Shown in pieces: positions 1-64,000 of a DNA stretch of 64,000 nucleotides. The notes below the pieces were generated by a model, which saw nothing but the letters and a program-made list of their open reading frames with translations, searched no databases and was not told the DNA's origin. Position 1 is the stretch's first letter; each line of letters starts with the position of its first letter. The position numbers were made by a program, and so were the translations under genes. This DNA is from Alphaproteobacteria bacterium (GTDB lineage: Bacteria; Pseudomonadota; Alphaproteobacteria; Rhodobacterales; Rhodobacteraceae), in assembly GCA_030429105.1 (NCBI GenBank), contig JAUIDE010000001.1:62001-126000 (forward strand), given 5' to 3'.

Positions 1-843
1 GCGCCCGCCCCGCTCGCACATGACGAGGAGCGCGTCATGCCTGAGCCGTTCCTGCGCGAGGTCGAAGAAGCGGCGGGTGAGATAGGGGCGGCCCCATTTG
101 CGGTTTCCGGTGTCTTGGTAGAAATCCCAGAACGCCGCCCAGTGCTCCTCCCTGATGTCGTCCCCGGTCAGCCGGTGGATGCGGACGCCGTTCTCCACCG
201 CCTTCGCGCGCTCTTTCCGCAGGTTTTTCCGCTTGTCGCTGGAAAGGTCGGCGAGGAAATCGGCGAAGCTGGAATAGCCCCGGCTCTCCCAGTGGAATTG
301 CTGGTCCTGCCGGCGGAGAAGGCCGTATTCGCCGCCGCGCCGCCATTCCGCCTCGGTGCAGAAGGTGATGTGGAGCGAGGAAAGGCCGTTGGCCTCGGCG
401 AGCCGGATCGCGCCCTGGAGGAGCGCGAGATCGGTTTCTGCCGGCGCGCCGGGCGCAGTCAGCAGCCTCCGGCCGGTCGCGGGGGTGAAGGGCACGGCGC
501 CCTGGAGCTTCGGGTAGTACTCCCCGCCCGCATGTTCGAAGGCGTGCGCCCAGTTGTGGTCGAAGACATATTCACCCTGGCTGTGCGTCTTGCCGTAGAG
601 CGGCATGACGCCGGCTAGCCGACCGTCCGGCGTCGTCGCCTTCAGGTGCCGCGGCAGCCAGCCGGACCGGCCGCCGACGCTGCCGCTTTCCTCCAGCGCG
701 AGGAGGAAGCGGTGGGTGGTGAACGGGTCCTTCGGGCGGCCGCCTTCCGCAGCCTCCGGGGCGGCGCAGCCGTCCCATGCGGCGGCGGGGATGGCGGAGA
801 TCGCCGTCTCCACGTCGATGGAGAAGGCCGGCTCCTCGCTCAA
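1..843 (-). CDS. PF04339 (DUF482/COG3146) GNAT-fold protein, 3' end beyond window
   Basis: The protein is related to the peptidoglycan-biosynthesis/recognition family PF04339, whose members have a FemAB/GNAT acyltransferase fold but no firmly established reaction. The translation carries the family signatures MPLYGKTHSQGEYVFDH (from about residue 80), YYPKLQGAVPFTPATG (about 109), LHITFC and QFHWESRGYSSFADFLADL, followed by a basic KRKNLRKERAKA stretch. The start is a TTG at 843 whose TTGA overlaps the stop of the upstream phosphodiesterase gene, so translation is probably coupled. 281 codons are present and no stop is reached before base 1; family members are usually near 390 residues. It is the third gene of the RidA-GDPD operon. 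The family call is firm; the exact start could instead be a downstream GTG. Confidence 0.85.
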   Translation of the reverse strand, partial: MSEEPAFSIDVETAISAIPAAAWDGCAAPEAAEGGRPKDPFTTHRFLLALEESGSVGGRSGWLPRHLKATTPDGRLAGVMPLYGKTHSQGEYVFDHNWAHAFEHAGGEYYPKLQGAVPFTPATGRRLLTAPGAPAETDLALLQGAIRLAEANGLSSLHITFCTEAEWRRGGEYGLLRRQDQQFHWESRGYSSFADFLADLSSDKRKNLRKERAKAVENGVRIHRLTGDDIREEHWAAFWDFYQDTGNRKWGRPYLTRRFFDLAQERLRHDALLVMCERGGR

Positions 844-1598
844 GCCCGATAACCCTCGAAGGTGATGTTGTCCGCCACGCGCCGCGCCGCGGCTTCCGCC
901 TCCGGCGAGCGGATCGTCCAGCAGAGGATCGGGAGCCCCGTCGTCTTCACGCGCGCCACCTCTTCGTCACCCAAGTCGTTGTGCTGATGAGAGATGAAGC
1001 CGCATCCGAGCGCGTCAAGGTCGTCCATCCGCGCCAGTTCGGCCCGCCGTTCGGGGGCGAGGCCGGACCAGTAATCCTCCCGGAAGGAGCATGTCGTCCG
1101 CCCGCGGGGGATCGCCGGCGCGGCGTCGCGGAAGAGGGCGACCGAGTGGGGGTTGAACGACATGACGGCCTTTTCGCCGTCATAGGCGGAGAGGAGCCGC
1201 GCCGCGCGCCGCTCAAGCCGCCCGTCAACCGGGCCCATGACGAGGCTCTGGTCCTTCGCCTCGACGAGGAGCGGCGCGCGCCGCCCGACGAGGGAGAGGA
1301 ATTCCGCCAGCGTCGGGATCGTCTCGTCCGAACCCGTGAGCCGGATGCGGGATAGCTCCCGCGCCGTCCGCTCCCGCACCGGCCCCGTCTCCCCCGTCAG
1401 GCGGTTCAGGTCGTCGTCATGGAAGACCATCGCCTCCCCGTCCGCCGAGAGCTGGAGGTCGAGCTCGATCCCGTAGCCGGCCGCGATGGCGGCCTCGGCG
1501 GCGGCGCGGGAATTCTCGATCACGCCCGCCGCCCGGTCATGGAGACCGCGATGGGCGAGCGGGCGTTCGAGAAAGGCGCGGGGCAGGGCGGGGATCAT
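840..1598 (-). CDS. Glycerophosphodiester phosphodiesterase (GDPD family)
   Basis: Cytoplasmic-type GDPD enzyme predicted to hydrolyse glycerophosphodiesters to glycerol 3-phosphate and an alcohol. The 252-residue product has the catalytic AHRGLHD motif near residue 15, ENSRAAAEAAIAAGYGIELDLQLSADG with the conserved E-x-D metal ligands and VMVFHDD, then LLVEAKD and a C-terminal CWTIRSPEAEAAARR. No signal peptide is visible. The ATG at 1598 is chosen because its ATGA overlaps the RidA stop; longer in-frame extensions only read through RidA out of frame. It sits between ridA and the PF04339 gene with overlaps on both sides, so it belongs to one transcript. Confidence 0.93.
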   Translation of the reverse strand: MIPALPRAFLERPLAHRGLHDRAAGVIENSRAAAEAAIAAGYGIELDLQLSADGEAMVFHDDDLNRLTGETGPVRERTARELSRIRLTGSDETIPTLAEFLSLVGRRAPLLVEAKDQSLVMGPVDGRLERRAARLLSAYDGEKAVMSFNPHSVALFRDAAPAIPRGRTTCSFREDYWSGLAPERRAELARMDDLDALGCGFISHQHNDLGDEEVARVKTTGLPILCWTIRSPEAEAAARRVADNITFEGYRA

Positions 1599-2056
1599 TC
1601 GACCTCGATGATCGCCTCGACCTCGACGGCGACGCCGAAGGGCAGGTTGACGACGCCGACGGCGGAACGGGCGTGGCGGCCCTTGTCGCCGAACACCTCC
1701 ACGAGGAGGTCGGAGCAGCCGTTGACGACTTTCGGATGGTCCGGGAAGTCCGGCGTCGAGTTGACCATGCCGAGGAGCTTCACGACGCGCTTGACCTTGT
1801 CGAGATCGCCTGTCGCCATCTTCATCTGCTCGATGAGCCGGATCGCGCAAGCCCTTGCGGCCTTGGCGCCATCCTCCACGCTCATGTCCGCGCCGAGCTT
1901 GCCCTTGATGAGGCCTGACCCGTCCTGGCTCACCTGGCCAGAGATGAAGACGAGATTGCCCGTCCGCACCGTCGGCACGTAGTTGGCGGCGGGGGCGGCG
2001 GGGGTTCCGATTTCGACGCCGAGTTCGGCGAGGCGCTTGTCGATGGTTCCGGGCAT
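1595..2056 (-). CDS. RidA family protein (reactive intermediate deaminase-like)
   Basis: RidA/YjgF-family proteins deaminate reactive enamine/imine intermediates made by PLP enzymes; this longer variant of 153 residues is typical of the COG0251 subgroup beginning with xIxxRLxELG. Visible are IDKRLAELG at the N terminus, NLVFISGQVSQDG, the MSVEDGAKAARACA helix and VVNLPFGVAVEVEAI at the end, where the P-x-x-V-x-V-E strand lies. The start at 2056 follows a strong AAGGAGGAG ribosome-binding site at 5-8 nt spacing. It is the first gene of the operon with GDPD and the PF04339 protein. Confidence 0.93.
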   Translation of the reverse strand: MPGTIDKRLAELGVEIGTPAAPAANYVPTVRTGNLVFISGQVSQDGSGLIKGKLGADMSVEDGAKAARACAIRLIEQMKMATGDLDKVKRVVKLLGMVNSTPDFPDHPKVVNGCSDLLVEVFGDKGRHARSAVGVVNLPFGVAVEVEAIIEVE

Positions 2057-2122
2057 GTCTGTCTCCTCCTTGGAATCGCCGGCGGAGACTTGCACGGGCG
2101 CGGGCCGGCGCGAAAGCGGAAA

Positions 2123-2149
2123 GGGCGCGGCGTTTCTGTCGCCGCGCCC
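2123..2149 (-). terminator. Rho-independent terminator of the VPLPA-CTERM gene
   Basis: A perfect 10-bp G+C stem (GGGCGCGGCG and its complement) encloses a 7-nt loop. Read on the minus strand it is followed by a T-rich stretch (TTTCCGCTTTC). It lies 32 bp after the stop of the VPLPA-CTERM gene and ahead of the ridA ribosome-binding site, which separates the two minus-strand units. Confidence 0.7.
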
Positions 2150-2180
2150 GCCGTCTCTATGTCCTGCGCAGACCGGCGCT

Positions 2181-2885
2181 TCAGGCGGCAGCCCGCTGAC
2201 GGCGACGGGAAAGGCCGCCAAGCGCGCCAAGCCCGGCGATCAAAAGCCAGGCGCTGGCCGGGAGCGGGACGGCTCCGACATTGCCGCCGCCCGCTGTGGA
2301 GAACCCGAGTGTGAGGCTGTCCCCATCCGAGAGCGTAAGCCCGCCGACGTCTATCAGCACATATTCTCCGCCGGCCGCATTGCTGCCTGCCAGCAGGGTT
2401 GCCAGAAGACCGGTCGGAGACGCGGGAAACGCGAAGTTGGCGAGCGCGTTGGTTCCGAACTCCGCGCCAGTCGCAAGGTCAAATGACCCGAAGCCTCCAG
2501 TCGCCGTTCCGATGGAAAGGCCGGAGATGGTCGATCCGTCGCTGAAGTTCAGGCCGGCGAGCAGCAGGCAGTTGCAGGAATCGTCAGCGCCGGGGCTGCT
2601 CTCCGCACCGACTGGAAAGAACGTCGCGTTAAACTCATAGGTGAGGGTGACCGAGGATGCGTTGACATCGATCATGAAGCGGTCGCCTTCGCCAAAGCGA
2701 AAAGCGTCGGTGGCGTCATCCGTCACAGTCAGCGGACTGGAGACTTCTGCGGTCGGTTCGATGGTCGTATTCGGGAAGATCGCGAAGCCGCTGATCGCAT
2801 CTCCCACAAGGGTTGCGGAAGATGCCTGAGCGGCGAAACCCAGGCTAGCCCCGGCGAACGCCGCCGCAAGTAGAAGTTTCTTCAT
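2181..2885 (-). CDS. VPLPA-CTERM sorting domain protein
   Basis: Secreted protein of 234 residues with a signal peptide (MKKLLLAAAFAGASLGFAAQASSA, cleavage likely after ASSA), a Gly/Ser/Thr/Asp-rich beta-type body of unknown function, and a C-terminal sorting signal: VPLPASAWLLIAGLGALGG followed by SRRRQR. This is the VPLPA variant of the PEP-CTERM signal (motif, membrane helix, arginine cluster), recognised by exosortases in Rhodobacterales and often found on surface or exopolysaccharide-associated proteins. A CNC pair lies near residue 110. No exosortase is in the window. The ATG at 2885 fits the signal peptide, and longer reading adds a non-signal-like stretch. It is transcribed alone and followed by its own terminator. 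Confidence 0.88.
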   Translation of the reverse strand: MKKLLLAAAFAGASLGFAAQASSATLVGDAISGFAIFPNTTIEPTAEVSSPLTVTDDATDAFRFGEGDRFMIDVNASSVTLTYEFNATFFPVGAESSPGADDSCNCLLLAGLNFSDGSTISGLSIGTATGGFGSFDLATGAEFGTNALANFAFPASPTGLLATLLAGSNAAGGEYVLIDVGGLTLSDGDSLTLGFSTAGGGNVGAVPLPASAWLLIAGLGALGGLSRRRQRAAA

Positions 2886-3170
2886 AAATATAGCCCCCAA
2901 GTGGTTGCAGTTGACACAGATAGACCGCCTGTCCTCCCTCACCGCTTGGACACTGCGCCAACCGGGCCATCGCCTGAGACAGACAAGGTTTCTCCTTCTA
3001 CTGACCAAAACAGCCGGGAAACCGCCTCGCCAAGTGAAAATGGGCGCTCTTTCCGAAATGCAGAGAAGCGTTTCGGGTGCGCCGCGGCGCTTGATCACAA
3101 AATCAACGAATAATTAACGATCAGGGCCGGCGACGAAGCCCCTCTCTCTCCGATCCGGAAAAAGCGTCTT

Positions 3171-3800
3171 TCAGCCATCGGCGGCCCAGATGCGGGTAAG
3201 CGGGCCGCTCTCCTCCCCCGTTTCGCAATAGCTGCGAATCAGCCGGTCGACTGCGTTGCGCGTCAGGCGGTTGTGCTCAGACGAGACGCCGAGGCTCGCG
3301 ACCATCTTCCAATGGCCGTACATCAGGCTGACAAACAGGAATGAGAGCTCCTCCGCCGCCTTGAGGCTCAGCGCCGGGTGCGCGAGCCGGAACTCGTGGC
3401 CGATGATCTGGCCGAGGAGCGTGTATTGCGAACGGAGAGAGGCGCGAACCGGCTCTGATCCTGCCGCCAGGCTCATCATCGCGTCATAGACGGCGTCGTC
3501 CGCAGGCTTCGGGGAGCCGTCCAGCATGTTGAAGTAGAAATCGAGGAACATCTCCAGCCGCCCGGGCCCCTCAAGCCGCGAGGCGTTGTCGATCAGCGCC
3601 TGACGATATGCCTCCGCCAGTCTGTCGCACACTGCGACCATCAGCGTATCCACATCGGGGAAATGATAGCGAACGGACTGCCGCGTAACGCCCGCTTGTC
3701 CTGCAATGTAGTCGTACGAAACCGGGGGCAAGCCTGATTTCCTGAGCACATCTATCGTCGCAGAAACGATGTTGGACTTCGTGTCTCGACTACTGTTCAC
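3171..3800 (-). CDS. TetR/AcrR family transcriptional regulator
   Basis: One-component repressor of 209 residues. An N-terminal helix-turn-helix is seen in YDYIAGQAGVTRQSVRYHFPDVDTLM (about residues 29-54), the usual TetR pattern ending in Y-x-F. The C-terminal ligand domain is unassigned. The start is a GTG at 3800 preceded by a run of seven G; this removes a spurious upstream extension that reads antisense through the lysE-type gene. The gene is divergent from that exporter across a 234-bp A+T-rich region with an imperfect inverted repeat. Control of itself and the exporter is therefore the simplest inference. Confidence 0.88.
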   Translation of the reverse strand: MNSSRDTKSNIVSATIDVLRKSGLPPVSYDYIAGQAGVTRQSVRYHFPDVDTLMVAVCDRLAEAYRQALIDNASRLEGPGRLEMFLDFYFNMLDGSPKPADDAVYDAMMSLAAGSEPVRASLRSQYTLLGQIIGHEFRLAHPALSLKAAEELSFLFVSLMYGHWKMVASLGVSSEHNRLTRNAVDRLIRSYCETGEESGPLTRIWAADG

Positions 3801-3840
3801 ATTTCGCCCCCCCAGATGTGCATCTATTGAGTTAAATATA

Positions 3841-3866
3841 TTGGGTTCGGAGTCGGTCCAACCGAA
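3841..3866. promoter_or_regulatory. Imperfect inverted repeat, candidate TetR operator
   Basis: Two arms, TTGGGTTCGGA and the complement of TTCGGTTGGAC, are separated by 4 bp and agree at 7 of 11 positions. They lie 41 bp upstream of the GTG start of the TetR gene, in the A+T-rich divergent control region shared with the exporter. The symmetry is modest, so the call is tentative. Confidence 0.35.
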
Positions 3867-4034
3867 TTTGTAGATTTTTTTTGCCGGCTCGCCATGGCTG
3901 CTGTTGCGAAGCCCGGCTTGGGGCCAAGGGTATTGATCGCGTCGGCGGATCGGATCACTCGCAAGCTGGGTCTGTCTCTTATTCTGCGCGGCGTTTCTGT
4001 GTTCGTAGCCGGGGCGAACGGAGAGGGCGAAACG

Positions 4035-4658
4035 ATGCTGGACGCGGCGTCTGCGATGTCGGGGGTTTCCCTCGGGGTCTTTCTCGGGGCCGTGGTGATC
4101 TTGTTCGTCACGCCGGGCCCGAACATGATGTTCACCATCGCCTGCGGCCTCGCGGGCGGGCCGCGCGCCGGGCTCGCCGCCGGGTTCGGCGGGGCGGCTG
4201 GGATGATCGTCCACACCGCCGCGGTCGCCGCCGGCCTCGCCGCGCTGCTCCATGCCGCGCCGGGGCTCTATGACGCCGTCCGGTTCGGCGGCGCGGCCTA
4301 CCTGATCTGGCTCGCGGTGGAAGCGTGGCGGGCGGGCGACGCGCTCGAATCCCGGCTCGGGCGGGACGTGCCCTGGCGGGCCTTCCGCCGCGCCTTCCTC
4401 ACCTGCCTCCTCAACCCGAAGGTGGCCATCTTCATGCTCGCCTTCCTGCCGCAATTCGTGGACCCGGAGGCGGGCCCGGCGGCGCCGCAGATCGTGCTCC
4501 TCGGGCTCATCGTCGCCGTCTTCGCGCTCCTTTTCGACGGCGCCTACGGGCTCTTCGCGGGCGTGGCGGCGGACCGGCTGCGCCGCGCGTCGAAGACGCT
4601 GAACCGCATAAGCGCCGTGGTCTTCGGCGGGCTCGCCGTCCGCATCGCGCTCGACTGA
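4035..4658 (+). CDS. LysE family translocator (amino-acid exporter)
   Basis: Inner-membrane exporter of the LysE/RhtB family, 207 residues with about six hydrophobic segments. The family signature FVTPGPNMMFTIACGLAGGPRAGLAAG lies in the first third, and the middle has FLTCLLNPKVAIFMLAFLPQF (LNPK motif). ATG 4035 is chosen because GGAGAGG lies 8 nt upstream; an ATG 24 nt further in is also possible. It is divergent from the TetR gene at 3171-3800. Substrate cannot be read from sequence. Confidence 0.9.
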   Translation: MLDAASAMSGVSLGVFLGAVVILFVTPGPNMMFTIACGLAGGPRAGLAAGFGGAAGMIVHTAAVAAGLAALLHAAPGLYDAVRFGGAAYLIWLAVEAWRAGDALESRLGRDVPWRAFRRAFLTCLLNPKVAIFMLAFLPQFVDPEAGPAAPQIVLLGLIVAVFALLFDGAYGLFAGVAADRLRRASKTLNRISAVVFGGLAVRIALD

Positions 4659-4744
4659 CGGGCGCGGGCGCGGGGGCGCCGCTTTCCGGCTGGACGGCCC
4701 GGCCCGGCGCGCGATAGAGCGACGGCGACGCGAAAGGACCGTTC

Positions 4745-5926
4745 ATGAAACTCTCCACCCGCATCCTGACGCTCGACGGCGGCGGCCCGCGCGGCGACGG
4801 CTGGTCCGTCTATTACCGCGCGCGGGACATGCTGGCGGCGGGGGAGCCGGTGACCATGCTCTGCATAGGCGAGCATGACCGGAAGACGGCCCCCTTCATC
4901 CTCGACGCTATGGAGGCCTCGGCCCGCGGCGGCAACACGGGCTATGCGCTCGCGCTCGGCCAGCCCGGCCTGCGCGACGCCATCGCCGAGCGTGTGGCGG
5001 CGGAGACTGGGGTTCCGACGGAGCGCGGGAACGTGATCGTCACCACCGGCGGGCAGGCCGCGCTCTTCGCCTCCATGTGCGCCGCGCTCGACCCCGGCGA
5101 TACGGCGCTGATCGTCGACCCGTTCTACGCAACCTATCCGGCAACGGTCCGCGGCGCGGGCGGCCATGTGCGGACGGTGAAGGCCCGGCCCGAGGCGGGG
5201 TTTCAGCTCGAGCGCGCAGCGCTCGACGCGGCGGCGGAGGGCGCCCGCGCTCTCCTGATCAATACGCCCCACAACCCGACTGGCGCGGTCTATTCGCGGG
5301 AGACGCTGGAGGGGATCGCTGAGGTCTGCATCCGGCATGACCTCTGGCTGATCTCGGACGAGGTTTATTCCGGGCAGGTTCACGAGGGCGAGCATATCTC
5401 CCCCCGCGCGCTGCCGGGCATGGCGGAGCGGACGCTCGTCGTCGGCTCGCTCTCGAAGAGCCATGTGATGACAGGCTTCCGCCTCGGTTGGGTGGTCGGC
5501 CCGGAGGCGGCGATCGAGGCGATGCGCGGCCTCGCCAACGGCACGACCTATGGCGTTCCGGGCTTCATCCAGGATGCGGCGGAGACGGCTCTGCGCGAGG
5601 GCGCGGCGGAGGAGGCGGAAGTCGCAGCGCTCTACACCCGCCGGAGGAACCGCGCCGTCGCCGCGCTGGCGGGCTCCGCCGTCGCCGTCTCGCCGCCGCA
5701 GGGCGCGATGTATGTGATGCTCGACATCCGGGCCACGGGCATGGGCGGCGAAGCGTTCGCGATGGCGCTGCTGGAGCGCGAGCGCATCGCCGTTATGCCC
5801 GGCGAGAGTTTCGGGGAGGCGGCGGCGGGCCATGTCCGTGTCGCGTTGACGATAGAGGACGATGCGATGGTCGCGGCGCTCCGCCGCCTCGCGCGGTTTG
5901 CGGAGAGCCTGAGGGAGGCGGCATGA
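4745..5926 (+). CDS. Class I/II pyridoxal-phosphate aminotransferase
   Basis: PLP-dependent aminotransferase of the aspartate aminotransferase fold type I, 393 residues. The expected active-site residues are present: N177 in TPHNPTGAVYS, D205 and Y208 in SDEVYSG, the PLP lysine K238 in GSLSKSHVMTGFRLGW, and a C-terminal Arg in GHVRVALT. Its stop overlaps the start of a homocysteine S-methyltransferase gene (ATGA), so the pair is likely co-translated. A role in sulfur amino acid or aspartate-family metabolism is possible from that neighbour, but the substrate is not determined. Confidence 0.92.
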   Translation: MKLSTRILTLDGGGPRGDGWSVYYRARDMLAAGEPVTMLCIGEHDRKTAPFILDAMEASARGGNTGYALALGQPGLRDAIAERVAAETGVPTERGNVIVTTGGQAALFASMCAALDPGDTALIVDPFYATYPATVRGAGGHVRTVKARPEAGFQLERAALDAAAEGARALLINTPHNPTGAVYSRETLEGIAEVCIRHDLWLISDEVYSGQVHEGEHISPRALPGMAERTLVVGSLSKSHVMTGFRLGWVVGPEAAIEAMRGLANGTTYGVPGFIQDAAETALREGAAEEAEVAALYTRRRNRAVAALAGSAVAVSPPQGAMYVMLDIRATGMGGEAFAMALLERERIAVMPGESFGEAAAGHVRVALTIEDDAMVAALRRLARFAESLREAA

Positions 5927-6819
5927 CGATCACGATTCTCGATGGCGGCATGGGGCAGGAGTTGGTGGCGCGGGCCGGGTCCGCGCCGACCCCGCTCTGG
6001 GCGACTTCGGTGATGCTGGAGCGGCCGGAGCTCGTCCGCTCCGTGCACGACGATTACTTCGCGGCCGGGGCGGAGATCGCGACCGCGAACAGCTACGCCG
6101 TGCTTAGGGATCGTCTGGCGGCCCACGGCCTCGAACATCGCTTCCGCGACCTTCACGAGACCGCCTGCCGCATCGCGGCGGAGGCGCGGGACGCGAATGG
6201 CGCGGGCCGGGTCGCCGGCTCGCTCGGGCCCATCGGCGCCTCCTACCGGCCCGAACTCGCGCCGCCGGCGGATCAGGCGGCGGAGGTCTACGCCGAGATT
6301 GCGCGCATCCAGGCGCCCTTCGTCGATCTCTATATCTGCGAGACGATGGCCTCTGTGGAGCAGGCCCGCGGCGCCGTCATGGGCGCCTCGGTCGCGGGCA
6401 AGCCCGTCTGGCTATCGATCACCGTCGCGGATGCGGACGGCACCCGGCTCCGCTCCGGCGAGCCGGTGGAGGCGATCCTGCCCGTCGTCGCCGAGCTTTC
6501 GCCGGCCGCGCTGCTCGTGAACTGCTCGACGCCCGAGGCGGTGAGCGCCGCGCTGCCGCGGCTCGCCGGAGCGGGCGTTCCGCTCGGCGCCTACGCCAAC
6601 GGCTTCACCCATATCTCGGAAGCCTTCCTGAAGGACCGGCCGACTGTCGCCGCTCTCACCGCCCGGCGCGATCTCGACCCGGAGGCCTATCTCGCATTCG
6701 CCGAGGCCTGGGCGACGGCGGGCGCGGAGATCATCGGCGGGTGTTGCGAGGTCGGCCCGGCGCATATCCGCCTCCTTTCCGCGACGCTCCGCCGCGCTCC
6801 GACGCCTGCAGCGGCCTGA
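5923..6819 (+). CDS. Homocysteine S-methyltransferase family protein
   Basis: Betaine/S-methylmethionine:homocysteine methyltransferase-type TIM barrel, 298 residues. It opens with LDGGMGQELVARAG, the family N terminus, and has the three zinc-binding cysteines: one in LLVNCSTPEAV and the GGCC pair in IIGGCCEVGPAHI. It is predicted to transfer a methyl group to homocysteine, giving methionine; the donor is not identifiable. It starts within the stop codon of the aminotransferase gene. The many methylated-amine genes further along make a betaine-type donor conceivable, but the block is 6 kb away. Confidence 0.92.
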   Translation: MTITILDGGMGQELVARAGSAPTPLWATSVMLERPELVRSVHDDYFAAGAEIATANSYAVLRDRLAAHGLEHRFRDLHETACRIAAEARDANGAGRVAGSLGPIGASYRPELAPPADQAAEVYAEIARIQAPFVDLYICETMASVEQARGAVMGASVAGKPVWLSITVADADGTRLRSGEPVEAILPVVAELSPAALLVNCSTPEAVSAALPRLAGAGVPLGAYANGFTHISEAFLKDRPTVAALTARRDLDPEAYLAFAEAWATAGAEIIGGCCEVGPAHIRLLSATLRRAPTPAAA

Positions 6820-6902
6820 AGCGCCTTCTCTCACGCTCTCGCCTGCACGCATTGCGTGTGGTATCTGAAGGCGCAGATGCTGGGCGTTTTGGCGAGGGGC
6901 GT

Positions 6903-7340
6903 ATGGGCAAGGGGCATTTGCGCGAAATTCTGGAACGGTTCGAGACGCGGGTCTGGACGGATCGCGACCCGAACGCCCTCGATGAGCTTCTCTCCGCCGA
7001 AGCGGTGGTCGACGGGCTGGAGAGCGAGGCGCTGGAAAGCGCCCGCGCCTTCGACGCGGTGCGCCGGCTCCTCCTCGACCAGTTCGACGACATCCGGGTC
7101 GTGATCGACCGCAGCATCGAGGAGGGCGAATGGATCGCCGCCACGGCCGCCATTCTCGCCCGTCACCGCAAGTCGGGGAAGGAGGTGGCGACGCGCACGC
7201 AGATGATGGTCCGGATCCATCAGGGCCGCGTCGTCGAGGGCCACAACGTCATCGACTTCATGACCGCCTTTGAACAGATCGGGCTGCTGCCCGAGCGTTC
7301 TCTTGATTTCTGCCTCATGGGCAGGCGCCCCCGCTTCTGA
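6903..7340 (+). CDS. SnoaL-like / NTF2-fold protein
   Basis: Small protein of 145 residues with the cone-shaped NTF2/SnoaL pattern: N-terminal helices (LREILERFETRVWTDRDPNALDELLSAEAVVDG), a central helix FDAVRRLLLDQFDDIRVVID, then strands GEWIAATAAILARHRKSGKEVATRTQMMVRIHQGRVVEGHNVIDF. Such proteins are either small isomerases/hydrolases or polyketide cyclase-like with no assigned activity. ATG 6903 follows GAGGGG at a suitable distance. It is convergent with the ion-channel gene, 6 bp apart. Confidence 0.75.
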   Translation: MGKGHLREILERFETRVWTDRDPNALDELLSAEAVVDGLESEALESARAFDAVRRLLLDQFDDIRVVIDRSIEEGEWIAATAAILARHRKSGKEVATRTQMMVRIHQGRVVEGHNVIDFMTAFEQIGLLPERSLDFCLMGRRPRF

Positions 7341-7346
7341 AGCCGG

Positions 7347-8294
7347 TCAGGCCCCGTCCTCCCGCGGCAGCGCGCCGCCGCAATGTGGGCAAGCGCCCGA
7401 ACCGGCGAGGCGGGAGGCGGCCTCTGCATGCACCTCGGCTGCATCTTCAGTCGAAAGCCCGTATTCCTTGCGCCGCCGCTCGAGCGCCGGCGCGTCGTCG
7501 AGCATCACGCGCCCGTCGAGCAGCGCGGCGAGATAGTCCCGCCGCATCGCAGCGCGCCGGGCGGCCATTTCCGCGGTGATCCCGCCGGCGAGGATGCCGG
7601 CCGGAAGCGCGGCGATGCCAATGCCGATCGCCGTCACGAAGCCGCCAAACACCTTGCCGGCCACTGTCACGGGCGTCACGTCCCCGTAGCCGACGGTGGT
7701 GAGCGTGGCGATCGCCCACCACATCGCCGCCGGGATCGAGCCGAACGCCTCCGGCTGCGCTTCCCGCTCCACGAGATAGGCTCCGGTTGCGGTCAGCACG
7801 AGGAGGACGAAGAGGATCGCGAAGCTGACGAGAAAGGCGCCCGCCTCCCGCCGGAGAACATGGACGATCATCGTGAAGGCGGGCGAATAGCGGGAGAGCT
7901 TGAAGATGCGCAGCAGGCGCACGACGCGCAGCGCCCTCAGATCCGCCCCGAGAAAGAAGAGGAGATAGAACGGCGCGATGACAAGGAGGTCGATCAGCGC
8001 GCCCGGCGTGCGCATCCACCGTAGCCGCGCGCGCCAAGGCGGCCCCTCCGTCCCTGGCGCCTCGACGGAGGACCAGAGCCGGAGCGCGTACTCCGCCGTG
8101 AAAATAGCGATGGAGACCGCCTCGAACGCGGCGAAACTCGCCTCATGGTGATGGTAGATCGTGGGCACCGTCTCGAGGATCACCGCGAGAACGTTCACGA
8201 GGATCAGGCATATGAGGAAGGCGTCGACGATGCGCCCCGCCCGCTCGCCGCGGCGCGGCTCCAGCAGGTCATAGCAACGCCTGCGGATCGTCAT
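7347..8294 (-). CDS. Voltage-gated-type potassium channel with C-terminal CPHC motif
   Basis: Six-transmembrane ion channel of 315 residues. Hydrophobic segments lie near 24-44, 54-74, 99-116 and 151-175, then the pore helix and the potassium selectivity filter TTVGYGD (200-205), and S6 at about 215-240. The S4-like segment LRALRVVRLLRIFKLSRY (119-136) has regularly spaced arginines, which supports voltage sensing. After S6 comes a roughly 75-residue cytoplasmic tail ending in CPHCGG, half of a zinc-ribbon, which could form a site between subunits of the tetramer. It is transcribed alone between convergent and co-directional genes. Confidence 0.92.
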   Translation of the reverse strand: MTIRRRCYDLLEPRRGERAGRIVDAFLICLILVNVLAVILETVPTIYHHHEASFAAFEAVSIAIFTAEYALRLWSSVEAPGTEGPPWRARLRWMRTPGALIDLLVIAPFYLLFFLGADLRALRVVRLLRIFKLSRYSPAFTMIVHVLRREAGAFLVSFAILFVLLVLTATGAYLVEREAQPEAFGSIPAAMWWAIATLTTVGYGDVTPVTVAGKVFGGFVTAIGIGIAALPAGILAGGITAEMAARRAAMRRDYLAALLDGRVMLDDAPALERRRKEYGLSTEDAAEVHAEAASRLAGSGACPHCGGALPREDGA

Positions 8295-8312
8295 CGCCGT
8301 TTCCTCACCGGT

Positions 8313-9713
8313 CTATCCCCCGCCGAGCGCCGCGTTGACCTCCTCGACGGCGTCCATCGCGGCGATCATGTCCTCCCGCGTCATGTCGAACTGGCCCATC
8401 GTGACGCGGATGACGTAGCGCCCCTCGTGCATCGTCTGCGTGAGGTAGGTCCGCCCGTCGGCGTTGATCGCCTCCAGCAGCGCCGCCGTTCGCTCATTTC
8501 CCGCCTTGTGCGCGAAGGTGAAGAGCGCAAGGCGGCGCGCGGTGACGATCTCAAGGCCCTCCATGCCCGCGATCCGCGCCTCCGCCTCCGCCGTCCAGTC
8601 CACATGATCGCGGATGCGGCGGCGGAGACCTTCGAGCCCATAGGCGCGGATCAGGAACCAGAGCTTCAGCGCGCGGAAGCGGCGGCCGAGGGGGAGGGTC
8701 CATTCGGAATAGTTCACGATCCCGTCCGCCCCGCCCGTCTCCAGGTACGAGGGGCGGAGGCCCAGGGTGCGGACCTGCTCTGATGGGTCCTTCAGGAACT
8801 GCACCGAACAGTCGAAATTCGCGCCGAGCCATTTGTGCGGGTTGAAGACTATGCTGTCCGCCCGCTCCACGCCCGCCCAAAGCGTGCGGAATTCCGGGCA
8901 GATCATCGCAGAGCCGGCCCAGGCCGCGTCAACATGGGTATAGAGCCCCTCCTCCTCCGCCACGTCGAGGACGGCGGAGACCGGGTCTATCGCGCCGATG
9001 GAGGTGCCGCCGACGCAGAGGACTATGCCGGCGGGCGCGAGGCCCGCCGCGCGGTCCGCCCGGATGGCCTCGCGCAGCAGGTCGGGGCGCATTCCGTAGT
9101 CGGCGTCCGTGCCGATCTTCACGAGATTGTCCTGCCCCACGCCGGCGATCCAGCTGGCCTTGTCCACGCTCGAATGGGTCTGGGCGGAGGCGTAGATGCG
9201 CGGCTTCGCCTCCCCGGCGACGCCGGAGCGGATGCCGCGCCAGCCCATGGAGCGCTCCCTCATCGTCAGCACGGCGCAGGTTGTGGCTGTTGAGGCGCTG
9301 TCCTGGATCAGGCCCTTGTAGCATTCGGGCAGGCCGAGCGCCTGGCGGAGCCAGTCCACCATCCGCGTCTCCATCTCCGTTCCCGCAGGGCTGCCCTGCC
9401 AGATCAGCAGGTTGGCGGAGATGGCGTTGGCGAGTTGCTCGGCGAGGATCGAGGCCGGCGCGGCGTTTGAGGGGAAATAGGCCATGAAGCGCGGATGCTG
9501 CCAGTGGGTCATCCCTTCCGGCACGATCCGCTCGAAATCGGCGAAGATCGCCTCCATCGGCTCCGCCGCTTCGGGCGGGCTTTCGGGGAGCTTCGCCAGC
9601 GTCGCGCCGGGAGCGAGCGGCGGGCGCACCGGCCGGTCGCGGATCGTGCGGTGATAGTCCAGCGTCCAGTCCACGGCGCGGCGGGCCCAAGGCCCGTAAG
9701 AGTCGAAATCCAT
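8313..9713 (-). CDS. Group II pyridoxal-dependent decarboxylase (aromatic-L-amino-acid decarboxylase family)
   Basis: PLP decarboxylase of 466 residues. It shows THWQHPRFMAYFPSNAAPASILAE near 69-92, the PLP aspartate D262 in THVDAAWAGS and the Schiff-base lysine K294 in NPHKWLGANFDCS. It is closest in pattern to aromatic amino acid (tryptophan/DOPA/phenylalanine) decarboxylases, which make the corresponding amines; substrate is inferred only at family level. Divergent from the P450 gene at 9827, sharing a 113-bp control region. Confidence 0.93.
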   Translation of the reverse strand: MDFDSYGPWARRAVDWTLDYHRTIRDRPVRPPLAPGATLAKLPESPPEAAEPMEAIFADFERIVPEGMTHWQHPRFMAYFPSNAAPASILAEQLANAISANLLIWQGSPAGTEMETRMVDWLRQALGLPECYKGLIQDSASTATTCAVLTMRERSMGWRGIRSGVAGEAKPRIYASAQTHSSVDKASWIAGVGQDNLVKIGTDADYGMRPDLLREAIRADRAAGLAPAGIVLCVGGTSIGAIDPVSAVLDVAEEEGLYTHVDAAWAGSAMICPEFRTLWAGVERADSIVFNPHKWLGANFDCSVQFLKDPSEQVRTLGLRPSYLETGGADGIVNYSEWTLPLGRRFRALKLWFLIRAYGLEGLRRRIRDHVDWTAEAEARIAGMEGLEIVTARRLALFTFAHKAGNERTAALLEAINADGRTYLTQTMHEGRYVIRVTMGQFDMTREDMIAAMDAVEEVNAALGGG

Positions 9714-9772
9714 CGCGCATCCTCCCCTTGCGGTCCTAGCGCCGGCGCGAAGCTAAGTCACGCGGGGCCGGT

Positions 9773-9800
9773 TTGACATCGCGGCCCGGGCCGCTAAGGC
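9773..9800 (+). promoter_or_regulatory. Candidate sigma-70-type promoter of the P450 gene
   Basis: A perfect TTGACA -35 hexamer is followed after 16 bp by TAAGGC as a weak -10. It lies 27 bp ahead of the preferred P450 start, in the divergent region with the decarboxylase. The -10 is poor, so this is tentative. Confidence 0.35.
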
Positions 9801-9826
9801 TCCGCGCGATCCTTGTCACGGTGACC

Positions 9827-11191
9827 ATGACAGCGCCCTATCGCCCGCCCGCGCCGAAGCCGAAATCCGCTGCGGCGGCCTTCGCCTCCGCCCTCCTCCT
9901 CGGCCCGCGGGACGTGCTCGCACTCCTGCCCGAGCCGGCCTACGAGAGCTTTGTGAGCCGCGCGCCGATCGGCAAGCGGCCGATCTACATCGTCAATCAC
10001 CCCAATCTCGCGCGCCAGGTGCTGGGGGAGCGCGTCGCCAACTATCCGAAGAGCGACCTGATGGTGGGCGCGCTGACGCCGCTGGTGGGGGAGGGGATCT
10101 TCATTTCGGGCGGGGAGACGTGGGCGCGGCAGCGCCGGATGATCGACCCGGCCTTCGCCCATATGCGGATCAGGTCCGCCTTCGACCAGATGGCGGAAGC
10201 CACCGGCGCCTTCTGCGCCCGGCTCGAAAGCGCGGCGGGCGCGCCGGTGACGCTTGATGAGGAGATGAGCCGGCTGACCGCCGACATCGTCTTCCGCACG
10301 ATCTTTTCCGAGCCGATCGAGGGGGAGGACGCCTCGGCTGTCTTCCACGCCTTCGCCGAATACCAGAACGCCGTGCCGCAGATCGAGCCGAAGGTGATGC
10401 TGGAAAGCCCGGCCTGGAGCCGGATCGAGCCGCCCGCCCGCGTCACCGCCATGTGCCGTGAAATCCGGGAGCGGCTCGGCGTGATGATCGACCGGCGCCT
10501 CGCGAGCGGGGAGAGGCGGGACGACATCGCCGGGGACGTGATCGCGGCCCGCGACCCGGAGACGGGCGAGGCGTTCGACCGCGAGGCGCTGATAGACCAG
10601 ATCGCCGTGTTCTTCCTCGCCGGGCACGAGACCTCCGCCAGCGCGCTGACCTGGGCGTTCTTCATCCTGTCGCAGCAGCCCTCCCATCTAGCCCGGATCC
10701 GGGCGGAGGCCCGGCGCGTGGTCGGAGACGGCCCTGTCCGCTTCGGTCATCTCCGTCAGCTCATCCACGCGCGGAACGTCTTCCGGGAGGTTCTGCGGCT
10801 CTATCCGCCCGTCTCCTTCATTACGCGTATCGCGCTGAAGGACGACGTGATCGGGCGGGAAAAGATCAGCGCTGGCGGGCTCGTCGTGATCTCGCCTTGG
10901 CTCCTGCACCGGCACCGCAAATTCTGGCGCCACCCCGATCTTTTCAAGCCTGACAGGCACTTGCCGGGACGCATGAGCCGGGCGGCGGGGCTCGCCTACA
11001 TGCCCTTCGGCCTCGGCCCGCGCGTATGCACAGGCGCCGCCTTTGCGACGACGGAAAGCGTGCTGATCCTGGCGGAGATCTGCCGGCGCTTTGACCTGGA
11101 GGCGCTCTCGCCCGGCCGCGTCATGCCCGTAGGAAAGTTGACGACGCGGCCCAAGGAGCCGATCCGGTTCCGGTTCAGGAGGCGTGGCTAG
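9827..11191 (+). CDS. Cytochrome P450 (class with separate redox partners)
   Basis: Soluble heme monooxygenase of 454 residues. The I-helix oxygen-activation motif AGHETS is at 265-270, the ExxR pair at E321-R324 in EVLRLYPP, and the heme-binding loop FGLGPRVCTGAAFA has the thiolate ligand C401. There is no reductase domain, so ferredoxin and reductase must come from elsewhere. The preferred start is ATG 9827; an in-frame TTG at 9773 is rejected because it lies on the -35-like hexamer. The substrate is unknown; the long, CYP4-like spacing hints at fatty-acid or terpenoid substrates only loosely. Confidence 0.93.
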   Translation: MTAPYRPPAPKPKSAAAAFASALLLGPRDVLALLPEPAYESFVSRAPIGKRPIYIVNHPNLARQVLGERVANYPKSDLMVGALTPLVGEGIFISGGETWARQRRMIDPAFAHMRIRSAFDQMAEATGAFCARLESAAGAPVTLDEEMSRLTADIVFRTIFSEPIEGEDASAVFHAFAEYQNAVPQIEPKVMLESPAWSRIEPPARVTAMCREIRERLGVMIDRRLASGERRDDIAGDVIAARDPETGEAFDREALIDQIAVFFLAGHETSASALTWAFFILSQQPSHLARIRAEARRVVGDGPVRFGHLRQLIHARNVFREVLRLYPPVSFITRIALKDDVIGREKISAGGLVVISPWLLHRHRKFWRHPDLFKPDRHLPGRMSRAAGLAYMPFGLGPRVCTGAAFATTESVLILAEICRRFDLEALSPGRVMPVGKLTTRPKEPIRFRFRRRG

Positions 11192-11266
11192 ACTTTCGGG
11201 TGGAATCGCTTGAGGCCCGCGACGCGGGCGTCCATCCTCGTTTCGGCAGCAGTAGCGGGGACCACT

Positions 11267-11866
11267 ATGAGCGCGATCAGCCGAAGCATTGCCGCTGTCG
11301 CTCTATCGGTCTTCTTTTCTGGCGTCTCAGCGGCGGAACCTTCGTTCGATTGTTCCGGCGTCGGCGAGGGCAGCGCCGAGGCGATCATCTGCGAAGACGA
11401 GGCGCTCGCCGCGCTCGACCGCGAGATCGCCCGTCTTTACAAGAAGATCGAGGCGCAGACTTCGGTCGAGGATTTCCGCATCATCCGGACCTACCAGCGC
11501 GGCTGGATCAAGGGGCGGAACGAGGCCTGGAAGGCGGCGGACCCGCGCGTCCATATCGAGACGGCGTATAGGGACCGGATCGCGGTTCTCTCGGTACAGG
11601 CAGGCGAGGTCGAGGCTCCGCCGGCCGTGAGCTACAGTTGCGATGGGGGTGCGTTCGAAATGCTAACGGCCGTTTTCTACGACACCGAACCGCCCGTCGG
11701 CGTCTTCACGCGGACGCCGGGTGGCGACTGGCCGCAATACATCGCCGTCGGCTGGGAAGATGAGGGCGCGATCCATTACAACACCGGCGGGCTCGACTTC
11801 ATCGAGCGCGGCGGCGTTGCGGAGATGATCTGGGCCGGCCAGCCGATGCGCTGCGGACGGCGGTGA
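11267..11866 (+). CDS. Periplasmic LprI-N (DUF1311) plus MliC-like protein
   Basis: Secreted protein of 199 residues. A signal peptide (MSAISRSIAAVALSVFFSGVSA) is followed by the lysozyme-inhibitor LprI N-terminal pattern FDCSGVGEGSAEAIICEDEALAALDREIARLYKKI, with two cysteines and the LAALD core. The C-terminal half (from about residue 125) begins SYSCDGGAFEMLTAVFYD, resembles the MliC/PliC lysozyme-inhibitor fold, and ends with a cysteine near the C terminus. The two modules suggest an inhibitor or cell-envelope role against C-type lysozyme; this is inference. ATG 11267 is chosen as the start of the signal peptide. Confidence 0.75.
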   Translation: MSAISRSIAAVALSVFFSGVSAAEPSFDCSGVGEGSAEAIICEDEALAALDREIARLYKKIEAQTSVEDFRIIRTYQRGWIKGRNEAWKAADPRVHIETAYRDRIAVLSVQAGEVEAPPAVSYSCDGGAFEMLTAVFYDTEPPVGVFTRTPGGDWPQYIAVGWEDEGAIHYNTGGLDFIERGGVAEMIWAGQPMRCGRR

Positions 11867-11870
11867 AGCC

Positions 11871-12653
11871 TCAGCCCGGTTTTCGGGCGCGGAGGTGGCT
11901 CGGGCGGTGCTCGCCCTTGTCGAGGACAACGATCATCGCCTTCCACGTCAAGATTTGCCGGGCGATCTCCTCCTGTCCGAGGGCCGCTTCGAAGGTGGCG
12001 CGCTCGGGCCCTTCGAGCCGGGCGAGTTCGGCGCGCGCGACCTCGCGATACCAGGGGTTCCGGTCCGTCACCGTCACACCCTCGAACCCGGCCGCCTCCA
12101 GCGCTGCGCGGTAGCGGGCGGGCGAGGCCATGCCGAAATCGAGCGCCTCCGCCTTAAGATAGGCCTCCATCTCCGGCGAGGGCGGGCCGTCATGGCCGAT
12201 CAGCCAGTCGGAGGCGGCGAAGACGCCGCCGGGCTTCAGCACGCGGAAGACGTCCCGCGCCAGCGCCTCCTTGTCGGGGATATGGACGATGGAATCCTTG
12301 GAGAAGACGAGGTCGAACTCGCATTCGGGGAAGGGCAGGGGGCCGGGTTCGACCTGGACGATATCCACCCTGTCGGAGAGCCCCGCCGCCTCCGCCCGCC
12401 GCCGAGCGGCCGCGCAGACCGGGGCCTCGACGTCGATACCAGTCACCTGCGCCGCGCCGTAATCTCTCGCCAGCGCCACCGTGATGCCGCCCGAGCCGCA
12501 GCCGATGTCGAGCGCCGCCATCCCGGCAAGGTCTAGCCCGGCGAGCACGCGCGCCACCTCTTCCGCCCCTCCGGGAGAGAGGTAGCCCTCGCCCCAGAGC
12601 GCCTCGAGAAAGGCGATGTGCCGGTCGTCATAGAGATCGCCGCCTTCGGACAT
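11871..12653 (-). CDS. SAM-dependent methyltransferase, phosphoethanolamine/small-amine methyltransferase-like
   Basis: Class I methyltransferase of 260 residues. Motif I is LDIGCGSGGITVALA (about 48-62), the acidic motif is GIDVEAP, and later come FDLVFSKDSIVHIPDKEALARDVFRVLKPGG and AASDWLIG. The N-terminal GEGYLSPGGAEEVARVL is typical of phosphoethanolamine N-methyltransferase-type enzymes. It lies 13 bp downstream of the BetI-like regulator gene, so the pair probably forms an operon under the palindromic operator at 13388. A link to methylated-amine metabolism is supported by context only. Confidence 0.85.
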   Translation of the reverse strand: MSEGGDLYDDRHIAFLEALWGEGYLSPGGAEEVARVLAGLDLAGMAALDIGCGSGGITVALARDYGAAQVTGIDVEAPVCAAARRRAEAAGLSDRVDIVQVEPGPLPFPECEFDLVFSKDSIVHIPDKEALARDVFRVLKPGGVFAASDWLIGHDGPPSPEMEAYLKAEALDFGMASPARYRAALEAAGFEGVTVTDRNPWYREVARAELARLEGPERATFEAALGQEEIARQILTWKAMIVVLDKGEHRPSHLRARKPG

Positions 12654-12666
12654 AGGGGGCCTTTCT

Positions 12667-13308
12667 TCAGGTTGCGGAGATAAGCCCGCCGGCGCGCCGC
12701 GCAGCCTCGAACCCGTGGCGCGCGACGAGGCTGCCGGCGAGGGCGAGCGAGTCGCCCGGACCGGACCAGACGGGGGTGAGATGTGCGCGGAGCCAGAGCC
12801 CGTCCGACAGGGCGTCGATCGCCGCCGCCATTTCCGACCCCGCCGCCCGGTCGCCCCCTGCGAGCGCGGCGCAGGCGAGCGCGAGCGCCTCGCCGCGCTC
12901 CCGGTCGTATTCCTGGCTGATGTCGGCGTAGAGCGGCCGCGCGGTCGAATCGCCCCAGTAGGCGTGCCAGACGGCGAGCGATTCCCGGTTGAACACCGTC
13001 GGGTCGAAATCCGCGCGCACGATGGCGGCGACCTGCGCCGCAGGGTCCGCCCCCGCGCTCTCGAAGGCGGCGCGCCATGTTTTCCGGTATATCTCGTAAT
13101 GGTGCCGGAAGGCCGCGGCCAGAAGCTTGTCCTTGCTCTCGAAATAGAAGACCGCGACGCCCTGGCTCAGCCCCGCTTCCGCGCTTACGCTGGCGAGCGT
13201 GGTGCGCGCGAGGCCGTGACGGGCGACGGAGCGGAGCGTCGCCTCGATCATCTGGAGGCTGCGTTTTGCGGCGTTCTCCGCGCGCGGCTTTCTCGCCTTG
13301 GTCTGCAT
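12667..13308 (-). CDS. BetI-like TetR-family repressor
   Basis: TetR-fold regulator of 213 residues with helix-turn-helix TTLASVSAEAGLSQGVAVFYFESKDKLLAAAF (about 36-67). The BetI-type C-terminal signature runs FNRESLAVWHAYWGDSTARPLYADIS. BetI proteins repress choline-to-betaine genes and are relieved by choline; this paralogue adjoins genes for a different, betaine-like catabolic route. A palindrome (13388-13409) lies 79 bp upstream of its start, between it and the divergent FAD-oxidoreductase operon, and related copies sit at 19599 and 25966. Self-regulation and control of all three units is therefore predicted. GGGAGGC precedes the ATG at 13308. Confidence 0.9.
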   Translation of the reverse strand: MQTKARKPRAENAAKRSLQMIEATLRSVARHGLARTTLASVSAEAGLSQGVAVFYFESKDKLLAAAFRHHYEIYRKTWRAAFESAGADPAAQVAAIVRADFDPTVFNRESLAVWHAYWGDSTARPLYADISQEYDRERGEALALACAALAGGDRAAGSEMAAAIDALSDGLWLRAHLTPVWSGPGDSLALAGSLVARHGFEAARRAGGLISAT

Positions 13309-13387
13309 CGCCTCCCGCTCCCGGCCGGGGCTTCCCTCGCGGCGAGTCTACACTTCAGAGCGGGCTGGATTGCAATGGGGCCTTTAT

Positions 13388-13409
13388 TTTATTTGAGCGC
13401 TCAGAAAAA
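13388..13409. promoter_or_regulatory. Operator palindrome 1 of the BetI-like regulon
   Basis: Left arm TTTATTTGAGC and right arm GCTCAGAAAAA form an inverted repeat matching at 9 of 11 positions, with the perfect core TGAGCGCTCA. It is A+T-rich in its flanks within very G+C-rich DNA. It sits in the divergent region, 52 bp before the ATG of the FAD oxidoreductase gene and 79 bp from the BetI-like gene. The same arms recur at two other control regions of the block. Confidence 0.8.
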
Positions 13410-13461
13410 TATTGCGCGCCTGTTCCCTGGCCCGCTAGATGACCTTGCGGGGGATGGACGG

Positions 13462-15105
13462 ATGAGTCAGGCGCGGAGCTACGACGCGATCATCGCCGGC
13501 GGCGGCCATAACGGGCTGACCGCGGGGGCCTATCTGGCGCGCGCCGGTCTTTCCGTCCTCGTTGTTGAGCGGAGCGACATCGTCGGCGGCGCAGCGGTAA
13601 GCCGGGAGCTGGAGCCGGGCTGGACCTATTCCAACTGCTCCTATGTCTGCTCGCTGCTCCGCCCCGAAGTCGCCCGCGACCTCGACCTTGCGCGCCACGG
13701 GCTTCAGGTCATCCCCTATACAGGCGGCGCCAGCTTCACGAAGGGCGGCGAGTATTTCGCCTATCATCACGATCAACGCGCGCTGGAGCGGGAGATCGCG
13801 CGCCTCTCGCCGCGGGACGTCGAGGGCTACGAGCGCTTCGCCCGGGCGGTGACGCGGCAATGCCGCTTCGTGCGCCCGCTACTCCTCCGCTCGGCGCCGG
13901 ACCCGGCCTCCTTCCATCCGCGCGACCTCGGGGAGCTTCTCTTCCTCCTCCGCCGCCTCCACGACCTCGGGGAGCGGGAGATGGGGGAGGCGGTCCGGTT
14001 CTGGACAGCCTCCGTCGGCGATTTCCTCGACGGGTTCATCGAGCACCCGCTCATCAAGGCGCATCTGGCGGGCAGCGGGATCATCGGCACCGGGCTCGGC
14101 GTCTATTCGCCGGGCACGGCCTATGTGCTGCTGCATCATTACATGGGCGATCTTGACGGGGCGATAGGGGCGTGGGGCTTCGCGCGCGGCGGCATGGGCG
14201 CGGTTTCCGCCGCGCTCGCGGGGGCGCTCCGCGCGGCGGGCGGCGAGATTCGGGTGAATGCGGAGGTGGAGCGCATTCTGGTGAAAGACGGGGCCGCGGC
14301 GGGGGTCGTCCTCAAGGGTGGGGAGGAGATCCGCGCCCCGCTCGTCGCCTCGAACATGGATGCGAAACGCACCTTTCTCGGCTGCGTCGAGCCAGGCGCG
14401 CTGCCTGATGACTTCCTCGACGCGGTCCGCCGCTTCCGCATCCGCGGCTCTTCGGCGAAGCTCAACATCGCGCTCGACGGCCCGCCTGTCTTCCCGGCGG
14501 TGAAGGGGGAGGCGCCCTTTCTTTCCGGCGATCTCCACGCCTCGGAGAGCCTCCTCGAGCTCGAAGCCGCCTATGACGACTGGAAGGAGGGCCGCTTCTC
14601 CGCAGCCCCCTATTTCGACATGCTGATCCCGAGCCGGATCGACCCGACGATGGCGCCGCCAGGCGCGCATATGGCCTCGATCTTCGTGCAATACGCGCCT
14701 TACGACCTCGCGCGGGATGGCGTGCGCGACCCGGCGCATTGGGACGAGGCGGCGCGGGAGGGGCTCAAGGCCGCCGTTCTCGACAAGATCGAAGCGGTGA
14801 GCCCCGGCTTTCGCGGCCTGATCCGCCATTCCGAGCTGCGCGCGCCTGTGGACATCGAGCGGGAGGTGGGGCTCAGCGAGGGAAACATCTTCCAGGGGGA
14901 GCTGACGTTCGACCAGCTTCTCTTCAACCGCCCGGTTCCAGGCTGGGCGCGGCACCGCTCGCCGCTCCCCGGCCTGTGGCTCGTCGGCTCCTCGGCCCAT
15001 CCGGGCGGGGGCGTGATGGCGGCGGCGGGCGCGAACGCGGCGCGGGAAATCCTGCGCGACATGAAGCGCGGCGGGCGGGACGAAGCCGCGTTCCGCGCGG
15101 CGTGA
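13462..15105 (+). CDS. Phytoene-dehydrogenase-fold FAD oxidoreductase (PYROXD2-like), first copy
   Basis: FAD-dependent amine-oxidase/phytoene-desaturase superfamily protein of 547 residues. The dinucleotide-binding motif is AIIAGGGHNGLTAGAYLARAGL (8-29) followed by VVERSDIVGGAAVSREL. The C-terminal FAD motif is LWLVGSSAHPGGGVMAAAGANAAREIL. Close relatives are annotated as phytoene dehydrogenase-like or PYROXD2-like with unknown substrates. It is the first gene of a four-gene operon (with 15113, 16537 and 17734) behind operator 1. Oxidation of a C-N or C-C bond of the transported compound is inferred. ATG 13462 is chosen because the longer frame only reads antisense through the regulator. Confidence 0.92.
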   Translation: MSQARSYDAIIAGGGHNGLTAGAYLARAGLSVLVVERSDIVGGAAVSRELEPGWTYSNCSYVCSLLRPEVARDLDLARHGLQVIPYTGGASFTKGGEYFAYHHDQRALEREIARLSPRDVEGYERFARAVTRQCRFVRPLLLRSAPDPASFHPRDLGELLFLLRRLHDLGEREMGEAVRFWTASVGDFLDGFIEHPLIKAHLAGSGIIGTGLGVYSPGTAYVLLHHYMGDLDGAIGAWGFARGGMGAVSAALAGALRAAGGEIRVNAEVERILVKDGAAAGVVLKGGEEIRAPLVASNMDAKRTFLGCVEPGALPDDFLDAVRRFRIRGSSAKLNIALDGPPVFPAVKGEAPFLSGDLHASESLLELEAAYDDWKEGRFSAAPYFDMLIPSRIDPTMAPPGAHMASIFVQYAPYDLARDGVRDPAHWDEAAREGLKAAVLDKIEAVSPGFRGLIRHSELRAPVDIEREVGLSEGNIFQGELTFDQLLFNRPVPGWARHRSPLPGLWLVGSSAHPGGGVMAAAGANAAREILRDMKRGGRDEAAFRAA

Positions 15106-15112
15106 GGCGGGG

Positions 15113-16540
15113 ATGGCGGAGCGGTTGAAGGCGGCGGTGATCGGGGCGGGCGTCAACGGCCTCGTCGCGGCGGCGGCGCTCGCGCGCGGGGGATGCGAAG
15201 TTACCGTGATCGAGCGCGGGGCCGCGCCCGGCGGCATGATGGCGCTCGGCCTTTTCGCCCGCGGGCCGCATCCCGCAGCGCTCGAAGCGCTCGGGCTGAA
15301 GCCCGGCGCTCTCGGCCCCGCGATCCCGACCGTCGCGCTCTGCCCATCGGGGCGGCATGTGCTGGTGGAGGGCGCCGAGGCGCGGTTCGCTGACGGCTCT
15401 GCGCATCCGGGCGCGGAACGCTGGCGGGTGCTTTCCCGCCGGCTCGACCGGTTCGCCGCCGCGCTCGCCCCTCTGCTGACCGGCGCGCCGCCGCCGATGC
15501 GGCTCCGGGCCGAGGGCTTGCCCGGCCTCCTCCGCTTTGCGCTTCGCCTCCGCCTGCTCGGCGCGCGGGACATGCGGGAATTGCTGCGCATCGGCCTTTC
15601 CAACGCCGCCGATCTGGCGGCGGACGCGCTGCCGGAAGGGCCGCTGGCGGGCCTCCTCGCCTTCGACTCCGTGCTCGGCTCCCGCGCCGGGCCGATGGCG
15701 CCGGGAACGGTCGTGCCGCTACTTCTCCGCCGCGCGCCGCTCCGGCGGATGGAGGGGCTCGCCGCGCGGCTCGCGGCGGCGTCGGAAGGCAAGGGCGCGC
15801 GCCTCCGCCTCGGCGCCGGCGCCGCGCGCATCCTCTTCGAAGACGACCGGGCGCACGGCGTTCTGCTTGACGATGGCGAGCGCGTGGAGGCCGATCTCGT
15901 CCTCTCCAGCCTCGGCGCCGCGCAGACGCTGGCGCTCGCCGGGCCGGCGCTCTTCGATATCGAGGCGCAGCGCCGGATAGGCGCGATCCGCGCCCAAGGC
16001 GCCGCCGCGCGCGTCGATCTCGACTTCGCCGCGCCGCCGCGCCTCCCGGGGCTCGACCCGGCGCATCACGGCGCGCGGCTTGTCCTCGCGCCCTCGGTTC
16101 AGGCGGTGGAGCCGGCCTATGATCCGGTGAAATACGGCCGCCTCCCGGCCCTTCCGGTCATGGAGGGGCGGATCGACGGCGCGCGGCTTTCGCTCACTGT
16201 GCAATGCGTTCCCCATGACGCGCCGCGCGACCGGATCGTCGCCGCGACGCTCGCCGCGCTGGAGACGGTCGCGCCTGGCCTCGGCGGGGAGGTTCGCCAT
16301 GCCGGGGCGCTTTCCCCCGCCGATATCGAGGCGATGACGGGCGCGCCCGGCGGCCACTGGCATCACGGGGAGATCGCGCTCGACCAGTTCCTGACGCTCC
16401 GGCCCGCAAACGGCATGGCGCGCCATGCGATGGGTCCGCCGGGTCTCTTTCTCTGCGGCGCCGGCGCGCATCCGGGCGGGGATGTGACGGGCCTTCCCGG
16501 CCTCAACGGCGCCCGCGCCGCGCTGGAGGCGATGCGATGA
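15113..16540 (+). CDS. Phytoene-dehydrogenase-fold FAD oxidoreductase, second copy
   Basis: Second member of the same fold, 475 residues, clearly diverged from its neighbour. FAD binding is seen at AAVIGAGVNGLVAAAALARGG (6-26) with VIERGAAPGGMM, and at the C terminus LFLCGAGAHPGGDVTGLPGLNGARAALEAM. It starts 7 bp after the upstream oxidoreductase, preceded by GAGGCGGGG, and its stop overlaps the next gene (ATGA). Side-by-side copies suggest a heteromeric enzyme or two sequential oxidations; the sequence does not decide between them. Confidence 0.9.
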   Translation: MAERLKAAVIGAGVNGLVAAAALARGGCEVTVIERGAAPGGMMALGLFARGPHPAALEALGLKPGALGPAIPTVALCPSGRHVLVEGAEARFADGSAHPGAERWRVLSRRLDRFAAALAPLLTGAPPPMRLRAEGLPGLLRFALRLRLLGARDMRELLRIGLSNAADLAADALPEGPLAGLLAFDSVLGSRAGPMAPGTVVPLLLRRAPLRRMEGLAARLAAASEGKGARLRLGAGAARILFEDDRAHGVLLDDGERVEADLVLSSLGAAQTLALAGPALFDIEAQRRIGAIRAQGAAARVDLDFAAPPRLPGLDPAHHGARLVLAPSVQAVEPAYDPVKYGRLPALPVMEGRIDGARLSLTVQCVPHDAPRDRIVAATLAALETVAPGLGGEVRHAGALSPADIEAMTGAPGGHWHHGEIALDQFLTLRPANGMARHAMGPPGLFLCGAGAHPGGDVTGLPGLNGARAALEAMR

Positions 16541-17718
16541 GCCGCGCCCCCTCCCTCTCCGGCCCGCTCCCGGGCCCGTTCCATCCCCGGCTCGAAGCCG
16601 CCTCCACGGCGAAGGACTGGGCGGACTGGGCCGGCGTCCTCTCCCCCCGGAAGCTTGACGCGACGGGCCGCGAGTATTTCGCGATCCGCAACCAGGCGGC
16701 TCTGATCGACATCTCCCCGATGCGGAAATACCGGATCGAGGGGCCGGAGGCGGAGCGCGTGCTCAATCGCGTCGTCACCCGCGACGTCGCGAAGATCGCC
16801 CCCGGCCGCGTCGGCTATGCGCTCTGGTGCGATGAAGACGGGATGGCGATCGACGACGGCACGATCTTCCGCCTCGGACCGGAGCGCTTCCGTCTCTGTT
16901 GTCAGGAACGGATGCTGACTTGGCTGATAGACGCGGCGGAGGGATTAGATGCAGCGGTGAGCGACGAGACGGAGGCCCTCGCCGCGCTTGCGCTCCAGGG
17001 GCCGACCAGTTTCTCCGTGCTGGAGGCGGCTGGGCTGCAAGTTTCCTCGCTCCGGCCTTTCGATCTTGCGGAGCCGGAGCCTGGTCTCCTCGTCTCCCGC
17101 ACCGGGTTCACCGGCGATCTCGGCTACGAGCTCTGGATCGCCACGGAGCACGCGCTCGCGCTCTGGGACCGGCTGATTGAGGCGGGGCGGGTTTTCGGCA
17201 TCCTCCCAGCCGGGATGGAGGCGCTCGACATGGCGCGGATCGAGGCGGGCTTCCCGATGACGGGGTTCGACTTCCAGTCCATCCACGCCGCGGAGCGCCC
17301 GAGCCGGGGGCGCACGCCGTTCGAACTCGGGCTCGGCAGGCATGTCGATTTCGCGAAGGGGCATTTCAATGGCCGCCGTGCGCTCCTCGCATTGAAGGAA
17401 GAGCCGCCCAAACGGCGTCTTGTGACGCTGGATATCGATGGCTCCAGAGCGGCTTCCGGCGCGCTCCTCTACCGGCGCGGCATGTTTGGCCGCTGGCGCG
17501 AGGTCGGCCATGTCACGTCCGCGCTCTGGTCGCCGACGGCGAAGCGCAACGTCGCCTTCGCTGAGATCGAGGGCGAGGCCGAGGGCGCAGACCTCTTCGC
17601 CGAGATCTACCTTTTCAAGGAAGGCAAGTGGGAGCGGCGCATGGCCCGCGCCCGCCCGGGCCCCCGCGCCGCCTTCCGCCCCGACCGCGCGCGGGCGACC
17701 CCGCCCGCCCGACGCTGA
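16537..17718 (+). CDS. GcvT/DmdA-type aminomethyltransferase-like protein
   Basis: Glycine-cleavage T-protein family, 393 residues, with the folate-binding N domain (EYFAIRNQAALIDISPMRKYRIEGPEAERVLNRVVTRDV is the usual opening) and the family signature RTGFTGDLGYELWI near residues 188-201, followed by GMEALDMARIEAGFPM. Relatives include dimethylglycine/sarcosine oxidase C-terminal domains and the DMSP demethylase DmdA, which pass a methyl group to tetrahydrofolate. Here it is a free-standing protein between amine-type FAD oxidoreductases and an aminotransferase, so folate-linked demethylation is the best inference. The C-terminal 40 residues are Arg/Pro-rich and probably disordered. Confidence 0.9.
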   Translation: MSRAPSLSGPLPGPFHPRLEAASTAKDWADWAGVLSPRKLDATGREYFAIRNQAALIDISPMRKYRIEGPEAERVLNRVVTRDVAKIAPGRVGYALWCDEDGMAIDDGTIFRLGPERFRLCCQERMLTWLIDAAEGLDAAVSDETEALAALALQGPTSFSVLEAAGLQVSSLRPFDLAEPEPGLLVSRTGFTGDLGYELWIATEHALALWDRLIEAGRVFGILPAGMEALDMARIEAGFPMTGFDFQSIHAAERPSRGRTPFELGLGRHVDFAKGHFNGRRALLALKEEPPKRRLVTLDIDGSRAASGALLYRRGMFGRWREVGHVTSALWSPTAKRNVAFAEIEGEAEGADLFAEIYLFKEGKWERRMARARPGPRAAFRPDRARATPPARR

Positions 17719-17733
17719 CCACAGGAGAGACCG

Positions 17734-19119
17734 ATGAACAGCCAGGCCTCGCGAGCCCCCACGACCCGCGCCATCCGCCGGTGGGATAACGAGCATTTTC
17801 TCCATCCGTGGGAGAGCATGGGGACGGAGGATGCGGACCGCATGGTTGCTGCGGAGGGCGAGGGGATCGAATTGATCGACGCCGAGGGTCGCCGCTATAT
17901 CGACGGGCCGGGCGGCATGTGGTGCGTGCAGATCGGCTATGGCCGCAAGGAGATGGCGGAGGCGATTGGCGCTCAGGCGATGCGTCTCGCTTATCACTCG
18001 CCCTGGTCCTTCGCCTCCCGCCCTTCGGCGGAACTGGCGAGAAAGCTGGCGATGCTGGCGCCGGGGGACCTAAACACTGTCTTCTTCGCCACCGGCGGCT
18101 CCTCCGCCGTGGACAGCGCGCTTCGCTTCGCGCAGTTTTACAACAACCTCCGTGGAAAGCCTGAAAAGAAACGCTTTCTCTCCCGAGAGAAGAGCTATCA
18201 CGGCTCCACTTACCTCTCCGCCAGCGTCTCGGGCAAGGAGCGGGACGGGTCGGTGCTCGACATCGAGAAACGGCTGGTCCGGGTTCTACCGAACATCAAC
18301 CCCTCGATCCGGGCCGAGGGGATGAGCGAGGCGGAGTGGTGCGACGCCAAGATCGGGGAGCTGGAGGCGGCCATCGCGGAAGAGGGGGCGGAGACCATCG
18401 CCGCCTATATCTCGGAGCCCGTCATGGCCTCCGGCGGCGTCGTAGTTCCTCCGGTCGGCTATCACCGGCGGAGCCGGGAGATCTGCCGCGCGCACGATAT
18501 CCTCTACATCGCGGACGAGGTGGTGACGGCCTTCGGTCGGCTCGGCCACTGGTTCGCCTCGGAAGATGTGTTCGGCATCGTTCCCGATATCATCACCTGC
18601 GCGAAAGGCCTCACCTCCGGCTATCTCCCGCTCGGCGCGACGATCATCTCGGACCGGCTGATGAACGAAATCTACGCCGAGGGGCGCGAGGATGTCGCCT
18701 TCAAGAACGGCTACACCTATTCCGGCCACCCGGTCTGCTGCGCCGCCGCGCTTAAGAGCATCGAGATCATCGAGCGGGAGCGGCTTCTGGAGCATGTGCG
18801 GGAGGTTTCCCCCCATTTCCTCGCGCGGCTCAATGACCTCAGGCGCCACGATATCGTGGGCGACACGCGCGGGCTCGGCCTCGTCGGTTGCGTCGAGGGG
18901 CGACCCGCGCCAGGGATGAAGGAGAAGGAAAGGCTCGCCGTCGACTTCGAGTTCGGCGCGCGGGTCGATGCAAAATGCGAGGCTATGGGGCTGATCGTGC
19001 GCCCGCTGATCAACATGTGCGTCTTTTCCCCGCCGCTTATCATCAAACGGGACGAGATCGACCGGATGTTCGACATTCTCGACAAGGCCATCGGACAGGT
19101 CGAGGCGGAGATGTTCTAA
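17734..19119 (+). CDS. Class III aminotransferase (omega-amino acid/putrescine-pyruvate type)
   Basis: PLP aminotransferase of 461 residues. GMWCVQIGYGRKEMAEAI near 61-78 is typical of SpuC- and beta-alanine:pyruvate-type enzymes. FATGGSSAVDSALRFAQ binds the cofactor phosphate, YHGSTYLSASVSG follows, D261 lies in YIADEVVTAFGRLG and K291 in TCAKGLTSGYLPLG. AGGAGAG precedes ATG 17734. It closes the operon from operator 1 and is convergent with the formaldehyde-activating-type gene, 4 bp apart. It likely removes the terminal amine after demethylation; the acceptor and substrate are not determined. Confidence 0.93.
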   Translation: MNSQASRAPTTRAIRRWDNEHFLHPWESMGTEDADRMVAAEGEGIELIDAEGRRYIDGPGGMWCVQIGYGRKEMAEAIGAQAMRLAYHSPWSFASRPSAELARKLAMLAPGDLNTVFFATGGSSAVDSALRFAQFYNNLRGKPEKKRFLSREKSYHGSTYLSASVSGKERDGSVLDIEKRLVRVLPNINPSIRAEGMSEAEWCDAKIGELEAAIAEEGAETIAAYISEPVMASGGVVVPPVGYHRRSREICRAHDILYIADEVVTAFGRLGHWFASEDVFGIVPDIITCAKGLTSGYLPLGATIISDRLMNEIYAEGREDVAFKNGYTYSGHPVCCAAALKSIEIIERERLLEHVREVSPHFLARLNDLRRHDIVGDTRGLGLVGCVEGRPAPGMKEKERLAVDFEFGARVDAKCEAMGLIVRPLINMCVFSPPLIIKRDEIDRMFDILDKAIGQVEAEMF

Positions 19120-19123
19120 GGTT

Positions 19124-19519
19124 TCAGTCGACGCCCCTCGGGCTCCGAGGCAGGCCATCCGGCGTTTCGAACCAGGCGATCCGGCTTTCCTCCCAGATAT
19201 GCCGACGAGGTTTCAGCCCCTCCGGCTCGTCGAAGCATCCGACATTCGGGGAGACGTGCTCTCCGTCACGGAAGGAGACCTGCGAACCGCAGACCGCGCA
19301 GAAATCCCGCCGCCCATTCGCCGACGAGACGTAGACGGCGGGCTTACCCTTCGTCCAGCGGAACGCCTCGGGCGGGTAGAGCGCCCAGACCTGCGCCGGA
19401 GCGCCGGAGGAGCGCTGGCACATGCGACAATGGCACCAGCCTATGTCCTGAGGCTCCCCCGTCGCTTCGAACCGGAGCGCGCCGCAGAGGCAGCCTCCGG
19501 TCCTGATCGTTTCCGTCAT
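19124..19519 (-). CDS. GFA family (glutathione-dependent formaldehyde-activating enzyme-like, Gfa/DUF636)
   Basis: Zinc-binding beta-tent protein of 131 residues with the family cysteines in GGCLCGALRF, DIGWCHCRMCQRSSGAP and FCAVCGSQVSF. The founding member Gfa was proposed to speed S-hydroxymethylglutathione formation. Many family members have unknown roles. Here it is divergent from the binding-protein gene across operator 2 and lies among two Rieske oxygenases, whose N-demethylation would release formaldehyde, so a formaldehyde-handling role fits. ATG 19519 follows GGAGGGACTC; the longer frame has no good start. Confidence 0.88.
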   Translation of the reverse strand: MTETIRTGGCLCGALRFEATGEPQDIGWCHCRMCQRSSGAPAQVWALYPPEAFRWTKGKPAVYVSSANGRRDFCAVCGSQVSFRDGEHVSPNVGCFDEPEGLKPRRHIWEESRIAWFETPDGLPRSPRGVD

Positions 19520-19598
19520 GAGTCCCTCCGCGTTTCGACAATTCCAGCTTGGCGTCGGCGCGGACCCGTGCAAGCTGAGAGCGTGGCAAAGCGTTAAA

Positions 19599-19620
19599 AT
19601 TATATAAGCGCTCAAATAAA
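19599..19620. promoter_or_regulatory. Operator palindrome 2 of the BetI-like regulon
   Basis: Left arm ATTATATAAGC and right arm GCTCAAATAAA match as an inverted repeat at 8 of 11 positions; the right arm equals the consensus exactly. It lies between the divergent GFA gene (79 bp from its ATG) and the PotD-like gene (74 bp from its ATG). Both could be controlled from it. Confidence 0.75.
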
Positions 19621-19694
19621 ACTTGAGGGGTCGCCGCGCCGCGCCTAGCCTTCACGCATCGAGCCCGAAGGGCCACAGACAGGGAGACGACCGC

Positions 19695-20753
19695 ATGACC
19701 ATAGCAAGGATTACCGCGATCTCCGCCGCTGCGCTGATCGCCGCGCAGGGCGCCTTCGCGGCCGACCCGGACCTCGTCATCTTCGACTGGGCGGGATATG
19801 AGGACCCGGAATTCTACCAGTCCTATCTCGCCTCGCATCAAGAGATCCCGACATATTCCTTCTTCAGCGACGAGGAGGAGGCGTTCCAGAAGCTTCGCTC
19901 TGGCTTCCGCGCGGACCTCGCGCATCCCTGCTCTCAATCCGTAGTGAAATGGCGCGAGGCGGGGCTCCTTAGGCCGATCGACACGAGCCGTATCCCGGAA
20001 TGGGAGAACGTGATGGCCGAGTTCAAGGCCATGGAGGGCTTCGTGGAGGACGGCAAAGCCTGGATCGTGCCGCTCGACTGGGGTGCGACCGGGCTTGTCT
20101 ATCGCACCGACGAGGTGCCGGCGGAGGATGCAGCCACGCTGCAATCCTTCATTTCCCCGAAATACGAGGGCCGGGTCTCGCTCCCCGATAATGTGGACGA
20201 CGCCTACGCCCTCGGCTTCCTCGCCGTCGGGGTGAAGGACTGGACGAAGGCGACCGACGCCGAGTTCGCGGCGGCTTCGGACTTCCTCCGCAAGGCGCAC
20301 GCCAACACTCGCGCCTACTGGCTGGACAATTCGCAGCTCTCCCAGCTCATGGCCTCGGACGAGGTGCTGCTGGCCTGGGCGTGGAACGAGACGCCGACGA
20401 CGATGCAGGCGGAGGGGCATCCTGTCGCAATGAACCGGGCTACGAAGGAAGGCTCCTCCACCTGGGTTTGCGGCTATGTGAAGCTCGAAGGCGGCGAGGG
20501 TTCGGAGGACAAGGCCTATGACTTCATCAACGCATGGCTGGAGCCGCGGACGGCGGATTACATCGTGAACGCTTGGGGTTACGGCCATTCGAACGCGAAG
20601 GCGATGGGCGCGCTCGACCCCGAGGCGCTGAAGGCGGCGGGGTTCGACGATTTCGAGTCCTTCTCCGAAAGCACGCTCTGGCAGTCTCCGCTCCCGTTCG
20701 AGTTGCGCGAGAAGATGATCGCCGAGTTCGAGCGCATCAAGGCCGGGTTCTGA
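19695..20753 (+). CDS. PotD-like ABC transporter substrate-binding protein
   Basis: Periplasmic extracellular solute-binding protein of the spermidine/putrescine-type cluster, 352 residues. The signal peptide is MTIARITAISAAALIAAQGAFA. The mature protein opens DLVIFDWAGYEDPEFYQSYL and contains KLRSGFRADLAHPC, IVPLDWGATGLVYRTDEV and LLAWAWNETPTTMQAEGHPVAM. Matching permeases and ATPase are encoded on the opposite strand at 21921-24738, so the transporter is split over two transcripts, each with a regulon operator. A polyamine-type fold does not fix the ligand, since related systems also bind betaine-like compounds. AGGGAG precedes ATG 19695. Confidence 0.9.
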   Translation: MTIARITAISAAALIAAQGAFAADPDLVIFDWAGYEDPEFYQSYLASHQEIPTYSFFSDEEEAFQKLRSGFRADLAHPCSQSVVKWREAGLLRPIDTSRIPEWENVMAEFKAMEGFVEDGKAWIVPLDWGATGLVYRTDEVPAEDAATLQSFISPKYEGRVSLPDNVDDAYALGFLAVGVKDWTKATDAEFAAASDFLRKAHANTRAYWLDNSQLSQLMASDEVLLAWAWNETPTTMQAEGHPVAMNRATKEGSSTWVCGYVKLEGGEGSEDKAYDFINAWLEPRTADYIVNAWGYGHSNAKAMGALDPEALKAAGFDDFESFSESTLWQSPLPFELREKMIAEFERIKAGF

Positions 20754-20761
20754 GGCGGGCC

Positions 20762-21910
20762 TTGGAGAGGGCGGCGGAGCGGGCGGAGGGCTTCAACGGC
20801 CTGAAACGGGCCATCGCCTCGTTGACCGCAGCTTGGTATGGCGACCCGGCGCAGCATCAGCGGGAGATGGGGGCGATCTGGCGGAAAGGCTGGGTCGCCT
20901 TCACGCGGGCGGAGGCGCTGGCGGCGCCTGGCGCCCGGTTCTCCGGCGCAATCGCGGGGATGAACGTGCTCGCGCTCCGCGACGGGGCGGGCGCGCTCCG
21001 GGCCTTCCACAATGTCTGCCGCCACCGGGGGGCGGAACTTTGCCCGGAGGGCGCCGGGCGGGTTGAGAGCGGGCGCATCTCCTGCCCCTATCACGACTGG
21101 ACCTATGCGGAGGACGGCCGGCTGCTTGCGACGGGCAAGGCGCGGGCGGTGGAGGGCTTCGACCGGGCGGGGCACGGACTCGTTCCGCTCGGCGTCGCGG
21201 AATGGGGCGGGTTCGTCTTCGTCAACGCCGCCGGCGGGGGGCAGGGCGACTTCGAGGCTGAGCACGCATCGGCCGTCGCCCCCCTAGCGCCCTGGAGGCC
21301 AGGGGCGCTTGCGCCTGTCCATGCGGAGACCATCGACATCGAGGGCGACTGGAAGCTCTTCTGGGAGAATTTCAACGAATGCCTGCACTGCCCCGGCGTC
21401 CACCCCGCGCTCTCCGCGCTCGTGCCGATCTACGGGCGCGGGATCATGGAGCGGGAGGACGACCCGGCGTGGCGCGGGCATGGGCCCGACGCGCCGTCGG
21501 CGTTGACCGGGCGGCTCCGCGAGGGGGCGGAAAGCTGGACGGAGGACGGGCGCGCCGCCGGCCCGCGCCTCCCCGGGCTTTCGGACGAGGATGCCGCGCG
21601 CGGGCAGACCTACGCGGTGATCCTGCCGTCCTTCTTCATGGTCGGACATCTCGACCATGCCCGCGCCGTTCGTGTCCTGCCGCTCGAGCCGGGGCGGACG
21701 CGGCTGGAGGCCACATGGCTCGCGCCTCCCGATGCGGGGATCGACGGCGCGGCGCTCGCCGCCTTTGCAAGGCGCGTCATGGCGGAGGATGCGGCGGCCT
21801 GCGAGGGGAACCAACGCGGCCTCCGCGCCGCGCCTTTCGAGGCGGGCGTGTTGATGCAGGAGGAATACGAGATCGCGGCGTTCCACGAATGGGTTCGTGC
21901 GCGGCTCTAG
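20762..21910 (+). CDS. Rieske oxygenase alpha subunit, first copy (TTG start)
   Basis: Rieske non-heme iron oxygenase of 382 residues. The [2Fe-2S] ligands are C86-x-H88 in NVCRHRG and C108-x2-H111 in SCPYHDWTY. The mononuclear iron site has H209 and H214 in ENFNECLHCPGVH, with E206 in the position that bridges to the Rieske cluster. Glu instead of the usual Asp is also known in carnitine monooxygenase CntA. The start is taken as TTG 20762, 8 bp after the binding-protein stop and preceded by GAGGCGG; a TTG at 20822 is an alternative. No reductase or ferredoxin gene is adjacent. N-demethylation or N-dealkylation of a quaternary amine is inferred. Confidence 0.88.
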   Translation: MERAAERAEGFNGLKRAIASLTAAWYGDPAQHQREMGAIWRKGWVAFTRAEALAAPGARFSGAIAGMNVLALRDGAGALRAFHNVCRHRGAELCPEGAGRVESGRISCPYHDWTYAEDGRLLATGKARAVEGFDRAGHGLVPLGVAEWGGFVFVNAAGGGQGDFEAEHASAVAPLAPWRPGALAPVHAETIDIEGDWKLFWENFNECLHCPGVHPALSALVPIYGRGIMEREDDPAWRGHGPDAPSALTGRLREGAESWTEDGRAAGPRLPGLSDEDAARGQTYAVILPSFFMVGHLDHARAVRVLPLEPGRTRLEATWLAPPDAGIDGAALAAFARRVMAEDAAACEGNQRGLRAAPFEAGVLMQEEYEIAAFHEWVRARL

Positions 21911-21920
21911 AGCTTACAGG

Positions 21921-22999
<1,079 letters not shown>

Positions 23000-23003
<4 letters not shown>

Positions 23004-23809
23004 ATCCAGCCCTCGTCGCCAGCGCCCCGCCGCGCGCGGCGGCGGAACCATTCCGCCGCGATGAGGAGGAGTAGAGAGAAGAGGAGGAGGAGGAAGCCGA
23101 GCGCCATCACACTCGGCAGCTTCGCGGTGAAGCGGAGCTGGCTCCAGATATAGACAGGCAGGGTCGCGTCCGACCCGGTGAGGAAAAAGGCGATGATGAA
23201 CTCGTCCAGCGAGAGGGTGAAGGAGATGAGAAGGCTCGCCACGATCCCCGGCGCAACGAGCGGGAGCGTGACGCGGAAAAATGTGCCGACGCGGGTCTCC
23301 CCGAGGTCGAGCGACGCCTCTTCAAGGCTCTGGTCGAGCGCGAGGAAGGCGGAGGAGAGGATGGCGACGGCGAAGGGCGTGCAGATGAGGACGTGGCCGA
23401 GCGCGACTGTCCACAGCGAGAGCGGCATGCCGAGCTGCACCAGCACGATGAGGAGCGCGACCGCGATTATGATTTCCGGCAGAACCAGCGGCGCCATGAT
23501 GAGGCCCATGATCGGCCGCTTGCCGGGAAAGCGGCTCCGGGTCGCCGCCCGCGCCGCGCAGATGCCGAGCGCGGTGCTGATGAGCGCCGCCGCGACGCCG
23601 ACCTTCAGGCTGTTCCAGACCGCGGCGTGAAGCGCCGGCGTCTCCCAGAGCTGTGTGAAGGCGGCTGTGGTGAAGCCAGAGAGCGGGAAAGCGATGATCG
23701 CGCTGTCGTTGAAGGCGAAGAGCGGCAGGAGGATGACCGGGGCGTAGAGGAAGAGGAGATAGAGGAGGGCGTAGCCCCGAAGCCCCATGCTGCGCCCTGC
23801 CGCGCTCAT
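23000..23809 (-). CDS. PotC-like ABC transporter permease
   Basis: Inner-membrane permease of 269 residues with about six membrane segments beginning ALLYLLFLYAPVILLPLFAF. The permease EAA-type loop EEASLDLGETRVGTFFRVTLPLVAPGI contacts the ATPase. ATG 23809 overlaps the PotB-like stop (ATGA); a much longer frame running upstream to 24496 only reads through that gene. It pairs with the permease at 23806-24738 to form the channel. Confidence 0.92.
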
Positions 23810-24738
23810 CGCGAAGCCCCGCCGATGCGCCGCCCGACAAGGAGCAACATCAGGGAAATCGCAGCGACGATCGCCATAGAGGAAACGGAGAGCGCTGCGC
23901 CGAGCGGCGCGTCGTTCGCCTTGCCGAACTGCACCTGAATGATGTTGGCGATCATCAACCCGTCCGACCCGCCGACGAGCCGCGGCGTCACATAATCCCC
24001 GACGGTGGGGATGAATACGATCAGAGCCGCCGCAAGCACGCCCGGCATTGCGAGCGGCAGCGTGACGCGGAAGAAACGGCGGAGCGGCCCGTCGCCGAGG
24101 TCTTCCGCCGCCTCGAGCAGGCTCCGGTCGATCCGGGAGAGGGCGACGTATATCGGAAGGATCGCGAAGGGCGCCCAAGCATGCGTCAGCGTCAGGATCA
24201 CCGCATTGACGTCGTAGAGGATGAAGGTCAGCGGCTCTTCTATCAGCCCGAGCCAAATCAGCGCGCTGTTGAGGACGCCATTGTAGCCCAGGATCACCTT
24301 CCAGAGGAAAACGCGAAGTAGATAGCTCGTCCAGAACGGGATCGTGATGAGGAAGAGCCAAAGCGCGCGGTTCCGCTTCACATGGAAGGCGACGAAATAG
24401 GCGATGGGGAAGGCCAGGATCACCGTCAGCACCGTAACGATTCCGGAAATCGCCAGTGAGCGGAGCATGAGGAGGCGATAGAGCGGGTCCGTCCACGCCT
24501 CCCGATAGTTTGCGAGGGTGAAGGTCCTGTCGATCTCCAGATAGTTCTGCGTCCAGAAGCTGAGGAGGAGGACGAGCGCGAGCGGGGCGGCGAGGAGGAC
24601 GAGCGCGTAGAGGAAGGTCGGGCTGACGAGCAGGAGCCCTTGAGCCGCCTCGCCGCGGAGAGCGTTAGCGATCCGGCGTGAACGCCGCCGAGGGCTGATA
24701 TAGGCCACCGGCGCCGCGCGCTCCTCCGCGGCGCTCAC
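23806..24738 (-). CDS. PotB-like ABC transporter permease
   Basis: Inner-membrane permease of 310 residues with an N-terminal Arg-rich cytoplasmic stretch, a first membrane helix FLYALVLLAAPLALVLLLSF and further segments such as ISGIVTVLTVILAFPIAYFVAF. The EAA loop is LEAAEDLGDGPLRRFFRVTLPLAMPGV. It overlaps both neighbours by 4 bp (Rieske oxygenase upstream, PotC-like downstream). It forms the transporter with the PotD-like binding protein encoded on the other strand. Confidence 0.92.
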   Translation of the reverse strand: MSAAEERAAPVAYISPRRRSRRIANALRGEAAQGLLLVSPTFLYALVLLAAPLALVLLLSFWTQNYLEIDRTFTLANYREAWTDPLYRLLMLRSLAISGIVTVLTVILAFPIAYFVAFHVKRNRALWLFLITIPFWTSYLLRVFLWKVILGYNGVLNSALIWLGLIEEPLTFILYDVNAVILTLTHAWAPFAILPIYVALSRIDRSLLEAAEDLGDGPLRRFFRVTLPLAMPGVLAAALIVFIPTVGDYVTPRLVGGSDGLMIANIIQVQFGKANDAPLGAALSVSSMAIVAAISLMLLLVGRRIGGASR

Positions 24739-25952
24739 TCGACTCCGATCCTCTCGGTCGCCAGCCTCTCGTTCACGGCCGCCATATCCTCCGCCCTCGG
24801 CTCTTCATCAAGTGTGACGACGGGAAGAAGCGCGCGCAACTGGTCATGGTGGCTCTTCACCCCGTATTCGAGGTCGGAGAGGATCACGCCGTCATAGGCG
24901 CTCGATCTCGTCGCCTCGGCGGCCCAGATCGTGAGCTGCTTGTCCTCCTCGGCGGTGATCGCATCGATCCGGCCGGAGAGATACCGCGCGGCGCGCCATT
25001 CGCGGCTTTCGTCCGGCAGCCGGTAGGTCGCCCCGCGGACGCGGGATTCGCCTGCAGATACAGGGAATTCCTGATAGAAGTTCACACTGTCCGGATAGAA
25101 GCTCACTACGGCGTTCGGGAAAATCCCGATGTATAGCCAAGCGCGGCGATGGCTTTCCGGCAGCCAGTCCGCCTCCGGCAGGATCTTCTTGTAGCGCTGC
25201 ACGCTCCAGAGCCGCCCGGCGCCGGGGTTGAAGGTGGCGAAGGAGCGGGAGGTGCCGTCCACGAAGGGCTCGTCATAGTAATAGCGGCCGTAGAGCTCGT
25301 GTAGGCCCGGATGGGCCATGGCGACATGGTAGCCCTCGTTGTCCACATCCCGCACCGCTTTCCAGTTGACCGGCGCCGGGTCCGACCAGAAGGGTCCGTC
25401 GGTCGCGCCAAGGGTTTCCGGCTGGTAGGGCGCGATCTCCTCCGCGTGCCGCGCCATGAGGTCGGCGACGGAGGGCTGCGGCCCGGGCGCGAAACGGACG
25501 AAGACGAAGCCATGCCAGATCTCCATTTCCAGCGGCTTCAGGCCCCATTCCACCGGATCCAGTTCGGGCAGGCTCCGCGGCTGCGCGACGCCTCGCAGCC
25601 GCCCCGTCAGGTCATAGGTCCAGCCGTGAAAGGGGCAGACGATGGCGCCGCTCACATTTCCGCGCTCCCCCGCCACGACGCGGGAGCCCCGATGGCGGCA
25701 AAGGTTGTGGAAGGCGCGAACCGCCCCGTCCCGCCCGCGGATCACGAGCCCGCGCTCCCCGGCGACGTCGAGCGTCATGAAGTCGCCGGGCTCCGGCATG
25801 TCGGCGACATGACAAACGATCTGCCAGTGGCGGCGGAAGAGGCGGTCCGTCTCCAGTTCGAGAAGGGCGTCGCTCGAATAAGTCCAGCCGGGAAGGCCGG
25901 ACCGGTTCCAGCCGCGCGGCGTTTCGGTCGGGTTGGGTCTGGCTTCGCTCAT
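24735..25952 (-). CDS. Rieske oxygenase alpha subunit, second copy
   Basis: Rieske non-heme iron oxygenase of 405 residues. Cluster ligands are C85-x-H87 (NLCRHRG) and C106-x2-H109 (VCPFHGWTYDLTG). The catalytic iron site is E206, H209 and H214 in DVDNEGYHVAMAH, again with Glu in the bridging position. It differs from the first copy through most of its length, so the two are not a recent duplication. It is the first gene of the operon with the PotB/C/A-like genes, directly behind operator 3. Coupling of an oxygenase with its own importer in one transcript points to the imported compound as substrate. Confidence 0.92.
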   Translation of the reverse strand: MSEARPNPTETPRGWNRSGLPGWTYSSDALLELETDRLFRRHWQIVCHVADMPEPGDFMTLDVAGERGLVIRGRDGAVRAFHNLCRHRGSRVVAGERGNVSGAIVCPFHGWTYDLTGRLRGVAQPRSLPELDPVEWGLKPLEMEIWHGFVFVRFAPGPQPSVADLMARHAEEIAPYQPETLGATDGPFWSDPAPVNWKAVRDVDNEGYHVAMAHPGLHELYGRYYYDEPFVDGTSRSFATFNPGAGRLWSVQRYKKILPEADWLPESHRRAWLYIGIFPNAVVSFYPDSVNFYQEFPVSAGESRVRGATYRLPDESREWRAARYLSGRIDAITAEEDKQLTIWAAEATRSSAYDGVILSDLEYGVKSHHDQLRALLPVVTLDEEPRAEDMAAVNERLATERIGVE

Positions 25953-25965
25953 CTGGGCGTCTCAA

Positions 25966-25987
25966 TTTATCTGAACGCTCAAATAAA
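25966..25987. promoter_or_regulatory. Operator palindrome 3 of the BetI-like regulon
   Basis: Left arm TTTATCTGAAC and right arm GCTCAAATAAA pair at 9 of 11 positions, and the right arm is identical to that of operator 2. It ends 14 bp before the ATG of the second Rieske gene, so a bound repressor would cover the leader or core promoter. Confidence 0.78.
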
Positions 25988-26124
25988 AACACCAGCGCGC
26001 CAGCCAGCGCAAGGGCGAAGCGGGACTCTGCGAAGAACCCGATCCGCCGCGCATGCCGGCGGCGCCCCGATCTTCGGGATCAAGCATGTGCTTGACCGGC
26101 CGGGCATTCTTGCGCCATGCGATG

Positions 26125-27339
26125 TCACGCCGGTGGGGCAGGTCTTTGCGTCTTTCTTTCGTCCAAAGCCTGCGGCGCCGTCGCATGCGACGCGACTTCG
26201 GCCCCTTCGTCGTCGAGGCGGACTCGCGCCACGAAGGAGAAGCGCCGCCGCTGCGCAAGGATCGGTTTTTCAATGAAGTGCCAGGAAAAGGCGGCAAAAA
26301 TTCCGATCGCCATCAGGCTAATCGTGAGATTGCCAAAATACCCAAGGCCGGGCGAGATGTGGACAACAAGCTGCTGAATAGGAAAGCCATAGAGGTAAAT
26401 GCCATAGGAATAGTCTCCCTGCTTGAAGAGTTTGGGGAGCCAGATCCGACTGACGCCGAGATATGCCGTCAGATAAACGACCGCCGGGCCGTAGACGAGA
26501 TTCATAAGCGGGTAGATAGTGGTTTCCGGCTCAAACAGGCCGCCGACGACCAGGCAAACGGCGGCCGTCACCGCAAGGATCGGGGAATAGGGTATCCTGT
26601 CGCGGTACAAGAACACGGCTATTCCAAGAAGAAAGCCGACATAAAGACGAGAGACCTGCGAATGCAACACGCGATAGATCTTCTCGCCTATGAAGCCCTG
26701 GTTCAGCGTTCCGCCCGTCGCCGCGTCGTAACCTGCCAGAAACAGTCCGGCGGCGACGGTCGCCGCCCCAGCGGCAAGAACGAGGCCGGGCCGCCTCAAC
26801 GTCCCGAAAATGATGAAGGCCGAAATGATGACGTAGCAGCCGATCTCGTGCGGGACTGTCCACAAGTTGATATTGACGATCCGCATCGGGTTTTCGACGA
26901 AAACTCCGGGCAGATAGAAATGAACGATCCCGATCGAGTTGCTCAAATAGACCCAGAACTCACGAGCGGAGAAATACTCCGAAAGCGGCAGGACCGTCAC
27001 GAGCGGGCCAAGCACCAGCGCGCACAAGATGACCTCGACGGAAAGCGCCGGCACAATCCGGAGGCCACGGTTTATCAGGAAGTTCTTGAGGCTGAGCCGC
27101 AGCGCGCTGCCGGTGATCAGGAACCCGCTGAGCGCAAAGAATGACGTCAAGAGCGCGTACTTGATCATCCAGAGCAGGGGAATGCTCCGCTCGTCGACTT
27201 CCGGCATCGCGATCGGGAGAACGTGGTAGGCTACGATGCCGGTGGCGAGGAAGAGCCTGAGAAAGTCGAAGCCGTGACCGACGCCGCCGTTCTCGGCCAA
27301 TCGGTCGCCTATCGTCGTTCGCCGCGTGGCTCGGTGCAT
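26125..27339 (-). CDS. Acyltransferase 3 family membrane protein (OafA/NodX type)
   Basis: Integral membrane acyltransferase of about 404 residues with some ten hydrophobic segments. GFDFLRLFLATGIVAYHVLP near the start carries the conserved R and H of the family, followed by FFALSGFLITGSALRLSLKNFLINRGLRIVPAL. Near the end are GDYSYGIYLYGFPIQQLVVH and FSWHFIEKPIL. Such enzymes O-acylate sugars of surface polysaccharides. Base composition is visibly lower in G+C than all neighbours, which suggests transfer. Two starts are possible: ATG 27339 (GGGGA upstream), used here, or ATG 27354. Confidence 0.88.
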   Translation of the reverse strand: MHRATRRTTIGDRLAENGGVGHGFDFLRLFLATGIVAYHVLPIAMPEVDERSIPLLWMIKYALLTSFFALSGFLITGSALRLSLKNFLINRGLRIVPALSVEVILCALVLGPLVTVLPLSEYFSAREFWVYLSNSIGIVHFYLPGVFVENPMRIVNINLWTVPHEIGCYVIISAFIIFGTLRRPGLVLAAGAATVAAGLFLAGYDAATGGTLNQGFIGEKIYRVLHSQVSRLYVGFLLGIAVFLYRDRIPYSPILAVTAAVCLVVGGLFEPETTIYPLMNLVYGPAVVYLTAYLGVSRIWLPKLFKQGDYSYGIYLYGFPIQQLVVHISPGLGYFGNLTISLMAIGIFAAFSWHFIEKPILAQRRRFSFVARVRLDDEGAEVASHATAPQALDERKTQRPAPPA

Positions 27340-27406
27340 CGTCCGGTTCCCCATCGATCTAAAGGCGGCTTCTTCGCGCACGATACATCTCGCCGGCTGC
27401 CAAACG

Positions 27407-27583
27407 ATGAACCGACGAGGTTTTTGCGTCAAGGCGGCGGGGGCCGCCGGTGGCGTCGCGGTTGCTGTGGAGCGACACAGGGCGGCTGGAAAGAGCCGTC
27501 ATGCCTTACGTCGGCAAACGAGATGCCGGCGAGACATGCCGAAGCGAAGGTGGCGGGCCAAGCGTAAATCCGCGAAGCGCCTT
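27407..27583 (+). pseudogene. Possible remnant of a Tat-exported protein
   Basis: ATG 27407 opens MNRRGFCVKAAGAAGGVAVAV, which looks like a twin-arginine signal peptide (RRGF, hydrophobic stretch). After about 20 residues the frame turns into non-protein-like, Arg-rich sequence that runs into the antisense of the enoyl-CoA hydratase gene. A +1 shift gives a slightly more ordinary continuation. It adjoins the low-G+C acyltransferase gene. A chance match cannot be excluded. Confidence 0.25.
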
Positions 27584-28414
27584 TCAGGCCGCGGGGAGAT
27601 CCGGGAAGAGCGCGCGCCGCTTCTGCGCCCTCGCAGCGATCGCCTCTTCAAGGTCGGCGGCGCGGAGCGTTCCGGCGTTCCATGTGGCGATCTGCTCCAG
27701 CCCGTCCGCGACGGAATGGTCAGCGGCGTAGACGAGGGACCTCTTCACGCCCGCGGCGGCGAGGGGCGATTTCGCCGAAATCTCCCCCGCCATGGCCAGC
27801 GCCGCCGCGACCGTCGCTTCGCGCCCGTCGTGGAGCGCGTTGAGAAGGCCCCAGCCCTTCGCTTCTTCCGCCGTGAAGCGACGACCGGTCAGGCAGAGTT
27901 CGCGCGCGATTCCCGGCGGGATCAACCGTGGCAGGCGCTGGAGCGTCCCGACATCGGCCGCCATGCCGATGTTGATTTCCTCGACGGCGAAGACGGCGTC
28001 CGCCGCAGCGATGCGGATATCCGCCGCCGTTACGAGATCAATCCCGCCTCCGACGCAGGCACCATGGATCGCGGCGATGACGGGAAAGCGCGCCGCCTCT
28101 AGCGCGGTGATCGAACGCTGGAGCTTCAGGATAAGGACGCGGAGCGCATAGGCGCCGCGGCCGGGCTCGCCCCCCGTCAGCTTCGTGATCTCCTCGAAGG
28201 CCGAGAGGTCCATTCCGGCGGTGAAGTGCCGCCCCTCTCCCGAGATCACCAGGGCGCGGCAGCCGCCGTCCGCCTCCAGCGCAGCGATGTGGGCGGGCAG
28301 TTCCTCCCAGAAATCCGGGCTCATGGCGTTGGCCTTCTCGGGCCTCGCCATGACGAGATGCGCGACCGCGCCGGCGAATTCCGCAGGCCGCTCAAGCCGG
28401 AAGAAGCCGCTCAC
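27584..28414 (-). CDS. Enoyl-CoA hydratase/isomerase family protein (GTG start)
   Basis: Crotonase-fold protein of 276 residues. The oxyanion-hole loops are HFTAGMDLSAF and IHGACVGGGIDLVTAADIRIA; catalytic Glu in the second region is seen in FAVEEINIGMAADVGTLQRLP, where the Asp/Glu pattern resembles dienoyl-CoA isomerase (ECH1-type) more than a classical hydratase. GTG 28414 overlaps the stop of the TIGR03084 gene (GTGA), so translation is coupled. It is the third gene after gcrA. The CoA substrate is unknown. Confidence 0.9.
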   Translation of the reverse strand: MSGFFRLERPAEFAGAVAHLVMARPEKANAMSPDFWEELPAHIAALEADGGCRALVISGEGRHFTAGMDLSAFEEITKLTGGEPGRGAYALRVLILKLQRSITALEAARFPVIAAIHGACVGGGIDLVTAADIRIAAADAVFAVEEINIGMAADVGTLQRLPRLIPPGIARELCLTGRRFTAEEAKGWGLLNALHDGREATVAAALAMAGEISAKSPLAAAGVKRSLVYAADHSVADGLEQIATWNAGTLRAADLEEAIAARAQKRRALFPDLPAA

Positions 28415-29223
28415 GACGCCGCCCTTCGGCGAAGCCCCGGCGGCGGCGGATCGTTCGGCGCTCCCGCGAAGCATTGCGCGACCGCCATCCAGCGCGAAGC
28501 GTTCCGCCCGGACGAGCGGAGAGCGACATCGGCGATGTTCCGCGTCTGCGCCACGACCTGCGCGAAGGCGACGGCGGAGCCTTCCACGCGCTCATCGGCG
28601 CGCGGCTCGCCCCATTCCCAGATCGCGCCGGAGGGGCCGGTAAGCCGGACGAACGGCGCAGGCTCCGGCGGCGTCTCGCCTCGGTTCTGGAACGTCCAGC
28701 CATAGGTCGCGACGCCGAGATGGCAGATGTTGCGCACCCGGTCCGCCTCCTCCCTCTCCAGCCCGAGGATGTCGAACACCTCCTGCCCGTGCGCCCAGGT
28801 TTCCATCTGCCTCGCCGTGATCATGGAGCGGGCGGACATGTCCGGCCCTGCCCATTTCAGGCGTCGTTTCGGGTCGACGTCGAGATAGGCGTCCGCCGTC
28901 CGCTCCGCCGTCTCGGCCCACGCGTCACGAAGCGCGGCGCCGCGGAGGCCGCCGAGCCCTTCGTCGAGCCAGATGTCCTGCGCCGCGATCATCGAGCGCC
29001 CCTCCGCGATGGCGGCGAAGACAGGGCCGAGGAAGGCGTCGAATTCGCCGTCCTCCTGCAGGCTCAGCTGCGCAGCGATGTTGAACATGTGGAGATGGCC
29101 CAGCACGTCCTCTATCGTCCAGCTCTTGAAGAGGGTCTCCGCCTTAAGCGCGTGGTCGTCGAGAGGAGCGAGGATCGCGGCGAGGGCGCGGGACTCGGCG
29201 CGGAAATCCTCCGCCTCCTGCAT
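28411..29223 (-). CDS. TIGR03084 family (DinB/maleylpyruvate isomerase-type) protein
   Basis: Protein of 270 residues with an N-terminal DinB/MDMPI-like four-helix bundle (WTIEDVLGHLHMFNIAA supplies one metal-type His, METWAHGQEVFD another). The C-terminal domain runs YGWTFQNRGETPPEPAPFVRLTGPSG. The TIGR03084 family has no assigned reaction; relatives use thiol cofactors. ATG 29223 is 1 bp after the gcrA stop, so the gene is read with gcrA and with the downstream crotonase-fold gene. Confidence 0.82.
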   Translation of the reverse strand: MQEAEDFRAESRALAAILAPLDDHALKAETLFKSWTIEDVLGHLHMFNIAAQLSLQEDGEFDAFLGPVFAAIAEGRSMIAAQDIWLDEGLGGLRGAALRDAWAETAERTADAYLDVDPKRRLKWAGPDMSARSMITARQMETWAHGQEVFDILGLEREEADRVRNICHLGVATYGWTFQNRGETPPEPAPFVRLTGPSGAIWEWGEPRADERVEGSAVAFAQVVAQTRNIADVALRSSGRNASRWMAVAQCFAGAPNDPPPPGLRRRAAS

Positions 29224-29224
29224 C

Positions 29225-29842
29225 TCAGCGGAATCCGCCGGAGCGCACGCGGTTCCTGTCCCGGTCCCGGCGGGAGGACATGGGCTGGAAGGCGACGGCG
29301 ACATGCGCTTCGCAATACGGTTTTCCAGGGTGGCAGGGCAGGCCGCAGAAGAAGAAATCGTCCGTCGCGGGGTCGCCGATCGGCCACTTGCAGGTCCGCT
29401 CGGTGAGTTCGAGCAAAGTGATGCGCCTCGCCTTCCGCTCCATCAGCGCCAGCGTCTCCGCCGTGCGCTGCGCGTCTTCGATCATCGCGGGCGTCGGCGG
29501 CGGCGGTTCGCGCCGGCCGGTCTGCGCAGCGGCGACCGGCGCGGCCGCGGCGGCGGGGGCCCTGGCGACGACGGGTTCCGGCTCCGGTTCTGGCTCAGGC
29601 CCTGCGGCCTCCTCTGGCTCCGGCGCCGCGACGGCGGCAGGCGTCTCCTCCGGCTCTGGCGTCGCCTTGGCCTCGGCTTCGGCCTTGCCGCCCGCCGTGC
29701 GGTTCGAGAGACCGAGGCGATGAACCTTTCCGATGACCGCATTGCGCGTGACGCCGCCGAGAGTCTTGGCGATCTGGCTCGCGCTCTGCCCCTCGTTCCA
29801 CATGGATTTCAGCATCTCGACGCGCTCGTCGGTCCAGGACAT
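29225..29842 (-). CDS. gcrA: GcrA cell-cycle regulator
   Basis: Alphaproteobacterial cell-cycle transcription factor that works with sigma-70 at CcrM-methylated GANTC promoters. The 205-residue product starts with the hallmark SWTDERVEMLKSMWNEGQ, then SASQIAKTLGGVTRNAVIGK (DNA-binding helix-turn-helix). A long Ala/Pro/Glu-rich linker (about 55-125) follows, and the C-terminal sigma-interacting domain carries TCKWPIGDP and FCGLPCHPGKPYCEAH. GGAGCGAG precedes ATG 29842. The linker is longer than in Caulobacter-type proteins. Confidence 0.97.
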   Translation of the reverse strand: MSWTDERVEMLKSMWNEGQSASQIAKTLGGVTRNAVIGKVHRLGLSNRTAGGKAEAEAKATPEPEETPAAVAAPEPEEAAGPEPEPEPEPVVARAPAAAAAPVAAAQTGRREPPPPTPAMIEDAQRTAETLALMERKARRITLLELTERTCKWPIGDPATDDFFFCGLPCHPGKPYCEAHVAVAFQPMSSRRDRDRNRVRSGGFR

Positions 29843-29937
29843 GGCTCGCTCCGGTTGATCGCTTCGCCGGAGGGCCCGGCGGAAGGCGCGCATTCTAGCC
29901 GCGGGCGGCCGCGATGCAAGCACGCGGCGCGCTGCCC

Positions 29938-31311
29938 TCAGGCCCCGGTCAGCCCGGCCGCCGCGAAATCGAGCCGCCACGCCGCCAGCGCGCGACTGTC
30001 CCCGCCATAGACATAGGCGGCCCACGCGAGCGCTCTTCTCGCTTCGCGCGCCGCCTCCGCGTTGCGGCCTAGTTCGGAGAGCGCCAGCGCGCGCCAGCGG
30101 AGGGCGTGGGCGAGCCGCCAGTCCGCCCCGTGCCGGGCGAGGACGGGGATGGCCGGGTTGAGCGCGGCGAGCGCCTCGCCGGGTTCGCCCCGGCGCATCA
30201 GAACGGCGGCGAGATCGCCCCGAAGGTCGGCAAGGCGGAGCGAGTCTGGCCCTAGGCGGCGAAGAAGCAGCCTCTCCCCCTCCCGCAGCAACGCTGCAGC
30301 TTCCCCCTCCCGTCCGGCGAAGAAGGCGATGTGCCCGGCCTCCAGAATCGCGGCGGGGAGGCGGTGATCCTCCGGCCCGAAGGCTTCCGCCTCGCGGATC
30401 GCGCGGCGCGCCCAGACGAAGCGTTCCGCCGGTGCTTCCGCTGTCGCCGCGCGGGCGGCGAGGGCGGCATATGTTCCGTCGCGCGGCCCCGGCGGCCGTG
30501 TCGCCTTGCCTCGCGCGAGCGACGTGAATGCGGCGCGGGCGCTGCGGCGCGCCTCCGCCTCGTTCATGCCGGCGCGCATCGACGGGTCGTAGAGGACGCG
30601 CAGCATGAGGAGGTCGAAGGCTGTCGCCTTCACCTGCACATTGTCGTTGTTGAAGATCGAATCCTCGAGCCGCAGGATGTCGTTCGTCGGTCCCAGCGCC
30701 TGGGTCACTTCCTCCTCGATGCAGGCGCGGATTTCGTGCGGCGCGGCGTAAGCCGGCAGGAAGACGGTGATCGCCTCGAACCGCTCCAGACCGCGCCAGA
30801 AGGGCCGGCCCTCCGCCGCTGCGCTGCGGAACTCCCTCCAGCCGCCAGAGAAGGGCAGGAAGAAGCAGAGCGCATCCTCCGCCACGGCCGACATCTCGTC
30901 CGCCGGCGCGGTTCTTAGTGTGATCTCCCCTTCATCGCCCTCAGCCAGCGCCAGATCGAGGCCCGGGGCGCCTGCACGCAGGCGGGCGATAAGATCGGCT
31001 GCGTAGGGCCGGTAGGCAGAGAGTTCCGGCCCCGCGAGGGCGACGCGCACCGGCCCCTCGAAGCGCAGCAGTCCTTCGTTCCGGTCGCCCCATTCGGTGA
31101 CAAAGGCGAGTTCGAGGAAATCTTCCGTCAGGCTATCGGCCGACCAGGCGCCGCCGCCCCGGCCGATCATCACGCCGTACTCCGGAAAGTCGGGTCGCGG
31201 GACGAGTTCGTACGGGCGCGTCCGCTCCGCTTCACGGTAGATCGGGTCCGTATCCGGCCCCGCCGCGCAGCCCGCGAACGCGAGAAGGAGGAGCGCGGCG
31301 CGTCCGGTCAC
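29938..31311 (-). CDS. DUF2927 lipoprotein with TPR-like C-terminal region
   Basis: Predicted lipoprotein of 457 residues. The signal MTGRAALLLLAFAGC has a lipobox ending at Cys15. The DUF2927 body (about 60-250) contains EFGVMIGRGGG-like start, ACIEEEVTQALGPTNDI and IFNNDNVQVKATAFDLLMLRVLYDPSMRAGM, the family hallmark. The last 170 residues are Ala/Arg/Leu-rich helical repeats resembling TPRs. Function of DUF2927 is unknown. GTG 31311 overlaps the stop of the acetyltransferase gene. Confidence 0.85.
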   Translation of the reverse strand: MTGRAALLLLAFAGCAAGPDTDPIYREAERTRPYELVPRPDFPEYGVMIGRGGGAWSADSLTEDFLELAFVTEWGDRNEGLLRFEGPVRVALAGPELSAYRPYAADLIARLRAGAPGLDLALAEGDEGEITLRTAPADEMSAVAEDALCFFLPFSGGWREFRSAAAEGRPFWRGLERFEAITVFLPAYAAPHEIRACIEEEVTQALGPTNDILRLEDSIFNNDNVQVKATAFDLLMLRVLYDPSMRAGMNEAEARRSARAAFTSLARGKATRPPGPRDGTYAALAARAATAEAPAERFVWARRAIREAEAFGPEDHRLPAAILEAGHIAFFAGREGEAAALLREGERLLLRRLGPDSLRLADLRGDLAAVLMRRGEPGEALAALNPAIPVLARHGADWRLAHALRWRALALSELGRNAEAAREARRALAWAAYVYGGDSRALAAWRLDFAAAGLTGA

Positions 31312-31745
31312 CGCCGGTAGACGATGAAAGGGGTCTTCTTCGCCACCCGGTCATAGAGCTGTCTCGCGGTGGCGTTGAAGTCCTGCGTCAGCCAGTAGAC
31401 GGACGGGCAGCCCGCCGCATCGGCCGCCGCATAGACGGCCTCGATCAACGCGCGGCCCGCGCCTGTGCCCCGCGCGGCCTCGTCCACGTAGAGGTCCTGC
31501 AGATAGCAGGTGTTCTCGATCTTCCAGCCGTGCCTGTGGAAGACATAGTGCGTGAGGCCGACCGCCGCGCCGTCCTTCTCCGCGATCAGGCCGTGGAAAT
31601 CCTGTGGGTCGTCGCCGAGGAGGCGGCTCCAGTGCGTCTCGTAGATCTCCTCGGGCAGGACGGTCTCGTAAAAGGCGAGATAGAGCGTCCAGAGCCGCCG
31701 CCATTCGGCGTGATCGCGGGGTTCGAGCGGGCGGATCGTCAGCAT
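31308..31745 (-). CDS. GNAT family N-acetyltransferase
   Basis: Single-domain acetyltransferase of 145 residues. It begins LTIRPLEPRDHAEWRRLW, has the acetyl-CoA pyrophosphate loop in YVDEAARGTGAGRALIEAVY (about 90-109) and a C-terminal NATARQLYDRVAKKTPFIVY. This last pattern is shared with a subgroup of amine/aminoglycoside-like acetyltransferases; the acceptor is unknown. It overlaps the downstream lipoprotein gene by 4 bp and lies 6 bp after the AEC transporter gene. Confidence 0.9.
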   Translation of the reverse strand: MLTIRPLEPRDHAEWRRLWTLYLAFYETVLPEEIYETHWSRLLGDDPQDFHGLIAEKDGAAVGLTHYVFHRHGWKIENTCYLQDLYVDEAARGTGAGRALIEAVYAAADAAGCPSVYWLTQDFNATARQLYDRVAKKTPFIVYRR

Positions 31746-31751
31746 GGCGCC

Positions 31752-32666
31752 TCAGGCGAAAAGGGCGGTCACCGGAACGGAGAGCGCCGTCGAGAGGATA
31801 ACGGCCTTCGCTGCGCTGTCCACCTTCACGCCGTAGCGGAGCCCGAGCACGAAGGCCATCGCCCCGCATGGCGCGGCGAAGACGAGCGGGGCCGGGCCGG
31901 CCCAGGCTGCGGACGGCTCCACCACGGCGCCAAGCAGGACGACGCCGAGCAGCGGATGGACGACGCATTTCATTCCGGTCGCGGCCAGCACCGGGCCGCC
32001 GAAGCGCTTCAGGTCGGCGCCGGAGAGGATCACGCCGAGCGCAAAGAGCGAGGCGGGCGCAGCCGAGCCCGCTGCGAGTCCAAGGAACCGGTCCACGCCC
32101 TCGTGGAGGGCGAGGCCGGAGAGGTTGAAGGCGAAGCCGGCGAGAATGGCGAGGATGAGCCGATTGGCCGCGATGGATCGCAGCGTCGCCGCGACGCCGG
32201 CCTTTCCCGTCATCGCCTCGAGAATCAGGATCGTCGCGACGAATATTCCGAGCGTGTCTACGGCGATCATCGTCGCCACCGGCGCCGCGGCGCCCTCGCC
32301 ATAGAGGTTCTGCGCGATAGGCAAGGCGAAAAAGACGTGGTTCGGGAAGGCGCCCGCAAGGCCAAGGATCAGCGCCTCCGGCGGCGCGAGGCGGAAGCCG
32401 TGGCGGCAGGCGATGTAGCCGAAGCCGTAGAGCAGAAAGAGGCTCGCCTCATAGGCGAGGAGAACCGGCCAGTCGATCTCCCCGAGGTCGACGGTCGCCA
32501 TAAGCCGGAAGAGCAGACAGGGCACCGCGAGCCCGACGACATAGGCGTTAACGCCCTCCGCCGCGACCCGACCGAAAGCGCCCCGCAGGCCGAAGGCGAA
32601 GCCGATGGCGGGAAAGGCGAATACGGGCAGAATGGCGAACTGGAGGGCGTCGAGGACCGCGCCCAC
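31752..32666 (-). CDS. AEC family (auxin efflux carrier-like) transporter
   Basis: Membrane transporter of 304 residues with about ten hydrophobic segments and the AEC-type pattern: FPNHVFFALPIAQNLYG in the first half and GPVLAATGMKCVVHPLLGV plus FAAPCGAMAFVLGLRYG in the second. AEC carriers move small organic acids or malonate-like anions; the ligand is unknown. The start is GTG 32666, directly after the TAA of the MoxR gene, so these genes are read as one unit. Confidence 0.88.
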   Translation of the reverse strand: MGAVLDALQFAILPVFAFPAIGFAFGLRGAFGRVAAEGVNAYVVGLAVPCLLFRLMATVDLGEIDWPVLLAYEASLFLLYGFGYIACRHGFRLAPPEALILGLAGAFPNHVFFALPIAQNLYGEGAAAPVATMIAVDTLGIFVATILILEAMTGKAGVAATLRSIAANRLILAILAGFAFNLSGLALHEGVDRFLGLAAGSAAPASLFALGVILSGADLKRFGGPVLAATGMKCVVHPLLGVVLLGAVVEPSAAWAGPAPLVFAAPCGAMAFVLGLRYGVKVDSAAKAVILSTALSVPVTALFA

Positions 32667-33512
32667 TTACTGCCCCTGGCGCCTCCGGTTCATGAACATG
32701 AGCCGCTCCAGCAGGTGCACGTCCTGCTCGTTTTTCAGGAGCGCGCCGTGGAGCTTCGGCAGCGCCTCCGTCGTGTCTCCCTTCAGGTCGGCGGCGGACA
32801 TGTCCTCCGCCATCAGGAGGCGCAGCCAGTCCAGCGCCTCAGAGGTCGAGGGCTTCTTCTTCAGACCCGGCGTCTCACGCAGCTCGTAGAACTGCGTCAG
32901 CGCGGCGTGGACGAGGCTCTTCTTCACGCCGGGGAAATGAACGTCGACGATCTCCTGCATCGTCTCGATGTCGGGGAAGCGGATGTAGTGGAAGAAGCAT
33001 CGGCGGAGGAACGCGTCCGGCAGTTCCTTCTCGTTGTTCGATGTGATGATGACGATGGGGCGCCGCTTCGCGCGGATCGTCTCTCCGGTCTCGTAGACGT
33101 AGAATTCCATCCGGTCGAGCTCCTGCAGGAGGTCGTTGGGGAATTCGATATCCGCCTTGTCGATCTCGTCGATCAGGAGGACGACCTTCTCTTCCGCCTC
33201 GAACGCTTCCCAGAGCTTGCCTTTGCGGATGTAGTTCGCGACGTCGCCCACGCGGGCGTCGCCGAGCTGGCTGTCGCGGAGGCGGCTTACGGCGTCATAT
33301 TCGTAGAGTCCCTGCTGCGCCCGCGTGGTGGACTTCACCGACCATTCGAGCAGCGGCAGGCCGAGCGCCTTCGCGATCTGGCGCGCCAGTTCCGTCTTGC
33401 CCGTCCCGGGCTCGCCCTTCACCAGAAGCGGCCGCTCGAGCGTGATGGCGGCGTTCACCGCGACCGTGAGGTCGCCCGTCGCCACGTAATCCTTCGTTCC
33501 GTCGAATCGCAC
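32667..33512 (-). CDS. MoxR family AAA+ ATPase
   Basis: Chaperone-like AAA+ ATPase of 281 residues. Walker A is KGEPGTGKTELARQ (32-45), Walker B is VVLLIDEIDKAD near 109-120, sensor 1 is IVIITSNNEKELPDAFLRRC, and the YIRFPD segment follows. MoxR proteins assist assembly of metal or VWA-domain partner complexes. The usual VWA-domain partner gene is not next to it here; an AEC transporter follows instead. Confidence 0.93.
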   Translation of the reverse strand: MRFDGTKDYVATGDLTVAVNAAITLERPLLVKGEPGTGKTELARQIAKALGLPLLEWSVKSTTRAQQGLYEYDAVSRLRDSQLGDARVGDVANYIRKGKLWEAFEAEEKVVLLIDEIDKADIEFPNDLLQELDRMEFYVYETGETIRAKRRPIVIITSNNEKELPDAFLRRCFFHYIRFPDIETMQEIVDVHFPGVKKSLVHAALTQFYELRETPGLKKKPSTSEALDWLRLLMAEDMSAADLKGDTTEALPKLHGALLKNEQDVHLLERLMFMNRRRQGQ

Positions 33513-33595
33513 GTCTGTCCCTTTCGCATCTCAAGGGCGAGTTCTAACGCCACGCTCCATCGGATGAAAATCGATTCCTTTCTTAATGGTTTCCA

Positions 33596-33624
33596 TCGAC
33601 AGCTTCGCCGATCCGCGCTATAGC
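33596..33624 (+). promoter_or_regulatory. Candidate promoter of dksA
   Basis: TCGACA and TATAGC are separated by 17 bp, and the -10 element ends 53 bp ahead of the dksA ATG. It is the best hexamer pair in the divergent region between moxR and dksA. Confidence 0.4.
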
Positions 33625-33677
33625 CCGCCCGCGAACAGGAGCGGCCCTGCGCCGCGCGTGTTGGGGACCGGAAATCG

Positions 33678-34100
33678 ATGAACAAGCATGTCGAACTATC
33701 CGCCGACTATTTCCCGTCGGAGGATGAGCCCTTCATGTGCGAACGGCACCGGGAATACTTCCGCAGGAAACTTCTCGACTGGAAGGAATCGATTCTCAAC
33801 GAGAGTCGCGAGACAGTCAGGGAGATGCAGGAGGACGCCCGCAACATTCCCGACCTCGCGGATCGCGCCTCTGAAGAGACCGACCGGGCGCTGGAATTGC
33901 GGACGCGGGACCGGCAGCGGAAGCTGATCGGCAAGATCGACGCCGCGCTCCGGCGGATCGAGGACGGTTCCTACGGGTATTGCGAAGATACCGGCGCGCC
34001 GATCTCGCTTCGCCGGCTCGACGCCCGCCCTATCGCCACGCTCTCGCTCGAAGCGCAGGAGCGGCATGAGCGGCGCGAGAAGGTTTATCGCGACGATTGA
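33678..34100 (+). CDS. dksA: DksA-type RNA polymerase-binding protein with degenerate zinc finger
   Basis: Transcription factor that acts with ppGpp in the RNA polymerase secondary channel. The 140-residue product has the coiled-coil region (about 30-95), with DLADRASEETDRALELRTRDR at the tip where the catalytic Asp residues lie, followed by GSYGYCEDTGAPISLRRLDARPIATLSLEAQE. The classical C4 zinc finger is reduced to one cysteine (C102); the other three positions are T105, S123 and A126. Single-cysteine DksA proteins are known to be functional in Rhodobacter relatives. ATG 33678 follows GGGGACCGG. Confidence 0.92.
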   Translation: MNKHVELSADYFPSEDEPFMCERHREYFRRKLLDWKESILNESRETVREMQEDARNIPDLADRASEETDRALELRTRDRQRKLIGKIDAALRRIEDGSYGYCEDTGAPISLRRLDARPIATLSLEAQERHERREKVYRDD

Positions 34101-34126
34101 CGGGGCGGGTCGCGTCGCGCCCCAGT

Positions 34127-34462
34127 TCAGATAGAGAAGCTCGTCCCGCACCCGCAGGAACTAGTCGCGTTCGGGTTGTCGATGGCGAAACGCGCGCCTA
34201 TCAGCTCGTTCTTGAAGTCGATCTTTGAGCCAGAGAGGAACGGCAGCGAGACAGGATCGATCAGCACAGCCGCTTCGCCTGCTGGCAGCACCAGATCATC
34301 ATCCGCCGCCGCGTCCTCTAGCGTGAACTCGTAGGAAAAGCCCGAGCAGCCGCCGCCGAGCACGGCCACGCGGAGATTCTTCGGCGCTCCCTCCGCTTTC
34401 GCGATGGCGGCGAGGCGGGCGGCGCAGTTTTCTGTCACGGTGATGGGCAGGGTCAGGGTCAT
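34127..34462 (-). CDS. erpA: A-type iron-sulfur carrier (IscA/ErpA family)
   Basis: Fe-S cluster assembly or insertion protein of 111 residues. The three cluster-binding cysteines are in GGGCSGFSYEF and SSCGCGTSF, and IDFKNELIGARFAIDNPNA is typical of the ErpA/HesB type. It passes clusters to apo-proteins in the cytoplasm. ATG 34462 is taken, with GGGAGAG upstream; a frame that continues to 35680 only reads antisense through the dGTPase gene. It is divergent from that gene. Confidence 0.93.
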   Translation of the reverse strand: MTLTLPITVTENCAARLAAIAKAEGAPKNLRVAVLGGGCSGFSYEFTLEDAAADDDLVLPAGEAAVLIDPVSLPFLSGSKIDFKNELIGARFAIDNPNATSSCGCGTSFSI

Positions 34463-34549
34463 GCGGCGCTCTCCCGGCGGGGTTTGCACGTCTTCGCCAA
34501 AGAGATATGGGTTCGGGCGATAAGCGGCAAGGGCGCGGAACGCGAGGCC

Positions 34550-35704
34550 ATGAACCGGATACCTCTCGCTCCCTACGCGACCGACTGGCGCGAAAGCCGG
34601 GGGCGGCTGCATGATGAGCCCGGCAGCGCGCACCGCACGCCGTTCCAGCGCGACCGCGACAGGATCATCCACTCTTCGGCCTTCCGCCGGCTCAAGCACA
34701 AGACCCAGGTGTTCATCGAACATGAGGGTGATCACTTCCGCACGAGGCTTACCCACAGCCTCGAAGTGGCGCAGATCGCGCGGACCGTCGCGCGTACGCT
34801 CGGTGCAGATGAGGATCTCGCGGAGGCCGTGGCGCTCGCCCACGATCTTGGCCATACGCCTTTTGGGCATACCGGGGAGGATGCGCTGGCAGCGGCGATG
34901 GAGCCCTACGGAGGGTTCGATCATAATGCACAGGCGCTCCGCATCGTCACGGAACTCGAGCATCGCTACGCAGGGTTCGATGGGCTGAACCTGACATGGG
35001 AGGCGCTGGAGGGCATCGCCAAGCATAACGGCCCGGCCTTGCCGCCGCACCCCGCCGCGCTGGCCGAGGCGGAGGCGTGCTGGAGCCTCGAGCTCACGAC
35101 CCATGCCGGGATAGAGGCGCAGATCGCCGCCCTTTCCGACGACGTGGCCTACAATGTCCACGATCTCGACGACGGGCTCCGCGCCCGGCTCTTCGCGCTG
35201 GAAGACCTCGCCGGGCTTCCCCTCGTCGGCCCCGCGCTGGCGGAGGTGGACGTGCTCTGGCCGGGGCTCGACGAGCCGCGCCGCTCGGGCGAGGCCTTCC
35301 GCCGGGTCTTTGGAGCAATGGTCGAGGACATGCTGGCGGAGACGCGCGCCCGGCTCGCTGCCGCCGAGCCGGAAAGCGCGGCGGCGCTCCGCGCGCTCGG
35401 CGCGCCCGTCGTCGCCTTCTCCCCGCCGGTGGAGGCGGGCGTGGGCGAGGTTCGCGCCTTTCTCTTCGCACGCATGTATCGCCACCCGGCGGTGCTGGCC
35501 ATGCGGGAGCAGGCGGCCGCAGTCGTCTCCGATCTCTTCGCCGGCTTCATGGCGGCGCCGGAGCGGCTGCCCGTCGAATGGCGTGGCGCGGCGCTCGGCG
35601 CGCGGGGCGAGGCGGCGCTGGCCCGCGTCGTCTCCGACTATATCGCCGGCATGACGGACCGCTTCGCGCTGCAGGAGCACCGGCGGATCGGGGGCGGCGC
35701 GTGA
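34550..35704 (+). CDS. dgt: Deoxyguanosinetriphosphate triphosphohydrolase-like protein
   Basis: HD-domain dNTP triphosphohydrolase of 384 residues. It has HRTPFQRDRDRIIHSSAFRRLKHKTQVF, the first metal ligand in RLTHSLEVAQIARTVA, the H98-D99 pair in LAHDLGHTPFGHTGE and a distal Asp in ALSDDVAYNVHDLDDG. Predicted to cleave dNTPs to nucleoside and triphosphate, limiting the dNTP pool. ATG 34550 is chosen, since the earlier codons do not resemble the family. It overlaps the downstream HTTM-DCC gene by 4 bp (GTGA). Confidence 0.94.
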   Translation: MNRIPLAPYATDWRESRGRLHDEPGSAHRTPFQRDRDRIIHSSAFRRLKHKTQVFIEHEGDHFRTRLTHSLEVAQIARTVARTLGADEDLAEAVALAHDLGHTPFGHTGEDALAAAMEPYGGFDHNAQALRIVTELEHRYAGFDGLNLTWEALEGIAKHNGPALPPHPAALAEAEACWSLELTTHAGIEAQIAALSDDVAYNVHDLDDGLRARLFALEDLAGLPLVGPALAEVDVLWPGLDEPRRSGEAFRRVFGAMVEDMLAETRARLAAAEPESAAALRALGAPVVAFSPPVEAGVGEVRAFLFARMYRHPAVLAMREQAAAVVSDLFAGFMAAPERLPVEWRGAALGARGEAALARVVSDYIAGMTDRFALQEHRRIGGGA

Positions 35705-37551
35705 ACGCCGCGTCCCCTGCGCGCACGATGCGCATCGGCGCGCTGCTGCGACTCATCTTTTCCTGCGACCTTCGCTCGCTCGCGCTCTTTCGCGTCATGC
35801 TCGCGGTCGCGCTGCTCTACATGGCCGCCGTCGTCGCGCCGGACCTGACCGCCTTCTACAGCGACGCCGGTCTCCTGCCGCGGGCGGCGCAGGCGGAGGC
35901 GCAGCCCTTTGGGCGCTTCTCCTTCCTGATGCTTTCCGGCTCGCCCTGGGCGGCGCGGCTCGTCTGGTTCGCGCTCGTCCTCTCCGCGCTCGCTCTGGTC
36001 GTCGGCTGGCGGGCGCGGTGGGCGGCTTTTGTCGCCTGGCTCGCGATGCTTTCCCTTGCCGGGCGCAACGGGTTGATCGCACAGGGCGGTGACATCTTGC
36101 TGCCGCTCCTGCTCTTCTGGGCGATGTTCCTCCCGATCTCCGCAGTTTTCTCGGTGGACGCGGCGCTGGCGGACGAGGACCACCGCGATGCGCCGCCTGC
36201 ATTCTCCGCGGCGACGGTCGGCCTACTGCTCCAGGCGACATATGTCTACGTGTTCGGCGCGCTGCTGAAGACGGACCCGGTCTGGCATCAGCATGGCTCC
36301 GCTGTCTGGCTTGCGATCCATCTCGACACGTTCGCGACTCCGCTGGCGCACTGGTTCCGGCAATTCGCGGCGCTGACCTTCCCGCTCACGCTGTTCGTGT
36401 TCGTGATCGAGCTTCTCGCGCCCTGCCTCCTCTTCTTCCCCGATGCGCGCCTGCGAGTGCGGACGGCGACGCTTGCGCTTCTGGCGGCGATGCATGTCGG
36501 CTTCCGGCTCTTCCTCAATATCGGGCATTTCTGGCTTGCGAGCCTCGCCTCCCTCTCGCCTTTCCTGCCCGGGGCGGTCTGGGATGCGCGCTCCCGCCGC
36601 TACTGGCGGGAGGAGGATAGGCGCATCGCGATCTGGTACGATCGGGATTGCGGCTTCTGCCTCAAGGTCGCGCGGCTCCTGCGAGAGTTCTTCCTGCCGC
36701 GCTGCGTGCCGATCCGGCCGGCGCAGGAACATCCGGAGATCGGCCCGCTGCTGGAGCGCGAGGTTTCCTGGGTGGTGGAGGACGGGCGCGGCGAGCGACT
36801 CCTGCACTGGGAGGCGGTGAGCTTCGTGATGCGCCGATCGCTTCTCCTCCGCCCGCTCGGCTGGCTCGCGGCGCTATATGGCGCGGTCGGGCTCGGGCGG
36901 CCGACCTATGAGCTGATCGGGCGCAGCCGGAAGGGACTCGGGCGTTTGAGCGCGCTCCTCCTCCGCCCGGCCCCTGTGCTCTACCGGCCGGGGCGGGCGA
37001 CCAGCATCTTGCTCTCCCTCGTCGTCATCTTCTGCTTCGCATGGAACCTGCGCGAGCATTTCGCAGAGGGGCGGGGCGGCTCGGGACAGGGGGGAGGGGC
37101 GGCCATGCTCGCGGTTCCCGACCCGCTGCGGCTCGCCGCGGGCGCGCTTGGCATGACGCAGCGTTGGGGCATGTTCGCGCCGAACCCCGCCTTGTCGGAC
37201 GGATATCCCTCCGCCGTCGCCGCCTTCGCCAATGGACGCGTTCTCGATCTCTTCGCCGACCCGCCCGGTCCGCCTCGGGCCGAGCGGTTGCTGCAGGAGG
37301 CGGTGATGGGCGCCTTTCCTTCCTATCGATGGCGAAAGTATTTCAACAACATAGCCTTCCTGCCCGAGCCCGAACGCACGGCCCGCTTCGCGGACTATGC
37401 GGGTTGGCTCTGCCGGCGGGAGAATGCGCGCGCCGCGCCGGAAGCGCGGATGGAGACGATCTCCATCGCCTTTCATGGCGCGCGGACCGGGGCCGGGGGG
37501 CGGCGGGAGCCTTTCGACTGGCGGATCGGCGTCTTCGCCTGCCCGCGCTGA
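35701..37551 (+). CDS. HTTM (vitamin K carboxylase-like) membrane domain fused to a DCC thiol domain
   Basis: Fusion protein of 616 residues. Residues 1-295 form an HTTM domain with about six membrane segments, related to gamma-glutamyl carboxylase: SLALFRVMLAVALLY, FYSDAGLLP, GGDILLPLLLFWAMFLP and ALLKTDPVWHQHGSAVWLAI. Residues about 308-430 are a DCC/DUF393 domain with the D314-x-x-C317-x-x-C320 motif in WYDRDCGFCLKV. A third part (about 455-616) has one membrane helix and a conserved-looking WGMFAPNPALSDGY. The cellular role is unknown; a membrane redox function is suggested by the thiol motif. GTG 35701 overlaps the dGTPase stop. Confidence 0.85.
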   Translation: MNAASPARTMRIGALLRLIFSCDLRSLALFRVMLAVALLYMAAVVAPDLTAFYSDAGLLPRAAQAEAQPFGRFSFLMLSGSPWAARLVWFALVLSALALVVGWRARWAAFVAWLAMLSLAGRNGLIAQGGDILLPLLLFWAMFLPISAVFSVDAALADEDHRDAPPAFSAATVGLLLQATYVYVFGALLKTDPVWHQHGSAVWLAIHLDTFATPLAHWFRQFAALTFPLTLFVFVIELLAPCLLFFPDARLRVRTATLALLAAMHVGFRLFLNIGHFWLASLASLSPFLPGAVWDARSRRYWREEDRRIAIWYDRDCGFCLKVARLLREFFLPRCVPIRPAQEHPEIGPLLEREVSWVVEDGRGERLLHWEAVSFVMRRSLLLRPLGWLAALYGAVGLGRPTYELIGRSRKGLGRLSALLLRPAPVLYRPGRATSILLSLVVIFCFAWNLREHFAEGRGGSGQGGGAAMLAVPDPLRLAAGALGMTQRWGMFAPNPALSDGYPSAVAAFANGRVLDLFADPPGPPRAERLLQEAVMGAFPSYRWRKYFNNIAFLPEPERTARFADYAGWLCRRENARAAPEARMETISIAFHGARTGAGGRREPFDWRIGVFACPR

Positions 37552-37617
37552 AGGCGGGGGAGTTGGAAGCCGCGGCGCGCCCGTGCTAGAGCCGCCGCGA
37601 TCCGGGAGAGGCCGACC

Positions 37618-39366
37618 ATGACAGAGACCGCAAACCCCTTCGCCGCCATCGCCGCGCTCATCGACGGCGCGCTCGAAGCGCTGGAAGCCGAGGGCGCGCT
37701 GCCGCCGGAACTCGACCGGCGGGCGGTCACGGTCGAGCCGCCGCGCGACCCGGCCCATGGCGACATGGCGACGAACGCGGCGATGGCGCTGGCGAAGCCG
37801 GCCGGAACCAATCCGCGCGCGCTCGCCGGCCTTCTCGCGCCGAAGCTGGCGGAGGATCCGCGGATCGTCATGGCGGAGGTGGCGGGGCCTGGCTTCATCA
37901 ACCTCCGGCTCGCGCCATCCGTTTGGTTCGGCGCCGTCTCCGCAGCGCTCGCGGCTGGCCCAGATTTCGGGCGCGGCGCGCCGAAAGGGCGGCGGGTGAA
38001 TGTCGAATATGTCTCCGCGAACCCGACCGGGCCGCTCCATGTCGGCCATGCGCGCGGCGCGATCTTCGGGGATGCGCTCGCTGGCCTCCTGGAGTTCGCG
38101 GGATGGGACGTTACCCGCGAGTACTACATCAACGACGCCGGGGCGCAGGTGGACGTGCTCGCCCGCTCCGCCCATTTCCGCTATCAGGAGGCGCATGGCC
38201 GCGCCGTGGAGATAGCGCCCGGTCTCTATCCCGGCGACTATCTCGCGCCCGTCGGCGTCGCCATGAAGGCGGTATTCGGAGACACGCTTCTCGACAGGCC
38301 TGAAGCCGAATGGCTGCCCGTCGTCCGCGATTTCGCGATCACTGCGATGATGTCCATGATCCGTGAGGATCTCGCGGCTCTCGGCGTGACGATGGACCGC
38401 TTCCAGTCCGAGGCCGCTCTGGCCGCCGAGGGCAAGGTCGAGGCGGCGCTAGCCCGCCTCTCCGAGCAGGGCCTCATCTATCAGGGCGTCCTCGAGCCGC
38501 CGAAGGGCAAGACGCCGGAGGATTGGGAACCGCGGGAGCAGACGCTCTTCCGCTCCACCGCCTATGGCGACGACGTGGACCGTCCGGTCAAGAAGTCCGA
38601 CGGCGGCTGGACCTATTTCGCTCCCGACATCGCCTATCATTTCGACAAGGTGAGCCGGGGATACGACCTTCTGATCGACGTCTTCGGCGCCGACCATGGC
38701 GGCTATGTCAGCCGGATGAAGGCCGTCGTCGCCGCATTGTCCGAGCGGAAGACGCCGCTCGACGTGAAGCTCGTGCAGCTTGTTAAGCTCTTTCGGAACG
38801 GGGAGCCCTTCAAGATGTCGAAGCGGGCGGGTGATTTCGTTACGCTTCGAGACCTCGTCGAACAGGTCGGGCCGGATGTCGCCCGTTTCACTATGCTCAT
38901 GCGGAAGAACGACGCGCCGCTCGATTTCGATTTCGCCAAGGCGCTTGAGCAATCGAAGGACAATCCCGTCTGGTATGTGCAATACGCGAACGCACGGGCG
39001 CATTCGGTGCTCCGGAGCGGGGCCGAGGCCGGGATCACCGAGGCGGCGATCATGGCGGCTGATCTCGCCTCGTTGACCCATGAGGGCTGGATCGAGATCG
39101 CGAAGAAGGTGGCCGAGTGGCCGCGCCTCATGGAGATGGCGGCGGAAAGCCATGAACCCCATCGCGTCGCTTTTTACCTCTTTGACCTCGCCGGAGCCTT
39201 CCACGCGCTCTGGAACCGGGCGCGGGAGGAGGAGGCCTTGCGCTTCCTTCAGGCGGGGGACGAGGCGGGCGCGCCGGCTCGTCTCGCCATGGCGAAGGCC
39301 GTTTCCGTTGCGATATCGGCCGGGCTTGGTATCCTCGGCGTGACCCCGGTGACCGAAATGCGGTGA
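37618..39366 (+). CDS. argS: Arginyl-tRNA synthetase
   Basis: Class I aminoacyl-tRNA synthetase charging tRNA-Arg, 582 residues. The HIGH-type motif is [14 protein letters not shown] (about 139-152), the N-terminal Add-1 domain precedes it, [12 protein letters not shown] and [17 protein letters not shown] (KMSK loop) follow, and the C-terminal anticodon-binding DALR domain starts near residue 455 ([17 protein letters not shown]). Length is normal for the family. It heads the argS - SPOR - nagZ - scpA - scpB series typical of Rhodobacterales. Confidence 0.98.
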
Positions 39367-39385
39367 ACGCAGGCGCATTTAGGGG

Positions 39386-39413
39386 TTGGAGCAGCAGGCG
39401 ACCACCATATAAG
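39386..39413 (+). promoter_or_regulatory. Candidate promoter ahead of the SPOR gene
   Basis: TTGGAG and TATAAG are 16 bp apart, 30 bp before the SPOR-protein ATG. The -10 lies in a small palindrome (CCACC, 6 bp, GGTGG). It could add to read-through from argS. Confidence 0.4.
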
Positions 39414-39442
39414 GTGGCGCAAAGGCACAGGCGAACAACCCT

Positions 39443-40369
39443 ATGCGGGATGATTCTTATCTGGATTCCGCCGTCGAGGCGAAAACCGCGCCCCCTTCAT
39501 GGCGCGCGGGAGCATTGACAGCGGTCGGCGCCGGCCTTTCGCTGGTGATTATCCTAGGCGTCGTCACTTGGGCCTACCGGCTCGGCGTGCGCGATGCGAC
39601 GGAGATTCCCGTGATCCGGGCGGAAGCGGGGTTGACCCGCGTTCGGCCTGAGGACCCGGGCGGGCAAGTCGCCCCGCATCAGGAGCGCGCTGTGTTCGAG
39701 GCGGTCACCGGCTCCGCCCCGGTTCAGCCGGTAGAGACGGCGCTCCTTGCGCCGCCGCCCGTGGCATTGGCCGATGAGGACATCGCGCCGGTGGCGTTGG
39801 CCCCCGAACCGGAGGCGCGACCCGAAGCGTCCGCCGCGGGGAGTGCTGCGGCTCCAGACGACCCGGCCTCCGCGCCCGGGGAAACTCCGGCGCAGGAGAC
39901 GGACGAGCAGGTTCCGATCGATCCGCTCGCCGCAGCTGTCGAGGCTGCGGTGGCCGAGGCGCTCGCCGCAGCGCCGCCCGCCGAGGAAGCCTTCGACGGC
40001 GCTGAGGAGGGCGCCGGAGACGGCGCCCCTCGTTTTGCGCCGGCCGCCGCGCCCCGCCCCAACGCCCCCGCCGCAGCGCCCGCCGCCCCCGCTCCGCCGG
40101 GTGCGGATGCTGTCGCGGCGAGCGCAGTGCAAATTCAGCTCGGCGCTTTCGAGAGTGAGGCGGTGGCCGAAAGCCAGTGGGCGGCGATCCGCGGCGGCAA
40201 CGCCGACCTTCTCGGCTCCCTAGGGCGGGCGATCACTCCCGTGCAGTCCGGCGGCCGCACGCTTTGGCGGCTCAGGGCCGGGCCATTCGAGAGCGTCGGC
40301 GAGGCCGCGGCGCTCTGCCGCGCGCTGTCGCTGCGGCGGCAGGACTGCATCGTGGCGCGGGCGAGATGA
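39443..40369 (+). CDS. SPOR domain-containing membrane protein
   Basis: Single-pass inner-membrane protein of 308 residues. The membrane segment is at about 24-44 (AGALTAVGAGLSLVIILGVVT split), followed by a long Ala/Pro/Glu-rich periplasmic linker (80-225). The C-terminal SPOR domain starts AVQIQLGAFESEAVAESQW and ends LWRLRAGPFESVGEAAALCR. SPOR domains bind denuded septal peptidoglycan, so a division-site role is likely. Its stop overlaps the nagZ start (ATGA). Confidence 0.92.
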   Translation: MRDDSYLDSAVEAKTAPPSWRAGALTAVGAGLSLVIILGVVTWAYRLGVRDATEIPVIRAEAGLTRVRPEDPGGQVAPHQERAVFEAVTGSAPVQPVETALLAPPPVALADEDIAPVALAPEPEARPEASAAGSAAAPDDPASAPGETPAQETDEQVPIDPLAAAVEAAVAEALAAAPPAEEAFDGAEEGAGDGAPRFAPAAAPRPNAPAAAPAAPAPPGADAVAASAVQIQLGAFESEAVAESQWAAIRGGNADLLGSLGRAITPVQSGGRTLWRLRAGPFESVGEAAALCRALSLRRQDCIVARAR

Positions 40370-41388
40370 GCGCGCCGTCGGCGCTGATCTTCGGCTGTGC
40401 CGGCGAGGCGCTCGATGCGCGGGAGCGGGACTTCTTCCGCGAGGCGAAACCCTGGGGCTTCATTGTTTTCGCACGGAACGTCGCGAGCCCGGCGCAGCTT
40501 GCGGCGCTCACCGCCTCGCTCAGGGAGGCGGTCGGGCGCGAGGCGCCCGTGCTTGTCGATCAGGAGGGCGGGCGCGTCGCCCGGCTTCGTCCGCCGCATT
40601 GGCGCGCCTATCCGCCCGTTAGGGCCGATGTGCAGGGCAAGCCGCTGGAGATCGCGGCGGAAATCCTCGCGCTTCGTTACCGGCTTATCGCGCATGACCT
40701 CCATGCGGCGGGAATCGACGTGAACTGCGCGCCGTTGCTCGACGTCGCTGCGCCTGAGCTTACCAACGCGATCGGGGATCGCGCGCTCGGCGACGATCCA
40801 GCCCGTGTCGCCGCGCTCGGGCGGGCGGTCCGGCGCGGGCTCGAGGCGGGCGGGGTGCTGCCGGTCGTAAAGCATCTGCCCGGCTATGGCCGGGCGGCGG
40901 TGGACCCGCACCTCTCCCTTCCGGCGGTGACGGCGCCGCTTTCCGAGCTCACCGGCGATTTCGCCCCGTTCCACGCCCATCGCGACGCGCTGATGGGGAT
41001 GACGGCGCATCTCCTGATCGAGGCGGTGGACCGCGAATATCCGGCCACCTTCTCAGGCCCCTGCATCGACCTGATCCGGGAGCGGATCGGCTTCGACGGG
41101 TTGCTGATGACCGACGATATCTCGATGGGCGCGCTCTCGGGCTCGATCGCGGAGCGGACGGAGGCGGCGCTCGGCGCGGGCTGTGACGTGGTTCTCCACT
41201 GCAACGGCGACATGGCCGAGATGGAGGCGGCCGCCTCCGCCGCCCAGGCGCTGGAAGGCGCGGCGCTCAGGCGCGCCGAGGCAGTGGACGCCGCGCCGCG
41301 CAGGCCCGATCCGATCGATATCGAGGCGGTGGAGCGGCGCTATCTCGCGCTCCGCCCGGCGCTGGACCGGGAGCCGCGTCATGCGTGA
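40366..41388 (+). CDS. nagZ: Beta-N-acetylhexosaminidase NagZ
   Basis: Family 3 glycoside hydrolase releasing GlcNAc from muropeptides in peptidoglycan recycling, 340 residues. It contains ALIFGCAGEALDARERDFF, VDQEGGRVARLRPPHW, the catalytic loop KHLPGYGRAAVDPHLSLP (Asp-His dyad) and the nucleophile Asp in GLLMTDDISMGAL. ATG 40366 overlaps the SPOR stop. It overlaps scpA by 8 bp. The KHFPGH consensus is changed to KHLPGY here, a mild deviation. Confidence 0.95.
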   Translation: MSAPSALIFGCAGEALDARERDFFREAKPWGFIVFARNVASPAQLAALTASLREAVGREAPVLVDQEGGRVARLRPPHWRAYPPVRADVQGKPLEIAAEILALRYRLIAHDLHAAGIDVNCAPLLDVAAPELTNAIGDRALGDDPARVAALGRAVRRGLEAGGVLPVVKHLPGYGRAAVDPHLSLPAVTAPLSELTGDFAPFHAHRDALMGMTAHLLIEAVDREYPATFSGPCIDLIRERIGFDGLLMTDDISMGALSGSIAERTEAALGAGCDVVLHCNGDMAEMEAAASAAQALEGAALRRAEAVDAAPRRPDPIDIEAVERRYLALRPALDREPRHA

Positions 41389-42214
41389 CCAGAAGCCCGG
41401 AACCGTTGCCGATTTCGAGGCGCCCGCGCCCTCGCTGCTGACCTCCCCCCATGCGAGGGGCGAGGCGCCCGAAGCGCTGCTGGTCGATGTGGACGGGTTC
41501 GAAGGGCCGCTCGACCTTCTCCTCGCGCTCGCCCGGTCGCAGCGGGTGGACCTTCGCCGCGTCTCCATCCTTCAACTCGCCGAGCAATATCTCGCCTTCG
41601 TCGCCGCCGCGCGGCGGCTCCGGATCGAACTGGCGGCGGACTACCTCGTGATGGCGGCATGGCTCGCTTGGCTGAAGTCTCGCCTGCTTCTGCCTCCGCC
41701 CGATCCGGACGAAGGCCAGAGCGCGGAAGACATGGCCGCGGAACTCGCGTGGCGGCTCGAACGGCTGGAGGCGATGCGCAATGTCGGCGCACGTCTCATG
41801 GCGCGGGATCAGCTGGGGAGGGACCGGTTCGCCCGCGGCGAGGTCGAGTCGGTGGAGACGCGGCGCGATATCGTCTGGACCGCGACGCTTGCCGATCTGC
41901 TGAAGGCCTATGCCCGTGTGAAGACGAAGGAGAGCTACGAGCCGCTCCATTTTAAGCGCCCTCCGGTCTATGCGCTGGAGGAGGCGGTGAAGCGCCTTTC
42001 CGCTCTCGTAGGCGGCGCGATGGAGTGGACGGAACTTTCCGCCTGGCTGCCGCCCGAATGGCTCGGCGCGCCGGAGCGGCGGCGGAGCGCGGCGGCTAGT
42101 TGCTTCGCCGCTTCGCTGGAGCTCGTGAAGCGCGGCGAGGCGGAAATCAGGCAGGATGAAGCGTTCGGGCCGTTGCGCCTCCGCGTTAGGAGGCGGGATG
42201 CCGCCGGCGCCTGA
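41381..42214 (+). CDS. scpA: Segregation and condensation protein A
   Basis: Kleisin subunit of the SMC-ScpAB condensin complex, 277 residues. The N-terminal SMC-binding region is VDGFEGPLDLLLALARSQRVDLRRVSILQLAEQYL, then YLVMAAWLAWLKSRLLLPPP. The C-terminal winged helix contains FAASLELVKRGEAEIRQDEAFGPLRLR. ATG 41381 lies within nagZ; scpB starts 17 bp before its stop, so the three genes are translationally linked. Confidence 0.96.
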   Translation: MRDQKPGTVADFEAPAPSLLTSPHARGEAPEALLVDVDGFEGPLDLLLALARSQRVDLRRVSILQLAEQYLAFVAAARRLRIELAADYLVMAAWLAWLKSRLLLPPPDPDEGQSAEDMAAELAWRLERLEAMRNVGARLMARDQLGRDRFARGEVESVETRRDIVWTATLADLLKAYARVKTKESYEPLHFKRPPVYALEEAVKRLSALVGGAMEWTELSAWLPPEWLGAPERRRSAAASCFAASLELVKRGEAEIRQDEAFGPLRLRVRRRDAAGA

Positions 42215-42863
42215 GGAGCCCGATGAAGGCGCGCTTTTCGCCGCGCCGTCGCTTTCCGAGCAGGAACGCATGGTGGAGGCGCTTCTTTTCGCCTCAGCCG
42301 CGCCGATGACGACGCGGGAAATGGCCGAGCGGATGCCGCATGGCTCAGATCCCGCCGAAGCGCTCAGCCGGCTACGCAAGCGCTATGAGGGCAGGGGGGT
42401 GGAGCTTCGCCGCGTGGGACAGGGCTGGGCGATCCGCACGGCGGCGGACCTAGCCTTCCTGATGCGGCGCGAACAGTCCGAGACGCGCCGGCTCTCCCGC
42501 GCCGCGGTGGAGACGCTGGCGATCATCGCCTATCATCAGCCGGTGACGCGCGCCGAGATCGAGGAGATTCGCGGCGTCTCCGTCTCCCGCGGCACGGTGG
42601 ACATGCTGATCGAGCTTGAATGGGTGCGACTGGGGCGAAGGCGGATGACGCCGGGGCGGCCTGTCACCTTCGTCACCACGGAGGGCTTTCTCGACCATTT
42701 CGGCCTCGAGAGCCCGCGCGACCTGCCGGGGGTGAAGGAGCTGCGCGACGCCGGCCTGCTCGACAATCGCGGCGCGGCGGCGGAGGCGGAGGACGAGGAA
42801 GAAGACGACGGCCTCTCCGATGAGGGGCAGGAGGACATGTTCGGAGACGGGGGCGCTCGATGA
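42198..42863 (+). CDS. scpB: Segregation and condensation protein B
   Basis: Winged-helix kite protein that dimerises and binds ScpA in the SMC complex, 221 residues. It shows RMVEALLFASAAPMTTREMAERMP, then SRAAVETLAIIAYHQPVTRAEIEEIRGVSVSRGTVDMLIE and GRPVTFVTTEGFLDHFGLESPRDLPG. The C-terminal tail is strongly acidic (AEAEDEEEDDGLSDEGQ). AGGAGGCGGG precedes ATG 42198. Its stop overlaps the next small gene. Confidence 0.96.
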   Translation: MPPAPEEPDEGALFAAPSLSEQERMVEALLFASAAPMTTREMAERMPHGSDPAEALSRLRKRYEGRGVELRRVGQGWAIRTAADLAFLMRREQSETRRLSRAAVETLAIIAYHQPVTRAEIEEIRGVSVSRGTVDMLIELEWVRLGRRRMTPGRPVTFVTTEGFLDHFGLESPRDLPGVKELRDAGLLDNRGAAAEAEDEEEDDGLSDEGQEDMFGDGGAR

Positions 42864-43000
42864 TCCTGCGCTTGCTCCGGCGCCTCCTCGGGCGGCGGAA
42901 GCCAAGGCCCGCGCCGCGCCGCAAGCAGGGCGAGCGGAAGGGCGACGAGGTGCTCTATCCGACTGACCGCTACACCGAGGACATGCAGCCGAAGAAGTGA
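42860..43000 (+). CDS. Small basic protein downstream of scpB, function unknown
   Basis: A 46-residue reading frame starting at an ATG that overlaps the scpB stop (ATGA). It begins MILRLLRRLLGRRKPRP, is rich in Arg/Lys/Pro, and ends GDEVLYPTDRYTEDMQPKK. The N-terminal hydrophobic-basic helix could touch the membrane or nucleic acid. In many Rhodobacterales this position holds tatA-type genes, but no Tat motif is present. Coupling to scpB and normal codon use support it as real. Confidence 0.6.
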   Translation: MILRLLRRLLGRRKPRPAPRRKQGERKGDEVLYPTDRYTEDMQPKK

Positions 43001-43016
43001 GCCCGGGAGGGCTCCA

Positions 43017-43039
43017 CTTCGAGTTCGAATAATTTTTTT
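43017..43039 (+). terminator. Weak terminator candidate after the scpB operon
   Basis: A short inverted repeat (TTCGA, GT, TCGAA) is followed within 3 bases by seven T. The stem is very short, so termination strength is doubtful, but the T-tract is exceptional in this G+C-rich sequence. Confidence 0.3.
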
Positions 43040-43105
43040 CGCCGCCGCCTCAGGGCCTTGATCGCCCACAGCGCCGCGGCCAGATCATCGCGAGATGACG
43101 GTCCG

Positions 43106-43585
43106 ATGACCGGCCGTCCGCCAGCGGGAGCATGGCCTGAAGTGAGATCGACACAAGTCGCCGTCCGTTCGACGGAGAGCCGGGGCCGTCATGTCGTCTG
43201 CCGCGCGGCCATCGCTACGGGAAAGGTCATAGACCGGATTCCTGTCATCGTGGTCCCCAATGAGGAGGTCGCCCTCCTGGCGCGCACCACGCTCTTCAAC
43301 TACGTCTTCGAATGGGATCCGCAGGAGCGCTACAAGCGAACGCGCGATCTCGTCCAGTGCGATCCGCGCTACGGCCAGGGCGTCGCGCTGGGTCTGATTT
43401 CGCTCTGCAACCATAGCGAGAACCCGAATTCCGACTACGAATTCGACTATGCGAACAACGTCATCGTCTGGCGCGCGGTGAGCGACATAGCGCCCGGCGA
43501 GGAGGTGACGCTTCACTACAAGGTGCCGATCTGGTTCGAGATGCTTGACGAGCCCGAGGCGGAGCCGCAGGAAGCGCTGGTCTGA
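43106..43585 (+). CDS. SET-domain protein
   Basis: Protein of 159 residues with a compact SET fold as in lysine methyltransferases. The N-terminal strand is TESRGRHVVCRAAIATGKVIDRIPVIVVP, the NHSENPNSDYEFDY segment corresponds to the conserved N-H-S SAM-binding motif, and DIAPGEEVTLHYKVP matches the G-E-E-(L/V)-T-x-x-Y active-site strand. Free-standing bacterial SET proteins have few known substrates. ATG 43106 is the preferred start, although a TTG at 43058 is in frame. Confidence 0.82.
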   Translation: MTGRPPAGAWPEVRSTQVAVRSTESRGRHVVCRAAIATGKVIDRIPVIVVPNEEVALLARTTLFNYVFEWDPQERYKRTRDLVQCDPRYGQGVALGLISLCNHSENPNSDYEFDYANNVIVWRAVSDIAPGEEVTLHYKVPIWFEMLDEPEAEPQEALV

Positions 43586-43702
43586 CGCGTTAGACCGCAA
43601 ACGAAAACGCGGCGGTTCGCCTAAACTCTTAATGATTTCGGGCGATGAATCGTCTCGAAGGCGCTCCCATCTCCTCTGAGGGAGCGCGAGGGAGGCGAAG
43701 CG

Positions 43703-44197
43703 ATGGCGGACAGAGCGGAAAAGGCAGGTGCGGCATGGGCGCTGCCTGTGGATCTGGCGGATGGCGCGCGCATTCTACTGGTGGATGACGACGCCCCTTT
43801 CCGCCGCCTCGCGGCTCGCGCGCTTTCAGCCTGCGGTCATGTAGTGATCGAGGCGGAAAACGCCGAGGCGGCGCTGGACATCGTAAGAAGCGGCCCTGTC
43901 GACCTCGCGGTGACTGACGTCGCTCTCCCCGGGCTCGACGGTCCGGATTGGCTCCGCGAGGCGCGGCGCGACCGGCCCAACCTCCCGGCGGTTATCGTCT
44001 CTGGCTATCAGGAGAGCGTGGTGGCGGGCCGGTTCGCTCGAATTCCCGGCTCGGTGTTCCTGGAGAAGCCGGCGCCGCTGGAGCGGCTTACCCGCGCGGT
44101 GAGGACCGAACTCGCCCGCGCCGAAGCCGCGCAGCGGCTGGCTCAGAGACTGGCCCAGCAGGGGAACGGATCTCCCAGCAGCGGCGTCGCTTCGTAG
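43703..44197 (+). CDS. Stand-alone CckA-type receiver (response regulator)
   Basis: Single receiver-domain protein of 164 residues. Acidic pocket DDD near 29-31 (ILLVDDDAPFRRLAARALS), phosphoacceptor Asp in DLAVTDVALPGLDGPDWLREA, Ser in VIVSGY and the Lys in FLEKPAPLERLTRAV are all present. The GLDGPDWLREA and IPGSVFLEKPAPL patterns closely resemble the receiver at the C terminus of the CckA hybrid kinase, but no kinase part is present. GGGAGGCG precedes ATG 43703. A hairpin (GCGCTCCC, 11-nt loop, GGGAGCGC) at 43661-43687 lies in its leader. Its 3' end overlaps the convergent peptidase gene by 55 bp. Confidence 0.88.
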   Translation: MADRAEKAGAAWALPVDLADGARILLVDDDAPFRRLAARALSACGHVVIEAENAEAALDIVRSGPVDLAVTDVALPGLDGPDWLREARRDRPNLPAVIVSGYQESVVAGRFARIPGSVFLEKPAPLERLTRAVRTELARAEAAQRLAQRLAQQGNGSPSSGVAS

Positions 44198-45147
44198 ACC
44201 GCGCGCGCGACCGCGCGGGCGAGGCAGAGGGCGGCGGCGTGACCCAGCGCTAGCATCTCGGCCGGATCCGCAGGCGCGGCGCTGAGCCGGGTCGATGCGG
44301 CGAAGATGAGATCGCCGTCGAAGGGCGTGTGGGCGGGCGAAAGTGCGCGGGCGATACCGTCATGCGCCGCCCAGGCCATTCGCGTCGCCCCGGCCTTGTC
44401 CAGCGCGGCATCTGTCGCGACCACTGCTATGGTCGTCGCCTCGCCCGCGCGCGGTATTTCGAGCTTGACGCGGAAAGTCCCAGCCGGGCCGGGCGCGGCG
44501 GGCGCAGGGCCTAACCCGCCGAATTCGGCGTCCATCTCCCAGGGCGCCGCCCAGAAATGGCGCGTTCCGGGAACCACAGCGGAGCCCAGGGCGTTGACAG
44601 CGACGAGCGCGCCCACGGTCGCGCCCGAGGGAAGGATGAACGAGGCCGAACCGAGCCCGCCGCGGAGCCGCGCCGTCGTGGCCCCGGCGCCGGCCCCCGC
44701 CGTCCCGAGCGCGAAGGCCTCCGATGCGGCCCCGAAGGCGGCGCGGCCGAGCGCGGGGTAGGGGTTCGCCGCCCAGTCCTTCGCGCCTCCGTTCGCGAGG
44801 TCGAAAAGGATCGCGGCGGGCGCGATGGGCACCAGCGTTCCGCCCGCCGGATGCCCGCGCCCCGCGGCGCGCAGCGCGTCCATTACGCCGTCCGCCGCCG
44901 CGAGGCCAAAGGCGGAGCCGCCGGAGAGGACGAGCGCGTCCACCGCCGGCACGAGCTTGTCCGGCGCCAGAAGATCGGTCTCCCTGGTGCCCGGCGCGCC
45001 GCCCATCACCGCGACGCCGGCGACGAATGGCCGTGAACCGGTTACGACCGTGACGCCAGTCTTGACCGCGAGATCCTCTGCATTGCCGACGAGAAACCCC
45101 GGCACGTCCGTAAGGAGATTTCTTGGACCGGGGCTAAAGGCGCTCAT
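44143..45147 (-). CDS. P1 family (DmpA/NylC-type) N-terminal nucleophile peptidase
   Basis: Ntn-hydrolase-type peptidase of 334 residues, made as a precursor that cleaves itself. It starts GPRNLLTDVPGFLVGNAED, then has LSGGSAFGLAAADGVMDALRAAGRG, SGATVGALVAVNALGS and a C-terminal HTPFDGDLIFAASTR. The last is a conserved block near the self-cleavage site in NylC-like members; I cannot fix the nucleophile. Substrates range from aminopeptide to nylon-oligomer amide bonds. ATG 45147 is chosen because the SDR gene ends just upstream at 45155. Confidence 0.88.
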   Translation of the reverse strand: MSAFSPGPRNLLTDVPGFLVGNAEDLAVKTGVTVVTGSRPFVAGVAVMGGAPGTRETDLLAPDKLVPAVDALVLSGGSAFGLAAADGVMDALRAAGRGHPAGGTLVPIAPAAILFDLANGGAKDWAANPYPALGRAAFGAASEAFALGTAGAGAGATTARLRGGLGSASFILPSGATVGALVAVNALGSAVVPGTRHFWAAPWEMDAEFGGLGPAPAAPGPAGTFRVKLEIPRAGEATTIAVVATDAALDKAGATRMAWAAHDGIARALSPAHTPFDGDLIFAASTRLSAAPADPAEMLALGHAAALCLARAVARAVYEATPLLGDPFPCWASL

Positions 45148-45154
45148 CCCGCGC

Positions 45155-45901
45155 TCAGATGCAGCGCCCGCCATCCACCTCCAGCGCGGCTCCAGTGATC
45201 ATCGACGCTTCATCCGAGCAGAGGAAGGAGGCCGCGTTGCCGAGGTCCTCCGGCTGCGAGAAGCGGCCGAGCGGGATCGTGGCGATGAACTTCGCGCGCA
45301 TTTCCGGCGTGTCCTCCCCAAGGAAGGACTTCAGGAGCGGTGTCTCGCCCGCGACGGGGCAGAGCGCGTTGACGCGTACGCCGAAAGGGGCGAGCTCCAC
45401 CGCCATCGCCTTCGTCGCCGTGATCATCCAGCCTTTCGAGGCGTTGTACCAGTTAAGCCGCGGGCGGGGGGACAGGCCGGCGGTGGAGGCGATGTTGAGG
45501 ATCGCGCCCGTCTTCCTCTCCTTCATGTGTGGAACGATGTAACGTGCTGTCAAATAGACAGATTTCGCGTTGACAGCGAGCACCCGGTCGAACTCCGCCT
45601 CGCTCACGTCCTCCATCGGCGTCGGCAGATGGGTGATGCCGGCGTTGTTGACGAGGATGTCGACATGGCCGAAGGCCTCCGCCGCCGCGATCATCATCGC
45701 CTCCACGCTGTCCGCCTTGGCGACGTCGACATGGCAGGCTGTGGCGGCGTTGCCGGCCTCGGCCGCCTTGGTGCGCGCGCCTTCCTCGTTGATGTCGGCG
45801 ACCAGCACGCGCGCGCCCTCGGCGATGAACTTGTCGACGATCCCGCCGCCGAACCCCTGCGCGCCCCCCGTCACGATGGCGGTCTTGCCTTCGAGTCTCA
45901 T
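45155..45901 (-). CDS. Short-chain dehydrogenase/reductase (SDR)
   Basis: Classical SDR of 248 residues. The cofactor loop is VTGGAQGFGGGIVDKF (TGxxxGxG), with LVADIN suggesting NAD preference through the Asp after strand two. NNAG lies in DILVNNAGITHLP, and the catalytic tetrad is Asn, Ser in NIASTAGLSPRP, and Y-x-x-x-K in YNASKGW. The end EVDGGRCI is typical. ATG 45901 follows GGAGGAACGG. It overlaps no neighbour but is 7 bp from the peptidase gene, so they may share a transcript. Confidence 0.94.
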   Translation of the reverse strand: MRLEGKTAIVTGGAQGFGGGIVDKFIAEGARVLVADINEEGARTKAAEAGNAATACHVDVAKADSVEAMMIAAAEAFGHVDILVNNAGITHLPTPMEDVSEAEFDRVLAVNAKSVYLTARYIVPHMKERKTGAILNIASTAGLSPRPRLNWYNASKGWMITATKAMAVELAPFGVRVNALCPVAGETPLLKSFLGEDTPEMRAKFIATIPLGRFSQPEDLGNAASFLCSDEASMITGAALEVDGGRCI

Positions 45902-46048
45902 GCCGTCCGTTCCTCCGTTATCGGTTTGGCGGATGATGCGCCGGGCGCGGCGGGGGGCGCAAGCCCGCCGCCGCGCGGGGCGGCTGTTCTTTCCCGGCCG
46001 GCGGGGATAAAGCCCGCAGATGACCGCCTCGAAGACCATCCCCGCCTG

Positions 46049-46807
46049 ATGCCCCTCGCTCCCGAGCTTTCCGCCGCGGGCGCCCTTCTCGTCGCGGTGA
46101 TCTTCATCTTCGGGGGGACAGTGAAGGGGGCGACGGGGTTTGGCTTGCCGCTGACGACGATCTCGCTCCTGCCGCTCGTCGTGCCGCTCGATCTCGCGCT
46201 GGCGCTCAACACCCTCGTCGTCCCGATCACGAACGCGGCGCAAAGCGTGGCCTATGGCCCCGCGCTCGCCAATATCCGCATCTGCCTGCCGCTCGTCGCC
46301 GGCGTGGCGGCGACGGTGTTCCTCGCCGCCGCCGCGGTCGCCAGTGTGGGGGAGGAGGCGCTGCGGGTCGCGATGGGGCTTCTCCTGATCGGCTTCGCCG
46401 CCCTCTCCTTCGCCGCGCCCCGGCTCCGCGTCTCGAAGCGGATGGAGAGGCCCGCAGGCTTCGCCGCCGGCATGGCGGGCGGCGTCGCCGGCGCCGCCTT
46501 CACGGCGCCGGGGCCGATCTACGCCATGTGGTTCGCCGGCCTCGGGCTGGAGCGGCGGCGCTTCATCGGGGCGATGGGAGTGGCCATGTTCGCCTCCGGC
46601 CTGCTCGTCTCGGGCGCGTTCTGGGCCTCCGGCATTCTCGACGGGCCCCGCGCCGCGATGAGCGCGGCCTGCGCGCTCCCAGCCTTCCTCGGCATGTGGA
46701 TCGGAGAACGACTCGCGCGACGGCTGGATCAAGAGACGTTCCGGCGGATCATCCTCCTGATGCTGGCCGGACTGGGGCTACGGCATCTCTGGATCGTCCT
46801 CGCATGA
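46049..46807 (+). CDS. TauE/SafE family sulfite/sulfonate exporter-like permease
   Basis: Membrane protein of 252 residues with about eight hydrophobic segments in two repeats. The repeat motifs are FIFGGTVKGATGFGLPLTTISLLPLVVPLDLALAL at the N terminus and GMAGGVAGAAFTAPGPIYAMWFAGLGLERRRFIGAM in the middle, the TauE signature. TauE/SafE proteins export sulfite, sulfoacetate or related anions; ligand unknown. Its stop overlaps the MFS gene start (ATGA). ATG 46049 is the first that gives a clean N terminus. Confidence 0.9.
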   Translation: MPLAPELSAAGALLVAVIFIFGGTVKGATGFGLPLTTISLLPLVVPLDLALALNTLVVPITNAAQSVAYGPALANIRICLPLVAGVAATVFLAAAAVASVGEEALRVAMGLLLIGFAALSFAAPRLRVSKRMERPAGFAAGMAGGVAGAAFTAPGPIYAMWFAGLGLERRRFIGAMGVAMFASGLLVSGAFWASGILDGPRAAMSAACALPAFLGMWIGERLARRLDQETFRRIILLMLAGLGLRHLWIVLA

Positions 46808-48003
46808 GTAGGGGCATGAAGGCAGGCGGGCTCGGCTTCATTGCGATTCTCGCGCTTCTCTCCTCGCTCGGGCCGTTCTCGATCGACATGTATCTGCCGG
46901 CCATGCCGCAGATGGCGGGGGCGCTTTCGGCTTCCCCCGCGGCGATGCAGATGACCATCACCGCCTATCTCATCGGCAATGCAATCGGCCCGCTCTTCCT
47001 TTCTCCGCTTTCCGACGCCTGGGGGCGAAAGCGGGCGCAAACGCTCTTCCTCCTCGGCTACGCCGCCGCCTCGCTCGCCTGCGCGCTGGCGCCGAATGCG
47101 GAGGCGCTTATCGCCGCGCGGATCGTGCAGGCCGTCGCCGCCGGCGCCTCGACCGCGGCGGCGCGGGCGATGCTGTCCGACCTCTTCAGCGGCGACGCGC
47201 TTTCCCGCGCGACCTCCATCCTTATGACAATCTTCACCATCGGCCCGGTCGCGGCGCCGCTGATCGGCGCGGGGATGCTGGAGCTGACGGGATGGCGCGG
47301 CATCTTCTGGCTTCTTGTCGGCGTCGGCCTCGTTTCGCTCCTCCTCTTCCAGGTGCTCCCCGAGACGCTGCCGCCGGAAAAGCGGAGACCCTATGCGCCG
47401 GGCGCGGTGCTCTCGGGCTACCTCGCGATGATGCGGAACCCTCGCGCGATCCGCTATTTCGCCTCCACCTTCGCCTTCGCCTTCGTGTTCTTCGCGATGC
47501 TGGCCTCCGCGCCCTTCATCTTCATCGAGCATTTCGGGATGAGCCCGACCGGATTCGCCTGGCTCTTCGCTGCGGTTTCGGGCGCGGCCTTCGCCGGCAA
47601 CATCGTCAACGCCCGCTTCGTCTTCCGCTTCGGCTACGAGCGGATGCTGAAGGGCGCGACCTGGGCGCAGGCGGCGCTCGGGCTCGCGATGGCGGCGGTT
47701 GCGCTCACCGGAGCCGGCGGGCTTTGGGGCGTCTTCGCGGTGATGCTCTGGCTGATGGGAGTGTTCCATGTAAACCTCGCCAACACGATGGCGGGGCTCA
47801 TGAGCGTCGCGGGGGACCGCGCCGGGGCGGCAGGCGCGGCGCTGATCTTCTGGCGCTTCGTCGGCGGCGCGGCGGGCTCCCTCGCGGTCGGCGCCTTCGG
47901 GACGAGCGCGCCCTGGCCCTTCGCCGCGTCGCTCCTCATTGGCGGGGCGGGCGCGCTGCTTGCGCTCAAGGTCGGACGGGAAGCCGCGCCAGCCGCTCGG
48001 TGA
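46804..48003 (+). CDS. Bcr/CflA family MFS drug-efflux transporter
   Basis: Major facilitator of 399 residues with twelve membrane segments. It begins LALLSSLGPFSIDMYLPAMPQMAGAL, the Bcr/CflA opening with the D-x-Y-L-P block, and continues PLSDAWGRKRAQTLFLLGYA with the G-R-K/R-P-loop. AIGPLFLSPLSD and PVAAPLIGAGMLELTGWRGIFW also match. It is read with the TauE/SafE gene and overlaps the convergent nucleoside hydrolase gene by 38 bp. Confidence 0.93.
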   Translation: MSRGMKAGGLGFIAILALLSSLGPFSIDMYLPAMPQMAGALSASPAAMQMTITAYLIGNAIGPLFLSPLSDAWGRKRAQTLFLLGYAAASLACALAPNAEALIAARIVQAVAAGASTAAARAMLSDLFSGDALSRATSILMTIFTIGPVAAPLIGAGMLELTGWRGIFWLLVGVGLVSLLLFQVLPETLPPEKRRPYAPGAVLSGYLAMMRNPRAIRYFASTFAFAFVFFAMLASAPFIFIEHFGMSPTGFAWLFAAVSGAAFAGNIVNARFVFRFGYERMLKGATWAQAALGLAMAAVALTGAGGLWGVFAVMLWLMGVFHVNLANTMAGLMSVAGDRAGAAGAALIFWRFVGGAAGSLAVGAFGTSAPWPFAASLLIGGAGALLALKVGREAAPAAR

Positions 48004-48907
48004 GGAGGGCGAAGAAGCCGTCGGCGTCGACGCTTCGGATGAATGTCGCGTTTGGAACCCGCTTCGTCACCCGCCACCAGTCCACCACCGTCGCGCCGAG
48101 GGTAAGCGCGCTCTCCGTCTCGATCTCGACGTTCACGAACCGGCCGGAGAAGAGTTCCGGCCTCAGCAGGTAGGCGATCACGCAGGGGTCATGCAGCGGC
48201 GCGCCTTCGGAGCCGTATTTCTCCTTGTCGAACCGCTCGAAGAAATGGGTGAGGCCGGCGACGGCGTCTCCCACAGCCGTCCCCATCCTCTCGAAGCCGG
48301 CGACATGGGCCGGCGTCGTCAGCGCCTGATGTGTGCAGTCGAGCGGGATCATCGTGATCTTCGCGCCGGATTTCAGCACGATCTCAGCGGCTTCCGGATC
48401 GACGTAGATGTTGAATTCGGCCGACGGGGTGACATTTCCCTGCTCGAAGTAGCCGCCGCCCATGAGGACGATTTCCTGAACCTTCTCAGCCAGGTCCGGC
48501 GCCTTCCTCAGGGCGGTGGCGATGTTCGTCAGCGGGCCAAGCGGGCAAAGGGTGATTGCGCCGGGGTGGGCGCGCACCGTTTCGACAATGAAGTCGACCG
48601 CGCCGGGCCAGAGCTTCATGGTCGGCTCAGGCAGGTCAGCCCCGTCTAGCCCGGTCTTCCCGTGGACGTTCTCCGCTGTCACGAGCGGGCGGGCGAGCGG
48701 CGCCTCCGCTCCGGCGTAGACTGCGCAATCGGCGCGCCCCGCCAGCTCGCAGATCTTCCGCGCGTTAAGCGCCGTCAGCGGAAGCGGCACGTTGCCGGCG
48801 ACGCAGGTGACGCCAAGCACCTCGAGCTCCGGCGAGGCGAAGGCGAGGAGGAGGGCGACGGCGTCGTCCTGCCCGGGGTCGGTGTCGATGATGATCTTCC
48901 GCGTCAC
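47966..48907 (-). CDS. Inosine-uridine preferring nucleoside hydrolase
   Basis: Ca2+-dependent ribonucleoside hydrolase, 313 residues. The metal-binding IIIDTDPGQDDAVALLLAF with its DTDPGxDD motif is at residues 5-23. VHGKTGLDG, PLGPLTNIATALRK, VLMGGGYFEQGNVTPSAEFNIYVDPEAA and LHDPCVIAYLL follow. It cleaves N-glycosidic bonds of nucleosides. It is the last gene of an operon after two CoA-transferase subunits, with 4-bp overlaps, an uncommon pairing. Confidence 0.95.
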   Translation of the reverse strand: MTRKIIIDTDPGQDDAVALLLAFASPELEVLGVTCVAGNVPLPLTALNARKICELAGRADCAVYAGAEAPLARPLVTAENVHGKTGLDGADLPEPTMKLWPGAVDFIVETVRAHPGAITLCPLGPLTNIATALRKAPDLAEKVQEIVLMGGGYFEQGNVTPSAEFNIYVDPEAAEIVLKSGAKITMIPLDCTHQALTTPAHVAGFERMGTAVGDAVAGLTHFFERFDKEKYGSEGAPLHDPCVIAYLLRPELFSGRFVNVEIETESALTLGATVVDWWRVTKRVPNATFIRSVDADGFFALLTERLARLPVRP

Positions 48908-49632
48908 GCGGCGATCCCGAACACGTCCCGCGCGAACCGGGGATAGGGGTTCGCGAGGTCCCGCGCGATCTCGCCCCGGATAAGTGCAAGGTCTTCAGCG
49001 CCCGGCGTCTCCGTCTCCGGCACATGATCTGGAAGATCAAAGGCGAAACCGGTCTGCTCCCGCACCTCCTCCGCCGTGACGCCCGGATGGACGGAGGCGA
49101 GGCGGAAGCGGCCCTTTCCGCGGTCGAAAATCATAACGCAGAGATTGGTGACCAGAGCATGAGGCCCGCCGGGGCGGTGCACACCCGGCTCCGAGACGCC
49201 GGGTGCTGAGATGAAATCCACCCTCTCGGGGAATACGCGGCGAGAATGTTCGAGCCTGAACAGGATCACCTTCGGCACGAGGAAATAGAGGTAGGCCGAG
49301 CCGAAGGCGCCGGACCAGCGGACATCCATCTGCGGATAGGCTCCGATCCCGTGCAGATTGATGTTCGCCTGCCCGTCAATCTGCCCGCCGGACAAGAAGA
49401 ACGCGTCCACCCGCCCCTGTGCCGCCTGATCGAAGAGCTCCACCCCGCCGTCGCAGCGATAGGCGGGAAGCTCGGAGCCGATGATGGAGACGCGCGCGCC
49501 CTCCCGTCTCGCGGTCAGCATCGCCGCTGCGCCGGGAATGGGGGAGAGAACGCCGCAGGCGATGTGCCCGGAGCCCGAAAGGAGCCCGGCCACGGCATGG
49601 ATCAGCCGCTCCTCAAGCTTCACATCGCTCAT
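48904..49632 (-). CDS. CoA-transferase beta subunit (IpdB-like)
   Basis: Class I CoA-transferase-like beta subunit of 242 residues. It has HIACGVLSPIPGAAAMLTARREGARVSIIGSELPAYR, FFLSGGQIDGQANINLHGIG and GPHALVTNLCVMIFDRGKGRFRL. The usual SxENG catalytic-glutamate block is not seen, a feature also of IpdAB-type proteins that act as hydrolases rather than transferases. It overlaps both neighbours by 4 bp. ATG 49632 is set by the overlap with the alpha-subunit stop. Confidence 0.86.
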   Translation of the reverse strand: MSDVKLEERLIHAVAGLLSGSGHIACGVLSPIPGAAAMLTARREGARVSIIGSELPAYRCDGGVELFDQAAQGRVDAFFLSGGQIDGQANINLHGIGAYPQMDVRWSGAFGSAYLYFLVPKVILFRLEHSRRVFPERVDFISAPGVSEPGVHRPGGPHALVTNLCVMIFDRGKGRFRLASVHPGVTAEEVREQTGFAFDLPDHVPETETPGAEDLALIRGEIARDLANPYPRFARDVFGIAA

Positions 49633-50447
49633 TCCGCGGCCCTCGGCGCCGCCTCTAGCCCGCCCAGCCACGCACTGAAGCCCTCCGGCGTTTTCGCCGC
49701 GCGAGCGTAGGATGCGATTTCAGCCTCGTCGACCGGATAGAGCCCCGGAGCCGCAGTCGGCCACGCCCCGCGCGGCGCCTCCGCCAGCGCGGCGACATAG
49801 AGCGAGGAGACGAGGTTGGGCGAGGCCGACTCGTCCTCGCGGAGGTCGTGCTCCACGATCTCCTCCACCGTAACAAGGCTTTGCTTCGCCGCATGGGCGA
49901 GCGTCTTCAGCTCGTGCCGCGGCCCGACCCAGACATTGCCGAACCGGTCAGCCTTGAGCGCATGGATCAGCGCGAAGTCGGGGCGGATCGGGGGGAGGAT
50001 CACCACCGGGTCGCCGGGGGCGAAGGGGTTGTCGATCACCTTCCAGTCCGGCCGGTTGGCGAGAAGGTCGGAGCCGATGATCCCGCGGATCGGAACGAAG
50101 GGCTGCCCCTTCTCCCCCGCCTGAAGCGCGGCGTAGACGGCGGGGCAGGTCGCGTCCCGCACCTCCACGGCGCCGGTCTTCACCGCCTCGACGAAGCGGG
50201 GCGCGAGGCCGAACTCGCCAAGCGTGACGCCCGATGTCTCCACCACCTTCACGCAGCCCGCGCCGATCAGCAGGTCGGCGACCATCGAGGCGGTGGGGAT
50301 CGTAACGAGATGGAGATCGCGCACGCCCCGCCGGATCAACGCCCGGGCGAGCGCGATGGGCGAGAGCGGCTCCTTGGCTAACCCGACGCTCGCCCCGTCC
50401 GGGACCAGCGCAGCGAGATCGTCGGGCGTGGAGAGAAATCGGGTCAT
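49629..50447 (-). CDS. CoA-transferase alpha subunit (IpdA-like)
   Basis: CoA-transferase-like alpha subunit of 272 residues. The fold is seen in GASVGLAKEPLSPIALARALIRRGVRDLHLVTIPTAS, then FVPIRGIIGSDLLANRPDWKVIDNPFAPGDPVVILPPIRPDFALIHALKADRFGNVWVGPRHEL, matching glutaconate/IpdA-type subunits. ATG 50447 follows GAGGAGG. It begins the operon alpha - beta - nucleoside hydrolase. The acyl-CoA substrate is unknown. Confidence 0.87.
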   Translation of the reverse strand: MTRFLSTPDDLAALVPDGASVGLAKEPLSPIALARALIRRGVRDLHLVTIPTASMVADLLIGAGCVKVVETSGVTLGEFGLAPRFVEAVKTGAVEVRDATCPAVYAALQAGEKGQPFVPIRGIIGSDLLANRPDWKVIDNPFAPGDPVVILPPIRPDFALIHALKADRFGNVWVGPRHELKTLAHAAKQSLVTVEEIVEHDLREDESASPNLVSSLYVAALAEAPRGAWPTAAPGLYPVDEAEIASYARAAKTPEGFSAWLGGLEAAPRAAE

Positions 50448-50541
50448 GGCGGCCTCCTCGCGACGATCCTGAACCCCCACGCGGCGTTTGCCAAGGCGCG
50501 ACGGATGCCCCATGCTCGCGGAAAATAGGGAGGGGCCGCAA

Positions 50542-52254
50542 ATGGCCATGAAGCAGCTTTCGGGGATCGACGCCTCCTTTCTCTACATGGAGACGCCGGA
50601 GACGCCGATGCATGTCGCCGGGCTCACGCTCTATGACCTGCCGCCCGGTTTCACCGGCTCCTTCCACGAGCACTTCAAGCGGTTCTTTGCCGGCCGCGTG
50701 CACCTGATCCCGATCTTCGGGAAGAAGCTGGCCAAGAGCGTGTTCGAAATCGACCACCCCGGTTGGGTGGATGCGGAGCCCGATCTCGACTGGCACATCG
50801 AGGGTCGGCGCCTGCCCGCTCCCGGCACGCAGCGCCAGCTTGAGGAACTCGTCGGCGCGCTCCATGAGGAGCGGCTTGACCGGACCCGCCCGCTCTGGCG
50901 CTTCACGGTGATCGAGGGGCTCGAATCTGGGCAGGTCGCGCTCTATTCGAAGGTCCACCATGCCGCCATCGACGGCGGAGCGGGGATGGTCATCACCCAG
51001 GCGCTCTATGACCTGACGCCTGAGCCGCGGAAGGTGCCGCCGCCGGAGCCAAAGGCGCCGGACCGCGTCCCGACCATTCCGGAACGGGCCGTTCTCGGAC
51101 TGCACGACATCGCCTCCAACCTCATCCGCCAGCAATTGCGCCTTTTCGAGGCGGCGCCGAAAGCGGCGGGGCAGATCGCGGACCTCCTCGCACCGGCGCT
51201 GAAGGGCGGGCTCTCGCTGCCTCAGCTTATCGCGCCGAAGACGCCGTTCAACGGAACGATCGGCGCAGCCCGCTCCTACGTCGCCCGTTCCGTGCCCCTT
51301 TCCGAGGCAAAGGCCGTGGCGAAGGCGACGGGGACGACGATCAACGACGTGGTGATGGCGATCTCCTCCGGCGCGCTCCGGGCCTATCTCAATCGCCGCC
51401 GCGCCCTGCCGGACGCCGCGCTCGTCGCCTTCGTGCCGATCTCGCTGCGCGAGGCCGGTAACAAGGACCTGAACAATCAGGTCTTCGGCATGAATTGCCC
51501 GCTCGCCACGAATTACGGCGACCCGATGAAACGGCTTCAGATCATTAACCGGGACTCGCGGTCGTCGAAGACCGTAGCCGGCGGCCTCAAGGAACTTTCG
51601 CCACGGGACTACACGGTTCTCGGCGCGCCGATGCTGCTGCCGGGCCTCATGCAGCTTTATGGCGCGACGCGGCTTGCAGATGTGGCGCCGAACCCGGTCA
51701 ATGTCGTCATTTCGAACAATGCCGGCCCGCCCGTGCCTCTCTATTGCGCCGGCGCCAAGGTGACGGCGCTCTATCCGGTCTCCATACCGGTGCACGGCGT
51801 CGGCGTTAACATCACCGTGCAAAGCTATATGGATGCGCTCGATTTCGGCATCACGGCGGACGCCGCCTCCGTCCCCGACATTGATCGCATGGGGGAAGAT
51901 CTCGTCGCCGCCCATCTTGAGCTGAGGGACGCGGCGCTTGGCAAGCCTGCGCCGCCGCCCGTTGCCGAAAAGTCTGCGCTGCGTGTCGTCGCTGGGTCCG
52001 CTTCGGCTCCGAAAGCTGTTGCGGCTCCGAAGGCCGCCCCGAAGGAGCCGGTCAGGAAGCCGCGTCCGAAGACCCCCGCGAAGCCGGCAGACGCGGCGGC
52101 GAAGGCGACGTCGAAATCGGCTCCAAAGACGCCGGCGGATAAACCGGCTAGGAAGCCGCGCGCCGAGCCGCCCGCCAAAGTGGCTTCGGACGCCGCGGCG
52201 AAGGCGCCGGAGAACCCTCGCGCCAGAAAGCCGAAGCCGCCGGCGCCCAAGTGA
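50542..52254 (+). CDS. Wax ester synthase/diacylglycerol acyltransferase (WS/DGAT) with histone-H1-like tail
   Basis: Bifunctional acyltransferase of 570 residues. The catalytic HHAAIDG (H139-H140...D144) lies in VHHAAIDGGAGMV, and the second domain has TTINDVVMAISSGALRAYL and NPVNVVISNNAGP. Such enzymes make wax esters or triacylglycerol at the lipid-membrane interface. The last ~90 residues (from about 480) are a Lys/Ala/Pro-rich stretch of APKxxA and RKPRPK repeats, like histone H1 or phasin-type tails, absent from ordinary members. GAGGGG precedes ATG 50542. Neighbours are a lipase-fold protein and phasin-type genes. Confidence 0.93.
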   Translation: MAMKQLSGIDASFLYMETPETPMHVAGLTLYDLPPGFTGSFHEHFKRFFAGRVHLIPIFGKKLAKSVFEIDHPGWVDAEPDLDWHIEGRRLPAPGTQRQLEELVGALHEERLDRTRPLWRFTVIEGLESGQVALYSKVHHAAIDGGAGMVITQALYDLTPEPRKVPPPEPKAPDRVPTIPERAVLGLHDIASNLIRQQLRLFEAAPKAAGQIADLLAPALKGGLSLPQLIAPKTPFNGTIGAARSYVARSVPLSEAKAVAKATGTTINDVVMAISSGALRAYLNRRRALPDAALVAFVPISLREAGNKDLNNQVFGMNCPLATNYGDPMKRLQIINRDSRSSKTVAGGLKELSPRDYTVLGAPMLLPGLMQLYGATRLADVAPNPVNVVISNNAGPPVPLYCAGAKVTALYPVSIPVHGVGVNITVQSYMDALDFGITADAASVPDIDRMGEDLVAAHLELRDAALGKPAPPPVAEKSALRVVAGSASAPKAVAAPKAAPKEPVRKPRPKTPAKPADAAAKATSKSAPKTPADKPARKPRAEPPAKVASDAAAKAPENPRARKPKPPAPK

Positions 52255-52354
52255 CGTTGCGTCATACGCGCGTGAACCAGTGGCGTTTTGTCACGCACAC
52301 GCCTACCTTTCTGTAAAGCCGGATTGACACCGGCGTGAACGAAGGGGCCGTCGC

Positions 52355-53122
52355 ATGTCAGATGTTGTCGCCGCGCCGAGCCGGGCGCTTCTCCTGATGG
52401 AGCTTCGGGCGATTCCGGAGCTGTTTGGGTTCACTCTCTCTTGGCCGACGCTTGCGGCGATCTCGCCTCGCGGAGACGGGCAGCCGGTCATGGTTCTGCC
52501 TGGCCTCGTGACGTCGGACAGGGCGACGGCGCCGCTGCGCTCGCTCCTCTCCACGCTCGGCTATCCGACGAAGGGTTGGGACCTCGGGCGGAACTACGGC
52601 CCCCTTCCGGGAATTGAAGACGGCATGAAGGCCCGGCTCGCCGCTCTGTCGGAGAAATACGGTCGTAAGGTGAGCCTGATCGGCTGGAGCTTAGGCGGCA
52701 TTTATGCGCGGCAACTCGCGAAGATGATGCCCGAGCATGTCCGGCAGGTGATCACCCTTGGTTCCCCTTTCAACGGGGACCCTCGCGCCACAAATGCCTG
52801 GCGCGTCTATCAGTTCGCCTCCGGACACAAGGTGGATGACCGGGACCGCCATATGGGCGGCGCGATCTCCGCCCCGCCGCCCGTCCCGACGACGGCGATC
52901 TACAGCCGGACGGACGGTGTCTGCAACTGGCGCGCATGCATCGAGACCGTCTCCGACATAGCGGAGAACATCGAGGTCAAGTCCAGCCATTGCGGCCTTG
53001 GCCATGATCCCGCCGCCGCCTACGCCATCGCTGACAGGCTGGCGCAGAAGGAAGACGAATGGGCGCCGTTCGATCGGGGCGGGCTGAGGACCTTCGCCTA
53101 TCCGAGGCCCGAGAGCGCCTGA
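52355..53122 (+). CDS. Alpha/beta hydrolase (lipase-type)
   Basis: Serine hydrolase of 255 residues. PVMVLPGLVTSDRATAPLRSLLSTLGYPTKGWDLG gives the HG-like oxyanion region, the nucleophile elbow is GWSLGG (near residue 110), and LGSPFNGD follows. SHCGLGHDP near the end supplies a candidate catalytic His. No signal peptide is seen, so action in the cytoplasm is likely. It lies between the WS/DGAT and a phasin-type gene, which suggests storage-lipid or polyester turnover; this is inference. It is convergent with the phasin-type gene. Confidence 0.9.
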   Translation: MSDVVAAPSRALLLMELRAIPELFGFTLSWPTLAAISPRGDGQPVMVLPGLVTSDRATAPLRSLLSTLGYPTKGWDLGRNYGPLPGIEDGMKARLAALSEKYGRKVSLIGWSLGGIYARQLAKMMPEHVRQVITLGSPFNGDPRATNAWRVYQFASGHKVDDRDRHMGGAISAPPPVPTTAIYSRTDGVCNWRACIETVSDIAENIEVKSSHCGLGHDPAAAYAIADRLAQKEDEWAPFDRGGLRTFAYPRPESA

Positions 53123-53126
53123 TCGA

Positions 53127-53549
53127 TCAACCCTTCTTGCCCTGAAGCTCAGCCAGCGCGGCCTCGACCCGCGCCTTCAGCACATCGAGGCTGTCCGTTC
53201 CGCTTTCGCGCATGATCTCGCCCATGGCGGTGGCGTTCTTAACCGTCGTCTCGAAGCTCTTCCGGGCGAACTCCGCCTGCCGGGACATGAGGTTTGCAGG
53301 GTCCGCCCCGCCCTTCGTCGCCTCCTGAACCATCTCGGAAATCTCGGCGAGCGCCTCCTCAAGCGCCGCGCGCTGACGGTCCATCATCGACTGCGCGCCG
53401 CGGGACTGGATCGCCGCCGCCTCCTGCAGGGCCTGCAGGTTCTTCCGGTGATGGTCCAGAATGTTCCCGATCTCGGGCTTTGGCAGGTTCATGTCCTGCC
53501 CGAACTTCGTGAACAGGTCGAGAAAGGGATTCTTCATCTGGTCGGCCAT
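53127..53549 (-). CDS. Phasin-like granule-associated protein
   Basis: All-helical protein of 140 residues resembling the short phasin family. It begins MKNPFLDLFTKFGQDMNLP, then repeats of heptad-like helices (NLQALQEAAAIQSRGAQSMMDRQRAALEEALAEISEMVQEA) and ends DSLDVLKARVEAALAELQG. The FLDLF start and the absence of cysteine fit phasin PF09361-type proteins, which coat PHA granules. With the phasin at 55162 it argues for PHA storage, although no PHA synthase is in this window. Confidence 0.7.
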   Translation of the reverse strand: MADQMKNPFLDLFTKFGQDMNLPKPEIGNILDHHRKNLQALQEAAAIQSRGAQSMMDRQRAALEEALAEISEMVQEATKGGADPANLMSRQAEFARKSFETTVKNATAMGEIMRESGTDSLDVLKARVEAALAELQGKKG

Positions 53550-53612
53550 CGCGGGTCGCTCCTTCGCGCCGTCGGGATCACCCGGCCACCATGGCGGAGC
53601 GGCGCCGCGGAA

Positions 53613-54884
53613 TCAAACACCGAAGACGTGAACGAGCAGGATATAGAGCGTGAGCCCGGCGAGCCCGCCGATCAGCATTCCGTTGAACCGGATGTACTGC
53701 AGGTCCCGCCCAACATTCGCCTCGATGAGCATCGTAAGCTGGGCGAGGTCCCATCCCTTCACCTGTTCGGCGATGAAGCGGCCGATGGAGGATTTCTGCG
53801 CGGCGACGAAGGCGGAAAGCGCGGTCACCATCCCGGCGTTCACGTCGGCCCGGAGTTTCGGCTCGTCGCGGAGCGCGCGTGCCATGTCTGTCAGCAAGGC
53901 GGCGAGGCGCTCCGCGATCTGCGAGGAGTCGGAGGCGGCGTCCTTCTCCGCGAAGGCGCGGAGCGCGGCCCAGAGCTGGTCCGCGATCTGCGCGAGTTCG
54001 GGGCGGGCGAGGAAGCTCTCCTTCGCCGCCTCGATCCGCGCCCGGAACTTCTTCGAGCGCTTCACCCGGCGGATATAGGCGCGGAAGAACACTTCGAATT
54101 CCTGGCGGAGCGCGTGCTCCGGGTCCGCCTTCACCTCCTCCATCAGCGCCCCCGCCGTCTTCAGGATGCGGCGGAGGATCAGCGCGTCGGCGCGGAAGAT
54201 GTTGAGGACGGTGGGGAGCTCCTCCGCCACACGGCGCCGGATCGCTTCCACAGCCGCTTCGTCGGCGAGGAAGCGCTGAAGCGCCTCGATCACGCCGTCG
54301 AGCAGCTTCTGGTGGCGTCCGCCCTCCGCAAGCCCCTCCGCCAGTTCGAGCGCGAGGGGCGCGATCTCTGTCTTCCGGAGCTGGATGGCGACGCGCTCCG
54401 CTGCGAAGTCCTTCAGGCCGCTCTCCTCCATCGCCGCGAGCATCTGCGGCGCGAGGCGCGCGACGAAGCGGGCGAGGCCCTCCGTCTTCTCCCGGTCCGA
54501 AAGCCAGGCGATCATCTCCGCGGCGAAGTCGAGCTCCTTCAGCTTGGCCTCCACGGGCGCGGGGGCGAGGAAGTTCTCCTCGATGAAGGCGCCGAGATTC
54601 TCTGCGATCCGGTCCTGGTTGCGGGGAATGATCGCGGTATGGGGGATCGGCAGGCCGAGCGGGCGACGGAAGAGCGCGACGACCGCATACCAGTCCGCCA
54701 GCCCGCCGATCGCCGCCGCCTCGGCGAAGGCGGCGACATAGGCGAGCCAGGGCGCCTGCGGCTCCAGCAGCTTCGCCGCGACGAGGACGACGACGCAGAG
54801 CGCGAGGGCGAGCGTGGCGAGCAGCTTCACGCGCCTCAGCTCATAGAGCTTCCGCCGCTCCTCGGGGTTCAGCATGGCGATCAC
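53613..54884 (-). CDS. DUF445 membrane protein
   Basis: Membrane-associated protein of 423 residues. An N-terminal membrane segment (LLATLALALCVVVLVAA, about 19-35) is followed by AAFAEAAAIGGLADWYAVVALFRRPLGLPIPHTAIIPRNQDRIAENLG, the DUF445 hallmark, then a long charged helical domain and a C-terminal hydrophobic segment (GMLIGGLAGLTLYILLVHVFG). Related proteins have no settled function. The start is GTG 54884, 5 nt after GGAGG; ATG 54875 is an alternative. Its promoter region faces that of the phasin. Confidence 0.9.
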   Translation of the reverse strand: MIAMLNPEERRKLYELRRVKLLATLALALCVVVLVAAKLLEPQAPWLAYVAAFAEAAAIGGLADWYAVVALFRRPLGLPIPHTAIIPRNQDRIAENLGAFIEENFLAPAPVEAKLKELDFAAEMIAWLSDREKTEGLARFVARLAPQMLAAMEESGLKDFAAERVAIQLRKTEIAPLALELAEGLAEGGRHQKLLDGVIEALQRFLADEAAVEAIRRRVAEELPTVLNIFRADALILRRILKTAGALMEEVKADPEHALRQEFEVFFRAYIRRVKRSKKFRARIEAAKESFLARPELAQIADQLWAALRAFAEKDAASDSSQIAERLAALLTDMARALRDEPKLRADVNAGMVTALSAFVAAQKSSIGRFIAEQVKGWDLAQLTMLIEANVGRDLQYIRFNGMLIGGLAGLTLYILLVHVFGV

Positions 54885-55067
54885 CGGCTCCTCCTTCGCG
54901 GCGTTGCCCGGCCTATATGGGCGCGGCCCGCGCGATGGCTATGTTGCAGTGCGGCAGAAAGGTCAACGGATCACGCCCCGGCGGTCGGGGGCGCCCACGC
55001 TCTTCGCAGGAAAGTTCATTCTTAACAGGGTCTAACAGTTTTTTTACCGGGTCGGCGAGAATTCATG

Positions 55068-55096
55068 TTGCAAGTGCGAAGAGCGCCCCCTATATG
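55068..55096 (+). promoter_or_regulatory. Promoter of the phasin gene
   Basis: TTGCAA and TATATG are separated by exactly 17 bp, a good sigma-70 type match. The predicted leader of about 60 nt includes a hairpin with arms CCCGGGTCG and CGACCGGG (55107-55125 region). The 277-bp gap between the DUF445 gene and the phasin otherwise has a T-tract at 55040-55045 and no gene. Confidence 0.55.
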
Positions 55097-55161
55097 CCTC
55101 CCATCCCGGGTCGATGCGCGACCGGGCCTGACCCATAGCTTAGACCAAGGATGGACCTGAG

Positions 55162-55617
55162 ATGACCACCGCCGCCAACGCCAAAAAGACCGCCAAGACC
55201 GAAGATTTCTCCGCCGCGAAGATCGCGGACGGCGCCCGCGAGTTCGTGACGCGCACCGCCGCCTCCGCCAAGGAGCGGACCGAGAGCGCCTATGAGGGCG
55301 CGCAGAAGTTCAATTCCGGCCTCGAGAAGACGATGAGCCGCCTCGTGACCGGCTATGTCGGCATCCTCTCCGAGATCGCCGACGCCTCGCGCGCCAACAC
55401 GCTGCACACGCTCGCGATGGTCGAGAAGCTGGCGCAGGCGAAGACGGTGACGGAAGCCGGCCAGATCCAGGTCGACTATGTCCGCGAATACGCCACTGCT
55501 AACTATGACCGCGCCCGCAATGCCTTCGCGCAGACGCGCGAGGTCGTGACGGAGGGCGCCGAGGCGATCCGCGAGAGCGTCGCGGACGTTCTGCCGATGA
55601 CGAAGAAGGCCGCGTAA
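55162..55617 (+). CDS. Phasin
   Basis: Granule-associated protein of 151 residues, largely helical. It opens with a Lys/Ala/Thr-rich segment (TTAANAKKTAKTEDFS) and continues REFVTRTAASAKERTESAYEGAQKFNSGLEKTMSRLVTGYVGILSEIADASRANTLHTL, a typical alphaproteobacterial phasin (Phasin_2) core, then TVTEAGQIQVDYVREYATANYDRARNAFAQTREV. It coats polyhydroxyalkanoate granules and limits their size. It has its own promoter and strong terminator. Codon use is strongly biased towards preferred codons, as expected for an abundant protein. Confidence 0.92.
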   Translation: MTTAANAKKTAKTEDFSAAKIADGAREFVTRTAASAKERTESAYEGAQKFNSGLEKTMSRLVTGYVGILSEIADASRANTLHTLAMVEKLAQAKTVTEAGQIQVDYVREYATANYDRARNAFAQTREVVTEGAEAIRESVADVLPMTKKAA

Positions 55618-55646
55618 GCGCCAGACCCTTTAGGGGACAGTGAGAG

Positions 55647-55672
55647 CGGCCCGCGCCCCCAGGCGCGGGCCG
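55647..55672. terminator. Bidirectional rho-independent terminator
   Basis: A perfect 10-bp stem (CGGCCCGCGC and complement) with a 6-nt loop is followed by TTTTCGTTT on the plus strand. It lies between the convergent phasin and serine hydrolase genes. Only the plus-strand side has a clear T-tract, so it mainly ends the phasin transcript. Confidence 0.85.
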
Positions 55673-55680
55673 TTTTCGTT

Positions 55681-56922
55681 TCAGTCGTCTGTATCGACGA
55701 GCGCGCCGTAGACCATGTTCCGCAATTGGGCGCGGAGCGGGACGCGGTGCTTGGGGGACTGCATCATGTAGAGCACGAACATGTCGTTCTCCGGATCGGC
55801 CCAGTAATAGGTGCCGGCGGCGCCGCCCCAGTTGTATTCGCCGACGACGCCCATGGCCGGCGCGCCTGCGGCCTCGCGCACGGCGACGCCGAGGCCGAAG
55901 CCGTAGCCGCCGCCGGGGAGGTAGTATTTGCCGGGCTTGATGCCGCGCGGGGCGAGGTGATCCGCTGTCATGTAGGCGACCGTCGCCGGGGAGAGGAGGC
56001 GGACGCCGTCGAGTTCCCCGCCGTTCATCAGCATCTGGGCGAAGCGGGCGTAGTCATGCGCGGTGGAGACGAGGCCGCCGCCGCCCGACTCGAAGGCGCG
56101 GGGCTGCGCCGGGTCGAACATCGCGAGCGGGCCGACGCCCATATCCTCCGGCACGGCTTCGGCGAGGCGGGCGCGCTCGTCCTCCCGGTCGGCCCAGAAG
56201 CCGGTGTCCGTCATCTCGAGCGGGGTGAAGACGCGCTCCTCCATCACCTGTCCGAGGGGCTTTCCCTCCACGACCTCGATGAGGGCGCCCAGAACGTCGG
56301 TCGAGCGGCTGTATTCCCAGACCTCGCCGGGGTGATGTTCGAGCGGGAGGCCGGCGATGATGCGCGCCACCTCCCGGTTGTCGAAGCCGCCGTTCTCGAC
56401 GTTCGCGGCGTTCAGCGCGTCCCGCGCCGGGCCGGCGCCGAAGAAGCCGTAGGTCAGGCCGGCGGTGTGGAGGAGGAGGTCGTGCACCGTCATGGCCCGG
56501 CGCGCGGGGGCCTCGCCCTCTTCCGTCAGAACCTTCATCTCCTTGTATTCGGGGAGATAGGCGTGGACGGGGTGGGAAAGGTCGAGCCTGCCTTCCTCCA
56601 CCAGCATCATCGCGACCACGGAGGTGATCGGCTTCGTCATGGAATAGATGCGGAAGATCGAATCCTCCGTCATCGGGTCGCCGCCCGGGCGGCGGAGGCC
56701 CATCGTGGAAAGATGCGCGATCTGGCCGTCGCGGACGATCATCATGATCGCGCCGGGGAAATCCCCGCGCTCGATCCGGGCGGAGATCGCGGCGTCGAGC
56801 GCGGCGAGGCGCGCCTTGTCGAAGCCGAGCGCCTCCGCGTCTCCGCGCGGAAGCTCCGCCGCCGAGGCGGAGAAAAGGCCGAGGGCGAGCGCCCCGGCGA
56901 GAAGGCCGAACCCTTGTTTCAT
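55681..56922 (-). CDS. Secreted serine hydrolase, beta-lactamase/EstB fold
   Basis: Penicillin-binding-protein-like esterase of 413 residues. The signal peptide is MKQGFGLLAGALALGLFSASA. The S-x-x-K motif is S94-M-T-K97 in RIYSMTKPITS, the tyrosine motif is YSRS in EVWEYSRSTD, and the C-terminal block runs GEYNWGGAAGTYYWADPENDM, where the third motif is W/G-G rather than KTG as in esterases EstB/LovD. Substrate is unknown. A 14-bp perfect palindrome lies 117 bp upstream of the ATG. Confidence 0.92.
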   Translation of the reverse strand: MKQGFGLLAGALALGLFSASAAELPRGDAEALGFDKARLAALDAAISARIERGDFPGAIMMIVRDGQIAHLSTMGLRRPGGDPMTEDSIFRIYSMTKPITSVVAMMLVEEGRLDLSHPVHAYLPEYKEMKVLTEEGEAPARRAMTVHDLLLHTAGLTYGFFGAGPARDALNAANVENGGFDNREVARIIAGLPLEHHPGEVWEYSRSTDVLGALIEVVEGKPLGQVMEERVFTPLEMTDTGFWADREDERARLAEAVPEDMGVGPLAMFDPAQPRAFESGGGGLVSTAHDYARFAQMLMNGGELDGVRLLSPATVAYMTADHLAPRGIKPGKYYLPGGGYGFGLGVAVREAAGAPAMGVVGEYNWGGAAGTYYWADPENDMFVLYMMQSPKHRVPLRAQLRNMVYGALVDTDD

Positions 56923-57038
56923 GCGTCGTCTCCCGTGTCTGGCCCCGTTCGGGGTCTCCCGCGCCTTTGGCGCCTGAAGGCAGGGTAGGGGACGGGGGCC
57001 GGGCGCGCAACCGGGAGGAGATCGGGGCTTAGGAGGCC

Positions 57039-57052
57039 ATAACCATGGTTAT
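57039..57052. promoter_or_regulatory. Perfect 14-bp palindrome ATAACCATGGTTAT
   Basis: The sequence reads the same on both strands and is A+T-rich at its ends in a G+C-rich neighbourhood. It lies between the 5' end of the serine hydrolase gene (minus strand) and the 3' end of the CYP102 gene. A repressor or activator site for the hydrolase is the simplest reading. Confidence 0.45.
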
Positions 57053-57116
57053 CGGCTTTGGAGGCTTGATATTGTTATATTTTTTCCGTGATCGACTCTG
57101 AAACATTCGCAGGAGA

Positions 57117-57137
57117 GCCCCGGACCGTGTCCGGGGC
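57117..57137 (-). terminator. Hairpin after the CYP102 gene
   Basis: A perfect 9-bp stem (GCCCCGGAC and its complement) with a 3-nt loop lies 9 bp past the stop of the CYP102 gene. No T-tract follows on either strand, so it may be a rho-dependent or RNA-protecting element rather than a classical terminator. Confidence 0.45.
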
Positions 57138-57146
57138 CCCCGCGCT

Positions 57147-60100
57147 TCAGGCGCCGACCCAGACGTCCAGATTGTAGCGCCCGGAGGCGATCAGGCCCTC
57201 GAGCCAAGCCTCGGAGGCTTCCGCCGGCCCCTCCGTCTCCTCGTGATGGATGCGGATGAGGGTGCGGCGCACGTCCGGCTCCATGCGGGCGCCGTCGCCG
57301 CAGACGAAGATGCGGGCGCCGCCCTCGATCAGGCGCCAGACCTTCGCCCGTTCCTCTCGCAGGAGGTCCTGCACATAGGTCTTGCTCTCCCCGGCGCGGG
57401 AGAAGGCGGTGCGGAGCTCCATGATCCCCTCCGCCGCCCAGCCCTCGAGCTCCTCGCGATAGAGGAAATCCTCGTCCGCCTTGCGGCAGCCGAAGAAGAG
57501 CATCGCCGGGCCGAGCGCCGCGCCCTGCGCCCTCAGCGCCGCCCGCTCCTGACAGAAGGCGCGGAACGGGGCGAGGCCGGTGCCGGGGCCGATCATCAGG
57601 AGCGGCGTCGAGGGATCGTCAGGCAGGCGGAAATTCGCCTTCGTCTCCTTCAGCGCCGCGTAGATCTTCCGCGAGGCGACGCGCCCGGCGAGGAAGGTGG
57701 AGCATGCGCCGCGGAAGCGGCCCTCGCCGGAGAGATGCGGCCCGTCCACCACGCCGACGGTAATCGTGCAGGTCCCGGGCGAGGCCAGCGGCGAGGAGGA
57801 GATCGAATAGTAGCGCGGCGCCAGCATCGGCGTCATTTCGAGGAAGGCTGCGAAGGGCAGTTCGCAGGCCGGGAATCGCTCCAGAAGGTCCAGCACGGAG
57901 ACGCGCTTGAGGAAAACCTCGGCGCGGTAGGAGTCTCCCGCCAGCGCCTCCAGCGCCGGCTTCGAGCGCGGGCATTCGGTGGCGGCGGCGAGGGCCGCAA
58001 CCTCCTTCCGGCTCGCCACGGCCTGAAGCTCCAGAAGCTCGGTGAGGAGCTGGCGCGTGGAGAGCGCGACGTCGAGCGGGAGCTGCGCATGGCCGCCCGC
58101 GGGGGCGGAAAGCTTGATCCGCGTTTCCGCATTGAGCCCGAACCGCGCCTCGACCCGGCCGACGAGCGCCGCCGAATTGCGCGGCGCGACGGCGAGATGG
58201 TCCCCCGCCCGATAGGTCATTCCGGGCTCCAGCTTCACCTCGACATGGCGGGTGGAGCGGGGAGAACCGGCGGACTGAAGCTCCCGGTTCTCCATGATCT
58301 TCAGGCGCTTGGCGCCCATTTGGCGGATCAGCGCGTTCTCCGGCGCCTCCGAGAGGAACTCGACCTGATAGCGCGGCCCGGCGGCGGGCGCGGCGGCGAA
58401 GTCGATCTTCAGGTCGAGCGCCCGGGCGATGGCGGGGAAGAGATCGCCGATCCAGCCCTGCACCGCCTCGTCGATATCCTCCTTCGCGTCCACCTCCGCC
58501 GTGTCGGCGATGCGGGTCGCGCCGAGGCGCGTCAGCGCGGCGTCGATCCGGCGGGGGATCGCCTGGAAGGTCGCCGCCCAGTCCGAATGGCCGCAGCCGA
58601 GGAGGGCGTAGCGCACGCCGGCGGCGGCGCCGGCGGGCGCGCTTTCCGCCCATTCGAGGAAACGGCCCGCATTGTCCGTCGGCGCGCCGTTATAGGAGGC
58701 GGCGGCGATGACGACGGCGCCGCGCGTGGGCATTTTGCCCGCATAATCGTCGAGCGGGGCCAGCACCGTCTCGAACCCGTTCGCCTCGGCCCGGTTCGCG
58801 ACCTCGCGCGCGAATTCCTCGGTGGAGCCGAGATTGGAGCCGTAGAGGACGAGCGCAGGCGTTCCGTGGGTCGGGCGCTCCGCCGCGCGGGCGAGGCCCT
58901 CCGCCCCTTCCTCCGCCGGGCCGACGCCGCCGGGCACGAGGCGGGAGCGCGTCACCTCCTCCCGCAGCTTCACGCGCATGGTGAAGCCCTCGGGCTTGAT
59001 CGACAGGCTTTCGCGGATTTTCAGTTTATATGATTTGTGATCGATCAGGCGGAAGCGCTGGAGGATCATGCCGATCACCAGCGTCGCCTCCTGAATCGCG
59101 AATTGCCGGCCGATGCAGGCGCGCTGCCCGTTGCCGAAAGGCTTGTAGGCGTTGACGGGGCGGGAGGCCACCGCATCCCGGCTGAACTGCTCGGGGTCGA
59201 ACGCCTCGGCGTTCTCGCCCCATACCGCCTTGTCCCGGTGCAGCATGAGGGAAAGGACGGTGATGAAGGTGCCGGCCTTCAGCTTGTATTTCCCGGCGAG
59301 CATCTCGTCCTTGTAGGGATAGAGCCCGAAGGCGGGCGCGGTGGGCCAGAGGCGCAGCGCCTCGAACAGGATCTGCTGGATATAGGTGAGCCGGTTCACC
59401 TCCCGGATTGTCGGCTGCACCGCGATGTCCCGCCCCAGCACCTCGTCCACCTCCCGATACGCCTTTTCGAGCACGTCCGGATGGTTGAGGAGGTAGTAGA
59501 GGGTGAAGGACATGAGGCCCGAGGTCGTCTCGTGCCCGGCGATCAGGAAGGTGTTGATCTGGTATCGGATGTTCTCGTCCGAAAGGCTTTCGCCCGTCAC
59601 CTTGTCCACACCCTGGAGCATGTAGTTGAGGAGGTCGTTCGTCGCCGCGCCGCCGCCCTTCCGCCGCTCGGCGATGATGTCGTCCACCAGCTTGTTCATG
59701 TAGGCCGTATCCTCCTCCAGCTGGCGGAGGCGGGCGCGGAGGATCGTCTGCTCGAAGGGGAGGCCGCGCTGGACCATGCAGGTTTCGAGTGACCGGGTCA
59801 GCGCGTCAATGAACGGATGGTAATCCTGCCGGTAGAAGGAGTTGAAGCGGTAGTCGAAACCGCAGAGGCCGATCGTGTCCAGCGCCACGGCGGTCATGTC
59901 ATGGACGACGTCGATCTCGTCATCCGCGTTCAGCCGCTCCCATTTGGTGACGAGCTGGTTCGCCACGTCCAGCATCATCGGCATGTAGTTGTTCATCGCC
60001 TGCCGCCCGAAGGTCGGCAGGAGGATGTTGTGCGCCTTGCTCCAGTTCGGGGCGGACGTATCCCCCGTGAAGAGCCCGTCCCCCGCGATGGAGCGGACGC

Positions 60101-60344
60101 GGCGGAGGGCGCCGCGCACCGCCTTGTCATAGCGGCTCTCGTCGCAGAGCTCGTCCATCAGATGCGCGCCGGAGGCGACGACGAGGGGAGTTCCCATCAT
60201 GTCGAGCCGGAAGATCGGCCCCATCTCCCGCGTGATCTCCATGAGGTTCTGGAGCGGACGGTCCTTGTCCACCGTCAGCATGTTGCCGATGATGGGGGAC
60301 TTGGGGGGCTCGGGGATCCGGCCTTCGATAACCTTGGTCGCCAT
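57147..60344 (-). CDS. Self-sufficient cytochrome P450 monooxygenase, CYP102 (P450BM3) type
   Basis: Natural P450-reductase fusion of 1,065 residues. Heme domain (1-460): AGHETTS at 269-275, E328-x-x-R331, heme loop FGNGQRACIG with thiolate C410. The stretch AGDGLFTG aligns with the P450BM3 region bearing F87 (here F92), and KAHNILLP and ERLNAD are also shared with it. FMN domain from about 495: LYGSNLGSTEEFA. FAD/NADPH domain from about 670: RYYSISSSP, GTGLAPFRAF and MLFFGCRK near the NADPH site. Predicted to hydroxylate fatty acids at subterminal carbons with NADPH. AGGGAGCG precedes ATG 60344. Confidence 0.96.
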   Translation of the reverse strand: MATKVIEGRIPEPPKSPIIGNMLTVDKDRPLQNLMEITREMGPIFRLDMMGTPLVVASGAHLMDELCDESRYDKAVRGALRRVRSIAGDGLFTGDTSAPNWSKAHNILLPTFGRQAMNNYMPMMLDVANQLVTKWERLNADDEIDVVHDMTAVALDTIGLCGFDYRFNSFYRQDYHPFIDALTRSLETCMVQRGLPFEQTILRARLRQLEEDTAYMNKLVDDIIAERRKGGGAATNDLLNYMLQGVDKVTGESLSDENIRYQINTFLIAGHETTSGLMSFTLYYLLNHPDVLEKAYREVDEVLGRDIAVQPTIREVNRLTYIQQILFEALRLWPTAPAFGLYPYKDEMLAGKYKLKAGTFITVLSLMLHRDKAVWGENAEAFDPEQFSRDAVASRPVNAYKPFGNGQRACIGRQFAIQEATLVIGMILQRFRLIDHKSYKLKIRESLSIKPEGFTMRVKLREEVTRSRLVPGGVGPAEEGAEGLARAAERPTHGTPALVLYGSNLGSTEEFAREVANRAEANGFETVLAPLDDYAGKMPTRGAVVIAAASYNGAPTDNAGRFLEWAESAPAGAAAGVRYALLGCGHSDWAATFQAIPRRIDAALTRLGATRIADTAEVDAKEDIDEAVQGWIGDLFPAIARALDLKIDFAAAPAAGPRYQVEFLSEAPENALIRQMGAKRLKIMENRELQSAGSPRSTRHVEVKLEPGMTYRAGDHLAVAPRNSAALVGRVEARFGLNAETRIKLSAPAGGHAQLPLDVALSTRQLLTELLELQAVASRKEVAALAAATECPRSKPALEALAGDSYRAEVFLKRVSVLDLLERFPACELPFAAFLEMTPMLAPRYYSISSSPLASPGTCTITVGVVDGPHLSGEGRFRGACSTFLAGRVASRKIYAALKETKANFRLPDDPSTPLLMIGPGTGLAPFRAFCQERAALRAQGAALGPAMLFFGCRKADEDFLYREELEGWAAEGIMELRTAFSRAGESKTYVQDLLREERAKVWRLIEGGARIFVCGDGARMEPDVRRTLIRIHHEETEGPAEASEAWLEGLIASGRYNLDVWVGA

Positions 60345-60445
60345 GCGTTCGCTCCCTTTGGGCCTCTCTCCGTCCTTCAATGCGAAGATAGGGCGGCACG
60401 AGTCAAAGGGCGCCGTGGCGGCGCCGTCAACGCCGGAGGTTGAAA

Positions 60446-60694
60446 ATGCAGGTCGCACGGGCTTTCGAGATCGCCGCCATCCGGGTTCCCGTGAAACGGG
60501 TGAAGACGCTGGAGCCCGCGAAGGTCGCCGCGCTGGCCGAGGACATGCTGGAGAACGGGCAGAAGACGCCGATCATGGTCCGCGAGGACGGGGACAGGTT
60601 CGTGCTCGTGGAGGGGCTGCACCGGCTGGAGGCGGCGAAGGCGCTCGGCGAGACGAAGATCGAGGGCTATCTCGTTCAGCCGCGGCGGTTCTGA
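60446..60694 (+). CDS. Small ParB N-terminal-domain-like protein
   Basis: An 82-residue protein formed almost entirely by a ParB/Srx-type fold. KVAALAEDMLENGQKTPIMVREDGDRFVLVEGLHRLEAAKALGETKIEGYLV matches the ParB pattern (S-I-x-x-x-G-x-x-x-P-I-x-V then V-x-G-x-x-R-x-x-A). The GERR-like nucleotide loop reads EGLHR. No DNA-binding or dimerisation domain follows, so it is not a partition ParB. GGAGG precedes ATG 60446. It is divergent from the CYP102 gene (101 bp). Function unknown. Confidence 0.78.
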   Translation: MQVARAFEIAAIRVPVKRVKTLEPAKVAALAEDMLENGQKTPIMVREDGDRFVLVEGLHRLEAAKALGETKIEGYLVQPRRF

Positions 60695-60700
60695 GCGCGG

Positions 60701-62065
60701 CTATTCCGGGACAAGGCGCCAGACCTTGCCGCTCTCGCCGGTCGGGATTCCCTGAGCGGTGGTGAGGAGCAGGATTTCGCCCTCCGCGTCGAGGCCGAGG
60801 GAGTGCAGGCGCTGGTCGAGCTCCAGCAGGGGCTCCATTGGCCAGAGGCCATCCGCCTGCGGGTCGGCTGCGTAGACGAGGCCCGAGGGCGCCATGATCG
60901 TGCGGCTGAAGTCCCCGAAGACGAGCCGCCCTTGCAGTTCGGGAATCGACGCGCCGCGATAGACGAGGCCGCCGACATTGGCCGAACCCATCGGCTCCGC
61001 GCCGGTGCGGGACATCGGGAGGGCGGCGGCCCAGTTGGCGTATTCCACGACGGGGGCGAGATAGGGGGCGCCGCGCGCGTCCCGCTCCGGGCAGTCCTTC
61101 GGCGGGTCGAAGACGCGGGAGCGGTCGAAGCAGTGGGTTCCCTCCTTCACGGCCCAGCCGTAATTGCCGGGCGCGTCCACGCGGTAGATCGTCTCCCACA
61201 AGGTCTCCGCCACGCCGTTGACGAAGAGCGCGCCGCTTTCGGGGTCGGGCGCGATGCGGAACGGGTTGCGGAAGCCGAGCGCCCAGATCTCGGGCCGGGC
61301 GCCCGGCTCGGCGGCGAAGGGATTGCCGGCGGGGATCGCGTAGGCGAGGCCGGGAGCGGGGGGCGCGTCCACATCGATCCGGAGGATCTTGCCGTGGAGG
61401 CGGGACAGGTCCTGCGCCCAGCCGTCGTAATGGTGGAACTCGGCGGGGAGGCGGAACGGGTCCTCCGGCGTGAGGGAGGCGAGCGGGCTTTCGCCTTCGG
61501 CTTTCGGGGGAGACCAGACTTCGGGGACGCCGTGAACGCCGCCGCCATCCCCGATCCCGACGAAGAGCAGGCCATCCTCGCCGAAGGCGAGGCCGCCGCC
61601 ATTGTGCTTGCGGTTGATCCAGTCGATCTCGATCAGGGAGCGCTCGCTCGCCGTGTCGGCGCGCTCCGGCGTCGTGGCGAATTCGGAGAGGCGCCAGGTG
61701 TAGGCGGTCGATCCTGACCACGGTGAATCGGAACGGCGCGCGCCGGCGTAGGTCACGAAGACGCGGGCGTCCTCCGGGAAGTCGGGATGGAGGGCGAGGG
61801 ACCAGAGGCCGCGCTCGTCGAAGGCGGGGAGGATGGGCGAGAGCCGGTCGCGGAGGTCGAGGAAGGGCTCCGCGCTCCGCTCGCCGTCCGGCCCGATGCG
61901 GTGGACGAGGCCGGTCTGGTCCCCGACGAGAAGCGCGCCGCCCGGAGCCGGAAGGGCGAAGACGGGAGCGTCGAAGCCCTCCGCCACGAGTTCGGCCCTG
62001 AGCGCCGGCGGCTTCGCCGCGGCGGCGTGCGCGATGACGATGACGAGCGCGGCGAGTATGCGCAT
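60701..62065 (-). CDS. PQQ-dependent sugar dehydrogenase-like beta-propeller (YliI/GDH-B family)
   Basis: Periplasmic six-bladed propeller of 454 residues. The signal peptide is MRILAALVIVIAHAAAA. LVAEGFDAPVFALPAPGG begins the propeller, DERGLWSLALHPDFPEDARVFVTYAG and RKHNGGGLAFGEDGLLFVGIGDGGG give the usual family His and Gly-rich loops, and WALGFRNPFRIA follows. Such enzymes oxidise aldose sugars to lactones with PQQ. No PQQ synthesis genes are in the window. It is convergent with the ParB-like gene, 6 bp apart. Confidence 0.9.
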   Translation of the reverse strand: MRILAALVIVIAHAAAAKPPALRAELVAEGFDAPVFALPAPGGALLVGDQTGLVHRIGPDGERSAEPFLDLRDRLSPILPAFDERGLWSLALHPDFPEDARVFVTYAGARRSDSPWSGSTAYTWRLSEFATTPERADTASERSLIEIDWINRKHNGGGLAFGEDGLLFVGIGDGGGVHGVPEVWSPPKAEGESPLASLTPEDPFRLPAEFHHYDGWAQDLSRLHGKILRIDVDAPPAPGLAYAIPAGNPFAAEPGARPEIWALGFRNPFRIAPDPESGALFVNGVAETLWETIYRVDAPGNYGWAVKEGTHCFDRSRVFDPPKDCPERDARGAPYLAPVVEYANWAAALPMSRTGAEPMGSANVGGLVYRGASIPELQGRLVFGDFSRTIMAPSGLVYAADPQADGLWPMEPLLELDQRLHSLGLDAEGEILLLTTAQGIPTGESGKVWRLVPE

Positions 62066-62126
62066 GGGTCCTGTCCCCCCTTTTGGGGCGGACCCTATCA
62101 CGGCGGGACGCCGTTGGAAGCGCCCC

Positions 62127-64000
62127 TCACTCCGCCGGGGCGCCGCCAAGCTCCCGCGCCAGCATCTTCTCTACATGGCCGCGCGGCTTCGTCAGCCGGG
62201 CGAGGCGGTCGTAGAGGACGGGGGTGACGAAGAGCATCAGCACGGTCGCGAGGGAGAGGCCGGCGATGATGACGGTGCCGATGGCCACACGGCTCTCCGC
62301 CCCTGCGCCCGTCGCGAAGACGAGGGGCGCGGCGCCGAGGACGGTGGAGACGGCGGTCATCATGATCGGGCGGAGGCGGAGCACGGCGGCGTCGACAACC
62401 GCGTCGCGCACTTCCAGCCCCTCGTCGCGGAGCTGGTTCGCGAATTCGACGATGAGGATGCCGTTCTTCGCGATGAGGCCGATGAGCAATATGACCCCGA
62501 TCTGCGAGTAGATGTTCAGCGTCAGCCCGCCGAGCGCGAGCGCGTAGACGGCGCCGGCGAGGCCGAGCGGCACGGTGAGCATAATCGAGATCGGGTGCAC
62601 GAAGCTTTCGAACTGCGCGGCGAGGACGAGGAAGACGATGAGGAGGGCGAGGGCGAAGACGAAGCCCGCCCCGGCCTCCTGATCCTTGAAGGCGCGGGAT
62701 TGACCCTCATAGCCGATCGCGGCCTCCGCCGGCAGGACGGTGCGCGCCTCCGCCTCCAGCGCGGCGAGGGCGTCGCCGAGGCTGTAGCCCTCGGCGAGGG
62801 CGGCGGAGAGCTCGATGGAGGGCAGCCGGTCATAGCGGCGAAGCTCGGGCGCGGCGGCGTTCTCCGTCATCGTCACGAGGGCTCCGAGCGGAACGAGGCT
62901 CGCGCCGTCCCCCGATCGGACGAAGATGTTGGAGATGTCGGAGGGCGTGCGCCGGTCGTCCCGCTCGGCCTGGAGGAGAACGGGGTATTCGCGCCCGCGG
63001 CTCACGAAAGTCGTCACCTCGCGGGAGGCGAACATGGTCTGAAGCGTCGAGGCGATGATCTCCGCCGAGACGCCGAGATCGTCCGCCCGTTCGCGGTCTA
63101 TCTCGATGTCGAGCTGCGGCAGGTTCTCCTCGTAGTCGAGTTCCGGATTGACGAGGCCGGGATTGGCGCGGGCGGCGACGAGCAACGCCTCCGCCCATTC
63201 CTTCACCAGCTCGAAATCCGGGCCGCCGATGATGATGCGCACCGGGGTCGAGGAGCCGCGGAGGCCGAGCCCCGCAGGGGTGACGGGAAAGCCGCGGGCG
63301 ACCGTCACCTGGCCCATCTTCGGCGCGATCTCCCGCACGATCTCCGCCACGTTCCGCTGCCGCTCCTCCCACGGCGCGAGGCGGAAGACGACGAAGGAGC
63401 GGAAGGGGCGGCCGAAGGAGCCGGAGAAGGTGAAGATCGCCGCGATTTCCCCGGTCTCCCGCAGGGGTATCAGGATCTCCTCGACCTGCCGCGCCGCGAT
63501 GTCGGTATGTTCGAGCGTCGAGCCCTGCGGCGCGGTGAGCGGCACGAAGCCGACGCCGCGATCCTCCCGCGGGGTCAGTTCGCGCGGCAGGGATTCGTAG
63601 AGCGGCCAGGCGCCCGCGGCTGCGACGACGGCGACGGAGAGGACTACGAGGGGCGCGCGCACCGCGAAGCCGAGCGCGCGGCGATAGGCGCGGGCGATCA
63701 CGCCTTCCCGCCGCTTGCCGACCTCGCCGCGCGCCTGCGCCGCCTTCGCCCGCCGCCCGGAAAGGAGGCGCGAGGCGAGGGCGGGGCAGGCGGTGAGGGC
63801 GACGAAGGTGGAGATCGCCACGGCGCTCGCCATGACCCAGCCGAACTCGATGAAGAGCCGCCCGACCTGCCCGGGGAGGAAGGAAAGCGGCACGAAGACG
63901 GCGATGAGCGTGATGGAGGTGGCGAGCACCGCGAAGGTCACCTGCCGGGCGCCGTTGAAGCTCGCCGCGAGCGGCGACTCCCCCTCCTCGATCCGGCGCT
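62127..64000 (-). CDS. RND efflux transporter (AcrB/MexB superfamily), 5' part outside window
   Basis: C-terminal about 624 residues of an inner-membrane RND pump; full family members are 1,000-1,050 residues. The reading frame is open to base 64000, where it reads RRIEEGESPLAASFNGARQ, before the membrane segment TFAVLATSITLIAVFVPLSFLPG. The second porter and transmembrane half follows: VVAAAGAWPLYESLPRELTPREDRG, EGYSLGDALAALEAEA, LALLIVFLVLAAQFESFVHPISIMLTVPLGLAGA, IGVILLIGLIAKNGILIVEFANQLRDEG and TAVSTVLGAAPLVFATGAG. It uses proton motive force to expel compounds; the membrane-fusion partner should lie upstream, beyond the window. Confidence 0.94.
   Translation of the reverse strand, partial: RRIEEGESPLAASFNGARQVTFAVLATSITLIAVFVPLSFLPGQVGRLFIEFGWVMASAVAISTFVALTACPALASRLLSGRRAKAAQARGEVGKRREGVIARAYRRALGFAVRAPLVVLSVAVVAAAGAWPLYESLPRELTPREDRGVGFVPLTAPQGSTLEHTDIAARQVEEILIPLRETGEIAAIFTFSGSFGRPFRSFVVFRLAPWEERQRNVAEIVREIAPKMGQVTVARGFPVTPAGLGLRGSSTPVRIIIGGPDFELVKEWAEALLVAARANPGLVNPELDYEENLPQLDIEIDRERADDLGVSAEIIASTLQTMFASREVTTFVSRGREYPVLLQAERDDRRTPSDISNIFVRSGDGASLVPLGALVTMTENAAAPELRRYDRLPSIELSAALAEGYSLGDALAALEAEARTVLPAEAAIGYEGQSRAFKDQEAGAGFVFALALLIVFLVLAAQFESFVHPISIMLTVPLGLAGAVYALALGGLTLNIYSQIGVILLIGLIAKNGILIVEFANQLRDEGLEVRDAVVDAAVLRLRPIMMTAVSTVLGAAPLVFATGAGAESRVAIGTVIIAGLSLATVLMLFVTPVLYDRLARLTKPRGHVEKMLARELGGAPAE

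Follow-up and report, generated by a model that had tools for sequence, protein, structure and literature searches.

A conserved pair of phytoene-dehydrogenase-fold flavoproteins with a GcvT-like partner, possibly acting in the catabolism of methylated amines

In this work we looked at a window of 64,000 nucleotides of alphaproteobacterial DNA, in which 23 proteins, all lying between 3.9 and 35.7 kb, were profiled. Two neighbouring genes encode FAD oxidoreductases of the phytoene-dehydrogenase fold: A (13462–15105, +; 547 amino acids), assigned by profile matches and a fold model, and B (15113–16540, +; 475 amino acids), which is shortened in the source genus. An earlier note had described them as two adjoining, diverged members of this fold, which agrees with their common strand and with their matches to FAD/NAD-binding Pfam models; the 7 bp that it gave as the distance between their starts is a correct spacing, but it runs from the stop of A to the start of B. 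The GcvT and aminotransferase genes that it placed beside the pair follow directly downstream of B as C (16537–17718, +), a GcvT-like folate-binding protein whose start overlaps the end of B by 4 bp, and D (17734–19119, +), a class III aminotransferase (NF005447, 646.7 bits; cut-off 618). Further on lie a glutathione-dependent formaldehyde-activating (GFA) family protein (19124–19519, −, with the start codon placed by inspecting the letters; the open reading frame 19124–19615 scores 89.6 bits on PF04828), the PotD-like periplasmic binding protein I (19695–20753, +), which matches SBP_bac_6 and spermidine/putrescine-binding proteins, and the Rieske oxygenase J (20762–21910, +), whose TTG start is an estimate. 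These are followed on the reverse strand by three conserved neighbours, namely K, a PotA-like ABC ATPase named from the annotation of its relatives (21921–23003; start estimated, reading frame opening at 23051), L, a PotC-like permease (23000–23809; start estimated, reading frame opening at 24496) and M, a PotB-like permease (23806–24738), and by N, a second, GbcA-like Rieske oxygenase (24735–25952, −). On the other side of the pair are the BetI-like TetR-family repressor E (12667–13308, −; TetR_C_6, 55.6 bits) and, behind it, the class I SAM-dependent methyltransferase F (11871–12653, −; Methyltransf_25, 86 bits). A scan upstream of A for a sigma-70 promoter or a terminator found neither.

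Profile–profile comparison relates A to B with a probability of 100 (E 3e-118) at 28% identity. The best fold matches of both predicted models are of the CrtI type: against gamma-carotene desaturase (4rep) the A model (pLDDT 83.7) gives Z 33.2 and rmsd 2.9 over 474 residues, and the B model (pLDDT 85.5) Z 28.3 and rmsd 3.6 over 427 residues. Putrescine oxidase 2yg7 is a further structural match of the A model (Z 21.6, rmsd 4.1 over 419 residues). Both proteins pass the gathering cut-off of the flavin amine oxidase family PF01593 (19.8), A with 61.9 bits and B marginally with 21.1. On the DAO-type family PF01266 (cut-off 27.9) the picture is mixed, A reaching 45.3 bits in residues 8–140 only and B barely passing with 28.6 in residues 7–41, next to the CrtI-type fold matches. 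Residue K333 of A, presumably catalytic, lines up with a Lys in the PF01593 amine oxidases that this genome encodes, as does the corresponding Lys of B proteins, and the alignment shows no counterpart of K333 in CrtI (4dgk) or in 4rep. Among the 37 rows in which this Lys was counted in A, the single Ala belongs to G027, a sequence taken out of frame, and G045 has Arg. In a tree of 68 rows and 542 columns A forms one clade with 100/100 support, and a branch supported by 97/83 separates A, the singletons and the carotenoid rows from the rest; B needs two changes on this tree because very long amine-oxidase rows fall among the B rows. The motif GGHWHHGE was considered as an invariant mark of B and then downgraded, since GHWHHGEI was one seed pattern for B loci, which may by itself explain its presence in the loci so found, and since of nine B proteins found without the seed pattern four have the motif, three a variant and two neither.

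Both genes are under purifying selection (dN/dS against locus L009 of 0.066 for A and 0.176 for B). One possible option, compatible with the reading that we prefer below and still doubtful in our view, is that catalysis is left to A alone, with a diverged B playing a structural or regulatory part in an A–B complex. B is the more variable protein, with a mean column identity of 58% vs 76% for A in addition to its higher dN/dS, and the B of the window has lost four segments of 6–12 residues and carries Arg at the conserved Lys site, so it may not be catalytic. Against this, the 36 other B proteins from outside the source genus have 498–577 amino acids, and the Lys is kept in 33 of 38 B proteins and the GxGxxG pattern in 36 of 38.

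The assignment of C may connect the pair to folate chemistry. In Tdm (TMAO demethylase) and in dimethylglycine, sarcosine and N-methylglutamate dehydrogenases, the one-carbon unit of the N-methyl group passes to a GcvT-like folate domain. Dimethylglycine oxidase and sarcosine oxidase pair this folate domain with a flavin domain or subunit of the DAO type. C has such a GcvT-like domain (PF01571, 193.7 bits) with the Asp106–Asp107 pair, presumably catalytic and invariant in 17 of 17 sequences. Its closest solved sequence is the C-terminal part of Tdm (161.7 bits, over Tdm residues 418–784), and it scores 256.6 bits on model NF053776, the cut-off of which is 1100. The present system differs from dimethylglycine oxidase and sarcosine oxidase in that the presumed flavin partner is a phytoene-dehydrogenase-fold pair and the folate protein stands alone.

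A survey of gene neighbourhoods, which the earlier note had proposed, shows that A, B and C are a conserved unit. Among 394 sampled genomes of the family, B adjoins A and C adjoins B in all 40 that carry A, with a gap between the A and B matches of 10–519 bp (at most 52 bp in 36 of the 40); such adjacency, together with the purifying selection, is more than chance. In 398 genomes of the phylum, the tandem copy was present in 10 of 10 other genomes with an A of at least 55% identity; the control with relatives of 34–41% used E 1e-60, a threshold that could hide a diverged tandem copy. Starting from B, A lies upstream in 78 of 80 loci and the whole triplet is found in 77 of 80, many of them from SAR11 and SAR92. 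Rhizobial plasmids also carry the triplet, and distant tandem pairs with a GcvT-like gene occur in G045 (A 41% identical) and G039 (A 32%). The triplet is accompanied by genes for a BetI-like repressor, for a transporter of the PotABCD type and for Rieske oxygenases, many of which have the Glu and CxxC signature discussed below. D is a looser companion: it adjoins A-B-C in the window and in 19 of 39 other A-bearing genomes (58–79% identity), 11 more have a relative of 48–51% elsewhere, and in nine none was found at the cut-off. Relatives of methyltransferase F (58–66%) occur in four of the 12 loci L099–L110 (L100, L101, L109 and L110) and, among the 46 long loci seeded with B, in L078 alone (61%).

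A probable regulatory link comes from a 22-bp operator-like palindrome found at three sites of the window: between E and A (13388–13409; two mismatches to TTTATTTGAGCGCTCAAATAAA), before binding protein I (19599–19620; three mismatches) and before the N-M-L-K operon (25966–25987; two mismatches). The next best site in the window has eight mismatches and the best of 60 shuffles six, although the shuffle comparison makes the motif look stronger than it is, the consensus having been built with sites from the window, L099, L100 and L106 already in view. In genomes fetched after the core motif had been seen, the palindrome lies before A with at most two mismatches in 10 of 11 that could be tested (G145 was left out, A being at a contig end). 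Before N it has at most four mismatches in seven of nine, the window counted. Its gaps count against the reading that we prefer below: before A it is absent (at least eight mismatches) in all eight more distant loci and has six mismatches in G089, G100 lacks it before N and G034 before the binding protein, and the 14-bp core alone is not more frequent than chance, nor the 12-bp core more than its reversed control. E misses both BetI models (TIGR03384, 112.6 bits, cut-off 201.3; PRK00767, 111.4, cut-off 118). Based on the sequence, the three sites suggest one regulon around A and B. This larger probable regulon had gone unnoticed in the earlier note.

Rieske oxygenases of group V, which act on quaternary ammonium compounds, are described as having a bridging Glu with an adjacent CxxC in the available part of a published account (PMC10952381). 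J has this signature (ENFNECLHCPGVH), as does the carnitine oxygenase CntA (E205, C206 and C209), while on the model of the glycine betaine enzyme GbcA (NF058607, cut-off 670) it reaches only 156 bits; N has the bridging Glu without the Cys pair. The locus differs from the CntA, Stc2 (stachydrine) and GbcA systems in that no reductase gene was seen beside J or elsewhere in the cluster. In 23 of 40 genomes a stretch encoding ECxHC occurs no more than 15 kb from A, which accounts for 27 of the 87 sites where 0.7 would be expected; the reversed pattern gave 19 sites vs 87, and the other 17 genomes have no such stretch within this distance. An N of at least 50% identity is present in 31 of 40 genomes with A vs 23 of 354 without it (Fisher p 1.6e-23), and in nine of the 40 it falls below this cut-off.

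The amine context that the earlier note had assumed is supported, and made stronger, by a polyamine-type ABC importer, a BetI-like repressor, a group-V-type Rieske oxygenase and a common operator-like palindrome. The reading that we prefer, to which we give a probability of about one half, is that A and B supply the flavoproteins of a pathway that breaks down a quaternary or N-methylated (poly)amine. Computation gives the gene set and its linkage, the residues that are conserved and the common palindrome; from these we infer the substrate, the reactions, the binding of the repressor and any contact between A and B as follows. The PotABCD-type importer (I, K, L and M) would take the cation in, and E would sense it and release the three putative operators. 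J and/or N may then remove the first methyl group from the quaternary nitrogen as formaldehyde, which the nearby GFA protein would handle, while A and B, acting separately or together in one complex, would oxidise the remaining N-CH3 to an iminium. C would catch the one-carbon unit on tetrahydrofolate and D may turn the freed primary amine into an aldehyde. The constant triplet, the palindrome, the Asp pair of C and its kinship with Tdm, the signature of J, the ECxHC sites and the association with N count for such a reading, as do, by analogy, the conserved Lys and the human PYROXD2 associations described below. Against it count the genomes with A in which D, N or a nearby ECxHC is missing, the 23 genomes that have N without A, the lack of a Rieske reductase gene among those seen in the cluster, the deletions and Arg in the B of the window, the gaps of the palindrome, and methyltransferase F, for which a purely catabolic scheme offers no role.

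Another option, which we consider unlikely, is that A and B oxidise the C–N backbone of an ordinary polyamine, comparable to putrescine and spermidine oxidases, and that the GcvT-like protein serves another step. The PotD-like importer and the alignment of A with putrescine oxidase fit this option, as do the relatives of gamma-glutamylputrescine synthetase and the DAO-type oxidases found in 14 and 33, respectively, of the 46 long B-seeded loci. Yet it leaves unexplained the GcvT partner, constant in 40 of 40 genomes, the group V signature and the GFA protein. Still less probable is that the cluster is, or overlaps, the operon for homarine (N-methylpicolinate). A homarine operon homABCDER was reportedly identified in a 2026 study, with a marine range that is said to include SAR11, and its five enzymes and regulator would fit. 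Mgd takes part in homarine catabolism according to the available part of a paper that cites this work (PMC13390433), which also favours the homarine option; however, no mgd genes were seen in the cluster, the soxA-family matches that pass the threshold are located on contigs C9 and C6, and a polyamine-type importer with gamma-glutamylpolyamine genes is a poor fit to homarine.

To return to the methylated-amine reading, the gene set is conserved in several marine bacterial groups and some rhizobia, and apparently has no role assigned in print. Titles and abstract openings of the open-licence papers searched gave none describing the A-B-GcvT set. The main text of a SAR11 polyamine paper (PMC8437039) has no "phytoene", "gcvT" or "betI", and a SAR11 C1 paper (PMC3160333), as far as its text was available, covers four aminomethyltransferases of HTCC1062 without using the word "phytoene". 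The accessible parts of the homarine papers PMC12817926, PMC9038784 and PMC9723723 and of PMC10675870 hold nothing on the A-B-C genes, and the cobalamin route for glycine betaine, in the part available (PMC12478193), is a different system. If the methylated-amine reading is true, very abundant ocean bacteria have a so far unassigned route for the methylated amines of dissolved organic nitrogen, and the regulator and operator make the inducer findable.

The human orphan enzyme PYROXD2 presumably belongs to the same superfamily as A, and we know of no GcvT partner for it. Its variants are associated with levels of N6-methyllysine, dimethyllysine, trimethylamine and dimethylamine in the available portions of two reports (PMC9730628, PMC3169529), and that of a third (PMC8777681) names no substrate. 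If the same reading holds, the PYROXD2/phytoene-dehydrogenase-like superfamily gains an activity outside carotenoid synthesis that can be tested, namely oxidative N-demethylation, and PYROXD2, with its strong metabolite associations, is tied to a chemistry that is workable in bacteria. A bolder and more tentative proposal, on which we would not bet at even odds, is that A and B together form an N-demethylase of a new class, a flavoenzyme with two subunits of the PYROXD2 fold. It would hand its one-carbon units to a GcvT-type folate protein that stands alone, and so complete the degradation of quaternary polyamines in roseobacters, SAR11 and SAR92 and offer a first biochemical model of PYROXD2 action on methylated lysines and methylamines.

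As the earlier note had supposed, A and B do not serve carotenoid synthesis: a role as desaturases or ketolases, suggested by the fold and FAD-binding region in common with CrtI, CrtD and CrtO and by the 231.9 bits of A on the CrtO model (cut-off 1000), is ruled out for practical purposes by the other scores, the gene context and the genome's own enzymes. On the CrtI-family model (cut-off 238.1) A scores 113.7 and B 52.4, on NF045637 for CrtD (cut-off 580) 74.4 and 47.3, and on CrtO B reaches 80; A has Lys 333, and both lie in an amine context. Apart from A and B, no carotenoid gene is present among the 23 profiled proteins, in agreement with the note, or among the annotated neighbours of the triplet in four named plasmids. 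The note had named strong carotenoid similarity, with a cluster elsewhere lacking this step, as the finding that would speak against it, and a check did not bear this out: the genome has its own CrtI (TIGR02734, 627 bits; cut-off 238) and CrtD (NF045637, 700 bits), on contigs C7 and C179.

The two phytoene-dehydrogenase-fold FAD oxidoreductases, A (13462-15105) and B (15113-16540), lie on the same strand with a 7-bp gap between them, followed by the GcvT-like folate-binding protein C (16537-17718) and the class III aminotransferase D (17734-19119), and the adjacent, diverged pair described in the earlier note is confirmed. A and B are mutually related (hhalign probability 100, 28% identity) and A forms a single, fully supported clade. 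Their AlphaFold models (pLDDT 83.7 for A and 85.5 for B) both have gamma-carotene desaturase 4rep as the best structure match (A: Z 33.2, rmsd 2.9, 474 residues; B: Z 28.3, rmsd 3.6, 427 residues), followed by further superfamily oxidoreductases, among them putrescine oxidase and monoamine oxidases. As carotenoid enzymes A and B can be rejected, as they score far under the cut-off of the carotenoid sequence profiles. The earlier note had placed the pair outside carotenoid synthesis, a claim that holds on checking for a missing step: the own genome encodes CrtI on contig C7 (TIGR02734, 627 bits) and CrtD on contig C179 (NF045637, 700 bits), and therefore those carotenoid steps are not missing. 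Apart from A and B, no carotenoid genes were found among the 23 profiled window proteins (3.9-35.7 kb) or among the annotated neighbours of A-B-C in four named plasmids.

A, B and C are conserved together as a unit. In 80 B-seeded loci from named genomes, many of them Pelagibacteraceae and the remainder largely marine gammaproteobacteria, A is directly upstream of B in 78, and in the other two (L030 and L063) the contig starts less than 140 bp before B. A GcvT gene adjoins the pair in 77 of the 80 loci; in a 78th (L011) the contig ends. In the window's family (394 genomes), A is found at 57% identity or more in 40, counting the own genome and one fragment (G419), and in 40/40 B is beside A and C beside B; 10 genomes have only relatives of A at 38-40%. 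A phylum sample of 398 genomes, which shares G000 and G268 with the family sample, has A at 55% or more in 11, the own genome included, with a tandem copy in all 10 others, and 43 genomes with only 34-41% relatives (E 1e-60). For plasmids, the seven best records (57.9-65.9%) have two places each and the next 23 among the matches listed (30.6-38.4%) have one each, with 73 further records beyond these. Among 61 genomes, tandem pairs with a GcvT-like gene also appear in the far G045 (A 41%; L103) and G039 (A 32%; L098), and thus the A-B-GcvT arrangement may predate the 55% group. The pairs at L098 and L103 belong to genomes of other families, with A at 31-40%, and are possibly related systems with other substrates.

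The company of A-B-C is also conserved, though its order is shuffled: a TetR/BetI-like regulator, a class III aminotransferase, Rieske oxygenases and PotABCD-type transporter genes. The same wider cluster surrounds A-B-C on named plasmids of Parasedimentitalea, Rhizobium, Shinella and Fuscovulum, in an Ensifer plasmid record that has no annotation (by ORF comparison) and in other relatives. The amine context proposed earlier is supported by the transporter, BetI-like regulator and Rieske genes that recur in relatives. By BLASTP with self-chosen bit cut-offs of 50-100, in the 46 of 80 B-seeded loci with a length of at least 21.4 kb, a set in which SAR11 weighs heavily, we counted GcvT in 46, Rieske in 43, class III aminotransferase in 40, BetI-like in 37, PotABC in 34, DAO-type oxidase in 33, PotD-like in 32, gamma-glutamylputrescine-synthetase-like in 14, aldehyde dehydrogenase in 6, OYE-type in 2 and methyltransferase in 1. 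Two layouts occur in the window's family. In the first, D (58-79%) is beside A-B-C in 19 genomes and the window, adjoining C in 18 genomes and upstream of A in G155; in the second, A is at 57-62% and a Rieske gene follows C, with an ECxHC motif 3.3-3.8 kb from A in 15 genomes. The GbcA-like Rieske oxygenase N (at least 50% identity) is present in 31/40 A-bearing genomes versus 23/354 others in the family (Fisher p 1.6e-23), and is thus linked to A but not exclusive.

Several further loci deserve mention. Just outside the cluster, a PLP decarboxylase (8313-9713, minus strand; 155 bits with the RhbB-like diaminobutyrate decarboxylase model, cut-off 900) is beside a cytochrome P450 (9773-11191, plus strand). 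Contig C96 of the own genome (L111) carries a second amine-type locus with two PF01593 amine oxidases; inspection of the sequence adds one DAO-type oxidase and one OYE-type protein, along with permeases resembling PotBC and a TetR protein resembling BetI. In Rhizobium sp. SL42 (L107, 6242-10754), genes for a MocE ferredoxin, a desaturase-family protein and inositol dehydrogenase, which resemble rhizopine catabolism genes, lie ~3 kb from A. A DMSP-lyase-family protein (PF16867, 65.8 bits; L110, 24647-25498) closes the Fuscovulum cluster. In L010, titled a Klebsiella pneumoniae MAG, A is 58% identical and the cluster is like those of environmental gammaproteobacteria; the label is probably wrong.

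At the residue level, D106 and D107 of C are kept in 17/17 aligned orthologues, and the closest solved structure to C is TMAO demethylase residues 418-784 (161.7 bits), followed by GcvT proteins and dimethylglycine oxidase. The conserved Lys of A and B (A: 35 Lys, one Arg and one misframed row of 37; B: 33 Lys and five Arg of 38) aligns with a Lys of the PF01593 amine oxidases of the own genome, and HMMER alignments with CrtI 4dgk and 4rep show no Lys at this place. In monoamine oxidases the corresponding Lys sits over the flavin N5. The Rieske oxygenase J, which has the group V signature, bears ENFNECLHCPGVH, and N reads DNEGYHVAMAH. A single expression applied to 79 Rieske ORFs gave Glu at the bridging place in 67 and Asp in one, with 11 non-matching, the window's N included. 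For CntA, the bridging Glu E205 is reported as the electron carrier and the Cys pair C206/C209 as required for activity (PMC10952381).

From gene content and these residues we infer an order in which import of the substrate would be the first step, a Rieske oxygenase would take off the first methyl, A and B would oxidise the N-methyls that are left, C would transfer the C1 unit to folate and D would transaminate. This order leaves the SAM-dependent methyltransferase F and the need for two flavoproteins unexplained, and no Rieske reductase gene was seen in the cluster. If PYROXD2 is, as we assume, a member of the superfamily of A and B, its associations in human would point the same way as N-methyl oxidation. 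These are reported with methylated lysines (PMC9730628) and with methylamines (PMC3169529). At the level of titles and abstracts of open-licence papers, a literature search found no description of the A-B-GcvT set. One rival is that the A-B-C cluster is the homarine operon reported in 2026; an operon of five enzymes and a regulator in marine bacteria could match the cluster, and we consider this identity improbable. The homarine work is cited in PMC13390433.

The cluster around A and B probably forms one regulon, as judged from a 22-bp palindrome, TTTATTTGAGCGCTCAAATAAA, found at 13388 (two mismatches) in the divergent promoter region of A and the BetI-like repressor E, at 19599 (three) before the PotD-like binding protein I (and J), and at 25966 (two) before N and the transporter genes M, L and K. 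The next best site in the 64 kb has 8 mismatches and the best in 60 dinucleotide shuffles has 6. The consensus was drawn up after seeing the sites in the window, L099, L100 and L106, and the fair test is therefore in genomes fetched afterwards: there the palindrome precedes A at two mismatches or fewer in 10/11 testable genomes (G089 has 6). It precedes N at four or fewer in 7/9 N-holding stretches, the window included (G145 has 5, G100 has 10), and the binding protein in 2/3 tested. Before A it is absent (at least 8 mismatches) in 8/8 members examined from more distant branches. Specificity is lost with shorter cores, with three window sites versus 1.76 expected for a 14-mer at three mismatches or fewer, and seven own-genome matches versus nine for the reversed control for a 12-mer at one mismatch; it is the 22-mer, together with where it occurs, that carries the regulon signal. 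In other branches A is preceded by different palindromes, ATTGAATAATCATTCAAT (L013, 8320), TATTGATTGAATATTCATTCAATA (L017, 8330) and TGAATGAGTATTCATTCA (L078, 8299), which are perhaps operators of those branches.

Compared with the same-genus contig L009, dN/dS is 0.066 for A, 0.176 for B, 0.156 for C and 0.031 for D. B of this genus (the window and L009) is 475 aa long versus 498-577 aa in the 36 other B proteins compared; alignment A2 shows that the window B is without four segments (12, 8, 11 and 6 residues) that are present in at least 80% of 27 others, and in both B proteins of this genus Arg replaces the conserved Lys.
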